A stretch of 64,000 nucleotides of DNA from Ferrimonas sp. YFM (lineage in GTDB: Bacteria; Pseudomonadota; Gammaproteobacteria; Enterobacterales; Shewanellaceae): positions 3,892,839 to 3,956,838 of the forward strand of contig NZ_AP027368.1 in NCBI RefSeq assembly GCF_030296015.1, written 5' to 3'. Within the stretch, counting starts at the first letter, position 1; every line of letters starts with the position of its first letter. The notes below the pieces were generated by a model. That model was not told where the DNA came from. It worked only from the letters and a program-made list of their open reading frames with translations, and made no database searches. This document shows positions 1 through 64,000 of this stretch, in pieces. The position numbers and the translations under genes are program-made.

Positions 1-440
1 TTACCCAGGCGAATGGCCAGGTCCATCCCCTCCTCCACCAGATCCAGCCTCTGGTTGGTCAGCACCAACTGCACCTCCAGTTCCGGGTAGCGCAGAGCGA
101 AGTCGTTCACCAGAGGGGCCAGGGTGCGCTCCCCGAAGGTGACCGGCGCCGTCACCCTGAGCTGGCCTCTGGGGGTATCCTGAAGGTTGGTCACCGCCCG
201 CTCCGCTTCAGACAGGCCATCGAGTACCTGGCGGCAGTGCTGATAGTAGGTGCGACCGGCGTCGGTCAACGACACCTTGCGGGTAGTTCGGTACAGCAGC
301 TTGGCCGCCAGCCGGCTTTCCAGGGCGCTCACCTGGCGACTGACCTGGGCGGTGGAGATCCCCAGTCGCTTGCCGGCGGCGGTAAAACTCTCGGTCTCCG
401 CCACGGCCACAAATTCACTGACCCCAGCCCACTCACTCAT
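1..440 (-). CDS. LysR-family transcriptional regulator, C-terminus cut by window edge
   Basis: Reading leftwards from the ATG at 440-438, an open frame of about 146 residues runs off the window. Residues 1-60 form a typical LysR winged helix-turn-helix (AAGKRLGISTAQVSRQVSAL around 21-40), and the effector-binding domain begins near residue 90 (GQLRVTAPVTFGE). About half of the usual ~300 residues is missing. It is divergent from frmA with 201 bp between the two starts, the usual arrangement for a LysR protein that controls its neighbour and itself, so control of formaldehyde detoxification is a reasonable inference. A perfect dyad at 490-504 in the gap is a candidate binding site. The family call is firm; the target is not shown by sequence. 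Confidence 0.9.
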   Translation of the reverse strand, partial: MSEWAGVSEFVAVAETESFTAAGKRLGISTAQVSRQVSALESRLAAKLLYRTTRKVSLTDAGRTYYQHCRQVLDGLSEAERAVTNLQDTPRGQLRVTAPVTFGERTLAPLVNDFALRYPELEVQLVLTNQRLDLVEEGMDLAIRLG

Positions 441-489
441 CGCTCTCTCCTTCACTTTGCCCAGCCCAACTCAGGTTAGGGCTGACTAT

Positions 490-562
490 ACTGCCCTTGG
501 CAGTGTTGTTACATCCGCCAATTATTACATGGTAGTAAAAGTCATTTTATAGACAGGCGGAT
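490..562. promoter_or_regulatory. Candidate LysR operator region between divergent regulator and frmA
   Basis: Positions 490-504 read ACTGCC-CTT-GGCAGT, a perfect 6+3+6 dyad. A second perfect inverted pair, ATCCGCC at 513-519 and GGCGGAT at 556-562, brackets an AT-rich stretch. LysR regulators usually bind dyads in the divergent intergenic region. Assignment to this regulator is inference. Confidence 0.4.
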
Positions 563-602
563 TATCAACTTAATTGCGATGAATAAAATGGAATCCAGCT
601 GA

Positions 603-1772
<1,170 letters not shown>

Positions 1773-1777
1773 TCGAC

Positions 1778-1805
1778 AAGCCCGGCTCTCAAGCCGGGCT
1801 TTTCT
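1778..1805 (+). terminator. Rho-independent terminator after frmA
   Basis: AAGCCCGGCT (1778-1787) and AGCCGGGCTT (1792-1801) form a 10-bp stem with a 4-nt loop. The stem ends in TT and is followed by TCT. It begins 5 nt after the frmA stop. Confidence 0.85.
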
Positions 1806-1852
1806 GCCACAGAGAAATCCTAGTGCGTGTTTATCTTTGGTGTTTGAAATTT

Positions 1853-1950
1853 GGCCGAGGATGACGACAACTAATCAAGAAGTTCGATTGTAGACATAGT
1901 TGTTCTAAGTCAAAATCGAACGACGATGAGTAGTTGTTGTCAGTCCGGCC
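1853..1950. repeat. Nested imperfect inverted repeat between frmA and fghA
   Basis: Outer arms at 1853-1873 (GGCCGAGGATGACGACAACT...) and 1931-1950 are imperfect reverse complements of about 20 nt. Inner arms GTTCGATT (1882-1889) and AATCGAAC (1914-1921) are perfect complements. The whole can fold into a two-tier hairpin of ~100 nt. It has no T tract, so it is not an ordinary terminator. It could be a dispersed miniature element or a structured leader of fghA. No second copy occurs in this window. Confidence 0.5.
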
Positions 1951-2067
1951 CCGAAGGGCGTTCTGCTCAGCCAAGATACCCATTCATTTGGATCACACAG
2001 CCAACATATACCTGCCTCTATTGCCAGATGTTGGCGCAAAAACAATCAGCAAAGGTCAACACGCCTA

Positions 2068-2907
2068 ATGAACCTGGAAAACATCAGCGTCAATAAGAGC
2101 TTCAATGGCTGGCACAAGAGATACAGCCATCACTCCAGCAGCCTCAACTGCTCCATGACTTTCGCCATCTTCCTGCCACCGCAGGCCAGTGAGGCCAATC
2201 CGGTCCCGGTTCTCTACTGGCTCTCCGGGCTGACCTGCACCGATGAGAACTTCATGCAGAAAGCGGGAGCACAGCGCATCGCCGCCGAGCTGGGGGTGGC
2301 CATCGTAGCGCCGGACACCAGTCCTAGGGGCGAAGAGGTCGCCAACGATGAGGGTTATGACCTGGGTCAGGGTGCCGGCTTCTACGTCAACGCCACCCAG
2401 GCCCCCTGGAACCGTCACTACCGCATGTACGACTACGTGGTCGAGGAACTGCCCAAACTGGTGGAAGCCACCTTCCCGGTCACCGGCCAGCGCGCCATCA
2501 GTGGTCACTCCATGGGGGGACACGGCGCCTTGATAATCGCCCTGAAGAACCCAGACAGATACCAGAGTGTGTCCGCCTTCAGCCCCATATCCAATCCGGT
2601 AAACTGCCCCTGGGGCCGCAAAGCCTTTACCGCCTACCTGGGTAACGATCTGGAAGCCTGGCAGGAGCACGACAGCAGCGTACTGATGCAACGAGCACAG
2701 CAGTTTCTGCCCACCCTGGTGGATCAGGGTGAGTCCGATGAGTTTCTTGCCGAACAGCTCAAGCCAGAAACCCTGGAGGCGGCCGCCGAAGTGAGCGCTT
2801 ACCCCCTGACTCTCAGGCGCCACCCGGGCTACGACCACTCCTACTACTTTATGGCCAGCTTCATCGAGGAGCACCTGCGCTTTCACGCCAAGCACCTGGG
2901 ACTGTGA
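2068..2907 (+). CDS. fghA: S-formylglutathione hydrolase
   Basis: This alpha/beta hydrolase of the esterase D family splits S-formylglutathione into formate and glutathione, completing the glutathione-dependent formaldehyde route begun by FrmA. At 279 residues it has the usual length. The nucleophile elbow GHSMGG places the catalytic serine at S148. The C-terminal GYDHSYYF gives the histidine H257, and D224 (GESDEF) is the likely acid. The N-terminus ([20 protein letters not shown]) and the [13 protein letters not shown] stretch are characteristic of the family. No signal peptide is present, so it is cytoplasmic. The 295-bp gap from frmA holds a terminator and the nested inverted repeat. Confidence 0.95.
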
Positions 2908-2976
2908 TCGGCCGGATTCAGATCGATTCACTGCGGCGCCCCGTATTTGAGGGTAACCCCAAGAGACGGAGCGCCC

Positions 2977-3375
2977 ATGCCCTTTACCCTGTTTGTCGAC
3001 AATCAATGCCCCCTGTGCCGGCGCGAGTGTGAGCACCTGCGCCGCTGGGACAAACTCAACCGCCTTCGTTTCGAGGAGATCACCGACACCTCCTGGCACC
3101 CACGGTTCCCTCAGGTAGACCCTCAGTACTGCCAGAAGGTGCTGCACGGGGTGGATGAACGCGGACGCCTGCACACCGGCCTTGAGGTCACCCTGGCCGC
3201 CTGGGACAGGGTGGGGCGTGGACACTGGGTCTCCTGGCTTCACTGGCCGCTGCTGCGCCCCCTGTCCGACCTGGGGTATCGGCACTTTGCCCGCCATCGC
3301 CACCGCATCTCTTCCTGGATCTTCAAGGAAACGCCCTGTGATCAGGGCCAGTGCCAGCTGGGAGACAGGCGATGA
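2977..3375 (+). CDS. DCC-family thiol-disulfide oxidoreductase (DUF393)
   Basis: This small protein of 132 residues opens with the DCC signature: MPFTLFVDNQCPLCRREC, with C11 and C14 as the CxxC pair. DUF393 proteins are predicted thioredoxin-like thiol-disulfide oxidoreductases, and substrates are generally unknown. The ATG at 2977 was preferred to the in-frame one at 2947 because the motif normally lies within the first 15 residues and a purine-rich stretch (AAGAGACGGAG) precedes it. Its stop overlaps the next start (ATGA at 3372-3375), so it is translationally coupled to the SDR gene, and the two probably act together or share regulation. Confidence 0.85.
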   Translation: MPFTLFVDNQCPLCRRECEHLRRWDKLNRLRFEEITDTSWHPRFPQVDPQYCQKVLHGVDERGRLHTGLEVTLAAWDRVGRGHWVSWLHWPLLRPLSDLGYRHFARHRHRISSWIFKETPCDQGQCQLGDRR

Positions 3376-4088
3376 AGGTTGAATTGGTGATAGGGGCCAG
3401 CGGCGGGCTGGGCCAGGCCCTGGTACGCCTCTCCATGGTGGAGCCCGACACCAGGGTGATTGGCATCAGCCGCACCACTCTGCCGCCGTTCACTCACCCG
3501 AACGTCCAGTGGATCTGCTGTGACAACAGCCCTGGCGCCATCGCCAGAACAATTGAGGAATTAAAGCCTGTCGCAGACAGGATCGTCCGGGTCACCCTGT
3601 GCAACGGGCGCCTTCATGACCGCGACCTGGTTCCGGAAAAGAGACTGGAGCAGTTGGATGAACAATCCCTGACCCGGCTGCTGCACAGCAACACCATAGT
3701 GCCGGCACTCTGGCTCAGAGCGCTGATTCCGCTGCTGCAATCCACCCCCAGGGTGGTGCTGAGCGCACTCAGCGCCAGGGTCGGCAGCATCGGCGACAAC
3801 CGCCTCGGGGGCTGGTACAGCTACCGGGCCAGCAAGGCGGCCCTCAACCAGCTGCTGCAATGTTGCGCCATCGAGGCGGCACGCCGGGCCAAGGGGGTGA
3901 AACTGGTGGCCTACCATCCCGGGACCGTGGACACCCGTCTCTCCCGCCCCTTCCAGCAGCGTCTTCAGCCCGGTCAGTTGCACAGCCCGGAGCAGGCCGC
4001 TCGCCATTTGAAGCAGGTCACCGCCGACCTGATGCCCGACGGCACCCTGAGCTACCTGGACTGGCGGGGCGACACCATCCCCTGGTAA
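3372..4088 (+). CDS. SDR-family oxidoreductase, C-factor-like
   Basis: This is a short-chain dehydrogenase/reductase of 238 residues. The nucleotide-binding motif GASGGLGQ is at residues 8-15 and the catalytic YRASK (Y151, K155) is preceded by a serine-rich strand (LSALSARVG). The pattern GSIGDNRLGGWYSYRASKAALNQ resembles the CsgA/C-factor-like group of cytoplasmic SDRs. The substrate is unknown. It overlaps the upstream DCC gene by 4 bp. Its last 37 bp overlap the end of the convergent DUF3626 gene, and no terminator fits between them. Confidence 0.88.
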   Translation: MKVELVIGASGGLGQALVRLSMVEPDTRVIGISRTTLPPFTHPNVQWICCDNSPGAIARTIEELKPVADRIVRVTLCNGRLHDRDLVPEKRLEQLDEQSLTRLLHSNTIVPALWLRALIPLLQSTPRVVLSALSARVGSIGDNRLGGWYSYRASKAALNQLLQCCAIEAARRAKGVKLVAYHPGTVDTRLSRPFQQRLQPGQLHSPEQAARHLKQVTADLMPDGTLSYLDWRGDTIPW

Positions 4089-5131
4089 TGACCGTAACGC
4101 ACCAGGGCATGCCATAACCACTTCAGCCCCTGACGGACCAACGACTCATCCCCAAGATCCCGCCACAGCTGCGGGTCATGGTGCAGCCGACAGGCCGCCT
4201 GGCCCAGGGTAGAGGCGTTTAACAGGCCATCGACGGCCACCAGCCGGCCAAACTCAGGCAACAACGGACCCCGAAAATCATCGGCAAGCTCCGACGCCAT
4301 CAACCTGGGGCCAGCGCGCCAGGCAAGGGAAAAACCGCACTCGGTGGCCAGTCGTTGCATCCGCGCTCCAGTCTCGGTGCCCAGGTAGCTGTCGTCGGCC
4401 ACCAACGCCTGAACGTCTCTGTCCAGCCGCACCTCACCATGAACCTGAGCCTCAATGTAGTGGTCCAGACTGCGCACCGCGGGTTGCTCAAGCTGCCACT
4501 TGAGAGGCTGGGACAGAGCCATCGTCAGATGATCCAGCAGACGGGGCGGCCGAGCTGGCCACCCCAGGGCGCTGTCGCTTTCGAAGCTCTCCTCCAGCAT
4601 GGCCGCCAGCACGTCGTCCACCAGATTCAGGGTGCCGCGCTCCAGCGGCGAGCGGTAGGAGTCCCGGTAGCTGAAACTGCAGCGGGCCAGCACCGCAGGC
4701 TTAAGTCGGAAATAGCAGCTGCCAAACCTGGGACTGGGGCCATCGGCCCCACGCACCAGGTCCAGGGCGCCATACTTGGGCCGCTCACCGCCCTCTCGGC
4801 AGTGGTGACCGAACAGGGCATTTTCCCAGTTGTCCCTTGGCCCACCGGGTTCAGGGGACAGGTGGCCGTTGGACAGGCCGGTGTCGAACTGACTGAGGTA
4901 ACATCCACGCTGCGCCATCCCGGCGATCACCGTCTGCCCTTGGGGATCGGGACGATCCGGATGAAAATGCAGCGCGACGGCCCCCTGCAAACGGAGCCGC
5001 TCTTTTAGCCGCTCCACCTCATCAGGCAGTCGATTGCTCATGGCCAGCACCTGGGCGATGCGGTCCCTTGCCTGGGCCTGCCTGGGCCTGGCATGGCGCT
5101 CAACCGCCTCCAACGCGGGGTAGGCTTCCAT
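4052..5131 (-). CDS. DUF3626 domain-containing protein
   Basis: The 359-residue protein matches what I recall of the DUF3626 family: an N-terminal helical stretch, ALHFHPDR near residue 55, then SQFDTGLSNGHLSPEPGG and ERPKYGALDL. The histidine- and aspartate-rich core (HFHPDR, FGHHCREGGE) hints at a metal-binding or enzymatic site, but no biochemical role is established to my knowledge. There is no signal peptide or membrane segment. The ATG at 5131 follows a GGAGAACC ribosome-binding site. The 3' end overlaps the convergent SDR gene by 37 bp. The gene appears to be monocistronic. Confidence 0.8.
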   Translation of the reverse strand: MEAYPALEAVERHARPRQAQARDRIAQVLAMSNRLPDEVERLKERLRLQGAVALHFHPDRPDPQGQTVIAGMAQRGCYLSQFDTGLSNGHLSPEPGGPRDNWENALFGHHCREGGERPKYGALDLVRGADGPSPRFGSCYFRLKPAVLARCSFSYRDSYRSPLERGTLNLVDDVLAAMLEESFESDSALGWPARPPRLLDHLTMALSQPLKWQLEQPAVRSLDHYIEAQVHGEVRLDRDVQALVADDSYLGTETGARMQRLATECGFSLAWRAGPRLMASELADDFRGPLLPEFGRLVAVDGLLNASTLGQAACRLHHDPQLWRDLGDESLVRQGLKWLWHALVRYGHYQGMVSPRQSR

Positions 5132-5305
5132 GGGTTCTCCTTAACACCTCTCTCCCCCTACCTTGGCAGCATTCATTGAGGATTGAAATGGAGCCAAGGG
5201 GAAAGAAAGAGGTTTCGGCATGAAAATAAGTCAATTGCCATTGAATTTTTAATCAATTAAATCAACTAACTGACTAAGGAACCGAACAATCCAAAAGGAA
5301 GCTCA

Positions 5306-5671
5306 ATGAAACCGATACTGATCGCATTGACCATCACCGGCCTCACCGCCTGCAGCGGCATCCGGGTCACCACCAACGCCGGCCCCTATCTAGAGAGCCG
5401 GGTGCTTGCCCATGACGTAGAGGAGTACAGCCGCGAGGAGTTGGAGCGGCATCAATACCGTTTCCTCGGCACGGTGGACACCGAAGCCTGCCAGGAGGAG
5501 AGGACAGATTCGGCGCCGTCGGAGAAGGGGCTGAAAAACGTGTTGCGCAGCGAGGTCGCCAAACTGGGCGGCAACGCCATCAGCTACAATGGCTGTGAAT
5601 CGAAGCGCGATTACTACGGCTGCCGCATCTGGCTGCGCTGTGAAGCCCTGGGCTATGAGGTTCAGGACTAG
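5306..5671 (+). CDS. rcsF: RcsF-like outer-membrane lipoprotein
   Basis: The 121-residue product starts with a lipoprotein signal (MKPILIALTITGLTACSG, lipidated C16). The mature part carries FLGTVDTEACQ, DSAPSEKGL, AKLGGNAISYNGC, then YYGC and LRC: four cysteines spaced like the two disulfides of RcsF. In enterobacteria RcsF senses envelope damage and signals through IgaA to the Rcs phosphorelay. No other Rcs gene is in this window. The lysine-rich linker of E. coli RcsF is short here. The alternative is a generic DUF4156-type lipoprotein; the cysteine pattern favours RcsF. AAAAGGAAGC is a strong ribosome-binding site. Confidence 0.65.
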   Translation: MKPILIALTITGLTACSGIRVTTNAGPYLESRVLAHDVEEYSREELERHQYRFLGTVDTEACQEERTDSAPSEKGLKNVLRSEVAKLGGNAISYNGCESKRDYYGCRIWLRCEALGYEVQD

Positions 5672-5725
5672 AGCGCGAGTCCGACAACACGTACAATGCC
5701 CGGGCCCCCAACTTTGGAGAACCTC

Positions 5726-5890
5726 ATGTCCCTGGATGACGCACCACAGGAGATAAAACTGGCTGTGGACCTGATCTATCTGCTGGAAAGCAATGAGATC
5801 GACCCGGAGGTGGCGCTCAAGGCCCTGGCCATCGTGGAGAAGGACCTGCGCAGCAAGCTGCCCGCAGAGCCCGCCGCCTCAGCCCCCTAG
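5726..5890 (+). CDS. ybaM: YbaM-family small protein (DUF2496)
   Basis: This 54-residue cytoplasmic protein has the DUF2496/YbaM pattern: MSLDDAPQEIKLAVDLIYLL, then an acidic helix and ALKALAIVEKDLRSKL. It is an all-helical protein of unknown function, found beside priC in enterobacteria. An earlier in-frame ATG at 5696 was rejected because family members begin at MSL and TTGGAGA precedes 5726. It is followed by a hairpin and then the convergent mrcB. Confidence 0.85.
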   Translation: MSLDDAPQEIKLAVDLIYLLESNEIDPEVALKALAIVEKDLRSKLPAEPAASAP

Positions 5891-5892
5891 AC

Positions 5893-5910
5893 GGCCTTCT
5901 CCCGAAGGCC
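5893..5910. terminator. Short hairpin between convergent ybaM and mrcB
   Basis: GGCCTTC (5893-5899) and GAAGGCC (5904-5910) form a 7-bp stem with a TCCC loop between the two stop codons. T tracts are weak on both sides, so terminator function is tentative. Confidence 0.4.
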
Positions 5911-5915
5911 TTGAC

Positions 5916-8273
5916 TCACAGCCCCAGTACCCGCTCCAGCCAGTTGCGCTCCCGTCCCGCCCCGTCACAGCCGCTGGGGTTGGGCCAGCTGCCAGCATCC
6001 GCTGGCAAGGCCCTGGCACCATGGCAATCTTCGGCCACCGCCACGCCACGCTCGTTGAAGTAACCCTGCAGAGTACCCTCCGGCGGGGTCAGCACCAGTG
6101 ACAGGGGATCCCGCTGAGTCAGGTAGCGACGATAAAGCGGCAGGGCGGCACTGGAACCATAGAGGTTGGCCGCTCCATTGTCATCGCGCCCCACCCAGGT
6201 GATCACCACATCCCGGTCATCGAAGCCGGCAAACCAGGCATCACGGCCGTTGGAGCTGGTGCCGGTCTTACCCGCCAGGGTCACCCCGGGGAACGCCTTG
6301 GCCAGGCGTCGGCCTGTCCCCCGGGCCACCACCTGAGTCAACAGGTGATCCACCAGATAGGAGGCCTGCTCGGACAACGCCTGACGGCTGCGCTCCCGGT
6401 GTTCCGCCAGAGGCGCATTGTCCTGATCCAGCACATGACGCACCGTGTGCAGCTGTTGATAACGGCCGCCGTTGGCCAGAGTCTGATAGATCTGGGCCAG
6501 CTCCAGCGGGGATCCCTCCATCGAACCCAGCAACATGGAGGGCACCGGGTTGATGGGCTCCTGCCAGCCGGCTTCCATCAGGCTGCTCTCCACCGCCTCC
6601 AGCCCCAGATTCATCCCCAGGTTCACCGTGGGCACGTTGTAGGAGCGCACCAGGCCTTCGGACAGGGGCACCTGGCCCCGATACTGCTTGTCGTCGTTCT
6701 TGGGTGACCAGGTGGAGCCGCCACTGCTCTTCAGGGTGATGGGCTCATCCTTCACCGGCGTAGCCAGGTTGAAGCGCTGGGGCTGGGCCAGGGCGGTCAG
6801 ATAGACAAAGGGTTTCACCAGAGAGCCGATGGGACGCCGGGCATCCCGGGCCCGGTTGAACCCCTTAAACTCGGGATTGCGATCGCCGACCATCGCCAGT
6901 ACGCCTCCCTGATAGCGGTCCACCACCACCATGGCGCTCTGCAGGCTGTCATCCTGGCGGTCCCGGCTGAGCTGGTCCATCCCCTTACTCACCGCCTGTT
7001 CCGCCGCCTTCTGGGCCAGGGGATCCAGGGTGGTGTACACCTTGAGCCCGGATCGTTTCAGGGTTTGCGGGCCGTAACGGTTGGCCAGCTCGAAACGCAC
7101 CTGCTGCATGAAGGCGGGCACCCGATGGCGTTGCCGCGACTTGGCATCGCGCACCCCCAATCCCTGGCCTGCGGCCTGCTGATACTGGCTGCTGGAGATC
7201 AGCCCCTCCTCCAGCATCAGTTTGAGCACCAGATCCCGCCGCTGAGCCACCCGCTCGGGAAAGCGCCAGGGGTTGTAGTAACTGGGTCCCTTGATCATCG
7301 CCACCAGGGTGGCTTGCTGGCCAATGGTCAGCTCCTCAATGGGACGATGGAAGTAAAAGCGCGACGCCAGCCCGACACCGTGCACCCCAATGCTGCCATC
7401 CTGGCCCATGTACACCTCGTTAAGGTAGGCCTCGAGGATGGTGTCCTTGTCGTAGCGGTAGTCGATGATCAGGGCCATCAGCGCTTCCCGAACTTTACGC
7501 CACAGGGAGCGCTCCCGGGTGAGGAAGAAGTTCTTCGCCAGCTGCTGGGTCAGGGTGGAGCCACCTTGAACGGTTCGGCCCGCCTTGAGGTTGACCACCA
7601 AGGCCCGGGCGATGGCCAGGGGGGCCACACCATGGTGGTGGTAGAAATCTCTGTCTTCGGTACGCAGCAGGGCATTCACCAGGCTCTCAGGGATCTGCTC
7701 CCTGGGAATAAACAACCTGTCCTCCCGGTCGCCGGCGACAATGCGGTCCAGCAGCAAGGCTTCCAGATGAACGAATCCCAGATCCCGGCCATCGCTGGAG
7801 CGCTGCAATCGGGTGATGCGGTTGTCGCTGAAGCGGATCATCACCTTCTGGGCCGGTTCAAAACCGCCCGGACCATCGTAGGCCCGTTTGAACAGCTCCA
7901 CCCTGTCGCTGGCCACGGCAAACTCCCCTTCTTGTCTGGGGTTGCCTGTGTTGCGATAACCCAGCAGCGACAGCTCCTGCTTGAGCTGGGCATGGGTAAT
8001 GGGCGCACCGGGGTAGATGGCCATGGGACGGGCGTAGATCTGCGCCGGCAGGTGCCAGCGCTGCCCCTCGAACTTATCGGCAATCACCTTATCCAGATAG
8101 ACACAATACGCGGCGGTGAGGCCACTCAAGGCCAACAGGCCTACCAGGGCGAAGCCCAGCAGGCGACGCCCCCAACGGCGCGGCTGAGGCGCCCGCTTGC
8201 GGGCCGGAGCTTTGCGGGTCGTACCCTTTCGTTGTGTCGGGCGGCGGGTTGTGCGACTGGGCTGTTTGGCCAT
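5916..8273 (-). CDS. mrcB: Penicillin-binding protein 1B (bifunctional glycosyltransferase/transpeptidase)
   Basis: This class A PBP of 785 residues polymerises lipid II glycan strands and cross-links the peptides in the periplasm. A very basic cytoplasmic tail (residues 1-37) precedes one membrane helix (about 38-60). A UB2H-like region (YARPMAIYPG...) comes next. In the glycosyltransferase domain the catalytic E206 lies in RTEDRDFYHHHG, followed by GGSTLTQQLAKNFFL. In the transpeptidase domain S484 lies in GSLVKPF, with a downstream SYN motif and K669 in KTGTS. The order and motifs match E. coli PBP1b rather than PBP1a. Its ATG directly abuts the hrpB stop, so hrpB and mrcB are cotranscribed. 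Confidence 0.97.
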   Translation of the reverse strand: MAKQPSRTTRRPTQRKGTTRKAPARKRAPQPRRWGRRLLGFALVGLLALSGLTAAYCVYLDKVIADKFEGQRWHLPAQIYARPMAIYPGAPITHAQLKQELSLLGYRNTGNPRQEGEFAVASDRVELFKRAYDGPGGFEPAQKVMIRFSDNRITRLQRSSDGRDLGFVHLEALLLDRIVAGDREDRLFIPREQIPESLVNALLRTEDRDFYHHHGVAPLAIARALVVNLKAGRTVQGGSTLTQQLAKNFFLTRERSLWRKVREALMALIIDYRYDKDTILEAYLNEVYMGQDGSIGVHGVGLASRFYFHRPIEELTIGQQATLVAMIKGPSYYNPWRFPERVAQRRDLVLKLMLEEGLISSSQYQQAAGQGLGVRDAKSRQRHRVPAFMQQVRFELANRYGPQTLKRSGLKVYTTLDPLAQKAAEQAVSKGMDQLSRDRQDDSLQSAMVVVDRYQGGVLAMVGDRNPEFKGFNRARDARRPIGSLVKPFVYLTALAQPQRFNLATPVKDEPITLKSSGGSTWSPKNDDKQYRGQVPLSEGLVRSYNVPTVNLGMNLGLEAVESSLMEAGWQEPINPVPSMLLGSMEGSPLELAQIYQTLANGGRYQQLHTVRHVLDQDNAPLAEHRERSRQALSEQASYLVDHLLTQVVARGTGRRLAKAFPGVTLAGKTGTSSNGRDAWFAGFDDRDVVITWVGRDDNGAANLYGSSAALPLYRRYLTQRDPLSLVLTPPEGTLQGYFNERGVAVAEDCHGARALPADAGSWPNPSGCDGAGRERNWLERVLGL

Positions 8274-10832
8274 CTACTGCTGTTGCATCCTCTTTTTGGT
8301 CACTCGGGTCGCCTGGGCGTTGGCGGGGTCATCGGGCCACAGGTGTTTGGGGTAGCGCCCCTTCATCTCTTTCTTCACCTCATTCCAGGCCCCTTTCCAG
8401 AAAGCGGCCAGATCTTCGGTCACCTGCAGCGGCCTGTGCGCCGGCGAGAGCAGCTCCAGGGTCACCGGCAGCTGCCCACGGGCCAACCTGGGGGTGGCTG
8501 CCTCACCATACATCTCCTGGACCCGAACCGCTAACTTCACCCCTTGTGCATGGTATTCAAGCTTCAGACGACTGCCGGTGGGAGCCTGCCAGTGGGTCGG
8601 CAGAAGATCATCCAGCTGTTGCTGCTGAGTCCACTCCAGGCTGGCCTGAAGGATCCCTTTGAGATCCAGCTTCTTCAGCTGAGCCACCCGCGTCAAGCCA
8701 GTCAGATAGGGCCCCAGCCACTGCTCCAGTCCGTCCATCAGCGCCGGATCGCTGAGATCCGGCCAATCCAATTCAGGGCAGAGCCGGCGGGCGTGGTGCA
8801 GCCTCAGGCGCCACTGCTCAATGGACTCACTCCATGGCAGCAGCCCCAGTCCCTGGCGACGAACCGCCTCCAGCAGGGCCTGGCAGTAATCTTCATCGCT
8901 GATGTCAGTCAGTGGCTCTCTTTTCAGGGTCAGACTGCCCAGCATCTGTCTCTTCTCTGCCACCAGCTCGCCGGTTTTGCTGTCCAGGTGCTGGGCGCGT
9001 TTGCTGGCAACCAGGTGGGGCAATGCCCGGGTCAGCAACGACAGCTCCACCTCCGCGGCGAGATGAATCAGGGCATCCCCCTGCCCCTGGCGCTCAGACA
9101 ACTGGGCCGCCACCAGCAGGGTATGGCGTCCCTGCCAGGGGTCATCCTGGGGAAGGACGGCACCACTGCCGCCGCTGAGTTGATAGCGGCCATCTTTGCC
9201 CCGGGCCTGAGCAATACGATCCGGGTAGGCCAGGGCCAGCAGCAAACCGGCATGGTCGCCGGAGGCGGGGGCCTCTTTGCAACCCAGCTGATTGCGCCAC
9301 TTTTGCGCCTGCTGTTTGGCAGGGCCGGCCAGCTTACCCAGGCGCAGCTCGATATCCACCCCCACGCGACGTCCACGAAGGGGATCCGCTTCCTCGAGCA
9401 AGGCCGCCAGCTCGCACGCCAGAGCCTGCAACCCGCAGACGCCGAGACTCAGCTCCAGCTCCGCCGCCTTGAGCAGCATATGGCCGAGGCGGGGATCGCT
9501 GCCGAGGCGATGCACCTGGCGCCCCATGGGGGTCAGCTGATGCTGTTCATCCACCAGTTCAAGTTGCGCCAGCAGAGTCCAGGCGCCGTCCATGGCCGCC
9601 TTGGGAGGTTCGGTCAGCCAGCTCAGGTCCGTCGCCTGCCGGCAGCCCCAGGCCGCCAGCTCCAGCGCCAGATGGGTCAGATCCGCCGTGGTGATCTCCG
9701 GGGCATCGCTCTCTCCCAACCCCTGCTGCATCCCCTCGCTCCACAGACGCACCCCGTGGCCAGGCATCAGTCGTCCGGCCCGGCCGCTGCGCTGAGCCGC
9801 AGAGCCCTGGCTGATGCGCACCGTCTCCAGTCGGGTCAATCCACTGCGCAGGTTGTACCTGGCCTGACGCTGCCAGCCACCATCCACCACCACGGAGATG
9901 CCATCGATGGTCAGGCTGGACTCGGCGATGTTGGTGGCCAACACCACCTTACGGGTGCCCGCTGGGGGCGGGGCGATGGCCTCATCCTGCTCCCTGGGAG
10001 AGAGCTGGCCATAAAGGGGACAGAGCCTGACCCCATCCGCCAGCCCGTGTTGCAGCAGCTCCTGGGCCCGGCGAATCTCGCCCTGACCGGGGAAAAACGC
10101 GAGAATGTTGCCCTCTCTCTGGGTCAGTTGCCGACGAATCTGGGCCACGGCGTGATTGACCCAGGGTTCCCCCTGAGGCACCGGCTGATACTCCAGGGAT
10201 ACCGGATAGCTGCGGCCCTCACTGCTCACCTTCACCGCGTCGCCCAGGCACTGCTCAAAATTCTGCCCCTCCAGGGTGGCGGACATCAGCATCAGGGTCA
10301 GATCCTCACGAAGCCCTCCCTGAACCTCCAGGGCCAGGGCCAGGGCCAGATCCGTGGCCAGGTGACGCTCATGCACTTCGTCAAACAGCACCAGCGCCAC
10401 CCCCTCCAGTTCGGGATCGCTCTGGATCTGCCGGGTCAGGACGCCTTCGGTAACGATCTCCAGCCGGGTTCGGGCACTGACTTTGGTCTCCCCGCGGACT
10501 CGCAGCCCCACCGTTTCCCCCACCTTCTCCCCCAGCTGCGCCGCCAGGTAACGGGCAATGGCCCGGGCAGCGATACGCCGCGGCTCCAGCAGAAGAATGC
10601 GCCCCTCCACCTCGGGCCAGCCAAGCATGGCTAAGGGCAGAGCCGTGGACTTACCGGCGCCTGTGGGGGCCTGAAGGATGACTTGATTGTGGGAGGCCAG
10701 GGCCTGGCGCAGCGGGCCAAACACCTCCTCGATGGGCAGAGCGGACAAGGGGACAGCGTTCCTCAAAAGAATAGAAACCGACAGTGTACCGCCGGGGTGC
10801 AGCGGGGCCAAGGGGGTGGTCGCTTTCACCAA
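8274..10832 (-). CDS. hrpB: ATP-dependent helicase HrpB
   Basis: This DEAH-box helicase has APTGAGKST (Walker A), DEVHERH (Walker B/DEAH-type box), the SATLEG motif III, QRSGRAGR (motif VI) and the long HrpB C-terminal domain ending near LWPDDP. Its cellular role in E. coli is poorly defined; RNA helicase activity is inferred from the family. As drawn from the ATG at 10832 it has 852 residues, about 25-30 longer at the N-terminus than typical. A TTG at 10748 preceded by TGAGG would give MSALPIEEVFGPL and fits the family start better. It lies upstream of mrcB and divergent from thpR, as in E. coli. Confidence 0.95.
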   Translation of the reverse strand: MVKATTPLAPLHPGGTLSVSILLRNAVPLSALPIEEVFGPLRQALASHNQVILQAPTGAGKSTALPLAMLGWPEVEGRILLLEPRRIAARAIARYLAAQLGEKVGETVGLRVRGETKVSARTRLEIVTEGVLTRQIQSDPELEGVALVLFDEVHERHLATDLALALALEVQGGLREDLTLMLMSATLEGQNFEQCLGDAVKVSSEGRSYPVSLEYQPVPQGEPWVNHAVAQIRRQLTQREGNILAFFPGQGEIRRAQELLQHGLADGVRLCPLYGQLSPREQDEAIAPPPAGTRKVVLATNIAESSLTIDGISVVVDGGWQRQARYNLRSGLTRLETVRISQGSAAQRSGRAGRLMPGHGVRLWSEGMQQGLGESDAPEITTADLTHLALELAAWGCRQATDLSWLTEPPKAAMDGAWTLLAQLELVDEQHQLTPMGRQVHRLGSDPRLGHMLLKAAELELSLGVCGLQALACELAALLEEADPLRGRRVGVDIELRLGKLAGPAKQQAQKWRNQLGCKEAPASGDHAGLLLALAYPDRIAQARGKDGRYQLSGGSGAVLPQDDPWQGRHTLLVAAQLSERQGQGDALIHLAAEVELSLLTRALPHLVASKRAQHLDSKTGELVAEKRQMLGSLTLKREPLTDISDEDYCQALLEAVRRQGLGLLPWSESIEQWRLRLHHARRLCPELDWPDLSDPALMDGLEQWLGPYLTGLTRVAQLKKLDLKGILQASLEWTQQQQLDDLLPTHWQAPTGSRLKLEYHAQGVKLAVRVQEMYGEAATPRLARGQLPVTLELLSPAHRPLQVTEDLAAFWKGAWNEVKKEMKGRYPKHLWPDDPANAQATRVTKKRMQQQ

Positions 10833-10878
10833 TCACCGGGAATATACTGAGCTTAAAGGAGTTCAATGAAAGAGAGCC

Positions 10879-11391
10879 ATGGCCGAACGACTGTTTTTCG
10901 CCCTGCCCGTCAGCATCAGCAACCAGATGGCACTGATCAAACACCAGGCCCACCTGGGGCAACTGGGCAGAGTGGTGCCCGCCACCAACTTTCACCTGAC
11001 CCTGGCCTTTCTGGGCCAGGTGACCCAGAAGCAGAAAGAAGGGCTTATTGACCGCTGGCAGGAGCTGGAGGTGCCCAGGCTGAGTCTGACCCTGGACCGC
11101 TACCTGCATTTTCCCAAGGCAGGGGTTGTCTGCCTCGGCTGCGATCAGTCCCCCATCGCCCTAAACCGGCTGGCGGGGCAACTGAGGCGGGATGCTGCCC
11201 AGCATGGGCTGCACAGCCACAGGGCGCCATTTCGCCCTCATGTCACCCTGTTCCGCGGTGTGCATGAGGTCACCGAACTGCCTGAACCTGCCCCGGTCAC
11301 CCTGGAGCTCAACGAGGTGCAGCTGATGCGCTCTCACAGGGAGATGGGCAAGCTGGTCTACAGCCCTCTGGTACGCTGGCACGCTCGGTAA
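10879..11391 (+). CDS. thpR: RNA 2',3'-cyclic phosphodiesterase (2H family)
   Basis: A 2H phosphoesterase of 170 residues. Its two HxTx catalytic motifs are visible as HLTL (in NFHLTLAFLGQ, near residue 37) and HVTL (in FRPHVTLFRG, near residue 118). The E. coli homologue (LigT/ThpR) hydrolyses 2',3'-cyclic phosphates to 2'-phosphates and can reversibly join tRNA halves. The ATG at 10879 follows AAAGAGAG. An ATG at 10866 is out of frame. It is divergent from hrpB; only 46 bp separate the starts if the long hrpB form is used, which is another reason to prefer the shorter hrpB start. Confidence 0.93.
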   Translation: MAERLFFALPVSISNQMALIKHQAHLGQLGRVVPATNFHLTLAFLGQVTQKQKEGLIDRWQELEVPRLSLTLDRYLHFPKAGVVCLGCDQSPIALNRLAGQLRRDAAQHGLHSHRAPFRPHVTLFRGVHEVTELPEPAPVTLELNEVQLMRSHREMGKLVYSPLVRWHAR

Positions 11392-11416
11392 AAAAATCGA
11401 TGATCTCTCATCGCCC

Positions 11417-11439
11417 AACCGGCCTCTCTTGAGCCGGTT
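11417..11439 (+). terminator. Weak hairpin after thpR
   Basis: AACCGGC (11417-11423) and GCCGGTT (11433-11439) pair. There is no immediate T tract, so this is only a possible transcript end. Confidence 0.35.
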
Positions 11440-11548
11440 CACAGCCCTCATATATTTCTTTACACATGTGAACCGCATAACAGAATCAAATACTTAATTT
11501 CAGGAGTATGGTTTTAGGAGGGCCTAGCCCGAAGACGGAGCCATCAAG

Positions 11549-12418
11549 ATGAGCATCCTGTTTCCCCTGATGGGCAACACCATGGTGATACTGGGCATCA
11601 CCATGCTTGCCATCGCCTCCTTTAAGGTCGGAGATCTGCTACAGCGTCTTCCCAATCAACAGCTGCACCGCAGCTGGCAATTTCTGCGCCTGCTTATCTT
11701 GTTGTTTATCCTCGGCTATACCGGCTTCAGCCTGATGAACTGGAACAGTTATGTCGACTGGACCCATATGCTGGTGCCCGTGGTGTTCTTCGGCGGTGCC
11801 ATCTTCGTGTTGCTGGTGTGCTCCCTCTCCCTGAAGACCACCCGAGTGGTTCAGCAGGTCTACAGCCTGCAGAAGCAGGCAATCACCGATCCGCTGATGG
11901 GGATCTTCAACCGTCGCTATCTGGACCGACGCCTGGGGGAAGAGGTGTTGTTGTGCCGGGATAGCCATCGTCCCCTGACCCTGATGATGCTGGACATCGA
12001 CCACTTCAAGCGGGTCAATGACACCTATGGGCATCCGGTCGGAGACTTGGTGCTCAAGGCCCTGGGCCAGACCCTGATTCGTCATACCCGCAATTCAGAC
12101 GTGGTCGCCCGTTACGGTGGCGAAGAGATCGCGGTGCTGCTGCCCGGCACCAGTGGTGCAGAAGCCAGGGTGCTGGCAGACCGGCTGCACCAGGAGATTG
12201 GCAAATTGCGCGTCCCCTTACCCGAGCAGGGGAGCCAACCCAGGCCACCGCTGCGGTTCAGCGTCAGTATTGGGGTGGCCGGCTGCAATGCGGGCAACGC
12301 GGATGCCGGACACCTGCTGCAGGCCGCTGACCTGGCCCTCTACCAGGCCAAGGAGACCGGCCGGGACAGGGTCGCCTGTTGCCCGGATCTCAGGCTGGCG
12401 GTGGCCAGCGCCAACTGA
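11549..12418 (+). CDS. Membrane-anchored diguanylate cyclase (GGDEF)
   Basis: The 289-residue protein has about three membrane helices in its first 95 residues (near 5-30, 45-65 and 72-95) and then a complete GGDEF domain. The active-site loop is GGEEI. The metal-binding strand is DIDHFKRVNDTYGH, and the inhibitory I-site is present as RNSD five residues before the active loop. It should therefore make cyclic di-GMP from GTP and be product-inhibited. No recognised sensor domain is fused, so the signal may be sensed in the membrane region. The gene stands alone between thpR and the convergent pepB. The start ATG at 11549 is preceded by GACGGAG. Confidence 0.92.
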   Translation: MSILFPLMGNTMVILGITMLAIASFKVGDLLQRLPNQQLHRSWQFLRLLILLFILGYTGFSLMNWNSYVDWTHMLVPVVFFGGAIFVLLVCSLSLKTTRVVQQVYSLQKQAITDPLMGIFNRRYLDRRLGEEVLLCRDSHRPLTLMMLDIDHFKRVNDTYGHPVGDLVLKALGQTLIRHTRNSDVVARYGGEEIAVLLPGTSGAEARVLADRLHQEIGKLRVPLPEQGSQPRPPLRFSVSIGVAGCNAGNADAGHLLQAADLALYQAKETGRDRVACCPDLRLAVASAN

Positions 12419-12430
12419 AACACCCCCGCA

Positions 12431-12461
12431 TAAAAAAACGCCCCGCAGTTGCGGGGCGTTG
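12431..12461. terminator. Terminator shared by GGDEF gene and pepB
   Basis: AACGCCCCGC (12437-12446) pairs with GCGGGGCGTT (12451-12460) around AGTT. Seven A residues at 12432-12438 become a T tract for leftward transcription, so it mainly terminates pepB. Confidence 0.85.
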
Positions 12462-12483
12462 TCATTGTCCTGCCGGGGCAGAA

Positions 12484-13755
12484 TTACTTAAGCAGCTTGG
12501 CCAGAGTCAGCATGCCCACACCGGTGGCGCCTTCGGCCCACAGGCCATTGGCGGAGTCTGCGTAGCAGGCGGACAGGTCGAAGTGCAGCCAGCCCTGTTC
12601 AGGCTCACCGGCGAATCGGCTCAGGAAGCCCGCCGCATTGGAGGCACCACCGAAGCCACCGCCCTTCTGCGCCTTGGAGTTGGCGGTGTCTGCGAAGGCA
12701 GAGGGGCACTTGCCCTGATGGAACTTGGCCAGGGGCAGACGCCACAGACCCTCATCCACCTCGGCAGCGGCGGCCATGGCATCGGCACAGGCGCCATCAT
12801 GGAGACCGAACAGGGCGTTATAGTCATCACCCACCGCCACCATGGCGGCACCGGTCAAGGTGGCCGCATCGATGATGCGCTTGGCACCGGCCTCATTGGC
12901 GGCCATCAGGCCGTCGGCCAGCACCAGGCGACCCTCGGCATCGGTGTTGACGATCTCAACACTGGTGCCGTTTTTGTAAGTGAGGACGTCACCCAGCTTG
13001 TAGGCGTGACCGGAGATCAGGTTCTCGGCGCAGCAGAGGAACAGTTTCACTCTCTCGTTCAGGCCGGAGCTGATGGCCAGGTGCAGGGCACCGGCCACGG
13101 TGGCGGCACCGCCCATGTCGCACTTCATCGCCACCATGGAGGCGCTGGGCTTGAGGCTGTAGCCACCGGAATCGAAGGTAATGCCCTTGCCCACCAACGC
13201 CACTTCAACCGGGGCATCGGCTTCGCCAGTGGGGTTGTAGTCCAGCTCCAGCAGAACCGGAGGGCGCTCGGAGCCGCGGCCCACGCCATGGATGCCCACC
13301 CAACCGGCGGTCAGCAGGGCTTCGCCCACCCACTGCTTGGATTTCACCCTGTCCGGGGCCAGGGCGGTGATCTTCTCGGCCACTCTGTCCGCCAGGGCTT
13401 CCGGGCTGAGATCTTCCGGCGTCATGTTCACCAGCTCACGCAACCAGTTGGCGGATTGCCACTGGCGCTGCAGCTGCTCGGCCTCGCCGGCCCAGCGAAT
13501 CTCGCCATCGAGCTTGGCGGTCTGGAAGCCGTTGGCGAAGTGCCACTGCAGGGCGGGAGTCCAGCCTTCGCCACACAGCTCAGCCCGGCGGATTCCCTGG
13601 CCGGTTAGCTTGCGGGCGGCCCCCTGAACCTGACGCCCCAGGTCATCGTCACCCAGGTGGATGCGGGCGGTGTCACCCTCGAAGCTCAGAGAGGCTTCCC
13701 CCCAGTGGGCGGGGGCGCTGTCCTGGGTCAGGACCACTTTCATAAAGTTGCTCAT
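12484..13755 (-). CDS. pepB: Aminopeptidase B (peptidase M17)
   Basis: A leucyl-aminopeptidase-family enzyme of 423 residues (E. coli PepB is 427), removing N-terminal residues from peptides in the cytoplasm with two metal ions. The catalytic core VGKGITFDSGGYSLKPSASM supplies metal and active-site residues. NTDAEGRLVLADGL at residues 270-283 is the family signature. The N-terminus (MKVVLTQDSAPAHWGEASLS) is of PepB rather than PepA type. It is convergent with the cyclase gene and shares its terminator. In E. coli pepB lies elsewhere (isc region), so its place here differs from that synteny. Confidence 0.94.
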   Translation of the reverse strand: MSNFMKVVLTQDSAPAHWGEASLSFEGDTARIHLGDDDLGRQVQGAARKLTGQGIRRAELCGEGWTPALQWHFANGFQTAKLDGEIRWAGEAEQLQRQWQSANWLRELVNMTPEDLSPEALADRVAEKITALAPDRVKSKQWVGEALLTAGWVGIHGVGRGSERPPVLLELDYNPTGEADAPVEVALVGKGITFDSGGYSLKPSASMVAMKCDMGGAATVAGALHLAISSGLNERVKLFLCCAENLISGHAYKLGDVLTYKNGTSVEIVNTDAEGRLVLADGLMAANEAGAKRIIDAATLTGAAMVAVGDDYNALFGLHDGACADAMAAAAEVDEGLWRLPLAKFHQGKCPSAFADTANSKAQKGGGFGGASNAAGFLSRFAGEPEQGWLHFDLSACYADSANGLWAEGATGVGMLTLAKLLK

Positions 13756-13852
13756 GCGTTGTTCCCTTGCATTTTGTTATCCGACGCAGTGTATCATTGT
13801 GGCTCAACCGGCGTAACTGTCGGTCATTTCTTGAGGTCTAAAGGACTAAGCC

Positions 13853-14506
13853 ATGAGTCAAACCGCCGTCGTCATCGGCGCCACCGGAGTGGTGGGCCGG
13901 GCCCTGGTCGACCAACTGAGTCGTCAGCCCAATATCCAGCAGGTTCGCACCCTGACCCGACGCCCGGCCCCCCATTCCAGCCCCAAGGTGGACAACCGGG
14001 TGATCGATTTCGACCACCTCAGCCAGTACGCCGACCTGATGAAGGGGGATCTGCTGTTCTCCTGCCTGGGCACCACCAGAAAACAGGCGGGCTCCATCGA
14101 CGCACAGCGAAAGGTGGATTACAGCTACCAATGGCGGGTGGCGGAACTGGCCGCAGAACAGGGGGTCGGTCATTACCTGCTGGTCTCCTCCAGCGGCGCC
14201 GACCCGAAATCCAAATCCCCCTACCTGAAGATGAAGGGAGAACTGGAGCAGCGGGTGCGCTCCCTGCCCTTTAACCGCATCAGCGTCTTCCAGCCCTCCC
14301 TGCTGCTGGGCCAGCGCAGCGATTTTCGGGCCGGGGAGGCGCTGGCGGCCCTGGTGATGCCCACCCTCTGCCTGCTGCCCGGACTGCGCCGATTCCGCCC
14401 GATACGGGGCGAGCAGGTGGCGGCCAAAATGGTGGCGGTCAGCCAGAGCCCCGGCCACCCCGTTGAGACCTTTCGCCTAGACGAGATATTTGATTATGAA
14501 GTTTGA
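13853..14506 (+). CDS. NAD(P)-binding oxidoreductase, HTATIP2/YbjT-like
   Basis: This Rossmann-fold protein of 217 residues has a [16 protein letters not shown] nucleotide-binding start and [20 protein letters not shown], the SDR-like YxxxK region of atypical SDRs similar to HTATIP2/TIP30. The substrate is unknown. The start follows GGACTAAGCC. Its 3' end overlaps sfsA by 11 bp, suggesting cotranscription and translational coupling. Confidence 0.82.
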
Positions 14507-15206
14507 TGCCCCCTTGAAGCCCGCCACCCTGATCAAAAGGTACAAACGATTTTTGGCGGACGTGGAGCTGGCTGACGGCAGCGTCTTTACCCTGCACTGC
14601 GCCAATACCGGTGCCATGACAGGTTGTGCCACTCCGGGCGACACCGTCTGGTACAGCACCTCGGACAACCCCAAGCGCAAATACCCCTGCAGCTGGGAGC
14701 TCACCGAAACGGCCGCAGGCCACTTCATCGGCATCAATACCGCCAGCGCCAATACCCTGGCTCAGGAAGCGGTGGAGGGAGGACTGATCCCTGAGTTGAC
14801 GGGATACGCCAGCTTGAGACGAGAGGTTCGCTACGGCGTGGAGAACAGCCGGATCGATCTGCTGTTGGAAGATGAACGTAAACCTTCTTGTTACATTGAG
14901 GTCAAAAGTTGCACCCTGTTGCATCAGGGCCGGGGCTACTTCCCCGATGCGGTGACCGCCCGGGGCCAGAAGCACCTGAGGGAGCTGATGGAGATGCTAG
15001 ACCAAGGTCATAGAGCCGCCCTGTTGTTTTTGGTGCAACATACAGGCATAGCCCAGGTTTCCCCGGCAGATCATATTGATCCCGCCTACGCCAGGTTGTG
15101 CAGAGAAGCCGCCGACAGGGGTGTCGAATTTTACGCCGTGGGGACTGAGATCTCGCCCGATGGCATAACTGTGATGAAGCCACTGCCCGTGCTTCTCACC
15201 CTGTGA
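14496..15206 (+). CDS. sfsA: Sugar fermentation stimulation protein A
   Basis: SfsA family protein of 236 residues (E. coli 234). It has the N-terminal OB-like part ([20 protein letters not shown]) and a nuclease-like core with E-V-K in [10 protein letters not shown] plus [17 protein letters not shown]. It was first described as a factor stimulating maltose metabolism when overproduced and may bind nucleic acid; its true function is unsettled. ATG at 14496 was chosen over the TTG two codons earlier. It lies just upstream of dksA, as in E. coli. Confidence 0.95.
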
Positions 15207-15368
15207 CTAATGCTTGTCAGCGTTACTGAATGGTGTTATACGGGTAAAAAGGAACTGGAGCAGTACAGATTTTCAGACGCTGTTTGCTTTAGCAAAAGCG
15301 TTCTGCTATAGATACCGCCCACTTTTTCTGAGGAACGCCTCGCGCTTGGAAATGACAGGAGACGCGTG

Positions 15369-15815
15369 ATGCCGGACGGCAAAGCGAAAAAGATCGGTGT
15401 ACTTGCCTACGCCAATGTGGAACCTTACCGCGAAGAAGCTGGTGAGGAGTACATGAACGAGAAGCAGCTGGCGCACTTCAAAGCCATTCTTGAAGGTTGG
15501 CGCACCATGCTGCGTGAAGAGGTAGACCGCACGCTGAACCACATGCAGGATGAAGCCGCCAACTTCCCTGACCCTGTGGACCGCGCCGCCCAGGAAGAGG
15601 AGTTCAGCCTCGAACTTCGCACCCGGGACCGTGAGCGTAAGTTGATCAAGAAGATCGAGAAGACCCTCATCAAGGTTCAGGAAGATGACTTCGGCTTCTG
15701 TGAATCCTGCGGTGTCGAGATCGGCATCCGTCGACTGGAGGCGCGTCCCACCGCTGACCTCTGCATCGACTGTAAGACACTAGCCGAAATCAAAGAGAAA
15801 CAGATGGCTGGCTAA
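15369..15815 (+). CDS. dksA: RNA polymerase-binding transcription factor DksA
   Basis: The 148-residue protein is very close to E. coli DksA. It has a coiled coil with the acidic tip D68-P-V-D71-R-A73, which reaches the polymerase secondary channel, and a four-cysteine zinc finger (C111, C114, C132, C135). With ppGpp it represses rRNA and tRNA promoters and activates amino-acid genes during the stringent response. ATG at 15369 was chosen; a GTG one codon earlier is also open. A terminator follows, then gluQ, the usual partner. The tRNA-Pro promoter in this window has the GC-rich discriminator typical of DksA targets. Confidence 0.98.
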
Positions 15816-15826
15816 GCCGACAGATG

Positions 15827-15855
15827 AAACGGGAGCTCAGGCTCCCGTTTTCCAT
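15827..15855 (+). terminator. Terminator between dksA and gluQ
   Basis: AAACGGGAGC (15827-15836) and GCTCCCGTTT (15841-15850) form a 10-bp stem with a TCAG loop, followed by TCC. It may reduce, rather than stop, read-through into gluQ. Confidence 0.8.
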
Positions 15856-15866
15856 TCCAGAGCACC

Positions 15867-16745
15867 ATGACAGACTATATCGGGCGCTTCGCCCCCTCCC
15901 CCTCCGGCCCCCTTCACTTTGGCTCCCTGGTTGCTGCCCTGGGCAGCTGGTTGCGTGCCCGCAGCCAGAACGGCCAATGGTTGCTGCGCATGGAGGACAT
16001 CGATCCCCCCCGGGAAATGGCGGGCGCCGCCGACGACATACTGCGCACCCTGGAACGCTTCTCCCTGACCTGGGATGGCGACGTGCTCTACCAGAGCCAG
16101 CGTCATCAGGCGTATGATGCCGCGCTGACCTGGCTGCAGCAGCAGGGACTGGCCTACTACTGCAACTGCCCCCGCAAGCGCATCAAGGCTCTGGGCGGCG
16201 TCTATGACGGCCACTGCCGGGACCGCGTTCTCGATGGTCAGGACTGCGCCATCCGCCTGGTCAATGACCGGGGCGTCGCCCGTTTCGTCGATGGCTTGCT
16301 GGGCCCCATAGTCACCGACGCCAGCTTTGCCGAGGAGGATTTCATCATCCACCGCCGTGACGGCCTCTACGCCTACCAGTTGGCAGTGGTGGTGGACGAC
16401 GCCTTTCAGGGGATCACCGAGGTGGTGCGGGGCAATGACCTGCTGGAAACCACGGTTCGCCAGCAGACCCTGCAGCAGGCTCTGGGGCTACCCATTCCGG
16501 CTTACCTGCACCTGCCTCTGGCGGTGTGGTCCGACGGAAACAAACTCTCAAAGCAGAATCATGCGCCCCCCATAGGCGAGACCGCACCGGAGCTGGCACT
16601 GAGCCGGGCCCTGGCGTTTCTGGGGCTGACGCCGCCGCCGGAGTTGTGGCAAGCGCCCTGCCCCACACAACTGGCCTGGGCTGTGAGCTGCTTTGAGCTC
16701 TCCTCTCTGCCGAGGGAGAGGAAGATCCTGTTACAGGAAAGCTGA
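15867..16745 (+). CDS. gluQ: Glutamyl-Q tRNA(Asp) synthetase
   Basis: This truncated glutamyl-tRNA synthetase paralogue of 292 residues attaches glutamate to the queuosine base at the wobble position of tRNA-Asp. It has the class I signature HFGS (residues 17-20), the second motif KLSKQ (226-230), and a zinc-type cluster CNCPRKR...GHC. It lacks the anticodon-binding domain of GltX, as expected. The dksA-gluQ-pcnB order is conserved in gammaproteobacteria. Confidence 0.96.
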
Positions 16746-16862
16746 CGCCGGCCACCATACCCACAATAGAGCTGCGGCTTATCATTTCGGCAGCGATGGG
16801 GTATCATGGCGCGCCGATAATACCTTCAACCCTTACAGCCTGAAATTCAGTCGAGGTGTACC

Positions 16863-18236
16863 ATTCTTAAGCGTCTGACCAAACTGGCAAAAAAACTTGT
16901 TAGTCGGGAACAAGAGATCCAGTTAGAACCCGAGCTGCAGATCTACCCCAGAAAAACCCATGGGGTATCACGCTCAGACATCAGCGAAAACGCCCTGAAG
17001 GTGCTCTACAGGCTGCATAAGGCGGGGTATGACGCCTACCTGGTGGGTGGCGGTGTCCGCGACCTGCTGCTGCGTCACCAGCCCAAAGATTTCGATGTGG
17101 CCACCAACGCCACCCCGGAGCAGGTTCGTCGCCTGTTCCGCAACTGCCGACTCGTGGGCCGCCGGTTCCGCCTGGCCCACATCCTCTTCGGTCGTGACGT
17201 CATCGAGGTGGCCACCCTGCGCGGTCACCACGAGGAGGAGAGCAAGCACGCCAAGAAGGACGACAGCGGCCGCCTGCTGCGCGACAACGTCTACGGCTCC
17301 ATCGATGAAGATGCCGAGCGCCGTGACTTTACCGTCAACGGTCTCTACTACGACATCAGCGATTTCAGCATCCGTGACTACTTCGGTGGCATGGAAGATC
17401 TCAAAGCCCGCCGCCTGAAACTGATTGGCGATCCGGTAAAACGCTACAGCGAGGATCCTGTGCGCATGCTTCGCGCGGTGCGCTTTGCCACCAAGCTGGA
17501 GTTCGACCTGGACCCCAGTGTAGAGAAGCCGATCCACAAGATGGCTCACCTGCTGAGCGACATCCCGGCCGCCCGCCTGTTCGAGGAAACCCTCAAGCTG
17601 TTCATGTCCGGCAAAGGCCTAGAGAACTTCCGCATGATGCGTGAGTTTGACCTGTTTGCCCCGCTGTTCCCCATGCAGGACAAGATGATGAACGGTGAAG
17701 AGGGCGACAAGGTGGTGAGCCTGGTGGAGGCGGTGCTGCGCAACACCGACGACCGGGTCAACGCCGACAAGCCGGTGACTCCAGCCTTCCTGTATGCGGC
17801 CATGCTCTGGTACCCCATGCAATCCATGATGGCCAAGCGCACCAGCAAGGGCGTGAGCCACTACGACGCCATGATGGCCGCCTGCGGTGAGGTGGTCAGC
17901 GCCCAGAGCAAGACCATCTCCATGCCACGACGCTTCTCCAGTCCGGCCCAGGAGATCTGGCAGATGCAGTCCCGCCTGGAGAAACGCGCCGGCGCCCGCG
18001 CCTTCCGAGCCTTCGAACACCCCCGCTTCCGCGCCGCCTATGACTTCCTGGTGCTGCGTGGCGAGGCCGAGGGCGGCGATGTGGCCGAACTGGCCCGCTG
18101 GTGGACCAAATTTGTGGAGTCCGACGATCAGGCCCGCCGCCTGATGGTGCGCAACCTGGGCTCAGAGGGTGGCCAGCGCCGCCGTCGCCGTCCACGCCGG
18201 CGCAAGCCCGCAGGCCAAAGCAAGCCGGACGCCTGA
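16863..18236 (+). CDS. pcnB: Poly(A) polymerase I, AUU start codon
   Basis: PcnB adds 3' poly(A) tails that promote RNA decay. The nucleotidyltransferase core shows VGGGVRD (61-67) and DFDV with catalytic D76 and D78. RCRLVGRRFRLAHILF-type helices and a very basic tail (RRRRRPRRRKP) follow. The frame is open from the stop at 16818, and no ATG precedes codon 47 (GTG at 17001), yet the upstream part (YPRKTHGVSRSDISENALKV) is clearly homologous to E. coli PcnB. The only sensible initiator is ATT at 16863, with GAGGTG five bases before it. E. coli pcnB is known to start at AUU. This gives 457 residues (E. coli ~465). Its stop overlaps the folK start by 1 bp. Confidence 0.93.
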   Translation: MLKRLTKLAKKLVSREQEIQLEPELQIYPRKTHGVSRSDISENALKVLYRLHKAGYDAYLVGGGVRDLLLRHQPKDFDVATNATPEQVRRLFRNCRLVGRRFRLAHILFGRDVIEVATLRGHHEEESKHAKKDDSGRLLRDNVYGSIDEDAERRDFTVNGLYYDISDFSIRDYFGGMEDLKARRLKLIGDPVKRYSEDPVRMLRAVRFATKLEFDLDPSVEKPIHKMAHLLSDIPAARLFEETLKLFMSGKGLENFRMMREFDLFAPLFPMQDKMMNGEEGDKVVSLVEAVLRNTDDRVNADKPVTPAFLYAAMLWYPMQSMMAKRTSKGVSHYDAMMAACGEVVSAQSKTISMPRRFSSPAQEIWQMQSRLEKRAGARAFRAFEHPRFRAAYDFLVLRGEAEGGDVAELARWWTKFVESDDQARRLMVRNLGSEGGQRRRRRPRRRKPAGQSKPDA

Positions 18237-18754
18237 TGATCACCCGCGCCATTGTCGCCCTGGGCAGCAACCTGGGCGACTCCCCAACCATCCTGGCAGA
18301 GGCACTGCAGGCGATTCACCGCCTGCCAGCCACCCAGGTGGTGCGCGCCTCCTCCCTCTACACCAGTCCCCCCATGGCGGGGATGCAACAACCGGATTAC
18401 TGCAACGCCGTGGCGGCCATCGACACCGAACTGGCCCCCCTGGCACTGCTGGACGCCCTGCAGGCCATCGAACTGGCCCAGGGGCGAGAAAGGCACGAGC
18501 GCTGGGGCGCCCGTACCCTGGACCTGGATCTGATCGGTTTCGGCGATCAGTGCATCGACAGCGAACGGCTGACCGTCCCCCATTATGGTGTGGCGGAGCG
18601 GGCCTTCGTGCTGCTGCCCCTGTTTGAGATCGATCCCGGCTACCAGTTTGCCGACGGCCGTCAGCTGACCACACTGCTGGTCGCCTGTCCCCCCCAGACC
18701 CTTTACAGAAAACCGGATTCTCTCCTGTTTTCAAGCGGTGACAGCCCGGCTTAA
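18236..18754 (+). CDS. folK: 2-amino-4-hydroxy-6-hydroxymethyldihydropteridine pyrophosphokinase
   Basis: HPPK transfers pyrophosphate from ATP to 6-hydroxymethyl-7,8-dihydropterin in folate synthesis. The 172-residue protein starts ALGSNLGD and contains [19 protein letters not shown] and the signature [15 protein letters not shown] with the magnesium-binding DLD. ATG at 18236 overlaps the pcnB TGA by one base, so it is translated by coupling. A longer frame open from 18101 lies inside pcnB and is not needed. Confidence 0.96.
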
Positions 18755-18819
18755 GAGCCTTCTCATTTGCAAGCCGGCCGTCATTAGAATATAAACTCCG
18801 ATCCAACATCGAGCATTTG

Positions 18820-19626
18820 ATGAGCAATCTGATGAAAGCGATCACCACTGCCACCCTCAAAAAGTGGAAGCAAGAGGGGAAAAAATTTGCTTCCTTGACC
18901 GCCTACGACGCCAGCTTTGCGGCGACGTTTGAATCCCAGGGCGTACCCGTCATGCTGGTGGGCGACAGCCTGGGCATGGTTCTGCAGGGACACAAAGACA
19001 CCCTGCCGGTCACCGTGGAGCAGATCGCCTATCACACCCGTTGTGTCCATGCCGGCGCCCAGAAAGCGCTGATCATCGCCGACATGCCCTTTATGAGTTA
19101 CGCCACCAAAGAGCAAGCCTTCGAGAGTGCCGCCGCCCTGATGCAGGCCGGTGCCCAGATGGTAAAACTCGAGGGCGGCGAGTGGCTGCTGGACACTGTC
19201 CGGGGCCTGACCGAACGGGGCATTCCTGTGTGTGCCCACCTGGGCCTGACCCCGCAGTCGGTGCACCAGTTTGGGGGCTTCAAGGTCCAGGGCCGCGACA
19301 GTGAGCAGGCCCGCCAGATCCTGGAACAGGCCCAAGGCCTGGAAGCCGCCGGCGCCAGCCTGCTGGTACTGGAGTGCATCCCCAGCACCCTGGCCCGCCA
19401 CATCACCGAAAACCTCAGCATCCCGGTCATCGGCATCGGTGCGGGCCCGGATACCGACGCCCAGATCCTGGTGATGCATGACGTCCTGGGGATCACCAGC
19501 GGGTACATTCCCAAGTTCTCCAAGAACTACATCAAGGAGCACGGCACCATTCAGGCGGCGGCCGCAGCCTTTGTCCGTGAGGTGGAGGAGGGGATCTTCC
19601 CTGCCAAGGAACACGGCTTCGAGTAA
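18820..19626 (+). CDS. panB: 3-methyl-2-oxobutanoate hydroxymethyltransferase
   Basis: PanB converts alpha-ketoisovalerate to ketopantoate with methylene-tetrahydrofolate, the first committed step of pantothenate synthesis. Landmarks are [38 protein letters not shown] and [20 protein letters not shown] at 18820 gives 268 residues; the in-frame ATG at 18832 (MKAITTATL) aligns better with E. coli PanB and may be the true start. It is followed 9 bp later by panC with a good ribosome-binding site, so panB and panC form an operon. Confidence 0.96.
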
Positions 19627-19635
19627 GGAGAAACC

Positions 19636-20487
19636 ATGCAAACCATCAGTGACATCCATCGGCTGCATCAGCAGCTGAAGCAGTGGCGAAGCCAGGGGCA
19701 GACCATCGCCTTCGTGCCCACCATGGGCAACCTGCACAGTGGTCACCTTTTGCTCGTGAAAGAAGCCAAGCAGCGTGCGGACCGTGTGGTGGTCAGCATC
19801 TTCGTCAACCCGATGCAGTTCGGGGCCGGGGAAGATCTGGACGCCTACCCACGCACCCTGGAACAGGATCAGGCCTCCCTGGTGGACCTGGGCGCCGATC
19901 TGCTGTTCACCCCCACACCGGATCTGCTCTACCCCAAGGGGCTGGAGAACCAGACCTTTGTGGAGGTGCCCGGCATCTCCATGCTCTACTGCGGTGAAAG
20001 CCGTCCCGGTCACTTCCGGGGGGTTGCCACCGTGGTGTGCAAACTGTTCAACCTGGTGCAGCCGGACCTGGCTCTCTTTGGTATGAAGGATTATCAGCAG
20101 TTGGCTGTCATCCGCACCATGGTACGAGATCTCAATATGCCCATTGAGATCCTGGGCATCGAAACCGTTCGTGACAACGACGGACTGGCCCTGAGCTCCC
20201 GCAACGGCTACCTGAGCGCCGACGAGCGCCAACTGGCCCCGGAGCTGAAACGTACCCTGGACTGGATGGCTGAAAAACTGAAAGAAAAGAATGATCTTCG
20301 TGCACTGGAACAGCAGGCGGCCGAGCGTCTGAACAGTGCCGGATTCAGCACCGATTACATCCATATCTGCCACGCCCACAGCCTGGAAAAGGCCGGTTCC
20401 GACGACAGGGAACTGGTGATTCTGGCAGCCGCCCAACTGGGCCGGGCGCGGCTCATCGACAACCTGCGGGTGGATCTGGCCGACTGA
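19636..20487 (+). CDS. panC: Pantothenate synthetase
   Basis: This ATP-dependent ligase of 283 residues joins pantoate and beta-alanine. The class I nucleotidyltransferase-like motif is MGNLHSGHL (HxGH). The family blocks [40 protein letters not shown] and LSSRNGYLS are all intact. AAGGAGA sits 6 bases before the ATG. PanD downstream makes the beta-alanine substrate, but a 190-bp leader lies between, so panD is likely expressed from its own promoter as well. Confidence 0.97.
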
Positions 20488-20677
20488 TTTGGCTATAGTG
20501 CTCAGGTTAAAAAGGTGTAACAACCTGACTCAAAAGCCCAGCGACGCTAGGGGAACAGGCTTTCCCGGGCGTCGTTGTGCCACTTGAGCTGGCCGACGAG
20601 CCATCGCCCGAGAGGCGAAGTAGACGGTTCGCCCTCAGGGGCTGGATCTTACCCAGAAGTAATTAGGGAATAACTAG
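20488..20677 (+). promoter_or_regulatory. Long leader of panD with a strong hairpin
   Basis: This 190-bp gap contains a possible -10 box TATAGT at 20494-20499 with a poor -35. A hairpin at 20542-20574 has outer stem CGACGC/GCGTCG and inner GGGAA/TTCCC. A further short stem GGCGAA/TTCGCC occurs near 20615. There is no T tract, so it looks like a structured 5' leader rather than a terminator. I could not match it to a known riboswitch class by eye. Confidence 0.35.
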
Positions 20678-21058
20678 ATGCAACGTATCATGTTGAAGGG
20701 GAAGCTGCACCAGGCTCGCGTTACCCACGCGGAGCTGGAGTATGAAGGCTCCTGCGCCATTGATCAGGATCTGTTGGACGCCGCCGGCATTCTCGAGTAC
20801 GAGAAGATTGAGATTTACAACATCGACAACGGTGAGCGGTTCAGCACTTACGCCATCAGTGGCGAGCGTGGCTCCAAGATCATCTCCGTAAACGGCGCTG
20901 CCGCCCACAAGGCGAAGCCCCAGGATCGGGTGATCATCTGTGCCTACGTGGTCATGGACGATGAGGAAGCGAAAGCGCACAAGCCTCAGCTGGTTTACCT
21001 GAACCAGGACAACGACATCAAGGGTACTGCCAACGTCATTCCGACCCAGGCAGCCTGA
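20678..21058 (+). CDS. panD: Aspartate 1-decarboxylase precursor
   Basis: PanD makes beta-alanine from aspartate, using a pyruvoyl group formed by self-cleavage. The cleavage site is visible as YEG24-S25CAID, the same numbering as E. coli. The 126-residue length and [32 protein letters not shown] are typical. It completes the pan set (panB, panC, panD) but is separated from panC by a structured leader. A terminator follows at once. Confidence 0.97.
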
Positions 21059-21082
21059 TCCACAGGATCATACCTTGTCAGG

Positions 21083-21110
21083 AAAGCGTCGCCTCGTGCG
21101 GCGCTTTTTT
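21083..21110 (+). terminator. Terminator after panD
   Basis: AGCGTCGC (21085-21092) pairs with GCGGCGCT (21098-21105), including one G-T pair, followed by TTTTTT. Confidence 0.85.
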
Positions 21111-21261
21111 GTGGGCTTCTGCCAGGAGATTTGAGCGAAGCCATGGGTTGAGGCATCAGGCAGCGGCCACTCAGTTGACGACAGGCGCAGCGCTCCTGCG
21201 TCGAAGCCGGACGACGCACGGTGGGTTTGCGGAAGCAGTGCTCCCCAGGTGTCTCAGCGAC

Positions 21262-21357
21262 CTAGAGCACCGCCAACCAGAGGATCGCCCCTTCCGAGGC
21301 CATCACCAGGCTCATACCGACACCAATCACCAACCACTTCTGCTGCACTCTGCTCAT
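21262..21357 (-). CDS. Putative 31-residue single-span membrane protein
   Basis: A short frame reading MSRVQQKWLVIGVGMSLVMA then SEGAILWLAVL. After a basic, polar start of seven residues the rest is almost wholly hydrophobic, one membrane span. The support is outside the frame: a strong ribosome-binding site (AAGGAG, 7 bases before ATG) and upstream a good promoter (TTGTTA, 16 bp, TATGAT) whose -10 lies in a perfect palindrome. I do not recognise a family; it is not CydX or another small protein I know. It lies between the panD terminator and the convergently placed end of the methyltransferase gene. Proof of translation is lacking. Confidence 0.5.
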   Translation of the reverse strand: MSRVQQKWLVIGVGMSLVMASEGAILWLAVL

Positions 21358-21422
21358 TACGCTGCTCCTTCGGGTAACCGCTCCAATACAGGAGGGGATT
21401 GCGAAAGCCATGCCAGAACTGT

Positions 21423-21461
21423 GTCTATGTAAAATCATAGACTTAAACAGAGTGATAACAA
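21423..21461 (-). promoter_or_regulatory. Promoter with palindromic operator for the 31-codon gene
   Basis: On the minus strand TTGTTA (21461-21456) and TATGAT (21439-21434) are separated by 16 bp. GTCTATG-TAAAAT-CATAGAC at 21423-21442 is a perfect 7+6+7 inverted repeat covering the -10 box, the usual place for a repressor site. The regulator is unknown. Confidence 0.5.
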
Positions 21462-21490
21462 GTGCAACGGACTGATATTAGTGAATAAGG

Positions 21491-22213
21491 CTAACTTTTA
21501 GCGGGATTCGCAGGCAGCAGCAAACTCTGCTGCCAGGGCAGAGAAAACTCTTTCAAGTCTGCCCTCAATTGGTGAAGGGGCTGTCCGCTGAGTCGATACT
21601 TACGCTCGAAGGGAGTCAGATCCTCACCATCGAACTCCAGGCTATTCACTGTCGCGTCGATGCCGGCGATGGCCAGGGCCTGGGCAAACTCCTGCAGGTA
21701 GAGAGGCCAATTGGATCGCATCTCCAGTTTGCCCCCCAACATCAGCAGGTAGGGAAACACCGCCGCCCCATGCCAGCGACGCTGCAGGTGAGCGGACTTG
21801 GGCCAGGGATTGGGGTAGAGCAGGTAGTGATGGCTCAGGCGCCAGTTATCCGCCACCGCCAGCCGCCAGAAGTCATTCAGGTCTACACGGGCCAGCAGGT
21901 AGTTATCCGCCTCCTGACGATACCCTTCATGCTTGCCCAGACGGTGGGCGGACTTATCCATGCCGATCACCACCGCCTCCGGGTGGCGCCTGGCCAGGTT
22001 GGCGGTGCTCTCCCCTACCCCGCAGCAGGAGTCGAAGATCAGCGGCCGGCCATCGGCACGCACCCACTGCCGTATCCGGTAAAAGGTCTCAAGGGTGGCG
22101 TCGTGGAACGGCTTCTGGAAGGGCCTGGCCAGGTGCTTGTGCACCAGGGAGTCCAGGCGGTCATGAACACCGGTCTGGTTGGAGACGATGATGCGGGAGT
22201 TGGCGTCGTGCAT
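21491..22213 (-). CDS. TrmB-like SAM-dependent methyltransferase
   Basis: The 240-residue protein has a SAM-binding start IFDSCCGVGESTANLA (motif I) and GMDKSAHRL (motif II). The hallmark of tRNA m7G46 methyltransferases is present as YPNPWPKSAHLQRRWHG, followed by the FERKYRLSGQPLH end. In TrmB proper the usual reading is PDPWPKxRHHKRR, so this may be a paralogue or divergent TrmB rather than the main enzyme. It follows yadG-yadH on the same strand, 54 bp beyond yadH, and may share their transcript. Confidence 0.75.
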   Translation of the reverse strand: MHDANSRIIVSNQTGVHDRLDSLVHKHLARPFQKPFHDATLETFYRIRQWVRADGRPLIFDSCCGVGESTANLARRHPEAVVIGMDKSAHRLGKHEGYRQEADNYLLARVDLNDFWRLAVADNWRLSHHYLLYPNPWPKSAHLQRRWHGAAVFPYLLMLGGKLEMRSNWPLYLQEFAQALAIAGIDATVNSLEFDGEDLTPFERKYRLSGQPLHQLRADLKEFSLPWQQSLLLPANPAKS

Positions 22214-22267
22214 AGCAGGTTCCGAAACAGGCTATAAGGGCAGCGGCCAGGCCGCTGCCATCGGGGA

Positions 22268-23038
22268 TCAGTGGCGCAGGCCGGTGCCCTTGTTGATCAG
22301 GTGATAGGCGACAGCGAAGAACAGGGCCACGAAGGTGAGGATCACCGCAAACGCGCTGCCCAGGCCGATGTCGCTGCTTCCCAGGAAGCCGTAACGGAAG
22401 GCGTTGATCATGTAGACGATGGGGTTGAGCTTGGAGACCCCCTGCCAAAACTCCGGCAGCATGCTGATGGAGTAGAACACCCCGCCCAGGTAGGTCAGCG
22501 GCGTCAGCACGAAGGTGGGGATGATGCTGATGTCATCGAAGCTGTTGGCGAAGATGGCGTTGAGCAATCCTGCCAGGGAGAAGAGCACCGAGGAGAGTAG
22601 CACCACGGAGACCAGCACCCAGGGGTTGTGCACCTGAATGTCCACAAACAACAGGGCCACTGCGGTGACAATCGCCCCGACAATCAGCCCCCGGGTCACG
22701 CCGCCGCCGACGTAGCCAAGAATGATCAGCACATTGGGCACAGGGGCCACCAGCAGCTCCTCGATGTTGCGCTGGAACTTGGCGCTGTAGAAGGAGCTGG
22801 CCACATTGGAGTAGGAGTTGGTGATCACCGCCATCATGATCAGGCCGGGCATGATGAACTCCATGTAGCTGAAGCCCCCCATCTGGCCGATGCGGCTGCC
22901 CACCAGATTACCGAAGATCAGGAAGTAGAGGGTCATGGTGATCGCCGGCGGCACCAGAGTCTGCACCCAGATGCGGGTAAAGCGGTTGATCTCCTTGCGC
23001 AGCAGGCTGCTGAACGCGATGTAATAGGGGTGACTCAC
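22268..23038 (-). CDS. yadH: ABC transporter permease, YadH type
   Basis: A 256-residue ABC-2 type permease with six hydrophobic segments. The first follows FTRIWVQTLVPPAITMTLYF, and a conserved PGLIMMAVITNSYSN loop and FQRNIEELLVAPVP are seen. It pairs with the ATPase YadG, whose stop overlaps this start by 4 bp. The substrate of YadGH is not established. The order panD ... yadH/yadG ... hpt agrees with E. coli. Confidence 0.92.
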   Translation of the reverse strand: MSHPYYIAFSSLLRKEINRFTRIWVQTLVPPAITMTLYFLIFGNLVGSRIGQMGGFSYMEFIMPGLIMMAVITNSYSNVASSFYSAKFQRNIEELLVAPVPNVLIILGYVGGGVTRGLIVGAIVTAVALLFVDIQVHNPWVLVSVVLLSSVLFSLAGLLNAIFANSFDDISIIPTFVLTPLTYLGGVFYSISMLPEFWQGVSKLNPIVYMINAFRYGFLGSSDIGLGSAFAVILTFVALFFAVAYHLINKGTGLRH

Positions 23039-23973
23039 GCCTGGGTCTCCTTACGGCCATTTTCCACCAGGGAGACAAACAGCTCCTCCAGCCGGTTGGC
23101 CCGGTTTCTCATGGACAACACTTCAATCTTCTGTTCGGTCAGCTTGGCAAACACCGCATTGAGCCCATCCTCCTTGGCCACATCCACCTCCAGGGTGTGA
23201 TCGTCCAGGCGACGGTGGGAAAACGGCGCCAGGTCGGCCTGGGGGCTGCCCGGGGCCAGATCCAGGATAAAGGTCTCCACACTGAGCTTGGCCAGCAACG
23301 CCTTCATGGAGGTGCACTCCACCAATTCACCCTTGTCGATGATGCCGATGTTGCGACACAGCATCTCCGCCTCTTCCAGGTAGTGGGTGGTGAGGATGAT
23401 GGTCACCCCCTGGCCGTTGATGCGGCGCAAAAACTCCCACATGGAGCGGCGGATCTCGATGTCCACCCCGGCGGTGGGCTCATCCAGGATCAGCAGCTTG
23501 GGATGGTGCATCAGCGCCCGGGCGATCATCAGTCGGCGCTTCATCCCCCCGGAGAGGTTACGGGCCGGCGTATCACGCTTGTCCCACAGCTCCAGCTGAT
23601 CCAGGTACTCCTTGGCCCGCTCCTCGGCCAGGGCACGGGGCACGCCGTAGTAACCCGCCTGATTGATGACAATCTGCTTCACCGTCTCGAACTGATTGAA
23701 GTTGAACTCCTGAGGCACCAGGCCGATGTGGCGCTTGGCCGCTTCCAGTTCACTGTCCAGCGGATGACCGAACACCTTCACCGAGCCGGAGCTCGTGTTC
23801 ACCAGGGAGCTGATGATGCCGATGGTGGTGGACTTGCCGGCACCGTTGGGGCCGAGCAGGGCAAAAAAGTCCCCCGCCTCCACGGACAGGTCGATCCCCT
23901 TCAGGGCGTTCACCCCACCGGGATAGGTCTTCTTCAGGTCGGTAATTTCGAGTGCGGGCACGCGCGAGGTCAT
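23035..23973 (-). CDS. yadG: ABC transporter ATP-binding protein, YadG type
   Basis: A 312-residue ABC ATPase with Walker A GPNGAGKST, signature LSGGMKRRLMIAR and Walker B LLILDEPTAGVD, and a C-terminal extension of about 100 residues typical of DrrA/YadG-like exporters. The ATG at 23973 was preferred to an upstream TTG at 23985 because GGAG sits 6 bases before it. It overlaps yadH by 4 bp (ATPase and permease of one transporter). Confidence 0.93.
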   Translation of the reverse strand: MTSRVPALEITDLKKTYPGGVNALKGIDLSVEAGDFFALLGPNGAGKSTTIGIISSLVNTSSGSVKVFGHPLDSELEAAKRHIGLVPQEFNFNQFETVKQIVINQAGYYGVPRALAEERAKEYLDQLELWDKRDTPARNLSGGMKRRLMIARALMHHPKLLILDEPTAGVDIEIRRSMWEFLRRINGQGVTIILTTHYLEEAEMLCRNIGIIDKGELVECTSMKALLAKLSVETFILDLAPGSPQADLAPFSHRRLDDHTLEVDVAKEDGLNAVFAKLTEQKIEVLSMRNRANRLEELFVSLVENGRKETQA

Positions 23974-24088
23974 GATTGGCTCCAAGCTGATAAGGCGGCC
24001 ATTATACCCCCGCTACCAAAAGATAAAAGCGATTACGCAGTGCGGCTTTGTCGGTAAAACTCACCGGCGGATGAGGCGGGAAACACAA

Positions 24089-24108
24089 AGGGCGCCCCGA
24101 GGCGCCCT
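24089..24108 (-). terminator. Hairpin after hpt
   Basis: AGGGCGCC (24089-24096) and GGCGCCCT (24101-24108) form an 8-bp stem with a CCGA loop. Leftward it is followed by a short T-rich stretch (TTGTGTTT). Confidence 0.6.
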
Positions 24109-24130
24109 TGCTGTCAATCGCGGTCCGGGA

Positions 24131-24664
24131 TCACTCCTCGGAGGGGATCACCTTGGCGATGTAGGGCAGCTGGCGGTAGGCCTCGGCGTAATCCAGACCA
24201 TAGCCCACCACGAACTCGTCGGGGATGGCCACACCCACGTACTTCACCTCCACGTCGACGACACGGCGGCTTGGCTTGTCCAGGAAGGAGGCGATGGCCA
24301 GGGAGGCGGGCTCACGGGAGTTCAGCAGTGCCAGCACCTTGGACAGGGTGCGACCGGTGTCGATGATGTCTTCCACCACCAGCACGTGACGATTCTTGAT
24401 GGAGCGGGCCAGATCCATGACGATCTTCACGTCGCCACTGGACTCGGTGCCCTCGCCGTAGGAGGAAGCGGTCATGAAGTCCAGGTGAACATTGCCGTCC
24501 AGGCGGCGCACCAGATCCGACATCACGATGACGGAGCCTTTCAGCAGGCCCACCACCAGCAGGGAGTCCACACCGGCGTAGTCACGGTTGATCTGCTCGG
24601 CCATCTTATCCAGGGCTTGGTTGATCTCCGCCTCGGAGATCATCACTTCCAGGGTATGTTTCAT
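24131..24664 (-). CDS. hpt: Hypoxanthine phosphoribosyltransferase
   Basis: This purine-salvage enzyme converts hypoxanthine (and guanine weakly) with PRPP to IMP. The PRPP loop VLVVEDIIDTGRTL lies near residues 94-107. LLVVGLLKGSVIVMSDL and MTASSYGEGTESSGDVKI are the other active-site loops. The length of 177 is typical. It starts 2 bp after the ubiX stop, so mpl-ubiX-hpt are probably one transcript. Confidence 0.97.
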   Translation of the reverse strand: MKHTLEVMISEAEINQALDKMAEQINRDYAGVDSLLVVGLLKGSVIVMSDLVRRLDGNVHLDFMTASSYGEGTESSGDVKIVMDLARSIKNRHVLVVEDIIDTGRTLSKVLALLNSREPASLAIASFLDKPSRRVVDVEVKYVGVAIPDEFVVGYGLDYAEAYRQLPYIAKVIPSEE

Positions 24665-24666
24665 AA

Positions 24667-25305
24667 TTATTCTCTGTTTGGTTCTGTAGGGGTGCCATAG
24701 CCCCAGCGGGGCAACAGCTGATGTTCAATATCCAGATGATCCAGAATCCTTGCCACCATAAAGTCCACCAGATCCTCGATGGACTTGGGCTGATTATAGA
24801 AACCCGGGGCCGCCGGCATGATGGTGGCCCCAAGCTGACTCAGCTTGAGCATGTGTTCCAGGTGAATGGCGTGGAACGGCGTTTCACGGGGCACCAGAAT
24901 CAGCTGGCCCCGCTCTTTCAGTACCACGTCTGCGGCCCGCTCGATGAGGTTGTTGCTCATGCCGGTGGCCACTGCGGCCAGGGTTCCGGTAGAGCAGGGG
25001 CAGATAACCATTTGCCGGGGAGCGGCGGATCCGGACGCCACCGGTGAAAACCACTCCTCCTTGCCAAACACCTGCAACTGCTCTTCGCTGACGCCGAAAT
25101 GGGCCCGGAGCAGGTCACCACAGGCTTTGGGGTTACCCGGCAAGGCAAACTTCTGCTCCTCAACGAACACCACCCGGGCGGCCGCGGAGATCATCACAAA
25201 TACCTTGCGGCCGGATTGTAGCAAACACTCCAGCAACCGCAGCCCGTAGGGCGCGCCGGAGGCGCCGGTAAAAGCCAAAGTGATAGTTTGATCACATTTT
25301 TTCAT
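24667..25305 (-). CDS. ubiX: Flavin prenyltransferase UbiX
   Basis: UbiX attaches a dimethylallyl unit to FMN, making the prenylated cofactor of the UbiD decarboxylase in ubiquinone synthesis. The 212 residues show the [14 protein letters not shown] flavin-binding start, [26 protein letters not shown], and [20 protein letters not shown]. The ATG shares one base with the mpl stop (TAATG), so translation is coupled. ubiD is not in this window. Confidence 0.96.
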
Positions 25306-26657
25306 TACAGCGCCTCCAGTGCGCTCAGCAACTTGCCGTGGATGCCGCCAAAACCGCCATTACTCATCACCACTATGGTGTCTCCCGCCCGGACATCTTC
25401 CATCAGTGTAGCCACCAGGGCGTCAACACTGGGACTGAGGGTAACCGGTACCGGCGCCTGCTTCATCGCCGCGGCCATGTCCCACTCAAGCCCGTCCGGC
25501 TGCAGCAGGAAGGCTTCATCGGCGTCCTTGAGGGCGTCCGCCAGAGTATCCTGGTGCACCCCGGCCTTCATGGTGTTGGAGCGGGGCTCGAGCACCGCCA
25601 GCACCCGACCATAGCCCACCTTGGCGCGCATTCCCGCCAGGCTGGTGGCCACGGCCGTAGGGTGATGGGCAAAATCGTCATACACCCGAACGCCATTGGC
25701 CTCTCCCTTGAGCTCCATGCGCCGCTTGGGCCCCTGGAACCGACCCAGGGATGCGATGCCGTCGGCGGGGCGCACCCCGACGTGGCGGGCAGCCGCCAGG
25801 GCCCCCAGGGCGTTACTGATGTTGTGATCGCCAATGAGATCCCAATTCACCTCCCCCTGAAGCTCTCCGTCCAGCCACACCTGAAAGCGGCTGCCGTCGT
25901 CGGTGAGCATCACCGCCTTCCAGCCAGCTTCGCCCACAACAACCTGTTCGCTCCAGCAGCCCATCTGGATCACCTGGGCCAGATTGGCATCCTGCTGAGG
26001 CCAGATCACCTGGCCACTGCCGGGTACGGTGCGCATCAGGTGATGGAACTGACGCTGAATGTCCGCCACAGAGCCGAAGATGTCGGCGTGGTCGAACTCC
26101 AGGTTGTTCATCACCAGGGTGCGGGGGCGGTAATGGACAAACTTGGAGCGTTTGTCGAAAAACGCGGTGTCGTATTCGTCCGCTTCCACCACGAAGAAGG
26201 GGGTGTCACCCAGGCGGGCGGAAACGCCGAACTCCCGTGGCACACCGCCAATCAGAAACCCCGGGGCCAGATCATTGTCCTCCAGCAGCCAGGCCAGCAT
26301 GGAGGCGGTGGTGGTTTTGCCATGGGTCCCGGCCACCGCCAGCACCCAGCGCTCGGGCAGGATGAACTCCGACAGGAACTGAGGGCCACTGGTGTACCTC
26401 AGCCCTCTGTCCAGCACCGCTTCCACGCAGGGGTTGCCCCGGCTCATGGCATTGCCGATCACCACGATGTCTGGCTGGGGCTCCAGTTGCTCCGGCTCAA
26501 AGCCTTGAATCAGCTCGATCCCCTGCTCTTCGAGCTGAGTGCTCATGGGTGGATAGACGTTGGCGTCACTGCCGGTGACGGTGTGGCCGAGACTGCGGGC
26601 CAGCAGGGCGATGCCGCCCATGAAGGTGCCGCAGATCCCCAGAATATGAACGTGCAT
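25305..26657 (-). CDS. mpl: UDP-MurNAc:L-Ala-gamma-D-Glu-meso-Dap ligase
   Basis: Mpl reattaches recycled murein tripeptide to UDP-MurNAc. The 450-residue Mur ligase has an N-terminal [19 protein letters not shown], the ATP loop [13 protein letters not shown] near 110-122, [13 protein letters not shown] and the C-terminal DDFAHHPTA, diagnostic for Mpl/MurC. It heads the leftward mpl-ubiX-hpt cluster. In E. coli mpl lies beside fbp; here fbp is about 5 kb away. Confidence 0.96.
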
Positions 26658-26753
26658 GGTGAGATCCCGATATCAAACTGGCGTCAGTGTACCTTCTGCG
26701 CCTCCATGGCGGCAAAAACAATCAGTTATGGCCACCAAGATGCAAAAACATCA

Positions 26754-26801
26754 AAACGTCTAGACGTCTAGATTGACAGAATTGGGGAGATCCGACACAA
26801 T
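26754..26801 (+). promoter_or_regulatory. Tandem MetJ boxes over the -35 of the NhaC-type transporter promoter
   Basis: Three adjacent 8-mers, AAACGTCT (26754-26761), AGACGTCT (26762-26769) and AGATTGAC (26770-26777), follow the MetJ met-box consensus AGACGTCT, the middle one exactly. They run into TTGACA (26773-26778, -35), 17 bp before CACAAT (26796-26801, -10). MetJ with SAM would block this promoter, so the downstream gene should be repressed when methionine is plentiful. Confidence 0.8.
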
Positions 26802-26884
26802 GCGGCCATTGCCCACTCGACATGGGGTGTCGAGTTCACGCCGCAGACCAGGATGGCCGCAGGTTGCAAGAGATAAGAGAAAGC

Positions 26885-28216
26885 ATGAGTCAGTCCCAAA
26901 CCCTTACCGCCACCCAGCCCCAGAGCAGCTCCGTCGTTGCCCTGCTGCCGCTGTTGCTGTTCCTGGCCACCTTCGTGGGTGCCGGCCTGTATCACCAGAG
27001 CCAGGGGGCAGACTTCGCCTTCTACCAGCTCTCCCCGGTGATCGCCATCCTGCCCGCCATCGTCCTGGCCTTTGCCCTGGCTCGTCAGGCCATCGACAAG
27101 AGCCTGGATCAGTTCATTGCCGGCATTGCCGACAACAACATCATCGCCATGTGCCTGATCTACCTGCTGGCCGGCGCCTTTGCCTCCGTAGCCAAGGCCA
27201 CCGGTGGTGTGGACGCCACCGTGGCCCTGGGCCTGACCCTGATCCCCGCCTCCCTGCTGCTGCCCGGCTTCTTCCTGATTGCCGGTTTCATCGCCACCTC
27301 CATGGGAACCTCCATGGGCACCATCGGCGCCCTGGCGCCCGTGGCCTATGGCATCGCTCAGCAGGCAGGCATCGATCCTGCCCTGATGGCCGGTGCGGTG
27401 ATCTCCGGTGCCATGTTTGGTGACAACCTCTCCATCATCTCCGACACCACCATCGCCGCCACCCGTACCCAGGGGTGTGAGATGAAGGACAAGTTCCGTG
27501 AGAACATCCGCGTTTCCGCGCCTGCCGCCGCCATCACCTTCGTGCTGTTCCTGGTACTGGGTTCCGGCCAAAGCGCCGTAGAAGCAGGCAGCTATGACCT
27601 GATCAAGGTCCTGCCCTACCTGACCATCCTGGTGCTGGCAGTAGCTGGTGTGAACGTATTCCTGGTGCTGCCCGCCGGCATCCTGCTGGCCGGCGTCAGC
27701 GCCATCGCAGGCAGTGACTACAGCGCCATGCAACTGGGTAAGGATGTGTACGCCGGCTTTACCGGCATGCAGGAGATCTTCCTGCTCTCCATGCTGGTAG
27801 GAGGCCTGGCGGCTCTGATGAAGCAGCAGGGTGGCCTCAACTGGCTGGCCAACAACGCCGCCGCCGCCATCGCCCGCTTCAGCAAGAAGGAGCAGTCTCC
27901 CCGCGCCGCCGAGCTGGGCATGGCAGGAATCGTCTCCGCCACCAACCTGTGCACCGCCAACAACACGGTCTCCATCATCATCACCGGCTCCGTGGCCAAG
28001 GATCTGGCCGAGCGCCACGGGGTGCGCAAGCGTCGTGCCGCTTCCATGCTGGACATCTTCTCCTGCATCACCCAGGGCCTGATCCCCTGGGGTGCCCAGG
28101 CGCTGCTGACCGGCGCCACCTTCAAGCTCTCCCCTCTGGTGGTGGTGTCCAACGCCTGGTACTGCCTGGTGTTGGCTGCGGTGGCCGTTGTCATGGTGAG
28201 CCTGCGCAAGGCATAA
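26885..28216 (+). CDS. NhaC-family transporter, candidate MetJ-regulated methionine transporter (MetT-like)
   Basis: A membrane protein of 443 residues with 10-12 hydrophobic segments. The NhaC-type core is GTSMGTIGALAPVAYGIAQ, and MFGDNLSIISDTTIAATRTQG is the ion-binding region of this superfamily. Later come NLCTANNTVSIIITG and IPWGAQALL. Proteins of this group are annotated as Na+/H+ antiporters, but some (MetT) are proposed methionine importers placed under MetJ or SAM riboswitches. The met boxes upstream here favour methionine uptake. ATG at 26885 follows AAGAGAAAG; the earlier frame from 26822 lacks such a site and would put the promoter inside the gene. A terminator follows. Confidence 0.82.
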   Translation: MSQSQTLTATQPQSSSVVALLPLLLFLATFVGAGLYHQSQGADFAFYQLSPVIAILPAIVLAFALARQAIDKSLDQFIAGIADNNIIAMCLIYLLAGAFASVAKATGGVDATVALGLTLIPASLLLPGFFLIAGFIATSMGTSMGTIGALAPVAYGIAQQAGIDPALMAGAVISGAMFGDNLSIISDTTIAATRTQGCEMKDKFRENIRVSAPAAAITFVLFLVLGSGQSAVEAGSYDLIKVLPYLTILVLAVAGVNVFLVLPAGILLAGVSAIAGSDYSAMQLGKDVYAGFTGMQEIFLLSMLVGGLAALMKQQGGLNWLANNAAAAIARFSKKEQSPRAAELGMAGIVSATNLCTANNTVSIIITGSVAKDLAERHGVRKRRAASMLDIFSCITQGLIPWGAQALLTGATFKLSPLVVVSNAWYCLVLAAVAVVMVSLRKA

Positions 28217-28237
28217 TAACCCCTTCAGTTACCTGTT

Positions 28238-28268
28238 AAAAAAGCCGGGGCACTGCCCCGGCTTTTTC
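28238..28268 (+). terminator. Terminator after the MetJ-regulated transporter
   Basis: AAAAGCCGGGGC (28240-28251) and GCCCCGGCTTTT (28255-28266) form a 12-bp stem with an ACT loop and end in five T residues. Confidence 0.9.
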
Positions 28269-28292
28269 GATCTGCAACAGCGGGAGAGATCT

Positions 28293-28622
28293 GTGAACCC
28301 CACCAACCACGGCCTGAAACGCTTCGGCATCGCCATGGCCCTGTACCTGACTGCCTTCTTCGTCGCCTTCGCCCCCTATGTCTTCGTTCAGACTCCCGAG
28401 GAGGTGGCCAATATGATGGGTGGCGCCGGCGGCTGGGCAATGATTGCCGCCCTGGTGGTGGCGATGATCGGTTTTCTGGTGAACCTGATGGGCATTGGCA
28501 GCAGCCTCAACGCCCTGCGTAAGGGCGCGGGTAGCAGCGGCGTGTTCTCCCTGCTGGCCAACCTGCTGCCCGTGGTGCTGATTGGGCTGATCCTCTACAG
28601 CAACCGCATGCTGATGTTCTAA
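28293..28622 (+). CDS. Small membrane protein of unknown function
   Basis: A 109-residue protein starting at GTG with GGGAGA upstream. Three hydrophobic segments (about 12-31, 46-66, 83-104) alternate with short polar loops, including a glycine-rich MMGGAGGW. No family was recognised. It lies directly after the transporter's terminator, and the next gene begins 3 bp after its stop, so the two membrane proteins form a pair. Whether read-through links them to the MetJ promoter is open. Confidence 0.65.
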   Translation: MNPTNHGLKRFGIAMALYLTAFFVAFAPYVFVQTPEEVANMMGGAGGWAMIAALVVAMIGFLVNLMGIGSSLNALRKGAGSSGVFSLLANLLPVVLIGLILYSNRMLMF

Positions 28623-28624
28623 GG

Positions 28625-28882
28625 ATGGACAGCACAACACTGGCGCTGCTTTATGGTTTTACCGGGCTGATGGCGATTGTCGCGCCCTATCTGCTGATGG
28701 TGTTCCTGTTTGCCGGCCCCTGGTGGACACCGATTATTGGCCTCGCCCTGTTTGTGGGCATTCTGACCTTTCTGCCACCACCGGTGGCCCTGGTCTCCTG
28801 CTACCTGGCCGCCGCCGGCATCGTCCTGACTCTGGGGTGGCGCTGGTGGAAGAAACGCCGCCAGGCCGAACAGCAGCGATAA
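28625..28882 (+). CDS. Small membrane protein of unknown function
   Basis: An 85-residue protein with hydrophobic segments at about 6-30, 34-50 and 56-72 and a basic C-terminal tail (RWWKKRRQAEQQR). The start lies 3 bp beyond the previous stop, with TAAGG acting as ribosome-binding site, so it is coupled to the upstream gene. No family was recognised. A strong bidirectional terminator overlaps the stop. Confidence 0.65.
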   Translation: MDSTTLALLYGFTGLMAIVAPYLLMVFLFAGPWWTPIIGLALFVGILTFLPPPVALVSCYLAAAGIVLTLGWRWWKKRRQAEQQR

Positions 28883-28910
28883 AAAAACCGCCTTTCGGCG
28901 GTTTTTTTTG
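28881..28910. terminator. Bidirectional terminator
   Basis: AAAAAAACCGCC and GGCGGTTTTTTTT flank a TTTC loop (28881-28909). It has an A tract before and a T tract after, so it serves both the small membrane-protein pair and the leftward S9 peptidase gene. Confidence 0.9.
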
Positions 28911-28921
28911 CTCCTCATCCG

Positions 28922-31111
28922 TTACAAACGGCGGTTGAGGAAATCCTCGATGGTGGCCATCAGATGCAGGCCGACACTCTTGCCGCGCATAGAGTGTTTG
29001 GAGCCAGGGTAATCCTTGGACTCATACAGCTTACCGGCGTCCTGCAGCACCTTATACAGCTGAGTGGAGTTCTGGTAGAGCACGTTGTCGTCCGCCATGC
29101 CGTGATAGACAAACAGCTGGCCCTTGAGATCCTTGGCATAGGGGAACACCGCCGACACCTGATAACCTTCGGCGTTTTCCGCCGGGTGGGCCAGGTAACG
29201 CTCGGTGTAATGGGTGTCGTACAAACCCCAGTCGGTCACCGGCGCCCCGGAGACACCAGCGGCAAAATAGTCTCCCGCCTTGAACAGCCCCATCAGCGCC
29301 ATGTAGCCGCCGTAGCTGTGGCCGTAGATGGCCAGGCGATCCCCATCCACCCACTCCAGGGTACGCAGGAACTTGGCGCCGGTGATCTGATCCTCGACCT
29401 CCACCTTACCCAGGTGACGGTAGATCTGACTTTCAAACTCGTGGCCACGGGCGGTAGAGCCGCGGTTGTCCAGTTGGAACACCCCGTACCCCTGCTGCAC
29501 CAGATACTGGGTGAAGTAGTCGTGGCGGCTCCAGGCGTCCTTCACCGTTTGCGCACCCGGCCCGCCGTAGACCCGCACCACCACAGGGTAGCGCTTGCCC
29601 GGCTCCACCTGGGGCTTGAACAGACGGTAGTGCAGGGTCATACCATTGTCCGCCTTGAGGGTGCCATACTCGGGCTGAGTCCAGTCACCCCAGTAGCTGG
29701 CCAGTGGGTGGCCTTTGTCGATGGCGTTCTCCTCAATCCAGGTTAGCTGCTCGCCGTTGGCCTTGTGCAGGCTCAACTGAGGGGGCTGACGGTTGGAGGA
29801 GAAGTGATCCAGGTAGACGCTGCCATCTTTGCTGAACACGGTTGCGTGGAAGCCCTGACGCTGGCTGAGCTTCTCCACCTTGCCCCCTTCCAGGGAGACC
29901 CGGTAGAGATGGCGCTGGGTGGGGGTGTCCTTACGACCGCTGAAATAGACCCAGCCACCGGCTTCATCCACCGCTTCCAGGGCGTCCACCGCCCAGTCGC
30001 CGTCGGTGAGCTGGCGTACCAGCTTGCCGCTGGCATCCATCAGGTAGAGGTGGCGGAAACCGCTGCGCTCTGAGCTCCAGATGAAGCCCGGGCGCTGCTT
30101 GAGGAAATGCAGATCATCGGCCAGATTCACCCAGCTGTCGCTGGTCTCGGTCAGCAGCAGGCTGCGCTTGTTGGACTCCGGCAGCCATTGCCACAGCTGC
30201 AGGGTCTGCTGATCCCGGCTCTGCCACTGCCAGGTCAGGGCCTGGCTGTCGGCGCGCCAGTTGACTCTGGGCAGATAGCCGCCCTTGTCTTCGGCTCCTG
30301 GCGCCCAGGTCAGCTTGCCATCACCCAGGCTGACTACACCCACACGCACCTTGGCGTTGTCTTTACCTGCGTAGGGGTAGCGCTGCTCGGTAAGCTTGAT
30401 GCCGTCGGCGTAGATCTCGTTGCGGATCACCAGCTCCACCGGGGATTCATCCACCTGCAACAGGGCGATGGCGTGCTCATCAGGCGCCCACCAGTAGCCG
30501 CTCATCCGGTCCATCTCCTCCTGGGCGACAAACTCGGACATGCCATGCTTGATGGACCCCTCACCACCCGTGGTCAGGCGCCGCTCTTCGCCGCTGGCGA
30601 GATCGATGACATAAAGGTCCTGATCGCGAATGAAGGAGACATAGTTGCCCTTAGGCGAGAAGCGGGCGTCGGTCTCAAACGCCTCGGTGCGGGTCAGTTG
30701 ACGGGGTTTGTCCCCGTCCAGGCGGTACAGCCACAGGTCGCCCCCGATGGGGAACAGCAACGCCTTGCCCTGAGTGTCCCAGTCATACTCAAGCAGTCCC
30801 TTGCCATAGATGCGCTGGCGCTCCCGGCGAGCCTTCTCCTCTTCGGACAGCTCCCCCTCTTCAAACAGGGTGGAGTCCAGCAGACGGCTGCGCTGACCGC
30901 TCTTGAGGCTGTACTGCCAGAGGTCAAAGCGCTCGATGTCATCTTCTCGGGGGGCGAGCCAGGTGACTCGCTGGCCATCAGGAGAGAGGGCGGGTTTAAA
31001 GGGCTGGGATCCGGCCAACGCCGGCTCGCTGACAATGCGTTCCAGAGTCAGCGGTTGGGCCTGAGCCAGGGCGGACACCAGGGTCAGCCCGGCCAGAATC
31101 AGTGGTTTCAT
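28922..31111 (-). CDS. Secreted S9-family prolyl oligopeptidase (DPP-IV-like)
   Basis: The 729-residue enzyme has a signal peptide (MKPLILAGLTLVSALAQAQ), a beta-propeller N-terminal part (repeated LSPDGQRV, FSPKGNYV and similar) and a C-terminal alpha/beta hydrolase with GHSYGGY (nucleophile S599), DDNVL for the acid and SKHSM for the histidine. The double-glutamate region FVAQEEMDR is the DPP-IV substrate-anchoring motif, so X-Pro dipeptide removal in the periplasm is likely. ATG at 31111 was chosen because it begins the signal peptide; a frame from 31153 would bury it. Confidence 0.92.
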   Translation of the reverse strand: MKPLILAGLTLVSALAQAQPLTLERIVSEPALAGSQPFKPALSPDGQRVTWLAPREDDIERFDLWQYSLKSGQRSRLLDSTLFEEGELSEEEKARRERQRIYGKGLLEYDWDTQGKALLFPIGGDLWLYRLDGDKPRQLTRTEAFETDARFSPKGNYVSFIRDQDLYVIDLASGEERRLTTGGEGSIKHGMSEFVAQEEMDRMSGYWWAPDEHAIALLQVDESPVELVIRNEIYADGIKLTEQRYPYAGKDNAKVRVGVVSLGDGKLTWAPGAEDKGGYLPRVNWRADSQALTWQWQSRDQQTLQLWQWLPESNKRSLLLTETSDSWVNLADDLHFLKQRPGFIWSSERSGFRHLYLMDASGKLVRQLTDGDWAVDALEAVDEAGGWVYFSGRKDTPTQRHLYRVSLEGGKVEKLSQRQGFHATVFSKDGSVYLDHFSSNRQPPQLSLHKANGEQLTWIEENAIDKGHPLASYWGDWTQPEYGTLKADNGMTLHYRLFKPQVEPGKRYPVVVRVYGGPGAQTVKDAWSRHDYFTQYLVQQGYGVFQLDNRGSTARGHEFESQIYRHLGKVEVEDQITGAKFLRTLEWVDGDRLAIYGHSYGGYMALMGLFKAGDYFAAGVSGAPVTDWGLYDTHYTERYLAHPAENAEGYQVSAVFPYAKDLKGQLFVYHGMADDNVLYQNSTQLYKVLQDAGKLYESKDYPGSKHSMRGKSVGLHLMATIEDFLNRRL

Positions 31112-31222
31112 GGTCTGTCGTCCTGCAGAGTCGAATGGCAGGATTGTCCACAAAACCGGAGGGAATCACAAACCGGCTCCCCCGAGGCGTTACCTTGGAT
31201 TGCCGGTTTTTATCGTCAGATA

Positions 31223-31606
31223 TCAGGCTTCTTCCGCCTCTTCCTGCTTGTTCTCCAGCAGCTTCGGCCCATCTTTGACCCGGGTGCCGATAAACTGACC
31301 ACCGTTAAAGATTTCGATTTTATCTGTAACAATTTCCCCTTCGACGGTACCTGTGGCGCTGATGGTCAGACGCTGGCATTGCACTTTGCCATCAACGCGC
31401 CCCTCCACCTGCAGCTGATCTGAGACGACGCGGCCACGGATCTCACCCTGGCTTTCAACGACGACCAGGCCCGTCGCGGTCAACTCACCTTCGATGCGGC
31501 CGTCGACAACGCAGTCCCCTTCAATGTGGAGGCTGCCCTCCAAACGGCTGGATTGGGCGAAATAGGTCAGGCCAGAACGGCTTTTCTTATTGGCTTTCCC
31601 AAACAC
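31223..31606 (-). CDS. Bactofilin family cytoskeletal protein
   Basis: The 127-residue protein consists of the bactofilin (DUF583) beta-helix with regular valine/glycine repeats such as GRIEGELTATGLVV and GRVDGKVQCQRLTI, short polar tails and no membrane helix. Bactofilins polymerise without nucleotide and position cell-wall or polar factors. There is no peptidase or wall gene attached; neighbours are the S9 peptidase and fbp. A weak AGGGG precedes the ATG. Confidence 0.92.
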   Translation of the reverse strand: MFGKANKKSRSGLTYFAQSSRLEGSLHIEGDCVVDGRIEGELTATGLVVVESQGEIRGRVVSDQLQVEGRVDGKVQCQRLTISATGTVEGEIVTDKIEIFNGGQFIGTRVKDGPKLLENKQEEAEEA

Positions 31607-31859
31607 GATGGCATACCCCTAATCTAATAATTGTGTCTTTCATCAGCGGTGCTCAATCACCCTGCTTTCCATCCCTAGGCGACCTGTTATAAACAAAACT
31701 GTTACCCGCCTCAAGCGAATAAAATTCACACAGTTCGTTTTTTTCGGTCAGATCGCGCTGTCTCACCATCTTAAGCGGCGTTTAACGCTGCATCTCATCA
31801 CATTTTTCGCTATCATTGCCGGTTAATTAATCCAGCCAATCATAAAGATAGGACCCTGC

Positions 31860-32828
31860 ATGCAACGCCTACACGAGTCCCTGGTTAAACAGGGCTTAAC
31901 TACCGAGTTACAACAACTGATTATGACCCTGGCCGAGTGCGGCGTAGAGATCAGCCGACTGGTTCGTGGTGGCGCCCTGGCCGGGGTGCTGGGCGTCGCC
32001 GAAACCGAGAACGTACAGGGTGAAACCCAGAAGAAGCTGGATATCATCGCCAATGATCTGATCAAGGAGAAGCTGGCCGCCAACCCGCTGGTGAAGGGGA
32101 TCGCCTCCGAAGAGGAGACCGAGGTGGTGCCCGCCAACGACGCGGGTCAGTACCTGGTGTGCTTCGACCCCCTGGATGGCTCCTCCAACATCGACATCAA
32201 CTCCCTGGTGGGCACCATCTTCTCCGTGCTGCCCGCCCCAGAGGGTGAGGTGAATGAGCAGGCCTTTATGCAGCCGGGCATCAACCAGAGCTGTGCCTGC
32301 TACATGCTCTACGGCCCCGCCACCGTGCTGGCCATGACCACAGGCAACGGCACCCTGATGTTCAGCCTGGATCCCAGCTCCGATGAGTTCATTCTCATCG
32401 ATGAGCGTGTTGAAGTTCCTGCCGAGACCGGTGAGTTTGCCATCAACATGTCCAACCAACGCTTCTGGCAGGCGCCGATGCAGAGCTACATCGCCGACCT
32501 GATCCAGGGCAAAGAGGGCCCTCGCGGCCGCAACTTCAATATGCGCTGGATCGCCGCCATGGTGGGCGACGTGCACCGTGTGCTGAGCCGTGGTGGCCTG
32601 TTCACCTACCCTCAGGACACCAAGAACCCAGCCAAACCTTTCAAGCTTCGTCTGATGTACGAAGCCAACCCCATGAGCTTCCTGGTTGAGCAGGCTGGCG
32701 GCAAGGCGTCCACCGGCTATGAGCGCATCATGGAGATTCAACCGGATCAGATCCACCAGCGGGTGGCGGTGATCCTGGGGTCGGCGGACGAGGTCGACAC
32801 CTGCCTGCGCTACCACAGCGAAGGCTGA
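31860..32828 (+). CDS. fbp: Fructose-1,6-bisphosphatase class 1
   Basis: The gluconeogenic phosphatase of 322 residues. It has metal-site EEE in ASEEETE and [12 protein letters not shown], the sugar-binding [10 protein letters not shown] and [18 protein letters not shown]. The sequence is complete and close to E. coli Fbp in length (332). A purine-rich AAAGATAGGACC precedes the ATG. Upstream (31607-31859) is a 250-bp AT-rich gap. Ppa follows 35 bp later on the same strand. Confidence 0.97.
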
Positions 32829-32863
32829 CCCAATCAACACTCTGGCTGTTTAAGGAAAAATCT

Positions 32864-33397
32864 ATGAGCCTGAATCACGTACCTGCGGGTAAATCTCTTC
32901 CGGACGATATCTATGTGATCATCGAGATCCCGGCGAACCACGACCCCATCAAGTACGAGGTGGACAAGGACAGCGGTGCGCTGTTTGTGGACCGTTTCAT
33001 GAAGTCGCCCATGTTCTACCCTGCCAACTACGGCTATGTGAACCAGACCCTGAGCCTGGATGGTGACCCTGTGGATGTGCTGGTCCCCAGCCCCTTCCCT
33101 CTGGCCCCAGGCTCGGTGATTCGCTGCCGTCCCGTTGGTGTACTGAACATGACCGATGAGTCCGGCGAAGACGCCAAGATCATCGCGGTGCCCCACACCA
33201 AGCTGACTCAGGAGTACGACCACATCCAGGACGTGGATGATGTCCCTGCCCTGCTGAAGGCGCAAATCACCCAGTTCTTCGAGCGTTACAAAGAGCTGGA
33301 ACCCAACAAGTGGGTGAAGGTAGAAGGCTGGGCCGATGCGGCCGCAGCCCGTGAGGAGATCCTCTCCTCCGCCAAGCGTTATCAGGATCAGGGCTGA
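32864..33397 (+). CDS. ppa: Inorganic pyrophosphatase
   Basis: A family I soluble pyrophosphatase of 177 residues (E. coli 176). Active-site blocks are [27 protein letters not shown], the signature DGDPVDVLV and DAKIIAVP. It hydrolyses PPi to drive biosynthesis. AAGGAAAAA precedes the ATG. It probably shares a transcript with fbp and ends at a strong terminator. Confidence 0.98.
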
Positions 33398-33414
33398 TAC
33401 TCAGCCAGACAGAG

Positions 33415-33445
33415 AAAAGGTTGGCCGAGGCCAACCTTTTTTATT
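33415..33445. terminator. Terminator after ppa
   Basis: AAAAGGTTGG (33415-33424) and CCAACCTTTT (33431-33440) form a 10-bp stem with a CCGAGG loop followed by TTATT. The A tract on the other side makes it usable leftward too. Confidence 0.88.
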
Positions 33446-33454
33446 GGCACCGAT

Positions 33455-34585
33455 TCAGTGCCCGAATGCCCTGAGCTTGAGCTGATAGCGCTCCTTCTCA
33501 GTGCGCGGTGCCAGTTTGATGGCATCGGTGAGGGCCCGCTGGCTGTCGTCCAGCTGACCCAGTTGGAAATAGGCCCTGGAAAGCCCGAAATGGAACTCAT
33601 GATGATAATCAGCGAGTTTCACCGCTTTGCGGTACTGGCTTAGGGCCTGGCTAAAATTGCCTCGATCGTAGGACGCTTCCGCCATATCGAAGTAGTAAAA
33701 GGGGTTGTCCAAACGACTCAGCTCTATCTGACGATGCAGTTTGGCCCACTCGGTGAGCCGCCCCTGGGAGGCGAGCAATACCGCCAGGTTGTGCATGCTG
33801 TGCAGAGGGTCGGTGCCCAACTCCATCACATAGCGATACACCTGCTCCGCTTCCTCCTCCAACCCCTGACGCTTGTAGAGTACCCCGAGGGTATTCCAGG
33901 CGGCGCTCATCTGAGGGGCAAGGGCCAGGGCCTGCTTCAGGTAGTGGTAAGCGTGATCCGGCTTCTCGTCCACCATGTGCTCTGCCGCCAGGTTGCTGAA
34001 GAACCGGGCCAGAACCTCGGATTCAGACAGCTTCACCACCCGGTAGCCGCGCACCTGGCTCCCCGGCAGGAAATCGATCACCTTGCTGCTTCCCCCCAGG
34101 GGAGACCAGTCGCCGGGCTGAGGCGGGGCCTCAAGCTTGATATTAACGTGGTCATTGACCAGATAGATGCCGCCACGGCGATCCCAGATGGGGGGCGATT
34201 CCACCAATTGGTACTCCACTTCAAGGTGAAGCTCTTTGGCCAGTGCCGCGGTCATCACCACCAGAGACATGCAGTTGCCAGAGCGCAACTGATAGGTTTG
34301 TGAAGCGGTCTGGGTGACGCTGTTGTCGTACTCAAAGCCGCGATCGGCGCTGACCAGCTGCGCCAGCATGTCGATGCGCATCGCCTTGCTGCTTGAGGTT
34401 CGACCGGCCTTTGAGGTGAACCTGAGCATATCCCGGTCCAAGGCAAACAGTTGCTTCGGCGTGATCGCATCCTCCACCTGGGCGAAAGCGGAATCCGCCA
34501 GCACCGGGGCAGGCACGCTGGGCTCTGGGGTGGACATGCACCCGCAAAACAGCACGCTTATGAGGCCGAGCATCAAAGATCTCAT
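33455..34585 (-). CDS. Lipoprotein with transglutaminase-like and TPR domains
   Basis: The 376-residue product starts with MRSLMLGLISVLFCGC, a lipoprotein-like signal with C16 as probable lipidation site (phenylalanine at -3 is unusual). A transglutaminase-like segment carries C105 (RSGNCMSL) and H146 (VNDHVN), then four to five TPR repeats fill residues ~200-376 (AWNTLGVLYKRQGLEEEAEQ and similar). It is likely a periplasmic protease-like or scaffolding protein; the substrate is unknown. ATG at 34585 was preferred over 34633 because it begins the signal sequence. Convergent with ppa. Confidence 0.83.
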   Translation of the reverse strand: MRSLMLGLISVLFCGCMSTPEPSVPAPVLADSAFAQVEDAITPKQLFALDRDMLRFTSKAGRTSSSKAMRIDMLAQLVSADRGFEYDNSVTQTASQTYQLRSGNCMSLVVMTAALAKELHLEVEYQLVESPPIWDRRGGIYLVNDHVNIKLEAPPQPGDWSPLGGSSKVIDFLPGSQVRGYRVVKLSESEVLARFFSNLAAEHMVDEKPDHAYHYLKQALALAPQMSAAWNTLGVLYKRQGLEEEAEQVYRYVMELGTDPLHSMHNLAVLLASQGRLTEWAKLHRQIELSRLDNPFYYFDMAEASYDRGNFSQALSQYRKAVKLADYHHEFHFGLSRAYFQLGQLDDSQRALTDAIKLAPRTEKERYQLKLRAFGH

Positions 34586-34766
34586 ACCCCTAATGCTAGC
34601 CCGGCCCTGATGCGTTAACAAAACCGACCACAACTTTGTTACAAATTGGGTTCTGCAAGATTCAGTTACTCAATTGATTCAGCCGGTTTTAAAAAGCCTT
34701 TGTTCAAGCCCCGGCAACGCCCTAGGATAGAGGCCCCCCACTGATTTATGGATAAGGCCCCCGATT

Positions 34767-35945
34767 TTGACTCCAACCCGCCCTCAACTGCTGCTGATGA
34801 TGACCTTTATCATGTCCCTGGTGTTTGCCGTCTGGCAGGTACTGCTGAACAACTTTGTGGTGGAGGTGGCGTCGTTTACCGGCAAGGAGATTGGGCTGCT
34901 GCAGTCCCTGCGCGAAGTGCCAGGCTTTCTCGCCTTCACCGCCATCCTGGTGCTGTTGGTGATTCGGGAGCAGAGGTTTGCCCTTATCTCCCTGCTGCTG
35001 CTCTGTGTCGGTGTGGCACTGACCGGCTGGTTCCCGTCGGTGCTGGGCCTCTACTGCACCACGGTGCTGATGTCTGTGGGCTTCCACTACTACGAGACCT
35101 GCAATCAGTCGCTGACGTTGCAGTGGTTGCCCAAGGGGGAAGCCGCCGCGTTTATGGGCCAGGCGCTGTCGGTCAAGGCCGCCGGTGCCCTGTTGGGGTA
35201 CGGCAGCATCTGGCTGCTGATGACCGGCCTGAATCTGCCCTATGAATGGGTGTACACCCTGGTCGGCGGACTGGGTTTGCTGATGGTGCTCTACTGCATG
35301 GCGCGCTTTCCCCAGTTCAGGGAGGACGCCCCCCAGCAGAAGCGACTGCTGCTGCGCAAACGCTACAGCCTCTATTACCTGCTGACCTTCCTCTCCGGCG
35401 CCCGCAGGCAGATCTTCATGGTGTTTGCCGCCTTCATGATGGTGGAGAAGTTCGGTTACAGCGTCACCGAGATTACCGCCCTGTTCCTGATCAACTACCT
35501 GTTTAACCTGCTGTTTGCCAAGCGCATCGGACAGTGGATCGGCCGCATCGGCGAGCGGCGAACCCTGATGATTGAGTACGTCGGCCTGATCCTGGTGTTT
35601 GTCAGCTACGCCAATGTGGAACACCCCACCCTGGCCGCGGGCCTCTATGTCATCGATCACCTGTTCTTCGCCATGGCCATCGCCATCAAGACCTACTTCC
35701 AGAAGATCGCCGACCCGGATGAGATCGCCGCAACCGCAGGAATCAGCTTTACCATCAACCACATCGCAGCCGTGGTGATTCCTGCTCTTCTGGGACTTGT
35801 GTGGCTACACTCTCCGGCTCTGGTGTTTTATATTGGGGCGGGGATCGGCCTGTGCTCCTTGCTGGCCGCCCTGAGCCTGCCGGCGACGCCTGCGCCGGGC
35901 AATGAGACACGCTGGGGCGCCCTGTTCCCCGCCACACAGACCTGA
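34767..35945 (+). CDS. MFS transporter
   Basis: A 392-residue membrane protein with about 11-12 hydrophobic segments in MFS arrangement and the charged central loop ARFPQFREDAPQQKRLLLRKR. The substrate cannot be inferred. The only start that covers the first helix is TTG at 34767, with AAGG nine bases upstream; later ATG codons lie inside the first helix. The next gene begins 4 bp after its stop, so they are likely cotranscribed. Confidence 0.82.
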   Translation: MTPTRPQLLLMMTFIMSLVFAVWQVLLNNFVVEVASFTGKEIGLLQSLREVPGFLAFTAILVLLVIREQRFALISLLLLCVGVALTGWFPSVLGLYCTTVLMSVGFHYYETCNQSLTLQWLPKGEAAAFMGQALSVKAAGALLGYGSIWLLMTGLNLPYEWVYTLVGGLGLLMVLYCMARFPQFREDAPQQKRLLLRKRYSLYYLLTFLSGARRQIFMVFAAFMMVEKFGYSVTEITALFLINYLFNLLFAKRIGQWIGRIGERRTLMIEYVGLILVFVSYANVEHPTLAAGLYVIDHLFFAMAIAIKTYFQKIADPDEIAATAGISFTINHIAAVVIPALLGLVWLHSPALVFYIGAGIGLCSLLAALSLPATPAPGNETRWGALFPATQT

Positions 35946-35949
35946 GCCT

Positions 35950-36771
35950 ATGACTGACAAGATCATGGCCGCACCGCCCAAGCGGGAGAGCAGCCGCACA
36001 GCAAGACAGCAAGCCGTGACCCTGGCGCGGCGAATCGGCCTGACCGGCAATGATGCAGAAACCGCCGGCGCCCTGGCCCAGCGTACCGAAATCCGACTGA
36101 AAAACTGGCAGGAGCAACGTCAGCAGAACCTGGAAGCCGTGGTGAAGCAAGCCATAGGCCTGGCGGGCAATGCGGTGAGTAACAAAGAGTTGGATCCGGA
36201 CTGGCAGTTCCAGTTTTGCCAGATGGCGGAGCAGATCCACAACAGCAGCATGCAGAAGCTTTGGGCTCAGATTCTGGCCACCGAGCTGAGTCTGCCCGGC
36301 AGCTTCGGCCTGAGAACCCTGGAAACTCTGAAAGGAATGACCCAGAGAGAAGCGATGCAGTTCGCCCGGACCGTGGCGATCTCCTGCCAGCTTAATGGCG
36401 ACCCCAGCCACAAGGTTGTGCTGGGCTATCGCCGGGAAGCAGGCTTCGGCGGCTTCAGCTCCGCTCGCCAGGAGACAATGAACCTCTCCGGCCAGGGGCT
36501 GCCCTACTCGACAGTGCTGACCCTGAGAGATCTCGGTTTGCTGTTTGCCACCGAACTGGAAACCGGCCCCCTTCCCGCCAAGCAGCCCATGCTGATCCGC
36601 TGTCAGGGCCATACCATGAAGTTTGTGCCCAAAAGCGCCCGCCTCAGGCTGAGGTATTACCGCTTCACTCAGGTAGGGGATGAGCTGGCCCGGCTGATCA
36701 CCGAGCCCGCCAATGAAGAGTACTGCGAATCGCTAACCAAACTGCTGCTGGACGATTTCCTGCCCCAGTAG
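35950..36771 (+). CDS. TIGR03899-family conserved protein
   Basis: A cytoplasmic protein of 273 residues matching my recollection of the TIGR03899 family of Vibrio and Shewanella: KRTEIRLKNWQEQ-like N-terminal helix, DPDWQFQFCQMAEQIHNSSMQ, LWAQILATELSLPGSFGLRTL and a basic C-terminal part. The function is unknown. ATG at 35950 begins 2 bp after the MFS stop TGAGCC region. Its last 39 bp overlap the convergent cobA gene, so any terminator lies inside cobA. Confidence 0.75.
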   Translation: MTDKIMAAPPKRESSRTARQQAVTLARRIGLTGNDAETAGALAQRTEIRLKNWQEQRQQNLEAVVKQAIGLAGNAVSNKELDPDWQFQFCQMAEQIHNSSMQKLWAQILATELSLPGSFGLRTLETLKGMTQREAMQFARTVAISCQLNGDPSHKVVLGYRREAGFGGFSSARQETMNLSGQGLPYSTVLTLRDLGLLFATELETGPLPAKQPMLIRCQGHTMKFVPKSARLRLRYYRFTQVGDELARLITEPANEEYCESLTKLLLDDFLPQ

Positions 36772-37539
36772 TTCGGCGCTGAACCAATCCAGCGAGTGGT
36801 GCAGAGACACCACATCACCGACGATCAACGCCGCCGGCGTCTGCACGCGAGGATCGGTAGCCATCTGTTCCAGTTCGGCGAGGCGGCCTGTCACCACCGT
36901 CTGCTGAGGCTGGCTGGCGCGGCTGACAATGGCCACCGGGGTGTCACCAGCCAGGCCGCCCTCCATCAACCCATGTGCTATGGTCCCGGCCCGGGCCACG
37001 CCCATGTAGATCACCAGAGTGTGGTGGCTGAGCGCCAGCTTATGCCAGTCGGAGATGGGCTCGCCGCCCATGCCATGACCAGTGACAAAGGTGACCCCGC
37101 GAGACAGGGTCCTGTGGGTCAGGGGGATGGCGCCATAGGAGGCGCAGGCAGTGGCGGCGGTAACACCGGGCACCACCTCATAGTCGATGCCCGCCTCTCG
37201 CAAGGCCTGCATCTCTTCGCCGCCTCGGCCAAACATCAGAGGATCGCCCCCTTTCAACCGCACCACGGAGCGGTCCCCTGAGGCGGCCTTGGCCACCAGC
37301 AATCGATTGATCTCCTCCTGAGACATGGAGTGACGCCCGCAGCGCTTACCGACGGCAATGCACTCCGCATCCGCATTGATCAGTGCCAGGATAGACTCAC
37401 TTACCAGGGCATCGTAAAGCACCACGTCGGCCCCTTGAATGGCGCGCAGTGCCTTGACGGTCAACAGTTCAGGATCGCCGGGGCCAGCGCCCACTATGGC
37501 CACCCTGCCGGTACGATTGGGTAAAGTTATCAGGCTCAC
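36733..37539 (-). CDS. cobA: Uroporphyrinogen-III C-methyltransferase
   Basis: A SUMT of 268 residues that methylates uroporphyrinogen III twice with SAM to precorrin-2. It has VAIVGAGPGDPELLTVKA (N-terminal loop), VRLKGGDPLMFGRGGEE, VVPGVTAA and PLTHR. It is the monofunctional form, without the CysG dehydrogenase/chelatase part. Precorrin-2 leads to siroheme, needed by the sulfite reductase CysI encoded 5.5 kb away on the same strand. An AT-rich 225-bp gap precedes it. The last 39 bp overlap the TIGR03899 gene. Confidence 0.95.
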   Translation of the reverse strand: MSLITLPNRTGRVAIVGAGPGDPELLTVKALRAIQGADVVLYDALVSESILALINADAECIAVGKRCGRHSMSQEEINRLLVAKAASGDRSVVRLKGGDPLMFGRGGEEMQALREAGIDYEVVPGVTAATACASYGAIPLTHRTLSRGVTFVTGHGMGGEPISDWHKLALSHHTLVIYMGVARAGTIAHGLMEGGLAGDTPVAIVSRASQPQQTVVTGRLAELEQMATDPRVQTPAALIVGDVVSLHHSLDWFSAELLGQEIVQQQFG

Positions 37540-37698
37540 CAGATTCCCCCTCTAGAGTATCCGAACAGCTTAGAGCCTCTTTTAATAACCACAAAGAATC
37601 AGTTTGGAACTTTTAATTCGTTTTAGAGATATCAATTTAACGGAGAAAAAACATCGGTCTGTAAAATCACCACTTAGCACAATTACCTAAAAGATCCC

Positions 37699-37726
37699 TT
37701 GCGCATCCAAAGAAAATCGCTATTAT
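37699..37726 (+). promoter_or_regulatory. tRNA-Pro promoter with GC-rich discriminator
   Basis: TTGCGC (37699-37704), 16 bp, TATTAT (37721-37726), then AGGCCCCCGTCG. The GC-rich stretch after the -10 is typical of stringently controlled stable-RNA promoters. It lies 38 bp before the tRNA. Confidence 0.7.
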
Positions 37727-37764
37727 AGGCCCCCGTCGAGTTCGGTAACCGAACGAAACGAAAT

Positions 37765-37841
<77 letters not shown>

Positions 37842-38218
37842 CATTCAAGAGCCCTGTTCGCAAGAACAGGGCTTTTCTCGTTTTAGAGCCGCTACGCGAC
37901 TCGGTCAGAGGGCTGGGCGCCCCCGTACCAATCCTCTATCACCGACCACCTTACGAAGCCCCGCTCTCTGAGCGGGGCTTTTTCGTTTTAGAGGTGCTGC
38001 GCACCTCGGGTCAGAGGCCTAGGCGGCCCCGCCCGAACTCCTCTATCACCGACCACATTCAAGAGCCCTGTTCGCAAGAACAGGGCTTTTCTCGTTTTAG
38101 AGCCGCTACGCGACTCGGTCAGAGGGCTGGGCGCCCCCGCCTGCGCGGCCCGGAACAATCCCTATCACCGACCACCTTACGAAGCCCTGCTCTCTGAGCG
38201 GGGCTTTTTCGTATCTGA
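37842..38218 (+). repeat. Tandem array of tRNA-Pro 3'-end repeats (rtT-like)
   Basis: Four units follow the tRNA without a gap: A1 37842-37948 (107 nt), B1 37949-38055 (107), A2 38056-38174 (119) and B2 38175-38218 (broken). A1 and A2 are identical over their first 84 nt; the start of B2 matches B1 over 39 nt with one change. Each whole unit has a terminator-like hairpin, a second small hairpin, GGTCAGAGG, a GC-rich insert replacing the T loop, and CCTCTATCACCGACCA or a near copy (A2 CCCTATCACCGACCA), i.e. the tRNA T-arm strand, acceptor strand and CCA. B2 keeps CAGAGG but lacks the 3' part. The E. coli tyrT locus has comparable rtT repeats built on the tRNA-Tyr end; equivalence is inference. 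Confidence 0.9.
37850..37876 (+). terminator. First terminator hairpin of the tRNA-Pro repeat array (three more follow)
   Basis: AGCCCTGTTC (37850-37859) and GAACAGGGCT (37864-37873) with a GCAA loop, then TTT. The same hairpin recurs at 38064-38090. A different one, AAGCCCCGCT/AGCGGGGCTT, occurs at 37956-37983 and, with one G-T pair, at 38182-38209. Transcripts could therefore end at any of four points. Confidence 0.85.
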
Positions 38219-38391
38219 GGCACAACGGCGTTGTGCGCATCAGAGGCCGGTCCCCCGCTTGGGCGAAGCGTCTGACGCCCAAAGGAAGCATGAGGCAACA
38301 GACAGAAAACAGACTGAATTTCAGTTCTTTGTCGAAGAGCTATACTCTGGGTAAATCAGAGCCATACCCATCATTCAATCAAGGACAGACC

Positions 38392-38769
38392 ATGATCGAC
38401 TTTCAGGAATCCTCCGTCTTTAAGCTCAAGCCCATAGAGATCGCCGACGCCAGAGAAGACTTTCACAAGTTCATCATCGAAGGCGAGTCCATCTTCGCCG
38501 CCTTCAAGACCATTCGCGATCAGGTGGTGTTTACCAACAAGCGCATCATTGCCGCCAATGTGCAGGGGCTGACCGGCTCCAAGGTGGACTACACCTCCCT
38601 GCCCTACAGCAAGATTCAGGCGTTTTCGGTGGAGTCCTCCGGCACCCTGGATATGGATTGTGAAATCGAGGTCTATCTCAGCGGCCTGGGAAGGGTGCGG
38701 TTCGAGATCCGAGGCTCCTTCGACCTCATCTCCTTCAATAAGTACATCAGTGAGTGCATCCTCAGCTGA
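38392..38769 (+). CDS. PH domain-containing protein
   Basis: A 125-residue cytoplasmic protein of the bacterial PH-like group (bPH_1): FIIEGESIFAAFKTIRDQVVFTNKRIIAANVQGLTGSKVDY followed by the strand-rich IQAFSVESSGTLDMDCEIEVYL and a C-terminal helix. The first motif is cited in parts: FIIEGESIFAAFKTIRDQ, VVFTNKRIIAAN. The function is unknown. ATG at 38392 follows AAGGACAG; an open frame from 38233 starts within the repeat array and was not used. It stands alone. Confidence 0.82.
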   Translation: MIDFQESSVFKLKPIEIADAREDFHKFIIEGESIFAAFKTIRDQVVFTNKRIIAANVQGLTGSKVDYTSLPYSKIQAFSVESSGTLDMDCEIEVYLSGLGRVRFEIRGSFDLISFNKYISECILS

Positions 38770-38808
38770 ACAGGCCGTCCCCACCTTCAGAGCCACATCG
38801 GCTTGAGT

Positions 38809-38845
38809 CGGGAGCTTCGCTATTACAGCGAAGCTCCCGTCGTTT
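38809..38845 (+). terminator. Perfect 13-bp hairpin after the PH-domain gene
   Basis: CGGGAGCTTCGCT (38809-38821) and AGCGAAGCTCCCG (38827-38839) pair perfectly around ATTAC. Only TCGTTT follows, so it may end or stabilise the transcript. Confidence 0.6.
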
Positions 38846-38962
38846 CCAGGCTTTGGAAACTCCCAGATGCGCGGCTCAGCAGAGCCCAAACCGGGCAACG
38901 CTGAAAAGACGTACTAATGTTTAATGGTTTGATTCCACACTCAGTCATCGGGAAAAACCATC

Positions 38963-40219
38963 ATGAAGCGCCTCTACCTTGCATTCTCTGTCGTCATCTC
39001 TGCGCTCTTAGCCATTGTCTCCTACCCGTCGACCGCCAGCCTGGCAGCCAAGAACTGGCCGGCGTCGGACAAGGCCAAACAGTTTGTCAAAGAGAACATC
39101 GTTATTGGCATGATGGCCAGCCCCTACGGGACCGGGTGGACCAAAAAAGAGCAGTTGCTGGAGTACTACCGTGAATCCAGAGCGGCCGGCATCACCGGCC
39201 ACGAGATCACCCTGACCGCCGCCTCCCACAACTGGGATGAACTGGTTCGACAGCACCGGGCCTTCCGGGACGCCATGGCGGAAGAGCCGGAAAACTACGT
39301 GTTCGTCAAATCCACCCGAGACATCGAAGCCGCCCACATCAAGGGGCAGACAGCGGTTATCTGGAACTCCCAGACGTCAACAATTCTGGAGGAGGATGTC
39401 TCTCGCATGGCCCTGCTCAAGGAGATGGGCATCGCCAGCATGATCCTCGCCTATAACGACCGTTTCAGGACAGGCTCCGGCTCATTGGCCGCATACAACG
39501 GCATGGACGATGGTCTCACCGATTGGGGACGGACGGTGATCGACGCCATGGTCCGTTATGGCACCATCCTGGATCTCAGCCACACAGGTCAGAAGACCGC
39601 CATGGACGCCATGGATTATATGGATGAACACTACCCAGGGGTCCCCTACGTCTTCACCCACTCCATTCCCGCAGGCCTGTACAAAACTCAGCCTGACGCT
39701 TCCCCCAAGGGTTGCTACCGGAACATCTCCGATGAGGAAGCCAGGCGAGTGCTCAAGGCTGGCGGCTACGTCTCTCCCACCTTTACCGAATGGATGATGG
39801 ACGGCATCTGGCCAGATGACATCACTCCCTCTCAGGCTGCCGACATGATCGATTATTACGTCAAGCTTCTGGGGGAGGACCATGTTGGGCTGGCGACAGA
39901 CGATATGTTCGATGTCAGCCTGGTGGTCGACTTCGCCAAGAAGAATGCCACCATGTATAACGACGGCGGCTACATGATCACCGCCTTCGAGCGTGGTGCC
40001 GATGACTCTGCCATGCTGTCCCGGATTCTGCCGGCCATCACCGATGAGCTATGGAAGCGCGGCTACACCGATGAGCAGCTAATCAAGATCTACGGCGCCA
40101 ACAAGATGAGAGTCTTTCAGCAGGTCTGGGAGGGCGCAGCGCCCGGACAGTGGGGTAAAGAGTACCCTCAGCGCGTCAAACTTCGGGAAGCCTTTATGAA
40201 GCAGTTCGGCACCAGATAG
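38963..40219 (+). CDS. Exported membrane dipeptidase (M19 family)
   Basis: The 418-residue protein begins with a signal peptide ([20 protein letters not shown]) and shows renal-dipeptidase-type features: [24 protein letters not shown] (metal-binding H), [13 protein letters not shown] and [16 protein letters not shown]19 enzymes are zinc hydrolases acting on dipeptides, including L-D types. The usual H-x-D near the N-terminus is not obvious ([13 protein letters not shown] is the nearest), so the metal site may differ. It stands alone and is convergent with the AraC-type gene, with a 38-bp gap. Confidence 0.82.
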
Positions 40220-40257
40220 CCGAAAAGTTTGATCGGCCCCCAGCCAACCCGGGGCAC

Positions 40258-41154
40258 TCACCCCTCCCCCTGGCGCCTCGTCTGGCCAGGGGGTTCCCCC
40301 ATCAGGCTGCGATACGCCTTGCGAAACGCCACCTCCGACTGATAACCGCACGCCTCGGCGATGTCCAGCATGGAGCGCTCTGTGGTAAGCAGCAGCTCCC
40401 GGGCACGTTGCATCCGCCAAAGAGTGAGGTACTTCATCGGCGTCTGCCCCACCAACTGGTGAAAGCGCTCGGCGAAACTGGTGCGTCCCATGGCGGCGGC
40501 TTGCGCCAGGGTCATCAGAGACCATTGGGCTTCGGGCCGAGTGTGGATGGCATCCAGGGCCCGGCTGATGCGGCGGTCGAACAGGGCCGCCAGCAGGCCG
40601 GTTTCCAACCCCTTGGCAATCTGCAACCTGAGTACCTGGATGAACAGCAGGTAACACAGCTGATTCACCACCGCATAACTGCCCGGCTCGGAGAGCTCCA
40701 GCTCCGCCACCATCAACTGAATCAGGGTGCGGATGTTGGGGTGCCGCCCCTGCTCCCCCAGTTCCAGCACTATCACCTGAGGCAGACCATCCAGCAATGG
40801 CGAGCTCCCCAGGTTATCGAAGTCGAAGAAGCCGCACAGAAGATTGGTCGCCGGTCCATCGGACTCGCTGCCGGGGTCATTCAGGCGGGTCTCGGCATCG
40901 GGTTGAGGCTCACTGGAGACCAGGTGTTTGACATCATGGGGAAACAGCACCAGGTCACCGGCTCTGAGCAGCCTGGGCTCGCAGCCCTCGATATGGAGCC
41001 ACCCCTGGCCGGACCCCAGCATATGAAAAGGGATTCTTCGCTGGCCCGATGTATCCACCGCCCAGTGGCCACAGAAGTCGGCGTGGACATAGACCTCCGC
41101 CCGCAGCTTGAGGCTGCGCAGCAGTTCACTCAATGAGTCCTGGTTCTTTAACAT
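40258..41154 (-). CDS. AraC-family transcriptional regulator
   Basis: The 298-residue protein has an N-terminal cupin-like ligand domain (WLHIEGCEPRLLRAGDLVLF) and a C-terminal double helix-turn-helix: SLMTLAQAAAMGRTSFAERF and SMLDIAEACGYQSEVAFRKAY, separated by TPMKYLTLWRM. It is divergent from the cupredoxin-like gene at 41279 with 124 bp between, so control of that gene is likely. The inducer is unknown. Confidence 0.9.
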   Translation of the reverse strand: MLKNQDSLSELLRSLKLRAEVYVHADFCGHWAVDTSGQRRIPFHMLGSGQGWLHIEGCEPRLLRAGDLVLFPHDVKHLVSSEPQPDAETRLNDPGSESDGPATNLLCGFFDFDNLGSSPLLDGLPQVIVLELGEQGRHPNIRTLIQLMVAELELSEPGSYAVVNQLCYLLFIQVLRLQIAKGLETGLLAALFDRRISRALDAIHTRPEAQWSLMTLAQAAAMGRTSFAERFHQLVGQTPMKYLTLWRMQRARELLLTTERSMLDIAEACGYQSEVAFRKAYRSLMGEPPGQTRRQGEG

Positions 41155-41278
41155 GGCCTTCCGTACTCGTGGTTATATTTTGCGGACTAATAGGCATTAT
41201 TAATACACCACTATCGAACTATAGTCTCTCTCGAACGGAAACAAATCTATCTGATACCCCTGACGAGAGGACGACTCA

Positions 41279-41668
41279 ATGACCATCTTCAACATCCTGA
41301 AACGCGCCACCGCAGTCCTGGCCATCGCCTTCGCCGCCGTGGCCGGTGTGCAGGCGGACACCCCCACCACCCGGGCCGACGGCGTAACTGTGATTCACCT
41401 GGATGAGTACAACGGCTACTTCTCTGCCAAAGAGACCGTGGCAGGCCTGAAAGCGGGTGAGTACGAGTTCGTGATCACCAACAAGGCGGACAAGCTGGTG
41501 GGCTTCCAGATCCAGAGTCTGGCCGATCGCGAGACCCTGGACATGTTCCCCCTGGAGCCCGGCGAAACCCGCACCAGCCGAGTCACCGTGGGTGAAGATG
41601 GCGTGCGTTTTCGCTGCCCCATCAACCCCACGCCCTGGTATGACCTGGACGTAATCAAGAAGGGTTAA
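41279..41668 (+). CDS. Periplasmic cupredoxin-like protein
   Basis: A 129-residue exported protein: signal peptide to about A26 (ILKRATAVLAIAFAAVAGVQ...), then a beta-rich mature part with LKAGEYEFVITNKADKLVGF, LEPGETRTSRVTVGEDGVRF and RCPINPTPWYDLDV. This layout (strand, N-K-A-D, PGE, C-P) resembles single-domain cupredoxin-like proteins. A full set of copper ligands is not visible: one cysteine, one histidine (VIHLDE). Metal binding is therefore unproven. It is divergent from an AraC regulator and ends at a strong terminator. Confidence 0.62.
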   Translation: MTIFNILKRATAVLAIAFAAVAGVQADTPTTRADGVTVIHLDEYNGYFSAKETVAGLKAGEYEFVITNKADKLVGFQIQSLADRETLDMFPLEPGETRTSRVTVGEDGVRFRCPINPTPWYDLDVIKKG

Positions 41669-41698
41669 TCCCAGTTCCCTGTTCTCATCCCTCCTTTT

Positions 41699-41739
41699 GC
41701 AGCCCGGTGGTTATAAGCTTCCTTCCGGGCTGCTTTTTT
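41699..41739 (+). terminator. Terminator after the cupredoxin-like gene
   Basis: GCAGCCCGG (41699-41707) and CCGGGCTGC (41725-41733) pair with a 17-nt loop, followed by six T. Confidence 0.85.
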
Positions 41740-41861
41740 GTGCCTGCTTCCCTGCACTCGCACCTGCCAACAAGCGTTTCATAAATAAAGAAAAAAGTAT
41801 AAATTGAGCCATCACGCCAGGCGTGCAGGCAACGCCGGCGCTCCCCAAAAAGCCACGTTGG

Positions 41862-42200
41862 ATGACCAAGATGTACAGCAGACCCAATTACGATGATTAC
41901 ACCCTGGCAGAGTTGTTCGATGCACTCCACAGCGTAGATAAGGAGGAGTATCCGGAGAATCACCAGGGGATCAAAGACGCACTGGCACGGCGCCAGGGCA
42001 GCGAGTTCAAATGCGTAAAGTGCGGATTCGGGGGCTATCAGACATCGGATATCTATGTGTCACTGAGCCGGGAGGAGAGCATCATGGACGTTGAGTCCGG
42101 CAAGTTCTTTTCGGTCAGTTGCATCGAGTGCGGCTACACCGAGTTTTACCGGCGACAAGCCAGCATTGCCGGAGCGATGATGGATCTGTTCATACGCTAG
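41862..42200 (+). CDS. Zinc-ribbon protein
   Basis: A 112-residue protein with an N-terminal helix DYTLAELFDALHSVDKEEYP and a C-terminal zinc ribbon: CVKCG near residue 55 and CIECGYTEFYRR near 92, the CxxCG pair of DUF2082-like ribbons. The function is unknown; nucleic-acid or protein binding is possible. The start is uncertain: ATG at 41862, ATG at 41871 or GTG at 41823, none with a strong ribosome-binding site. A terminator follows, shared with cysH. Confidence 0.72.
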   Translation: MTKMYSRPNYDDYTLAELFDALHSVDKEEYPENHQGIKDALARRQGSEFKCVKCGFGGYQTSDIYVSLSREESIMDVESGKFFSVSCIECGYTEFYRRQASIAGAMMDLFIR

Positions 42201-42205
42201 CAGAG

Positions 42206-42240
42206 AAAACAGAGGCTCCCGAAGGAGCCTCTGTTTTTTT
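42206..42240. terminator. Bidirectional terminator between zinc-ribbon gene and cysH
   Basis: CAGAGGCTCC (42210-42219) and GGAGCCTCTG (42224-42233) with CGAA loop, seven T after and AAAA before. Confidence 0.9.
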
Positions 42241-42258
42241 GGGATCCGAGATCACCGG

Positions 42259-42999
42259 CTAGATGTCGTAGTGGAGTCCGCACTCCCGACGGAAACCGGA
42301 GAAGCGGCTGTCCTCTTCGCTCATCCCCAGCTCCATGGGGCGGCTGGTGTGGATGTCCCCCACCGAGGCGTAACCCTGATGCCACAGAGGGTGGTAAGGC
42401 AGGCCATGCTCCTCCAGGTAGTAGTGCACATCCTTGTTGGTCCAATCCAGAATGGGCAACAGCTTGAACCGGCCTGAGCGGATCTCCAGAAACGGCAGAT
42501 CTGCTCTGGAGCTTGCCTGCTGACGGCGCAAGCCAGCAAACCAGGTGCCCACATTCAGCTCGTTGAGCGCCCGCTGCATCGGCTCCACCTTGTTGAGGCG
42601 GTTGTACTGATTGAGTCCCTCCTGCCCCTGCTCCCACAGCTGGCCAAAACGGGCCTCCTGCCAGGCCGGGTTCATCTCTGAGCGGTACACCTTCAGATTC
42701 AGCTTCAGCTTGTCGGTGAGCTCGTCGATAAAGCGGTAGGTCTCAGGAAACAGATAGCCGGTGTCGGTGAGCACCACGGGAATCTCGGGCTTGGCCTGGG
42801 TCACCAGGTGCAGCATCACCGCCCCCTGAATGCCGAAACTGGAGGAGAGGATCGCCTCACCGGGCAGGTGCTCCAAGCCCCAGGCCACCCGCTCCTGGGC
42901 GCTCAGCGCCGCCAGGGTGTCATTGGCCCGGGCCAGCCAAGCCTGATGCGCCTCTAACTCTGGGTTGGCCGCCACGGCGGCCAGATCGATGTCAGCCAT
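42259..42999 (-). CDS. cysH: Phosphoadenosine phosphosulfate reductase
   Basis: CysH reduces PAPS to sulfite with thioredoxin. The 246-residue protein has the PP-loop-like [41 protein letters not shown] and the catalytic C-terminal ECGLH. The absence of extra cysteine pairs marks the PAPS-type (not APS-type) enzyme. It overlaps the cysI end by 8 bp and is the last gene of the cysJIH operon. Confidence 0.96.
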
Positions 43000-44719
43000 G
43001 AAAGTCCACCTTTGCCGTGATCACCTCGGGCACCACCTGGGCACGGATCAGGAAATCGCCGAAGCCCTCTCCCTGGTGACGTTCCCCCACCCAGCGGCCC
43101 ACCAACTGATCCAGCTCGGCCAGGATGCTCTCCTCGTCCAGGTTTTCCTTGTACATCTTGGGTATCCGGGTACCTTCGCGGTTGCCCCCCAGGTGCAGGT
43201 TGTAACGGCCCGGGCCCTTACCCACCAGACCCACCTCCGCCAGCATGGCGCGGCCACAGCCGTTGGGGCAGCCGGTGACCCTAAAGATGATCGACTCATC
43301 ACCGATGCCGTGAGTGGCCAATACCCCCTCGATGCGATCCACAAAGCCGGGCAGGAAGCGCTCCGCCTCCGCCATGGCCAGGGGACAGGTGGGCAGGGAG
43401 ACACAGGCCATGGAATCTTTGCGCTGATTGGAGACACTGTCATCCATCAGCCCATGCTCCCGCGCCAGGGCCTCAATCTGCGCCTTATCCTGCTCCGCCA
43501 CTCCGGCCACCACCAGGTTCTGGTTGGCGGTCATGCGGAACTCCCCCTGGTGAACCTGGGCAATGGCCGCCATGCCGCTTTTCAGGGGCTTATCGGGGAA
43601 GTCCAAAATGCGACCATTTTCGATAAACAGGGTCAGGTTGTGCTTACCGTCGATGCCGGCGGTCCAGCCGAAGCCGTCGCCTCGGTCGGTCAGCTCATAG
43701 GGGCGAATGGGCTCGAAACGGATGTCGGCGCGGCGCTCCACCTCCGCCTTGAAGGTATCGACCCCCACCCTGTCCAGGGTGTACTTGGTCTTGGCGTTCT
43801 TACGGTTCACCCGGTTGCCCAGGTCCCGCTGGGTGGCCACCACCGCTTCGGCCACCGCCAGGGTGTGCTCCAGGGGCAGGTAGCCGAACTCATCCGCCTT
43901 GCGGGGATAGGTGCTGGTGTCGCCATGAGTCATCCCCAGGCCACCGCCCACCAGCAGGTTGAAGCCCACCAGCTTGCCGTTGTCGGCCACGGCGATGAAG
44001 TTCATGTCGTTGGCGTGGATGTCCACGTCATTGTGAGGGGGCACCACCACGGTGGTCTTGAATTTACGGGGCAGGTAGGTGCGACCGAGGATCGGCTCCT
44101 CCTCCTGGGTGCTCTCCACCTTTTCACCATCGAGCCAGATCTCTGCATAGGCCCGGGTTTTGGGCAGCAGGTGCTCGGAGATCCTCTTCGCCCACTCGTA
44201 GGCTTCGGCATGCAGCTCTGACTGCTCCGGGTTGGAGGTGCACAGCACATTGCGATTCACGTCGCCGGCGGTGGCGATGGAGTCGATACCGATGCTGTTC
44301 AGCATCTGATGCATCGGCTTGATGTGACGCTTGAGCACCCCGTGAAACTGGAAGGTCTGACGGGTGGTCAGTCGAATGCTGCCGGCGTGGGTGTTGCTGG
44401 CGGCGAACTCGTCGATGGCCAGCCACTGCTGCGGGGTGATCACCCCGCCGGGCATACGTGCCCGCAGCATCACCGTGTGCAGCGGCTCCAGCTTCTGCTC
44501 GTTACGCTCGGCGCGGATATCACGGTCATCCTGCTGATACATGCCATGGAAACGGATCAGCTGGAAGTTATCGGCGGTGAAGCCACCGGTGAGGGGATCG
44601 GCCAGATCCGCTTCGATGGTGCCCCGAAGCAGCTGGCTCTCACCCTTGAGGCGCTCGTTGTCCGCCAGCTTACCCTGCACCTGCAGTTCGCTGAGATCTG
44701 GGGTTTTCTGGTCACTCAT
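42992..44719 (-). CDS. cysI: Sulfite reductase hemoprotein beta subunit
   Basis: CysI carries siroheme and a 4Fe-4S cluster and reduces sulfite to sulfide. The 575 residues include [13 protein letters not shown], the cluster ligands CVSLPTC and [11 protein letters not shown], and [15 protein letters not shown]. Its ATG overlaps the cysJ stop by one base, so J, I and H are translated in a chain. Siroheme comes from the precorrin-2 made by CobA, encoded at 36.7-37.5 kb. Confidence 0.97.
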
Positions 44720-46497
44720 CAGTACACATCCTTCTGGTATCTCTTGCTTGCGCGCAGCGCCTCAAGGTATTGCTCTGCCTGTTCACGGCTCTTGCCGCCA
44801 TGTTCTGTCACCACCTCAATCAGGGCAGCTTCCACATCGACGGCCATGCGTTCGGCGTCACCACAGAGGTAGAGGTGAGCGCCCCGCTCCAGCCACTGAT
44901 AAAGATCGGCGCCGGCTTCCCGCACCCGGTCCTGAACATAGATCTTGTGCTCCTGATCCCGGGAAAACGCCAGGCTGATGCGGCTCAGCAACCCGCTCTT
45001 CACATAGCCCTGCCACTCCACCTGATAGAGGAAGTCCTCGGTAAAGGTGGGGTTGCCGAAGAACAGCCAGTTGTCCCCTTCGGCGCCCTGGGCCTCCCGC
45101 TCCTGCATAAAGCCACGGAAGGGGGCAATGCCGGTCCCGGGACCTATCATGATCACCGGAGTGTCGCCGGATTCAGGCAGGCGGAAGTTCTGGTTAGGCT
45201 CCACATAGACCTTCACCTCATCCCCCTCCTGCAGACGACGGGCAAAGGCACCGGAGACGGTACCCAGGCGAGACTCGCCGTCACGCTCCGCTTCCACCAG
45301 AGCCACGGTCAGGTGCACCTCCTCCTCCACTTCCGCCTGACTGGAGGCGATGGAGTAGAGGCGCGGCGTCAGCTTGCGCAGCAGGCCGACCAGGGTCTCG
45401 GCGTCCGGCTTGGCCGGATAGCGTCTGGCCAGGTCCAGCAGCTGGTGCTGGTGGATAAACTGCTTGAGCGCGTCGCCATCGTCGGCGATCTGAGCCAGTT
45501 CGCCGCTGTCGGCCAGCTCCGCCCAGCCCTTCACCAGGGCCGGATGCAGCAGGGTCAGCTCAAAGGTCTCGGTAAGGGCCTGGGACAGAGGCACGCTGGC
45601 CTCTTTAACCTGGACACTCTCCTCACCACTGAGGCCAACCGCAGTCAGAATCTCGGCCACCAGGGCGGGATCGTTGTCCATCCACACCCCCAGGGCATCA
45701 CCGGGCTGATAGCTGATGCCGGACTCCTCCAGGCTCAGCTCCACATGTCGGGTGTCTTTGATGGACTCTCGGCCGGTGATCTTCTGGCTGGCCAGGAGAG
45801 TGGCCTTGTATGGATTGCTGCGGCTGTAACTGCTGACGGCGGAGGCCTGAGCCGATGCCGGTGCTACGGCGGTGGCCGGGGCCAGATCCGCCAGTTTGGC
45901 CAAAGCCTGGGCTATCCAGGCCTCGGCGCTGTCTTCGAAGTCCACATCACAGTCTGCCCGCTCGAGCAGGCGATTGCCGCCGAGCTCCGCCAGCCGGGCA
46001 TCGAACTCCTTACCGGTCTGGCAGAAGTGCTCGTAACTGGAATCGCCCAGTGCCAGCACCCCAAAGTGGATGCCGTCGAGCTTGGGGGCCCGGTTGGAGA
46101 ACAGGAACTTGTGCAGGGCAATGGCGTCATCGGGCGGCTCACCCTCCCCGTGGGTGCTGACCACCACCAGCAGTTGCTGCTCCTCCTTGAGCCGCTTGGG
46201 CTTGTACTCGGACATGGAGACCAGGGCCACCTCCCTGCCCTGCCCCTTGGCGGCGTCCGCCAGTTGCTGGGCCACAGAGCGGCTGTTGCCGGTCTGGCTG
46301 CCATAGAGGATGGTCAGTGAACTCTGGGCCGGAGCCTGAGGCTGTGGTTGACCGCCAGCAAGATTGGCGGACGCGGCCAGATAACCGCTGACCCAGGCCA
46401 GTTGAAGGGGGGAAAGATCGGAGGTCAGCTGCTGTAACTGGGACAGCTTCGCCGGCTCCAATACCCCGGCCCCTGCGTGTAACTCGGATAACTGCAT
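44719..46497 (-). CDS. cysJ: Sulfite reductase flavoprotein alpha subunit
   Basis: CysJ passes electrons from NADPH through FAD and FMN to CysI. Domains along 592 residues: flavodoxin-type FMN domain ([20 protein letters not shown] near 65-85, [12 protein letters not shown]), FAD domain ([22 protein letters not shown]) and NADPH domain ([26 protein letters not shown], ending KRYQKDVY). It is the first gene of cysJIH; the upstream gap is AT-rich. Confidence 0.97.
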
Positions 46498-46919
46498 GCT
46501 CTGCGCTCGTGACTGTGGACAATTGCAACAGGGTAGGCGCCGGGCTTCTTTATAAAAAAGAATTAAAAAATTTTTTTTATACGATAAATGAATATGCGGT
46601 GATCGACGAAAAACTGTTCACATTTCACAAAAAATGCATTAAATGTAATAAGGCCGGAATATTTGATAAAAATGTGACCAATAACAGAGAGGTTGATGAC
46701 GCCAGTGTGACAGGGGCCCTTTTGGGACCAGCATACTCTGCCATAAATTCCGGCGGCAACGGCGCAATGACACAACGACCTCCATTCATTGAGACGATTG
46801 TGGTGATTCAATAAATCGACTTAGCATTGGATTTCTAATAGTCCACAATGCTCAGTGATTTACGCTTTGGTATCACCAAGATAGAACCGATAAACCTAAT
46901 TCTGCTAGAGGATAGCGTT
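46498..46919. promoter_or_regulatory. AT-rich divergent control region of cysJIH and pnt
   Basis: A 422-bp gap with long A and T tracts (46556-46580) and no convincing gene. A leftward TATAAA (46581-46576) with a poor -35 (GATCAC at 46604-46599) could be the cysJ promoter, which in relatives depends on CysB. I could not define a CysB site by eye. The pnt promoter lies towards the right end. A 101-codon open frame here has no recognisable domain and was not called. Confidence 0.4.
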
Positions 46920-48089
46920 GTGAAGATCGCCGTGATCAAGGAGCATCTCGTCGGGGAAACCCGCGTGGCCCTGTTACCCGCCAACGTTGCCAAGCTCGCC
47001 AAGGCGGGCTGTGAGGTAACGATTGAAACCCAGGCCGGTTTTGAAGCCGGTTTTACCGATCAGGACTATCTCGACAGTGGAGCTCGAATCGGTGCTGACC
47101 GCGCCCAGACCATTGAGGGTGCCGAACTGGTGCTGACTCTGCACGCCAAGGGCGAAGAGTTTGACCAACTGCTTAAAGATCTCAAATCAGGCCAGACCCT
47201 GATGGGGATGATGGATCCGCTGATGCACCCGGAGAGCGCCCAGAAGGCAGCCGAACTGGGCATCAACACCGTCGCCCTGGAACTGATTCCCCGTATTACC
47301 CGGGCCCAGAGCATGGATGTGCTCTCCTCCAACGCCACCATTGCCGGCTACAAGTCGGTGATCCAGGCGGCGGAGCTGACCCCCAGACTGCTGCCGATGA
47401 TGATGACCGCCGCAGGCACCCTGAAGCCCGCCCGCACCTTTATCATGGGTGCCGGTGTGGCCGGCCTGCAGGCCTGTGCCACCGCCAAGCGCCTGGGCGC
47501 CGTGGTGGAAGCCTACGACATCCGTCCCGCCGCCCGGGAGCAGATCCTCTCTGTGGGCGCCCGTCCGGTTGAGCTGGAAATCGAGGATGCCGACACCGAG
47601 TCCAGCGGCGGCTACGCCAAGGAGCAGTCCGCCGAGTTCATCGCCAAGCAGCAACAGGCGATGGCCAATGTACTGGCTCAACAGGATATCGTCATCACCA
47701 CCGCCGCCATTCCCGGTCGCAAGGCCCCGACCCTGATCACCAAAGAGATGGTGGCTCAGATGAAGCCCGGCTCGGTGATCGTCGACCTGGCCGCAGAAAC
47801 CGGCGGCAACTGCGAACTGACCCAGCTGGGTGAGGTGATCAACGTCAATGGCGTCATCATCTCCGGCCCGGCCAACATCGTGGCCTCCACCGCCAACCAC
47901 GGCAGCCAGATGTTCGGCACCAACCTGGAGAACCTGATCCGTCACCTTATCGACGACGAAGGCAAGCTGGTGTTCGACTTCGAAGATGAGATTGTCCACG
48001 ACACCGTTACCGCCTATCAGGGCGAAGTGGTGAACCCTCGCATCCGGGATCTGCTCGGACTCAACGCTGAAGTGAAGGAGGAGGCGTAA
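46920..48089 (+). CDS. pntAA: Proton-translocating NAD(P) transhydrogenase, alpha-1 subunit
   Basis: This soluble NAD(H)-binding part of transhydrogenase, 389 residues, is homologous to the N-terminal two-thirds of E. coli PntA and to alanine dehydrogenase. It has IKEHLVGETRVALLPANV, RITRAQSMDVLSSNATIAGY, the Rossmann loop MGAGVAGLQACATAKRLGA and DLAAETGGNCE. The start is GTG at 46920 with GAGG upstream; an ATG at 46848 would add residues foreign to the family. The enzyme couples hydride transfer from NADH to NADP+ to proton entry. Its stop (TAA) is followed at once by the ATG of the next subunit gene. Confidence 0.93.
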   Translation: MKIAVIKEHLVGETRVALLPANVAKLAKAGCEVTIETQAGFEAGFTDQDYLDSGARIGADRAQTIEGAELVLTLHAKGEEFDQLLKDLKSGQTLMGMMDPLMHPESAQKAAELGINTVALELIPRITRAQSMDVLSSNATIAGYKSVIQAAELTPRLLPMMMTAAGTLKPARTFIMGAGVAGLQACATAKRLGAVVEAYDIRPAAREQILSVGARPVELEIEDADTESSGGYAKEQSAEFIAKQQQAMANVLAQQDIVITTAAIPGRKAPTLITKEMVAQMKPGSVIVDLAAETGGNCELTQLGEVINVNGVIISGPANIVASTANHGSQMFGTNLENLIRHLIDDEGKLVFDFEDEIVHDTVTAYQGEVVNPRIRDLLGLNAEVKEEA

Positions 48090-48368
48090 ATGGAAACCCT
48101 GCTGTTACTGCTCACCCTGTTCGTGATCGCCATCTTCCTGGGCGTAGAGCTGATCACCAAGGTGCCACCCACACTGCACACCCCGCTGATGTCCGGCTCT
48201 AACGCCATCTCCGGCATCACCCTGGTGGGTGCCCTTCTGTCCGCGGGCAGCGGCTCCGGCATTCTGGTGAATGTTCTGGGCTTCATCGCCGTGACCCTGG
48301 CCACCATCAACGTGGTGGGTGGCTACATGGTCACCAACCGCATGCTGGGTATGTTCAAGAGGAAGTAA
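48090..48368 (+). CDS. pntAB: NAD(P) transhydrogenase, alpha-2 (membrane) subunit
   Basis: A 92-residue protein with three hydrophobic segments: METLLLLLTLFVIAIFLGVE, the SGSNAISGITLVGALLSAG loop and the end VLGFIAVTLATINVVGGYMV. It corresponds to the C-terminal membrane part of E. coli PntA. Carrying it as a separate gene is the split arrangement seen in Rhodospirillum and others. The 3-base junction with pntAA and 6 bp to pntB show one operon. Confidence 0.93.
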   Translation: METLLLLLTLFVIAIFLGVELITKVPPTLHTPLMSGSNAISGITLVGALLSAGSGSGILVNVLGFIAVTLATINVVGGYMVTNRMLGMFKRK

Positions 48369-48374
48369 CCGACC

Positions 48375-49754
48375 ATGAATACTGCTGTAATTTACCTGGC
48401 CTACCTGGTGGCCGCGGTCTTCTTCGTGCTCGGCATCAAGAACATGACCAAGCCCCGTACTGCGGTACGTGGTAACCAGATCTCCTCCATCGGTATGCTG
48501 ATCGCCGTTGTGGTGACCCTGCTGGACCAAGCCATTCTGAGCTTCGAGTGGATCATCGCCGGCATGGTGCTCGGTGGTCTGATTGGCGCGACTCTGGCCA
48601 AGAAGGTACAGATGACCTCCATGCCACAGATGGTGGCGGCCCTGAACGGCTTCGGTGGTGGTGCCTCCCTGTTCGTGGCCCTGGCCAACTACATGGATCC
48701 GGCGGCGGCCACCTCCCTGGTGGCGCAGATCTCCGTAGGCGCAACCGTGCTGATCGGTGCCGTGACCCTGTCCGGCTCCTTTATCGCCTTCGGCAAGCTG
48801 CAGGAGATCATCTCCGGCAAGTCCATCGCCGTACCGGGCAACACCATGGTCAACGCCCTGCTGGCCATCGTGTCCGTGGCCCTGGTGGTCGCTCTGGTGG
48901 TGAGCCCCTCGCCGATGCTGATCTACGCGCTGGTGGCGGTGGCCCTGCTGCTGGGTATCCTGCTGGTGCTGCCCATCGGTGGTGCCGATATGCCTGTGGT
49001 GATCGCCCTGCTGAACTCCTACTCGGGTATTGCCGCGGCCACCGCAGGTTTTATCTCCAACAACACCGTGCTGATCGTGTCCGGCTCCCTGGTAGGTGCC
49101 TCCGGTCTCATCCTGACCCAGATCATGTGTAAGGCGATGAACCGCAGCCTGACCAACGTACTGTTCGGGGTAATGGCGGAAGGTGGAGAGATCATCGATG
49201 CCGACGAGGTGTACCAGGGCAAGGTGAAATCCTCCGCACCGGAAGAGGTCTCCATGATGCTGGAAACCGCCGAGCGCGTAGTGATCGTTCCCGGTTTCGG
49301 TCTGGCCATGGCCCAGGCTCAGCACGCCGTGCGCGAACTGGCCGACGTACTGGAAGCCCGTGGCACCGACGTGAAGTACGCCATCCACCCGGTTGCCGGT
49401 CGTATGCCCGGCCACATGAACGTACTGCTGGCAGAGGCGGAAGTGCCTTATGAGCAACTGGTGGAGATGGATGCCATCAACCCCCAGTTTGAGCAGACCG
49501 ACGTGGCCATTGTCATCGGTGCCAACGACGTGACCAACCCCATGGCTCGAGAGGACAAGGGCAGCCCCATCTACGGCATGCCTATCCTCAACGTCGACAA
49601 GGCCCGCACCGTAGTGGTGGTGAAGCGCTCCCTGAGCCCAGGCTTTGCTGGCCTGCCCAACCCGCTGTTCGCCAAGGACAACACCCTGATGCTGTTTGGC
49701 GACGGTAAGAAGGCAATCATCGATCTGACCTCCAGTCTCAACGAAGCTGACTGA
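48375..49754 (+). CDS. pntB: NAD(P) transhydrogenase, beta subunit
   Basis: PntB, 459 residues: about eight membrane helices and a C-terminal NADP(H)-binding domain with VPGFGLAMAQAQHAVREL, IHPVAGRMPGHMNVLLAEA, VIGANDVTNP and VVVKRSLSPGFAG. It completes the three-gene pntAA-pntAB-pntB operon. A terminator (first copy of a 27-bp sequence repeated later) lies 25 bp after the stop. Confidence 0.96.
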   Translation: MNTAVIYLAYLVAAVFFVLGIKNMTKPRTAVRGNQISSIGMLIAVVVTLLDQAILSFEWIIAGMVLGGLIGATLAKKVQMTSMPQMVAALNGFGGGASLFVALANYMDPAAATSLVAQISVGATVLIGAVTLSGSFIAFGKLQEIISGKSIAVPGNTMVNALLAIVSVALVVALVVSPSPMLIYALVAVALLLGILLVLPIGGADMPVVIALLNSYSGIAAATAGFISNNTVLIVSGSLVGASGLILTQIMCKAMNRSLTNVLFGVMAEGGEIIDADEVYQGKVKSSAPEEVSMMLETAERVVIVPGFGLAMAQAQHAVRELADVLEARGTDVKYAIHPVAGRMPGHMNVLLAEAEVPYEQLVEMDAINPQFEQTDVAIVIGANDVTNPMAREDKGSPIYGMPILNVDKARTVVVVKRSLSPGFAGLPNPLFAKDNTLMLFGDGKKAIIDLTSSLNEAD

Positions 49755-49779
49755 TGATTTGCTAGCGCAGCAACATCCC

Positions 49780-49806
49780 AAAACGGAGCCAACTGGCTCC
49801 GTTTTT
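49780..49806 (+). terminator. pntB terminator, copy 1 of a repeated terminator
   Basis: AAAACGGAGCC, AACT, GGCTCCGTTTT plus T. The 27-nt stretch 49780-49806 recurs exactly at 51440-51466 and, with one change and shorter, at 52931-52955. Confidence 0.92.
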
Positions 49807-50276
49807 ATTTGCCCTGTACTGACAAGAAAACAAACCAAACATCAACTACCGCCTCCCCCGATTCTGAAACCCTTTATTCCCAGATTACAATCTATAAACG
49901 AACCCTCACAAAGTCGCCAAAGAGTCATTACCCCATGTGACTCTTTATGTAAACTGCTCATAGCCAAACTATCTGTCCAATCATACTTAGGTGCTCAACC
50001 TAGGGCGGAGCTTGCCCCAGGGTTTTCTCAAGAGCAAGAACAGCCCATTTAAATCAAAAACTTAAATGCTTGTGAGCACTTACATACATGGAGCTGAAAA
50101 GGATTCTTTCAACGTATATGCGGTGCCTTAAACAACATTCATCAAAGGCATCATGATATTTATCTAACGAAGAGCATTCATAGAAAAATAATCTTGAGTT
50201 TTTCCACTGACTCTTTCGATTACCGTCAAGGCACTTGGTCGCTTATCAGCATTTAACATCATCCAATACAGGATCA
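49807..50276. other. AT-rich non-coding stretch at the left of the lipoprotein islet
   Basis: About 470 bp, visibly richer in A+T than the flanks. No convincing frame, RNA gene or repeat was seen. It probably carries the promoter of the lipoprotein gene at 50277; no clear -35/-10 pair stands out. Confidence 0.5.
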
Positions 50277-50933
50277 ATGATCTATATGAAAAACTTCATG
50301 ATAAGAAATTCCCTAATAGCACTATTCCTAGTAATCTCAGGTTGCTCTGCAGGTATTAGTGGCCTAGACAGAGACTTTTCTGTCAAGAATGAGAAGAGCG
50401 AAGCAATTGCTATTATAAAGATAGATTCTTCTAGTGAGGGAGCTGAAGTAACAAAAGTCCGCTTCAAGAAATTCGGCCTAGATAAAGACGGACTGTATGA
50501 CCGTTTTATATTCACTGACAAAGATAATATTTCCGATGTTGTATCAACAGCGGATGGGTATTTTGTTTTCAAGGTTAATGTGGTTTCCGATGGCGCCGCC
50601 AACACTTTTGACTCCATATATGAGACAAATAAGAGCAATTCAAATGAAAAGCTCTATTACAGTACTGATTGTGGAGGAGAAATGATGGCATTTCAAATAA
50701 AAGAGCCTGGCATTCATTACCTTGGGGAGTTGTCTTATAAAGAAGAGATATCGCCCATAGGTGAGATTAAGCTCGCATATAAAGTAAACTATAACCAAAC
50801 AGAGCTTAAGCAATTTCTAGCAAAACACCACCCGAACATAAACGTCAATAACATCAAAAAGTCGGAAATCAAAAAATACTGGAACAGAACCCAGTGCCCC
50901 CCCGGAACAACATATATAACTATTACCATTTAA
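50277..50933 (+). CDS. Lipoprotein of unknown function (AT-rich islet)
   Basis: About 218 residues from ATG at 50277 or 215 from 50286. The start MKNFMIRNSLIALFLVISGC is a lipoprotein signal with the lipobox ISGC. The mature part is rich in lysine, serine, asparagine and isoleucine, unlike neighbours, and has FIFTDKDNISDVVSTADGYFVFKVNV-like strands (cited in parts: GYFVFKVNV, CGGEMMAFQIKEPGIHYLG). I recognise no family. Codon and base use differ sharply from the surrounding genes, suggesting acquisition. The next lipoprotein gene follows in 12 bp. Confidence 0.7.
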   Translation: MIYMKNFMIRNSLIALFLVISGCSAGISGLDRDFSVKNEKSEAIAIIKIDSSSEGAEVTKVRFKKFGLDKDGLYDRFIFTDKDNISDVVSTADGYFVFKVNVVSDGAANTFDSIYETNKSNSNEKLYYSTDCGGEMMAFQIKEPGIHYLGELSYKEEISPIGEIKLAYKVNYNQTELKQFLAKHHPNINVNNIKKSEIKKYWNRTQCPPGTTYITITI

Positions 50934-50945
50934 GAGGAATTTGAA

Positions 50946-51344
50946 ATGAGACTACTTCTAATGGCACTCATGGTTTCCATTTTATCAGGTTGCGCAGGAG
51001 TTCATTATCAGTATGGTGACATAAAGCCAAAAGATAATGAAATAGCAAAATTAAGGAAATCTCCAGAAAACAGCATGTGGACCCCACTGCTTGCGGATTA
51101 TATTGAGTTGGAAAATAAGCCCTTAAAGTGGAAGACGGTTGGCGACGAATGGATAGGGTACCCTGTTGGAATGAACATGTTGCCCGGGAAGTACCGAATC
51201 AGATTCAAGTGCTCAAGTGCGAGCAATTATGCATTCCCATATGCTGATGTTCATGCTGAGGCAGGCAAAACCTATACGGCCAGGTGCTTTAAGGCTGCAA
51301 ATGACATGGTCGGTGTGGAGATTAAGGAATCACCAAAAACGTAA
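50946..51344 (+). CDS. Small lipoprotein of unknown function (AT-rich islet)
   Basis: A 132-residue protein with the lipoprotein signal MRLLLMALMVSILSGCAG (C16), then MLPGKYRIRFKCSSASNY and EAGKTYTARCF, a beta-sandwich-like pattern found in several small lipoproteins (DUF2846-like in style, not certain). AAGAGGAATTTG is its ribosome-binding site, 12 bp after the previous stop, so the two lipoproteins form an operon. Base composition is again AT-rich. Confidence 0.72.
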   Translation: MRLLLMALMVSILSGCAGVHYQYGDIKPKDNEIAKLRKSPENSMWTPLLADYIELENKPLKWKTVGDEWIGYPVGMNMLPGKYRIRFKCSSASNYAFPYADVHAEAGKTYTARCFKAANDMVGVEIKESPKT

Positions 51345-51439
51345 ATTAGAAGCCAAAATACAGAAGACAATGCTCATATGTCTTCATGATCACTGAGCGA
51401 CTACATGCTCAATTACCGACAGCACGGTTCAACTGGTTG

Positions 51440-51468
51440 AAAACGGAGCCAACTGGCTCCGTTTTTTT
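51440..51468 (+). terminator. Terminator copy 2, right boundary of the islet
   Basis: Identical over 27 nt to the pntB terminator, with seven T. It lies about 95 bp after the second lipoprotein gene. Confidence 0.92.
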
Positions 51469-51698
51469 GTCTGATCGGGTCCATTGCGCCGTGTCACCTC
51501 TCGAGTCTCATAGATGAGCATTTAGGGACGATGGTTCGTACCAATTCGTCATGGCAATCAAATACCGAATAACACTCGCTTTCCATGGCATTTCGCCATT
51601 CCTCGACTAGGCTTTTTATCCGAGCCCTACTCATTAGGGGTTAGTGCACAGCCGTGACCCCGGATTAAGATCGTCGATCTGCTTATCGAGGACCAGCC
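51469..51698. other. Non-coding region upstream of the porin gene
   Basis: About 230 bp without a convincing frame. It should hold the porin promoter, but no strong -35/-10 pair could be chosen by eye. Confidence 0.4.
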
Positions 51699-52889
51699 AT
51701 GCTGAATACTCAACGCCTCCCTCCCCTGCTTTTCGTCCTATTGCTGCTACCAGCCATACGCCAGACCCAGGCCAGCGACACCAACTTCGGCGGTCCGGAC
51801 GCCGTCGACAATCAGATCAGTGCCGACAAGGGCGACCAGCAAAAGCCCCTGCGGGAACAGTGGTCCACCAAAGGAATTGAGCTGGGTCTGGACTACTCGG
51901 CTGTGGGCCTGTACAGCGACACCGTTCTGCCTGGCTCTGACAAGGAGGCCTTCAGCGGCATGGTCCGCTTTTACGGTTCCTGGCGTCCTCAGGGACAGCA
52001 GGAGAATGCCGGCGGCTCCCTGGTGTGGAAGGTAGAACACAGGCACAGCTACACCGACACCTCAGTGAAAAATTTCGAGTTTGGGGCCGGCGGCCTGGGG
52101 CTGGTCACCCCCAACTTCAGCGATGAGAAAGGCCGGCTCACCAACCTTTACTGGAAACAGAAGCTGTCTGATGGCCAGGGCACCCTGATCACCGGCTTTA
52201 TGGATGTGACCGACTATGTGGATGTGTACGCAGCCGCCAGCCCCTGGACCGGCTTCATGAACTTCGCCTTCAGCACCGGCACCAACACCATCGCCCTGCC
52301 CAGTGATGCCACCTTCGGTGTCGCCATGGGTCATATGCTCACCGATAGCCTGTTCGTGATTGCCGGCATCAGCGACATGGAAGCAGACCCCACCAAACCA
52401 CTTGAAAGCGCCGACAACTTCTTCAGCGACAACCGCTACTTCAAGAGCCTTGAGCTTGGCTGGACCTCCTCCCAGGAGCAGATCTACCTCAATAACCTTC
52501 ACCTGACCCTGTGGGAATCGGACCGCAGCGACTTTCTCAATCAGGCCGCCGATAAGGGTTTCAACCTGTCGGCCTCGATGATGAAAGACAACTGGCTGCC
52601 CTTCATTCGCTATGGCAACGCCCAGGATGGCAGCCTGCTGGGCATCAAGGAATCGGTCAGCCTGGGCTTCGTCTATTACGGCATGCTGGCCCCCCAGAAC
52701 AACTTCGGCTTCGCCCTCAACTGGGCAGACGCAGGCAGCGATCAGTACACCGCCGAAGCTTTCTACTACATGAAACTGGGCCAACATTTCGAGCTGACTC
52801 CGGACATCCAGTTGATCGTCGACCCCGCCCTGAATCCGGGTAAGGACCAGATCTGGATCGCCGGCATTCGGGCCCGCCTCTTCTGGTAA
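51699..52889 (+). CDS. OprB-like carbohydrate-selective porin
   Basis: A 396-residue outer-membrane protein with a signal peptide (LPPLLFVLLLLPAIRQTQA) and a beta-barrel of alternating strands ending in the aromatic residue W after RARLF, as porins do. GIELGLDYSAVGLYSDT, VKNFEFGAGGLGL and LNWADAGSDQYTAEAFY fit the OprB (carbohydrate porin) family. The sugar is unknown. No transporter or sugar gene lies next to it. Confidence 0.82.
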   Translation: MLNTQRLPPLLFVLLLLPAIRQTQASDTNFGGPDAVDNQISADKGDQQKPLREQWSTKGIELGLDYSAVGLYSDTVLPGSDKEAFSGMVRFYGSWRPQGQQENAGGSLVWKVEHRHSYTDTSVKNFEFGAGGLGLVTPNFSDEKGRLTNLYWKQKLSDGQGTLITGFMDVTDYVDVYAAASPWTGFMNFAFSTGTNTIALPSDATFGVAMGHMLTDSLFVIAGISDMEADPTKPLESADNFFSDNRYFKSLELGWTSSQEQIYLNNLHLTLWESDRSDFLNQAADKGFNLSASMMKDNWLPFIRYGNAQDGSLLGIKESVSLGFVYYGMLAPQNNFGFALNWADAGSDQYTAEAFYYMKLGQHFELTPDIQLIVDPALNPGKDQIWIAGIRARLFW

Positions 52890-52930
52890 GGTGCACCGGC
52901 GTCAACGCCAGCCCCCAGTGTTGGCAAGGT

Positions 52931-52958
52931 AAAACGGAGCCAATTGGCTCCGTTTCTG
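52931..52958. terminator. Terminator copy 3 between porin and ycaQ-like gene
   Basis: AAAACGGAGCC-AATT-GGCTCCGTTT, one base different from the two copies to the left. It lies between convergent genes and can serve both. Confidence 0.85.
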
Positions 52959-52973
52959 CCTGTGAAGCTCATG

Positions 52974-54119
52974 CTACCGAACCTGCTCGATGGACACCCG
53001 ATGGCAATCATTGAACTCGGCGAAGCGTGACAACTCCTGCTCCAGGGCCAGCATAAAGGCATCGCGACGACGAAGGCCGGGCTCGATGTGCAAAGAGATC
53101 ACCTGCAGATGCTTCTGCTGGCGGTGCGCCTTACAGTCTGCCCTGGCCACCAGGCGACCATCCCAGAGGACAGGCAGGCAGAAATAGCCATACTGACGAC
53201 TGGCTTTGGGCAGATAGCACTCCAGCTGGTAGTCAAAGCCAAACAGGGCAGTGGCACGCCTTCTCTGAATCAGCAGGTTATCGAAGGGGGAGAGAATTCT
53301 GGCCTCCTTCCTGGACAGGCGACGCTCAAGCAATGCCAGCGCCAGATCTGTGGTGAAGTAGGGGGCACCACCTACCTCCACCGGCCGAAGAACCCCCTCC
53401 TCCACCATCTCGGCGACCGCCAGAGCCACGCAAGGTTTCACTCCCTTCAGCAGATAAGTGAACTCCGCCAAAGACCCCAACCCATGAGCACGAAGATAAC
53501 CAAGCACCAGAAACCGGGCGTACTCGGAGCTGTCCGGAGTTCGGGTATCCACCCCATCAGGCAGCGCCCGCTCGGTGAGGTCATACACCTTGTGAAACTT
53601 CTCCCTGGCCACCACCATCAGATCCCCCTGCATAAACAGATTCTGCAGGGCAGCCTTATATGGCGTGCCACTCCACTCATGGCGCTGACTGCCGGGGGAG
53701 TCGAAGTCCTTCGCCATCAGGGGCCCCTCGGCCCGGATCCTGTCCAGCACCTGAGTCATCAACCGGGGATCTTTCCGGTGCCAATGATTCTGCTCACCGG
53801 AGCGCAGGGCCGCCTTTCTCGGCAGGGAAAAACGGTACTGAGACATGGGCAGGTAGGCGGCGGCGTGAGACCAGTACTCAAACACCTGCTTACGCTCGAT
53901 CAGCGCATCTAGATGCTCCAGACGGTATCCAGCGTTGCGGCTCCAAAGCAGATGGTGATGGGCGCGCTGGACCACGGAAAGGGTGTCGATCTGCACATAC
54001 CCCAGCTTCTCGATGGCCGCCAGGGTCTTGTTGATTCCCGCCCCCTTAAAGGCGCCCGCAGACAATCCCTGACTCAGCAGGGCCAGCTTGCATGCTTCGG
54101 GAAGGGAAAGTGAGGTCAT
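52974..54119 (-). CDS. Winged-helix DNA glycosylase, YcaQ/AlkX family
   Basis: A 381-residue member of the YcaQ (DUF1006) family, enzymes that unhook interstrand crosslinks by removing N7-alkylated purines. It begins with a helical domain and the QxD motif in YVQIDTLSVVQRAHHH (catalytic Q-I-D), then WSHAAAYLPMSQYRF, and later SPFDNLLIQRRR and FGFDYQLECYLP. The length agrees with the family (~390-410). It is convergent with the porin gene and monocistronic. Confidence 0.88.
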   Translation of the reverse strand: MTSLSLPEACKLALLSQGLSAGAFKGAGINKTLAAIEKLGYVQIDTLSVVQRAHHHLLWSRNAGYRLEHLDALIERKQVFEYWSHAAAYLPMSQYRFSLPRKAALRSGEQNHWHRKDPRLMTQVLDRIRAEGPLMAKDFDSPGSQRHEWSGTPYKAALQNLFMQGDLMVVAREKFHKVYDLTERALPDGVDTRTPDSSEYARFLVLGYLRAHGLGSLAEFTYLLKGVKPCVALAVAEMVEEGVLRPVEVGGAPYFTTDLALALLERRLSRKEARILSPFDNLLIQRRRATALFGFDYQLECYLPKASRQYGYFCLPVLWDGRLVARADCKAHRQQKHLQVISLHIEPGLRRRDAFMLALEQELSRFAEFNDCHRVSIEQVR

Positions 54120-54223
54120 TAAGTCTCAGAATCAAAGAGATGATTCTGAAGGATACTGCGATGATGCGCACTGAGGTGTCAACCTTCTTGCAAACAGGAC
54201 GGCATCAACAAACTCGATTCTCC

Positions 54224-54472
54224 TTACTCCTTCGGCAGCCCCTGAGGCAGCTCGTCGAAGATGCGGTGGAACTGCTCCCGCTCCTCGGCCAACGCAGCCT
54301 GTTTGAGAGCAAAGGCGCGCTTGCACTCCTCCACCCAGGCGGCGCGGCTGGACTCGCCGCTTCTGGCCAGGGCTTCCACCGCCTTGCGATAAGCTTCCCC
54401 CGCCTCCTTCGACGCCTGGCGACACTCAATCAGCTGTTCAAAATCCGCAGGATCGATCTCCACTTTGCTCAT
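54224..54472 (-). CDS. Small coiled-coil protein of unknown function
   Basis: An 82-residue, highly charged, helical protein (IDPADFEQLIECRQASKEAG, EECKRAFALKQAALAEER) ending GLPKE. No family was recognised. It has no signal or membrane segment. The gene is single. The ATG at 54472 is preceded by GGGCAGTGGC, a weak ribosome-binding site. Confidence 0.55.
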   Translation of the reverse strand: MSKVEIDPADFEQLIECRQASKEAGEAYRKAVEALARSGESSRAAWVEECKRAFALKQAALAEEREQFHRIFDELPQGLPKE

Positions 54473-54562
54473 GCCACTGCCCTCGATGTCAGGTGTCTCT
54501 ACACCTTATAGTCGAGGGCGTTGGCATAGTCGAAACTGGTTGGGCCGGATCTGCAGCCAGGG

Positions 54563-54898
54563 CTACATCTGACGAAAAGCTTCCCGCGTCTGGTAGCCGC
54601 TGTCGGTGATGAGACGCTCCAGGGTTTCAATCCGCGCCCGGTCCCGCTCAGCCTGAGCCTTCAACTGATCCAGCTCTTTCTGCAGCTCCTCCAGGCGTCG
54701 GTCGGCGCCGTTGCCCATACCGTCATCCACTCCCGAGTCATCACCCATGCCTCCAAGATCCAATGCCTTGTTGGCCTTGGCGGCGTATTTATCATACAGG
54801 GCTTTGAGTTTGTTCTTGTTGCTGTCGTTGAGAACGACGCTGCCGACGCCCCAGAGCACCAGCCCAGCAAACACCAGAAATAGAATTAACGAATCCAT
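54563..54898 (-). CDS. Single-span membrane protein with coiled coil, paralogue 1
   Basis: 111 residues: N-terminal membrane helix (about 3-23), a linker with a glycine/aspartate-rich stretch (GGMGDDSGVDDGMGNGAD), then a coiled coil ending LERLITDSGYQTRE (93-106). The same ending, LEKIVTDSGFDLRE, closes the next protein, so the two are related. The layout recalls PspB (short helix plus coiled coil), but identity with PspB is not claimed. It begins 9 bp after the stop of the neighbour on the same strand; the two are an operon. Confidence 0.65.
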   Translation of the reverse strand: MDSLILFLVFAGLVLWGVGSVVLNDSNKNKLKALYDKYAAKANKALDLGGMGDDSGVDDGMGNGADRRLEELQKELDQLKAQAERDRARIETLERLITDSGYQTREAFRQM

Positions 54899-54907
54899 TG
54901 GGGCTCC

Positions 54908-55150
54908 TTATCCCAGTCGGGAGATCTCCTCACGCAAATCAAACCCAGAGTCGGTGACGATCTTCTCCAGTACCACCACTCTCTCTTCCAGAGCTTTGCA
55001 CTGGGCTTGGGTGCTCTTCAACTCACCCTCCAGCTGCTTGAATTGCTCAAGATTCGCCTGAGCCTCACTCTTATGCTTACTCCTAGTCATGGCAACCAGG
55101 CATCCCATCACAATGGCTACGATGGCTACGATGGATCCTGAGGTCAGCAT
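54908..55150 (-). CDS. Single-span membrane protein with coiled coil, paralogue 2
   Basis: 80 residues: membrane helix at about 5-22 (SIVAIVAIVMGCLVAM), then a coiled coil with ALEERVVVLEKIVTDSGFDL at residues 53-72 and a conserved end. It is the upstream gene of the pair, with AAGGAGAATTAG before the ATG. No PspA, PspC or PspF gene is nearby. Confidence 0.65.
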   Translation of the reverse strand: MLTSGSIVAIVAIVMGCLVAMTRSKHKSEAQANLEQFKQLEGELKSTQAQCKALEERVVVLEKIVTDSGFDLREEISRLG

Positions 55151-55375
55151 CTAATTCTCCTTATGCTGTTGTTATTCTGGGGCGCCAACCGACACCGAAC
55201 ATTGGGCTCGGTGTCGGAGGGCGATGGGTGTCGTCAAAGTCTGGGTTTTCCCAGTCACCATCAGGGGTCAAGCCGATGGTTACTTCAATGTAGCAAGTTC
55301 CGAACCAACTGACTAAGTCATTGATTTATATGAATAGCACAAAAAAGCATTGGCCGAAATAAGGATAATTGACCG

Positions 55376-56200
55376 CTAGTTAGCGGATTTCGCCAACATC
55401 AGGCGATGGTGATGCTGTCGGTAATCACCGAAGTCGTTCCCCATCAACAGCGTCAGACTGGGCGTCAGCATCTGCCACCAGCGCTCCACCAACCTGGGAG
55501 GCACATAGGGATAGGCACCACGGCCCGGCCCAAACTGACGGCGACCCAGGGTGCGGAAATGGGGAAGGTCAGAGACGGGAATGACACTCTGCGCCAGAAC
55601 CTGTTCAAAGCTCAGTTGAGCCAGTTGATCACTGCGCTCCGGCGACGCCAGCCAGGGCAGCAGCACCGGAGTGGTCCAATGGGCCCAGTCCGGCGCCGCC
55701 CCCATCAGATTGAAGTTGCGCAGGTGCACCAGATTCCACCCCAGGTGCAACTGACCTTGCCGCGCCAGCAACCAGAGGGCGTGCAGGTCGGCAATCACCT
55801 CCTCTTCCCACAGTGACGGCCAGTAGGCGAAGCGAAAAGGCAGACGAAGCGTCTCAGGAACATTCAGAAGGTGTCCCCGCTCATGAAGCAGAGCCAAAGA
55901 GAGGGAGTGCACAGAGGGCCGCTCATACACCTTATGACCCAGCAGAAGAATGTGTGGCTGACTGATGCGCCTGGCGTCGGTGAGGATCAGTGAATGGTTA
56001 TCCAGAGTGAGGGTGACCGCTCCCTGTCCTGCCAGTTGCTGGCTGAGCGTCGCTGCAAGTTCGTCAGGGGAGTGCTGCCAGTGGTCTGAGAAGGCGGCCA
56101 CCAGGGGCTTGGGCAGACGCTGAAGGCACTGCGGCAGTTCACTGCGATCGCACACCGGCGCCGCAGCCACCAGGCTCGCCGCCAGCAGCAGGCTCAGCAC
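55376..56200 (-). CDS. Exported protein with HExxH motif, putative metallopeptidase
   Basis: 274 residues from GTG at 56200, which has GGAGG five bases upstream; a TTG four codons earlier overlaps this site. A hydrophobic start (LSLLLAASLVAAAP) suggests export. LALLHERGHLLNVP contains HERGH, the HExxH zinc pattern, and EEEVIADLHALW lies some 30 residues later as a possible third ligand region. This fits a gluzincin-like peptidase, but no named family was recognised, and activity is inference. The start overlaps the lpxL leader region. Confidence 0.6.
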   Translation of the reverse strand: MLSLLLAASLVAAAPVCDRSELPQCLQRLPKPLVAAFSDHWQHSPDELAATLSQQLAGQGAVTLTLDNHSLILTDARRISQPHILLLGHKVYERPSVHSLSLALLHERGHLLNVPETLRLPFRFAYWPSLWEEEVIADLHALWLLARQGQLHLGWNLVHLRNFNLMGAAPDWAHWTTPVLLPWLASPERSDQLAQLSFEQVLAQSVIPVSDLPHFRTLGRRQFGPGRGAYPYVPPRLVERWWQMLTPSLTLLMGNDFGDYRQHHHRLMLAKSAN

Positions 56201-56340
56201 CGCCGCCTCCAACCGGGGTAATCAGCCGGATGAATGGCAAATTTCTTCAGGATCTGAGAGAAGTACATGGCGCCAAAGTGTATCACAGGGGCCATTTCGG
56301 CTGTTAGAATAACCGGCTCACTGATTGTTACGGAAACACC

Positions 56341-57264
56341 ATGGTTACCTCAGCTGAATTCGACCGGGCCTTCTACCACCCCAGATACTGGCCAATGTGG
56401 CTGGGCCTCGCCCTGATGAAACTGCTGACCTTCCTGCCTCTTAAAGCACAGTGGTGGCTGGGCAGCGGCCTGGGCAGGCTCCTCCAGGCGACCCTGAAGA
56501 AGCGGGTGCACGTGGCGCGCACCAATTTACGCCTCTGTTTCCCTGAGAAGAGCGAGGCGGAGCGGGAAGCGCTGCTGCGGGATAACTTCAACCAGACCGG
56601 CATGGCCCTGTTCGACAGCGTCAACGGCTGGTGGTGGAGCGACGAGCGCATCCAGAAACACATGACCATCAAGGGCATCGAGCATATCGAACAGGCCAAA
56701 GCCGATGGCCAGGGGGTGATCCTCTTTGCCGCCCACTGCCTGATGTTGGAAGCCGGCGCCCGGGTGTTCGGTCAGAAGTGCCCGGGCGTGGGTGTCTACC
56801 GCCCCCACAACAACAAATTTATGGAGTACCTGCAGGTGCAGGGCCGACTGCGCTCCAACAAGGGGCTGATCCCCAAGCGGGAGGTGCGGCAGATGGTCAA
56901 GGCGCTGCGCAGCGGCGAGGTGATCTGGTACACCGCCGATCAGGATGCCGGTCGCAAAGGGGCGGTATTTGCCCCCTTCTTTGCCGTGGAGGAAGCGGTG
57001 ACGGTCACCGGGGCCAGCACCCTGGCGAAACTGGGTAAGGCCAAGGTGATGCCTTTTTTTGTTGAGCGCAACAAGGACAACTCAGGCTACACCATCGAGA
57101 TCCTGCCTCCGCTGGAGGATTTCCCCAGTGGGGATGAGATGACCGATGCGGTGCGTGGCAACCAGATTCTGGAGCAATTGATCCGCCACCGACCTGAGCA
57201 GTACATGTGGCTGCACCGCCGCTTTAAGACCCGGCCGCAGAAGAGCGATCCCAGCCTCTATTGA
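56341..57264 (+). CDS. lpxL: LpxL/HtrB-type lipid A acyltransferase
   Basis: A 307-residue inner-membrane acyltransferase that adds a secondary acyl chain to lipid A. The hydrophobic N-terminal part (MWLGLALMKLLTFLPL) is followed by the AAHCLMLEAG motif (H-x4-E), GVYRPHNNKFMEYLQVQGRL and YTADQDAGRKGAVFAPFF, all family blocks. It could equally be LpxP; the acyl donor cannot be told from sequence. ATG at 56341 follows ACGGAAACACC. It ends in a strong terminator. Confidence 0.9.
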   Translation: MVTSAEFDRAFYHPRYWPMWLGLALMKLLTFLPLKAQWWLGSGLGRLLQATLKKRVHVARTNLRLCFPEKSEAEREALLRDNFNQTGMALFDSVNGWWWSDERIQKHMTIKGIEHIEQAKADGQGVILFAAHCLMLEAGARVFGQKCPGVGVYRPHNNKFMEYLQVQGRLRSNKGLIPKREVRQMVKALRSGEVIWYTADQDAGRKGAVFAPFFAVEEAVTVTGASTLAKLGKAKVMPFFVERNKDNSGYTIEILPPLEDFPSGDEMTDAVRGNQILEQLIRHRPEQYMWLHRRFKTRPQKSDPSLY

Positions 57265-57291
57265 GCCGCGGGTATAACCAACAGAAAACAG

Positions 57292-57325
57292 AGGGCGGAG
57301 CACCTGGGTGCTCCGCCCTTTTTTA
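57292..57325 (+). terminator. Terminator after lpxL
   Basis: AGGGCGGAGCAC (57292-57303) and GTGCTCCGCCCT (57308-57319) with a CTGG loop, then TTTTTT. Confidence 0.92.
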
Positions 57326-57382
57326 ATGTTCTATCCTGGCCAGGTCCGCTCAAGCACACCGTCGGATTCGAGGCTCAGCCCC

Positions 57383-57787
57383 TCACCGGCTTTGGAGGCC
57401 AACGGTCAGCTCGGTGAATCCCGTGTGCGGGTCCGGCTCTCGACCGAAGCTGAGGTTGTGGTACTGGTGAAGAATCAGTTCCGCGGTGGTATCGATGAGA
57501 CACCCCTCCAGCAAGTGGCCACCGATGACTTCGCCATCTTGCCTGGCAACGCTAAGATGAACATGCTGATGATCCGGGGTGAGGGTTCCCATCACGGACA
57601 CGATCTCGACAGGTTCGTTCAGCAACAACGTCTGCGTTGCTCCCGCCAAGCGAACATGAAAATGGGTCAAACACCCGACACAGGAGGCGATACTGCCTGC
57701 CTGAATCCCCTGCTCTGTCACCAGCCGCTGAAGGGATCGTTTCAGGTCATCGCCCTTGGTTAAGCGGACCGCTATGGGAGTGATCAC
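57383..57787 (-). CDS. PPC (DUF296) domain protein
   Basis: A PPC/DUF296-domain protein of 134 residues: MITPIAVRLTKGDDLKRSLQ, GSIASCVGCLTHFHVRLAGA, GTLTPDHQHVHLSVARQDGE and GGHLLEGCLIDTTAEL. It is a small trimeric fold found alone in bacteria and fused to AT-hooks in plants; the bacterial role is unknown. GTG at 57787 was chosen because AGGTGAGG lies six bases upstream and family members start about there. An ATG at 57817 is less likely. The gap to the DUF4442 gene upstream is 101 bp. Confidence 0.8.
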   Translation of the reverse strand: MITPIAVRLTKGDDLKRSLQRLVTEQGIQAGSIASCVGCLTHFHVRLAGATQTLLLNEPVEIVSVMGTLTPDHQHVHLSVARQDGEVIGGHLLEGCLIDTTAELILHQYHNLSFGREPDPHTGFTELTVGLQSR

Positions 57788-57888
57788 TGAGTGCCTCACC
57801 TGTCTGAAGAAAGGCATCAGTCTACTGGCTTTGGCCCGCCTTCGGCCACAATAACGACAGGCTCCCCCTTTGGAACCGCCGTTTACCT

Positions 57889-58359
57889 CTAATGCTTCTT
57901 GGGCTTTTCCGACAGCCACAGGTTGATGGTGCCCTTGACCACCACGGTGCCCTGATCGTCGTAGGCGGTCACCCGCACCGGCAGATTCCCAGGCTGCCAG
58001 GCATCAGGGTCGGTCTCCGCCACGCAGCGAATGTCGCTGCCCGCCTTGGCGGTGTATTGCACGTCCATCCCTTTGGGGATCCAGCGCAGGTGTTTGGGAA
58101 TCGAGGCCTCGGCCATCATCCCCATGGCCAATTCCAGGCCATTGCAGATGGCAATCACATGGACGGTGCCTATGTGATTCTCCACCCTGCGCTTCTTACT
58201 GATGATGCAGCTGACGTGATTGGGGCGCAGCGCCTCCAATCGCGTCGGTATGGTCTTAAAATAGGGGGCCTTGTTGGCGACAATGCGGGTCATCAACCAA
58301 TCACTGAAAGGCAGCTTCTGCACCTTCTTGTGAATGTTCAGCAGGTAGTTATCGGACAT
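57889..58359 (-). CDS. Hotdog-fold DUF4442 protein
   Basis: 156 residues. HIGTVHVIAICNGLELAMGM is the helix-strand core of the hotdog fold in DUF4442/YiiD-type proteins, followed by strands QYTAKAGSDIRCVAET and VTAYDDQGTVVVKGTINLWL. These are probable acyl-CoA/acyl-ACP thioesterases or acyl-binding proteins, unproven. ATG at 58359 was chosen because GAGGA precedes it. It begins 38 bp after the glnE stop on the same strand and is probably cotranscribed with glnE. Confidence 0.78.
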   Translation of the reverse strand: MSDNYLLNIHKKVQKLPFSDWLMTRIVANKAPYFKTIPTRLEALRPNHVSCIISKKRRVENHIGTVHVIAICNGLELAMGMMAEASIPKHLRWIPKGMDVQYTAKAGSDIRCVAETDPDAWQPGNLPVRVTAYDDQGTVVVKGTINLWLSEKPKKH

Positions 58360-58397
58360 CCTCTTCCTCACAACTGGTCTGATCAGTTATGAGCCGA

Positions 58398-61241
58398 TTA
58401 TTCACTCTTTATGTGATCATTGTCAAAAATTCGTGACCACAGTGCCGCCACCGCCTCGCACCCTGAGGGCTTGTGCGCCTGAGGCAGCAACCCGCTCAGG
58501 CCCGCCAACACCCTGTGGTGATTGGTGTCCCGAATCTCGGTGTAGGTGCGCACCAGCAGATCCGCCTCCTCCGCACTGAGCAGCGCCTGCTGCAGCGCCA
58601 CCTCCAGGATGCGAACGTTATCGGACCAGCGGGTCATCTGCGGCATCGCTTCGCTGTGGGCCAACACCAGATACTGGGTGATGAACTCGATGTCGGTGAT
58701 GCCGCCTGGCCCCTGCTTGAGATCGAACTCTGTGTCATTGCCTTTATGCAGGTGGTTGCGCATCTTCTCCCGCATCTCGCTCACCTGGGTGTTGAGCTCG
58801 GCCTCCTCCCTGTGCAGCGACAACACCGACTCACGAATTTCATTGAACCGCTTCACCATAGCCGGTTCGCCGTAGACCACCCGGGCCCGCACCAGGGCCT
58901 GATGCTCCCAGGTCCAGGCCTCTTGAAGCTGGTATTCATAGTAACGGTCGATGTGGCTCACCAACAGACCGGAGGCGCCGGAGGGGCGCAGCCGCATATC
59001 CACCTCATACAGAATCCCCGACAGGGTTCGGGTGGAGAACAGGTGCAGGACCCGCTGGGCCAGCTTCAGGTAGAAGTGGTTGTTGTCTATTGCCTTATCA
59101 CCATCGGTGTAGCCGCTGTCAGCCCGGTGCAGGAACACCAGGTCCAGATCCGAGCCATAGCCGAGCTCCAGCCCCCCCATCTTGCCGTAGGCGACCACGG
59201 CAAACCCCTTGTGCTCCCCGGCACAGGAGGGCACACCATGGCGGGCAACCAGCTGGTTCCAGGCCAGTTGCACCACCTGATCCACTATGGCTTCCGCCAG
59301 CCAGGTGAGGTGATCGCTGACCTTCATCACCGGCAGGACTCCGGTGACGTCGGCGGCGGCGATGTGCAGCTGACTGATCTGCTTAAACTGCCGCAGCGCC
59401 TCCATCTGCTGCTCCAGATCCTCCTCGGGCACCCGCATCAGGAACTCCCGCAATCCGGCGGCATAGCCATCCGGCGGCAGCACCTGATAGAGGGACATGG
59501 GATCGATCAGCTCATCCAGCAAAATGGGATAGGCCGCCAGCTGATCCGCGATCCAGGGACTGGCGGAACACAGGCGCACCAGTTGCTGCCGGGCCGCAGG
59601 ATTTTCCAGCAACAGCTCCAGGTAGGTGGTGCGGGTCAAGATGGTGCCCACCACCTTCATCACCCGACTCAGCAGCTCAGGTTGATTCTGCTTGCCCGCC
59701 AACTCCCCCAGGAGCCTGGGCATCAGCTTATCCAGGGTATCCCGGCCACGGGGTCCGATGGTGCGCCGGGCAAACTCACTGCGGCACTGCATCAGCGGCT
59801 CGGCCAGGGCGATATCCAGGCCGCTCTCCTGAAGGATCTCTTCCACGTCGGGGTCCGGGTGCTGCCACAGGGCGGGCAGCTCTCCCAACTCCTCCTCCTC
59901 CTGCTCGTCGCCACCGATGGTCTCCTTGAACACCAGATGGATGTTCTCCATGTGTTCGGCCAGGGCCTGACGCAAGCTGCCCCACTCCTCGAAGCCCATA
60001 CTCAGGGCCAGACGCAGCTGATCTTCGGCACCGTCAGGCAGGGTCTGGGTCTGTTTGTCATCCAGGGCCTGCAACAGGTTCTCCAGCCGGCGCAGGAAGC
60101 GGTAGCCGTCGAGCAGCCGTTTGTGATCACGGCCATTGATGCAGTTGCTGCGGGTCAGTTCCGCCAACACCGGCATCAGGGGCTGACGACGCAGCGCAGG
60201 CTGACGACCGCCGCGGATCAACTGATGGGTTTGCACCACAAACTCCACCTCACGGATGCCGCCCCGGCCCAGTTTGATGTTATTGGTCAGGCTGCTGCGA
60301 CGCAGCTGAGATTCGATCAGTGCCTTCATCCGCCGCAGGGCATCGATGGCGGAGAAATCCAGGTAGCGGCGGTAAATGAAAGGACGAAGCAGGCTGTGCA
60401 GATCGGCGGCATCGTCGCACTTCCCCATCACCCTGGCCTTGACCATGGCGTAGCGCTCCCACTCCCGCCCCTGCTCCTGATAATAGTCCTCGACCGCATC
60501 GAAGCTCACCGCCAGGGGGCCGGCCTCGCCAAAGGGGCGCAGTCGCATGTCCACCCGGAAACAGAACCCTTCCGGGTCCACGTCCGCCAGCAAGCCGATC
60601 AGCTTCTGTCCCATGCGGATAAAATACTGCTGGTTATCCAGCTGCTTGCCACCGTCGGTGCTGCCATTTTCCGGGTAGGTAAAGATAAGGTCGATGTCGG
60701 AGGAGAAGTTCAGCTCCCCACCGCCGAGTTTGCCCATTCCCAGGATCAAAAGCGGCTGCTGTTTTCCCTCGGGACCTCTGGGGTAGCCGAAACGGGGTGC
60801 CAGATGCTCGGTAAGCCAGTCCCGGGCCGCCAGAATCAGGGTTTCCGCCATTTGAGACAGGTGCGCCAGGGACTCATCCAGGGGCGCCAGATTGAGAAAG
60901 TCCCGGGCCGCGATCAGAACCATCTGCCGATGACGGAAACGACGCAGAACCCGCTTAGCCGAGGCCTCATCCTGACAAGTGGACAGCGCCTCATCCAGGG
61001 TGGCGCGGAATTGAGGATGGCGCAGATGCTGGGGCAGTTGCTGGAAAAACTCCGGCAGCCAGTCACCGTCCCGGCTCAGACGACCGCCGATAAACTGGGA
61101 CATGGCAAACAGGTAGTTGAGTCTCTGCTGCTGCTGTTCATCCAGGGCACTCCAGGGGGCCTCCCCCAACACCTCTCTGTAATGATCGGCCTGCTGGCGC
61201 AGGCTGGCTGGGAGGTTGTCGAACAGGGGCGGCAGGCTCAT
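58398..61241 (-). CDS. glnE: Glutamine synthetase adenylyltransferase/adenylyl-removing enzyme
   Basis: GlnE adds AMP to, or removes it from, glutamine synthetase in response to PII and glutamine, tuning nitrogen assimilation. The 947 residues (E. coli 946) contain two nucleotidyltransferase domains: the N-terminal deadenylylase (GKLGGGELNFSSDIDLIF) and the C-terminal adenylylase (GKMGGLELGYGSDLDLVF), joined by a long helical region. YgiF, its E. coli neighbour, is encoded 1.7 kb away. Start ATG at 61241 has GGAAGTT upstream. Divergent from the DUF350 gene by 73 bp. Confidence 0.98.
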   Translation of the reverse strand: MSLPPLFDNLPASLRQQADHYREVLGEAPWSALDEQQQQRLNYLFAMSQFIGGRLSRDGDWLPEFFQQLPQHLRHPQFRATLDEALSTCQDEASAKRVLRRFRHRQMVLIAARDFLNLAPLDESLAHLSQMAETLILAARDWLTEHLAPRFGYPRGPEGKQQPLLILGMGKLGGGELNFSSDIDLIFTYPENGSTDGGKQLDNQQYFIRMGQKLIGLLADVDPEGFCFRVDMRLRPFGEAGPLAVSFDAVEDYYQEQGREWERYAMVKARVMGKCDDAADLHSLLRPFIYRRYLDFSAIDALRRMKALIESQLRRSSLTNNIKLGRGGIREVEFVVQTHQLIRGGRQPALRRQPLMPVLAELTRSNCINGRDHKRLLDGYRFLRRLENLLQALDDKQTQTLPDGAEDQLRLALSMGFEEWGSLRQALAEHMENIHLVFKETIGGDEQEEEELGELPALWQHPDPDVEEILQESGLDIALAEPLMQCRSEFARRTIGPRGRDTLDKLMPRLLGELAGKQNQPELLSRVMKVVGTILTRTTYLELLLENPAARQQLVRLCSASPWIADQLAAYPILLDELIDPMSLYQVLPPDGYAAGLREFLMRVPEEDLEQQMEALRQFKQISQLHIAAADVTGVLPVMKVSDHLTWLAEAIVDQVVQLAWNQLVARHGVPSCAGEHKGFAVVAYGKMGGLELGYGSDLDLVFLHRADSGYTDGDKAIDNNHFYLKLAQRVLHLFSTRTLSGILYEVDMRLRPSGASGLLVSHIDRYYEYQLQEAWTWEHQALVRARVVYGEPAMVKRFNEIRESVLSLHREEAELNTQVSEMREKMRNHLHKGNDTEFDLKQGPGGITDIEFITQYLVLAHSEAMPQMTRWSDNVRILEVALQQALLSAEEADLLVRTYTEIRDTNHHRVLAGLSGLLPQAHKPSGCEAVAALWSRIFDNDHIKSE

Positions 61242-61314
61242 AATAACTTCCTGTGTGTGCGGATTTTTCTCGGATTACCTTAGCAGAAAGCGGTTAAGAA
61301 GGCAGCGGTCGGAT

Positions 61315-62199
61315 ATGGCAGAGTGGTTGCAATGGGATTGGATTCACCTGGCCCTGGAGATAGGAGGCAGCCTGCTGCTGTTTACCCTGCTTCGATTCAG
61401 TCAGGGCTGGTGGGAAGGGGTCAGCAGTCAAAAGGAGCTGGCGGAGCGGGATAACGTCGCCTTTGGCATCAGCACCGCAGGTTCATTGCTGGCCATGGCG
61501 CTGGTGATCAGTTCGGTGATGCCTCGTCAGGGCCACCTCAGCTACACCCAGCAGGGGATCAACCTGATCGTGTTTGGCCTCATCGGCCTGTTGCTGATTC
61601 GGGTCAGCCTCTGGGCCAATGACCGTTTCGCCATCAACCGCATCGACAAGAAACAGCACATCCTCAGCGGCAATGTCGCCATGGCCCTGACCGACGCCAG
61701 TGCCGCCCTCAGCGCCGCCTTCATCATCCAGGCTCTGCTCACCAAGCTGCATCAGGCCCCCTCTCTGATGGGCGTGGTCAGCTATGGGCTGATCTACATC
61801 GCCAGCCTGGTGATGCTCACCGGCATCAGCCACTGGATGCAGCGCCTCCATGACCGCCATGGCTATGGCCCCTTCCAGCAGGCGATCGAGCAGGATCAGC
61901 GCTCCGTTGCCCTGAACCACTCCGGGGTGGTGATCGCCTGCTCTCTGATCATGTCGGCGTCTGTGTATCTGCCTGATGTGGGCGTAAACCAGCCCCTGAC
62001 CCTGCTCTGGAGCTGGTTCGGATTCGCCTTGGGGGGGTTGCTGCTGCTGACCCTGTGGCAGAGGCTGCTCAGCGCCTGGGTAATGATTAAAATAAATCCA
62101 GACAGGGAGATCGCCCTGCAGGACAACAGCGGCATTGCCGCCCTGGAAGCGGCTCAGTGGGTGGGGGTTGCCCTGCTGCTGAGCGCCATGATTGATTGA
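61315..62199 (+). CDS. DUF350 membrane protein
   Basis: A 294-residue inner-membrane protein with about eight hydrophobic segments forming two DUF350 units: RDNVAFGISTAGSLLAMALV in the first and LNHSGVVIACSLIMSASVYL in the second. DUF350 proteins are membrane proteins of unclear function. ATG at 61315 begins MAEWLQWDW. The K+ channel gene follows in 7 bp, so the two are one operon. Confidence 0.83.
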   Translation: MAEWLQWDWIHLALEIGGSLLLFTLLRFSQGWWEGVSSQKELAERDNVAFGISTAGSLLAMALVISSVMPRQGHLSYTQQGINLIVFGLIGLLLIRVSLWANDRFAINRIDKKQHILSGNVAMALTDASAALSAAFIIQALLTKLHQAPSLMGVVSYGLIYIASLVMLTGISHWMQRLHDRHGYGPFQQAIEQDQRSVALNHSGVVIACSLIMSASVYLPDVGVNQPLTLLWSWFGFALGGLLLLTLWQRLLSAWVMIKINPDREIALQDNSGIAALEAAQWVGVALLLSAMID

Positions 62200-62206
62200 G
62201 AGAACT

Positions 62207-63025
62207 ATGCCAAAAGAGTCTTTAAGCCCCAGGGAAACGGGGATGATGTTGCTGTCGGTGTTGTCGGTGATCGTCGTGCTGGTCATCGCCTTCAACGACG
62301 AAACCAAAGAGGCGATCCGTCTGCTGCTCTATGTCGATTTCGCCATCTGCTTGGTGTTCATCACCAACTTCTTCTGGGGACTGGCCAAAGCGGACAGCCG
62401 CAAGCTCTATTTCACCCAACACTGGATTGACCTGGTGGCCTCCATTCCGGTGATTGAGCCTCTGCGCTTCGCCCGGATCTTCCAGGTACTGCGGGTGATC
62501 CGCCTAATGCGCATGAGCCGCTCCCTGCTCAAGGCTTACAGCCACCATAAGCGGGAAACCACCGCCACCAGCCTGCTGGTTGCCCTGATCACCGTACTCA
62601 CCTTCTCTTCGGTGATGATCCTGCTGTTCGAGGACGGGGTACCTGGATCCAACATCAACGACGCCGAATCCGCCATCTGGTGGTCCCTGGTGACCATCTC
62701 AACCGTGGGATACGGCGACTACTACCCGGTGACCACAGAAGGCCGGGTGATTGGGGCCATGGTGATCATCTGTGGCGTGAGCTTCTTTGGTATCGTGGCG
62801 GGCTACCTGGCCTCCATCTTCGTCTCCCCCGAGGAGCAGGAGAAGCTGGACGAGCAGAACAAACAGCTGCAGAAGCGCTCCGACGCCCTGGAAGCCAGAT
62901 TGGCGGCCCTGTCTGAGCAGAACCGCCAGATTCTGGCCAGGCTGGAGGCCCTTACTCCCCCCGAAGCTCAGGCAGCAGGGCAAGAAGGGCCAGCTGAGTC
63001 TGACCATAAGCGGGAGACGCCATAA
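62207..63025 (+). CDS. Voltage-gated-type K+ channel
   Basis: 272 residues with six hydrophobic segments. An S4-like basic helix reads RFARIFQVLRVIRLMRMSRS. The pore has the selectivity filter T166-V-G-Y-G-D171. A C-terminal coiled coil follows (EEQEKLDEQNKQLQKRSDA, LAALSEQNRQILARLEAL), likely for tetramer formation. There is no RCK or cyclic-nucleotide domain. ATG at 62207 was chosen (MPKESLSPRET). Its last 74 bp overlap the convergent CYTH gene. Confidence 0.9.
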   Translation: MPKESLSPRETGMMLLSVLSVIVVLVIAFNDETKEAIRLLLYVDFAICLVFITNFFWGLAKADSRKLYFTQHWIDLVASIPVIEPLRFARIFQVLRVIRLMRMSRSLLKAYSHHKRETTATSLLVALITVLTFSSVMILLFEDGVPGSNINDAESAIWWSLVTISTVGYGDYYPVTTEGRVIGAMVIICGVSFFGIVAGYLASIFVSPEEQEKLDEQNKQLQKRSDALEARLAALSEQNRQILARLEALTPPEAQAAGQEGPAESDHKRETP

Positions 63026-63866
63026 GTTGAGCCAGCCGCGCCCTGGGATCCGGGGCGTCCACCAATCCCTGCCCCAGGGATGCCAGGCGTACCGCCAGCG
63101 CCGGCTCCCGTTCAAACAGCAGTTGAGACAATCCGCTGAACTGGACCACCAACGCCTCCAGGGCCCCCTGTGTGCCCAGCATCAGGTGATGCTCGTTGCA
63201 CTGCCAGCCTGCCAGCCCCCTGGCCAGGTTTTCGGGCGGCTCAGCCTGAACCGGAGACTGAGGCGACAGGCCGGCCAGCCGATAGCCGCGGGCAGCCTTG
63301 GAGGCCTGGCCCAGGCGCAGATTGAATCGCTCCGCCAGCTTCTGAGCCAATTGCAGCGCCTCGCCCAGGTCGCCACTGATCAACTCCAGCTCCAGCTCAT
63401 CGATCACTTCACTCTTGCCAGCCGCCAGCACCTCTCCGGAGTCCAGCGCCACCTCCAGCAGGGTGCCACCGGCCAGTTCCAGCTCCAGGGCGTGACGGCG
63501 GAAATTGGTGGCAAACTGCTCGGTCAGCGCCTGCTGCAGGGCCGACACCTCCTCCCCTTGCCAGACTTCCACCGGAAACAGCGCCAGCTCCGGCCAATCC
63601 GCGTCGATGTCGACGTTGTACTCGGGCCGGCGGTGCACGCCGGTGTCACTGCTGCCGGCGGTCTTTACCGTCTGCTCTCGATGCTCGCCCTTCTGGCGGA
63701 TCCGCAAACCAATATCCAGATGGCGCAGCGCCAGTTCCGGGGTGTCAAAGTAGCGATTCACCAGAAAGTGAACCTGATCACTTTTTACTCGACCCGCCTG
63801 TTTCAGCGCCGAAACCAGTTCATTCCTGTCTACCTGGGTGAGCAACAGTTTCAGTTCGATTTCCAT
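62952..63866 (-). CDS. ygiF: CYTH-domain inorganic triphosphatase, YgiF-like
   Basis: 304 residues. It opens with the CYTH signature ExExK (E2-I-E4-L-K6) and continues VNRYFDTPELAL, LRIRQKGEHREQTVKTAG and ALELELAGG. The second part is a partial CHAD-like helical domain, shorter than in E. coli YgiF (433 residues). YgiF hydrolyses triphosphate. It lies beside glnE, as in E. coli, with a DUF350/K+-channel pair inserted between. The last 74 bp overlap the channel gene. The 134 bp to the window end hold its promoter region. Confidence 0.87.
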   Translation of the reverse strand: MEIELKLLLTQVDRNELVSALKQAGRVKSDQVHFLVNRYFDTPELALRHLDIGLRIRQKGEHREQTVKTAGSSDTGVHRRPEYNVDIDADWPELALFPVEVWQGEEVSALQQALTEQFATNFRRHALELELAGGTLLEVALDSGEVLAAGKSEVIDELELELISGDLGEALQLAQKLAERFNLRLGQASKAARGYRLAGLSPQSPVQAEPPENLARGLAGWQCNEHHLMLGTQGALEALVVQFSGLSQLLFEREPALAVRLASLGQGLVDAPDPRARLAQLMASPAYGQTQLALLALLPELRGE

Positions 63867-64000
63867 AAGCCTATAAGTTTCTTTAAAAATTCATACTGAC
63901 GTAAGTAAAGTGAAATAATGTCATATAAGTGTCACATTACTGACATAGGATGCTCCCGGCCTTGATTCATCGGGATTTTTATAGCCAGCCGTTATAATTA

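Follow-up and report, generated by a model that had tools for sequence, protein, structure and literature searches.

A tandem array of T-loop-interrupted tRNA 3'-half repeats behind tRNA-Pro(UGG) in Ferrimonas sp. YFM

Organization of the array behind tRNA-Pro(UGG)

The analyzed window, a stretch of 64 kb from the genome of Ferrimonas sp. YFM, contains an intact tRNA-Pro gene (UGG; anticodon TGG) at 37765..37841 on the plus strand, identified by both ARAGORN and Rfam (RF00005). Six neighboring genes between 36733 and 42999 were assigned by Pfam to a methylase, a bPH protein, an M19 peptidase, an AraC-type protein and a PAPS reductase, with one gene lacking a match. The 3' end of the tRNA, CTATCACCGACCA, is the source of a tandem repeat. 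Its copies end at 37841, 37948, 38055 and 38174, which corresponds to start-to-start spacings of 107, 107 and 119 nt, and they are followed by a fourth unit without a tail. The original prediction had placed such an array here, with the same unit lengths, an A, B, A, B order and 84 identical unit nucleotides in the two A copies, and repeat comparison confirmed all of this. Together with 17 nt of the tRNA, the identity of A1 and A2 extends over 101 nt (37825-37925 and 38039-38139). Because of this identity, the recent duplication suggested at that time holds for these two units.

All features of the array are located on the plus strand. Unit A1 (37842..37948, 107 nt) begins behind the tRNA with the intrinsic terminator A (37847..37884), recognized by its stem and T run and by a terminator scan. 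It is followed by a 17-nt hairpin (37886..37902; GAGCCGC-TAC-GCGACTC) which takes the place of the anticodon arm, with 6 of 7 possible pairs and the loop TAC. Alignment to tRNA-Pro then reveals the variable region (GGTC), the 5' strand of the T stem (AGAGG, 37907-37911) and a 14-nt insert in the T arm, GCTGGGCGCCCCCG (37912..37925), behind which TACCAAT replaces the T loop. The unit ends with a second copy of the tRNA-Pro 3' part (37933..37948), composed of the 3' T-stem strand (CCTCT) and the 3' acceptor strand with CCA (ATCACCG-ACCA). Unit B1 (37949..38055, 107 nt) has the same plan with terminator B (37955..37989; stem, T run and scan), a hairpin with 7 of 7 pairs and the loop TGC (37991..38007; GAGGTGC-TGC-GCACCTC) and the insert CCTAGGCGGCCCCG (38018..38031), which carries C-G for G-C at the covarying pair 0-8 described below.

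Unit A2 (38056..38174, 119 nt) contains a second copy of terminator A (38061..38098; stem, T run and scan) and a hairpin identical to that of A1 (38100..38116). It is longer than A1 and B1 because its T-arm insert is doubled (38126..38154), giving an interrupted T loop of 34 nt by flank-anchored extraction. The fourth unit, predicted to be broken, indeed retains only its front part: a second B-type terminator (38175..38218), of which the full stem is visible although the scan reports the inner part only, and a decayed stretch (38219..38255) in which the hairpin (38220-38236) is kept and the tRNA tail is gone. What the original prediction had missed is that each unit retains tRNA-Pro sequence for the variable region and the T stem, and that a GC-rich insert interrupts the T arm.

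The acceptor 5' strand and the D arm are absent from the units, which therefore cannot be ordinary tRNAs; neither ARAGORN nor Rfam reports them within the 64-kb window. Each unit contains a GC stem with T run, as expected for an intrinsic terminator. Whole units fold better than shuffled sequences (z -4.6 for A1, -4.1 for B1 and -3.5 for A2), and these values owe much to the terminator, since the 63-nt core alone is little above shuffles (z -1.9 and -1.1). A search of the whole genome showed that the tRNA-Pro array occurs only once. Apart from it, only a 36-nt stretch matched, which resembles terminator B at 89% and is located 3' of another tRNA cluster. An assembly artefact is unlikely, because the YFM genome is a single contig and both ends of the array are present in an independent draft genome of F. 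futtsuensis, on two contigs which each stop inside the array.

Repeated tRNA 3' ends at other loci of the YFM genome

The genome contains 119 tRNA matches, and 40 loci with 120 ARAGORN tRNAs were searched for extra copies of the cognate tail (18 nt, up to 3 mismatches; 60 locus-by-isoacceptor pairs). The case had been described for tRNA-Pro only, but 13 of the 40 loci carry extra cognate tails, which belong to 12 isoacceptors: Phe, Met, Gln, Arg-ACG, Ser-GGA, Ser-TGA, Cys, Asn, Pro-GGG, Pro-TGG, Gly-GCC and Asp. In total 30 extra tails were found in the 60 pairs, compared with none on the antisense strand. Non-cognate tails amounted to 11 in 1416 pairs, and 9 of these coincide with places that already count as cognate Pro or Ser tails.

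The units differ in their similarity to the tRNA-Pro(UGG) plan. A close fit was observed for Asp, Asn, the 107-nt Phe units and one Met unit. Pro-GGG units have the hairpin and different T-arm inserts, Cys units retain a genuine anticodon arm and carry a different insert, Gln units are shorter, and the Ser, Arg and longer Phe units have long hairpin-rich inserts. The Phe locus (637500-644500) comprises three tRNA-Phe genes spanning about 2 kb, then units with lengths of 107, 181 or 187 nt, of which the two longer kinds carry the hairpin-rich inserts. At the Gln locus (737000-742500) the units measure 78-82 nt and the T run of the terminator is fused to anticodon-loop sequence, TTTTGATCCC. Further tRNA clusters were noticed in this genome. 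Nine identical tandem tRNA-Lys genes, one per 111 nt, are located at 3005890-3006850, and seven tRNA-Val genes together with a Glu/Ala cluster at 1149459-1153809. The tRNA-Asn and tRNA-Pro genes at 2710768-2711018 differ from the remaining copies in the genome and may belong to a prophage.

Recurrence and distribution of the T-arm insert

We refer to these units as T-loop-interrupted tRNA 3'-half repeats, a name coined here. The tRNA-Pro array fits this class: A1 and B1 represent the two main forms of the insert and A2 the doubled one, and in the anticodon-arm slot both A1 and B1 carry the hairpin. In the YFM genome the exact pattern GGSCTRGGCGSCCCC is found in five places, all within tRNA arrays (two Phe, three Pro). 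One mismatch adds 21 matches, four of which are beside Asp or Met/Asn tRNAs by coordinates; the total of 26 compares with 6 for a reversed-pattern control. A broad spread based on GGSCTRGGCGSCCCC was rejected: the pattern occurs in 28 of 295 genomes of the order, but a tRNA was present in only 4 of 30 fetched loci, and the others look like chance matches in coding DNA. The CTAG form of the pattern was found in 0 of 369 genomes of the class sample and also not in YFM itself, whose CTAG copies do not fit the pattern frame.

For a larger scan, 84,980 named species genomes were searched for CTGGGCGSCCCCGT with a T-loop- and tail-like frame behind it. This revealed 43 stretches, of which 15 are located 3' of an intact tRNA with fitting tail and one 3' of a tmRNA; by eye, 6 of the remaining stretches resemble a tRNA 3' end without a visible tRNA and 21 appear to be chance. 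The 22 positives belong to Salinivibrio (three species), Alginatibacterium, Photobacterium, Bacterioplanes, Thalassolituus, Pseudohaliea, Parahaliea, Haliea, Ferrimonas sediminicola, F. futtsuensis and seven MAG contigs which are named as gammaproteobacterial or as groups within this class. Insert-bearing modules were seen behind eight isoacceptors (Asn, Asp, Cys, Gly-CCC, Leu-CAA, Met, Phe and Pro-UGG). The tmRNA case is a Pseudomonadales MAG (JANQJA010000008.1), in which an insert unit at 4308-4349 lies behind a tmRNA gene on the minus strand (4412-4789).

In several tRNAs the insertion is exact. For Phe the order is GTGTCGGTGA, the insert CCTGGGCGGCCCCG and TTCGATTCC, with G53 changed to A, and for Leu it is GTGTCGG, GCTGGGCGCCCCCG and TTCGATTCC. 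In Bacterioplanes sanyensis a tRNA-Met of 91 nt consists of its 77-nt neighbor plus a 14-nt insertion in the T arm, and ARAGORN calls it a tRNA. Extraction anchored on the tRNA flanks only yielded 122 interrupted T loops, and 43 of these form a peak at 21-22 nt. This extraction is blind to the motif, yet many of the loci had originally been fetched by it, and the other lengths include overlapping anchors and chance. The displaced discriminator of a tRNA promoter was considered as the origin of the insert and rejected, GGCGSCCCCGT (up to 2 mismatches) being present in only 2 of 55 tRNA upstream regions.

A covariance model of the 42-nt stretch from T arm to CCA (R1) matched 5 of 14 genomes of the genus Ferrimonas at E 0.001 or better. 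At E 1e-4 it matched at least 9 of 394 genomes and at least 4 of 114 genera of the order, and in the class sample at least 1 of 369 genomes, the sole match being YFM; the order and class counts are lower bounds because 16-17 candidates were scored per genome in these two large scans. Within YFM, R1 gave 6 matches with an E value of 1e-4 or better, each of them at a tRNA locus, and three weak ones in addition. The presence of the module is patchy across the genus, the order and the class sample. A search of the open-access literature found no description of such units with a T-arm insert.

Base pairing in the insert, the T stem and the hairpin

In 30 aligned units, pair 0-8 of the insert is G-C in 17, C-G in 11, A-U in one and otherwise composed in one, and pair 5-11 is G-C in 28 and C-G in 2. 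The insert structure reached a covariation score of 0.249; it was drawn up after inspection of the alignment, 0 of 500 shuffles reached its score, and slid structures scored 0.052 or less. An alternative second stem, which pairs column 11 with 16 instead of 17 and was likewise designed after inspection of the alignment, scored lower (0.198 vs 0.249). In the flank-anchored set of 28 distinct 15-mers, the top pairs were (1,7), (0,8) and (5,11), part of the (1,7) signal being due to misaligned rows; the off-scheme pairs (1,13), (7,12) and (9,13) ranked next, then (-1,9) and (4,12).

The set was cleaned by dropping 8 of 47 rows (tRNA-Pro-CGG, Pro-GGG and one chance Phe match), which left 20 distinct inserts; the undropped version is noisier. 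In YFM, two tRNA-Pro(GGG) units have T-arm inserts outside the pairing scheme. Among the 20 distinct inserts, (0,8) is Watson-Crick in all 20, with three types, while (1,7) pairs in 19, (5,11) in 17 and (-1,9) in 14. The permutation p is 0.002 or less for each of these four pairs, and pair (4,12) was not significant in this set (p 0.10); the p values are to be taken as guides only, since relatedness makes the sequences non-independent. Because stem 0-8/1-7 crosses stem 5-11, the insert would form either a tiny pseudoknot or two hairpins that are alternatives to each other. The four outer pairs of the T stem are retained in 29, 27, 28 and 26 of the 30 units, the closing pair G53-C61 in 18 only.

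For the hairpin, the 17 nt located 5' of the variable region were taken blindly from 36 distinct sequences. All seven pairs are formed in 10 of them, compared with a mean of 0.04 and a maximum of 1 in shuffles, and six pairs in 5 more (15 of 36 with 6-7); the remaining 21 stay below six pairs at the exact place. Other windows gave a similar signal only when they shared the center. In most cases the sequence of the stem differs, by eye, from the anticodon arm of its own tRNA. The loops read TNC on the tRNA strand in 17 of 38 distinct hairpins, a set with many related and some chance members, and thus GNA on the opposite strand. Loops of the GNA type form very stable DNA hairpins. The loop letters are a hint, and no proof, that the complementary strand folds. 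A strand assignment by G-U versus A-C pairs was dropped: the hairpins contain 11 G-U and 3 A-C among 163 pairs and the terminators 125 and 8 among 1177, and these counts decide nothing because the windows were chosen by pairing.

Conservation of the array in related genomes

Between YFM and its sister species F. futtsuensis the sequenced part of A1 (first 78 nt) is identical at 76 of 78 positions (97%), compared with 187 of 225 (83%) in the upstream intergenic region (Fisher p 0.0007), 704 of 807 in cobA and 77 of 77 in tRNA-Pro. Terminator B2 (38175..38218) is identical at 43 of 44 positions and the tail-less fourth unit at 55 of 72. The downstream flank is better kept (intergenic 91 of 101, bPH gene 360 of 378), which makes the contrast between A1 and this side weak.

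In Salinivibrio, eight Asn units at four loci were compared. Identity between loci is 0.37-0.65 in the spacer, 0.79-1.00 in the insert, 0.82-1.00 in the hairpin and 0.64-1.00 in the variable region with the 5' strand of the T stem; the tail of one unit was cut wrongly and its last identity value is void. An integron-like exchange of cassettes was rejected, as neighboring Salinivibrio spacers look like diverged homologues by eye. The module looks constrained and not merely like a decayed tRNA, as judged from these small samples.

The cobA-tRNA-Pro locus is orthologous in seven genomes of the genus besides YFM, and the comparison with relatives that had been proposed for the array, in which absence from them would have counted against the idea, showed partial tRNA copies there in differing forms. 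Behind tRNA-Pro, F. futtsuensis has a near-identical start of A1, G009 one decayed unit, G010 one unit, G006 the tail of a unit after a run of N, G007 units of about 87 nt and G001 only a terminator and a decayed stretch. Long alternating pseudo-tRNA units are present in G011 (C5:18405), where pseudo-tRNA-Pro copies alternate with terminators over a long run; the 14-nt insert was not seen in the part that was read. Of the orthologous loci, that of F. futtsuensis was the only one in which the bPH gene could be found on the downstream side.

Possible function of the module and alternative explanations

The array behind tRNA-Pro belongs to a patchily distributed class of repeats, tandem modules of about 63 nt derived from the 3' half of the neighboring tRNA. 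The recurrence of similar arrays behind several tRNA genes of scattered bacteria suggests a maintained nucleic-acid element and not leftover junk. We assign a probability of about 40% to the reading that the module is kept for its folded form, most likely as an RNA similar to rtT, since the unit resembles a structured RNA gene and rtT provides a precedent. In the module, a 17-nt hairpin stands for the anticodon arm, the small base-paired insert interrupts the T arm at G53/T54, and the end coincides exactly with CCA. This anatomy, the recurrence behind different tRNAs and the retention of pairs and of sequence above the level of the flanks are observed, whereas use of the folded form is inferred. 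Transcription may read through the terminator behind tRNA-Pro, and tRNA 3'-end processing would cut this transcript after each CCA. The released small RNAs of about 107 nt (with the 63-nt core) would bear the acceptor strand of tRNA-Pro and have no tRNA action. Because a terminator is located behind the tRNA and in each unit, an RNA of about 107 nt from the tRNA promoter could arise by read-through only. Units headed by a terminator are odd for something made from the tRNA promoter, which counts against the RNA reading and restricts it to read-through or another promoter. The GNA loops on the complementary strand, a sequence feature, also rather point away from an RNA of the tRNA strand.

The strongest competitor, in our view still somewhat unlikely, is that the array is neutral debris: tRNA genes and their terminators duplicate in tandem, spare copies decay and unequal crossing-over sustains the arrays, with the structure inherited from the tRNA and from palindrome-making mutation. 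The YFM genome is rich in tandem tRNA copies and in half-decayed tRNAs with other lesions, relatives have intermediates at the same locus, the identity of A1 and A2 and the lost tail of the fourth unit point to recent duplication and decay, and the downstream bPH gene is well kept like the array. However, debris hardly accounts for an insert of 14 nt that is nearly constant and occupies one and the same tRNA position across unrelated tRNAs and genera; paired changes in insert and hairpin are unexpected, and the array changes more slowly than its upstream flank. Duplication is also part of a very improbable explanation, by which only the terminators matter, as back-ups, and the tRNA parts are carried along. 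In the tRNA-Pro array a terminator is located directly behind the tRNA and in each unit, and the only position at which B2 differs from F. futtsuensis converts T-G to a T-A pair. Units without a visible terminator by eye (58-nt Cys, 115-nt Phe and 103-nt Asn) argue against it, as does the core, which is more alike between Salinivibrio loci than the spacer between terminator and core.

A role of the DNA itself, which we consider unlikely, would make the module a folded single-stranded DNA or the site of a recombinase-type enzyme, which spreads between tRNA genes via the universal T loop. The 3' ends of tRNA genes would suit such an element because they are stable recombination sites. The exclusive position of the exact insert matches of YFM within tRNA arrays, the doubled inserts, the otherwise full-length Bacterioplanes tRNA-Met and the G-N-A loops on the complementary strand are consistent with this. 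Some units also lie at island-like edges, with a DUF6538 protein nearby in Thalassolituus and an AbiEi gene in Haliea; DUF6538 is presumably linked to integrases. However, neither the CTGG nor the CTAG form of the insert matched any stretch in the viral_contigs set (0 each), none of the six neighbors at 36733-42999 belongs by Pfam to an integrase or transposase family, so that no integrase adjoins the tRNA fragments there, and every R1 match in YFM at E 1e-4 or better is at a tRNA locus. The absence of matches in viral_contigs also led us to reject the insert as an attP of a phage or island, an idea which survives within the DNA-level explanation because of the island-like edges. The letters of the hairpin loop equally favor the complementary strand in an antisense explanation, in which that strand would be transcribed and the RNA of each unit would start with the antisense of the tRNA 3' end. 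A precedent is the antisense small RNA reported for the tRNA-Tyr locus of E. coli, which is itself predicted and plasmid-tested (PMC11623569). Against this explanation, a scan of 37500-38500 found terminators on the plus strand only. The same region contains no promoter-like site on either strand, a weak argument since the scan missed the promoter of the tRNA too. We regard an antisense origin as quite improbable.

Beyond the favored reading of a folded RNA, we tentatively propose, with considerable doubt, a new class of structured elements: a 63-nt mimic of the tRNA 3' half, remade for many tRNAs and tmRNA, under selection and scattered among gammaproteobacteria. In this case the common insert with its crossing pairs would disable the T loop, and E. 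coli rtT would be the best-known distant cousin. The module might act on its own tRNA, by regulating, titrating or guarding it, or it might be a hairpin that spreads by itself and targets the universal T loop. The array is more general and more structured than first noted, a variant of tRNA 3'-end repeats and possibly a class of its own. For annotation, it is relevant that ARAGORN and Rfam miss the units in the window, and that the insert-bearing Bacterioplanes copy may be counted as a functional tRNA-Met.

Comparison with known systems

Tandem tRNA arrays with pseudogenes have reportedly been described in marine gammaproteobacteria, in the tRNA-Pro/His cluster of Photobacterium. This cluster resembles YFM in the tandem amplification of tRNA genes with defective copies; the work on it is not known to describe a T-arm insert. 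In fungal mitochondria, mobile GC clusters and double-hairpin elements are very short hairpin-forming inserts, some of them in the loops of RNA genes. They belong to another compartment and serve as an analogy only. Fragments left by integrative elements also repeat the 3' part of a tRNA away from the intact gene, but the example shown in one report is a single fragment at the far end of an island of about 21 kb (PMC9897764), whereas YFM has short head-to-tail units with a common insert.

The closest known system is the repeat region of the E. coli tyrT/tyrV locus (rtT, also rttR; RF00391). To our knowledge, rtT has been described chiefly in E. coli and bacteria close to it and is seen as an oddity of a tRNA operon; its unit encodes the short protamine-like protein Tpr. 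In the tyrT region (NC_000913, 1286000-1288500), read in the direction of the tRNA, three units of 178 nt and one of 175 nt, the latter located between the two tRNAs, end with ATCCTTCCCCCACCACCA. These units interrupt the T loop of tRNA-Tyr; in those of 178 nt, AAGGTTCGA is followed by 68 nt and then by ATCCTTCCCCCACCACCA. The rtT RNA is a known product of these repeats, released from the tRNA transcript and linked to amino-acid limitation (PMC4986893).

The likeness to rtT claimed by the original prediction stands for the plan, where it is closer than first noted since the E. coli repeats interrupt the T loop as well, and not for the sequence. The Rfam rtT model gave no match at gathering score in the window, and for 37700-38400 it is also missing from the list of 24 matches with E up to 10. 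The insert is also unlike: it has 68 nt and follows A58 in E. coli, whereas it has 14 nt and lies at G53/T54 in YFM. A common origin of the E. coli and Ferrimonas inserts was not supported, the best match of the E. coli insert in the loci compared (30 bits) being equalled in 1 of 20 shuffles. The systems further differ in the tRNA and the unit length (tRNA-Tyr and 178 nt versus tRNA-Pro and 107, 107 and 119 nt), and the E. coli units lack, by eye, the GC hairpin with T run. In both, however, tandem units each close with the 3' end and CCA of the neighboring tRNA, and the T loop is interrupted inside each unit, as read for E. coli from the sequence. With a seemingly constrained module behind many tRNAs, rtT would become one example of a wider class whose role is testable in several species.
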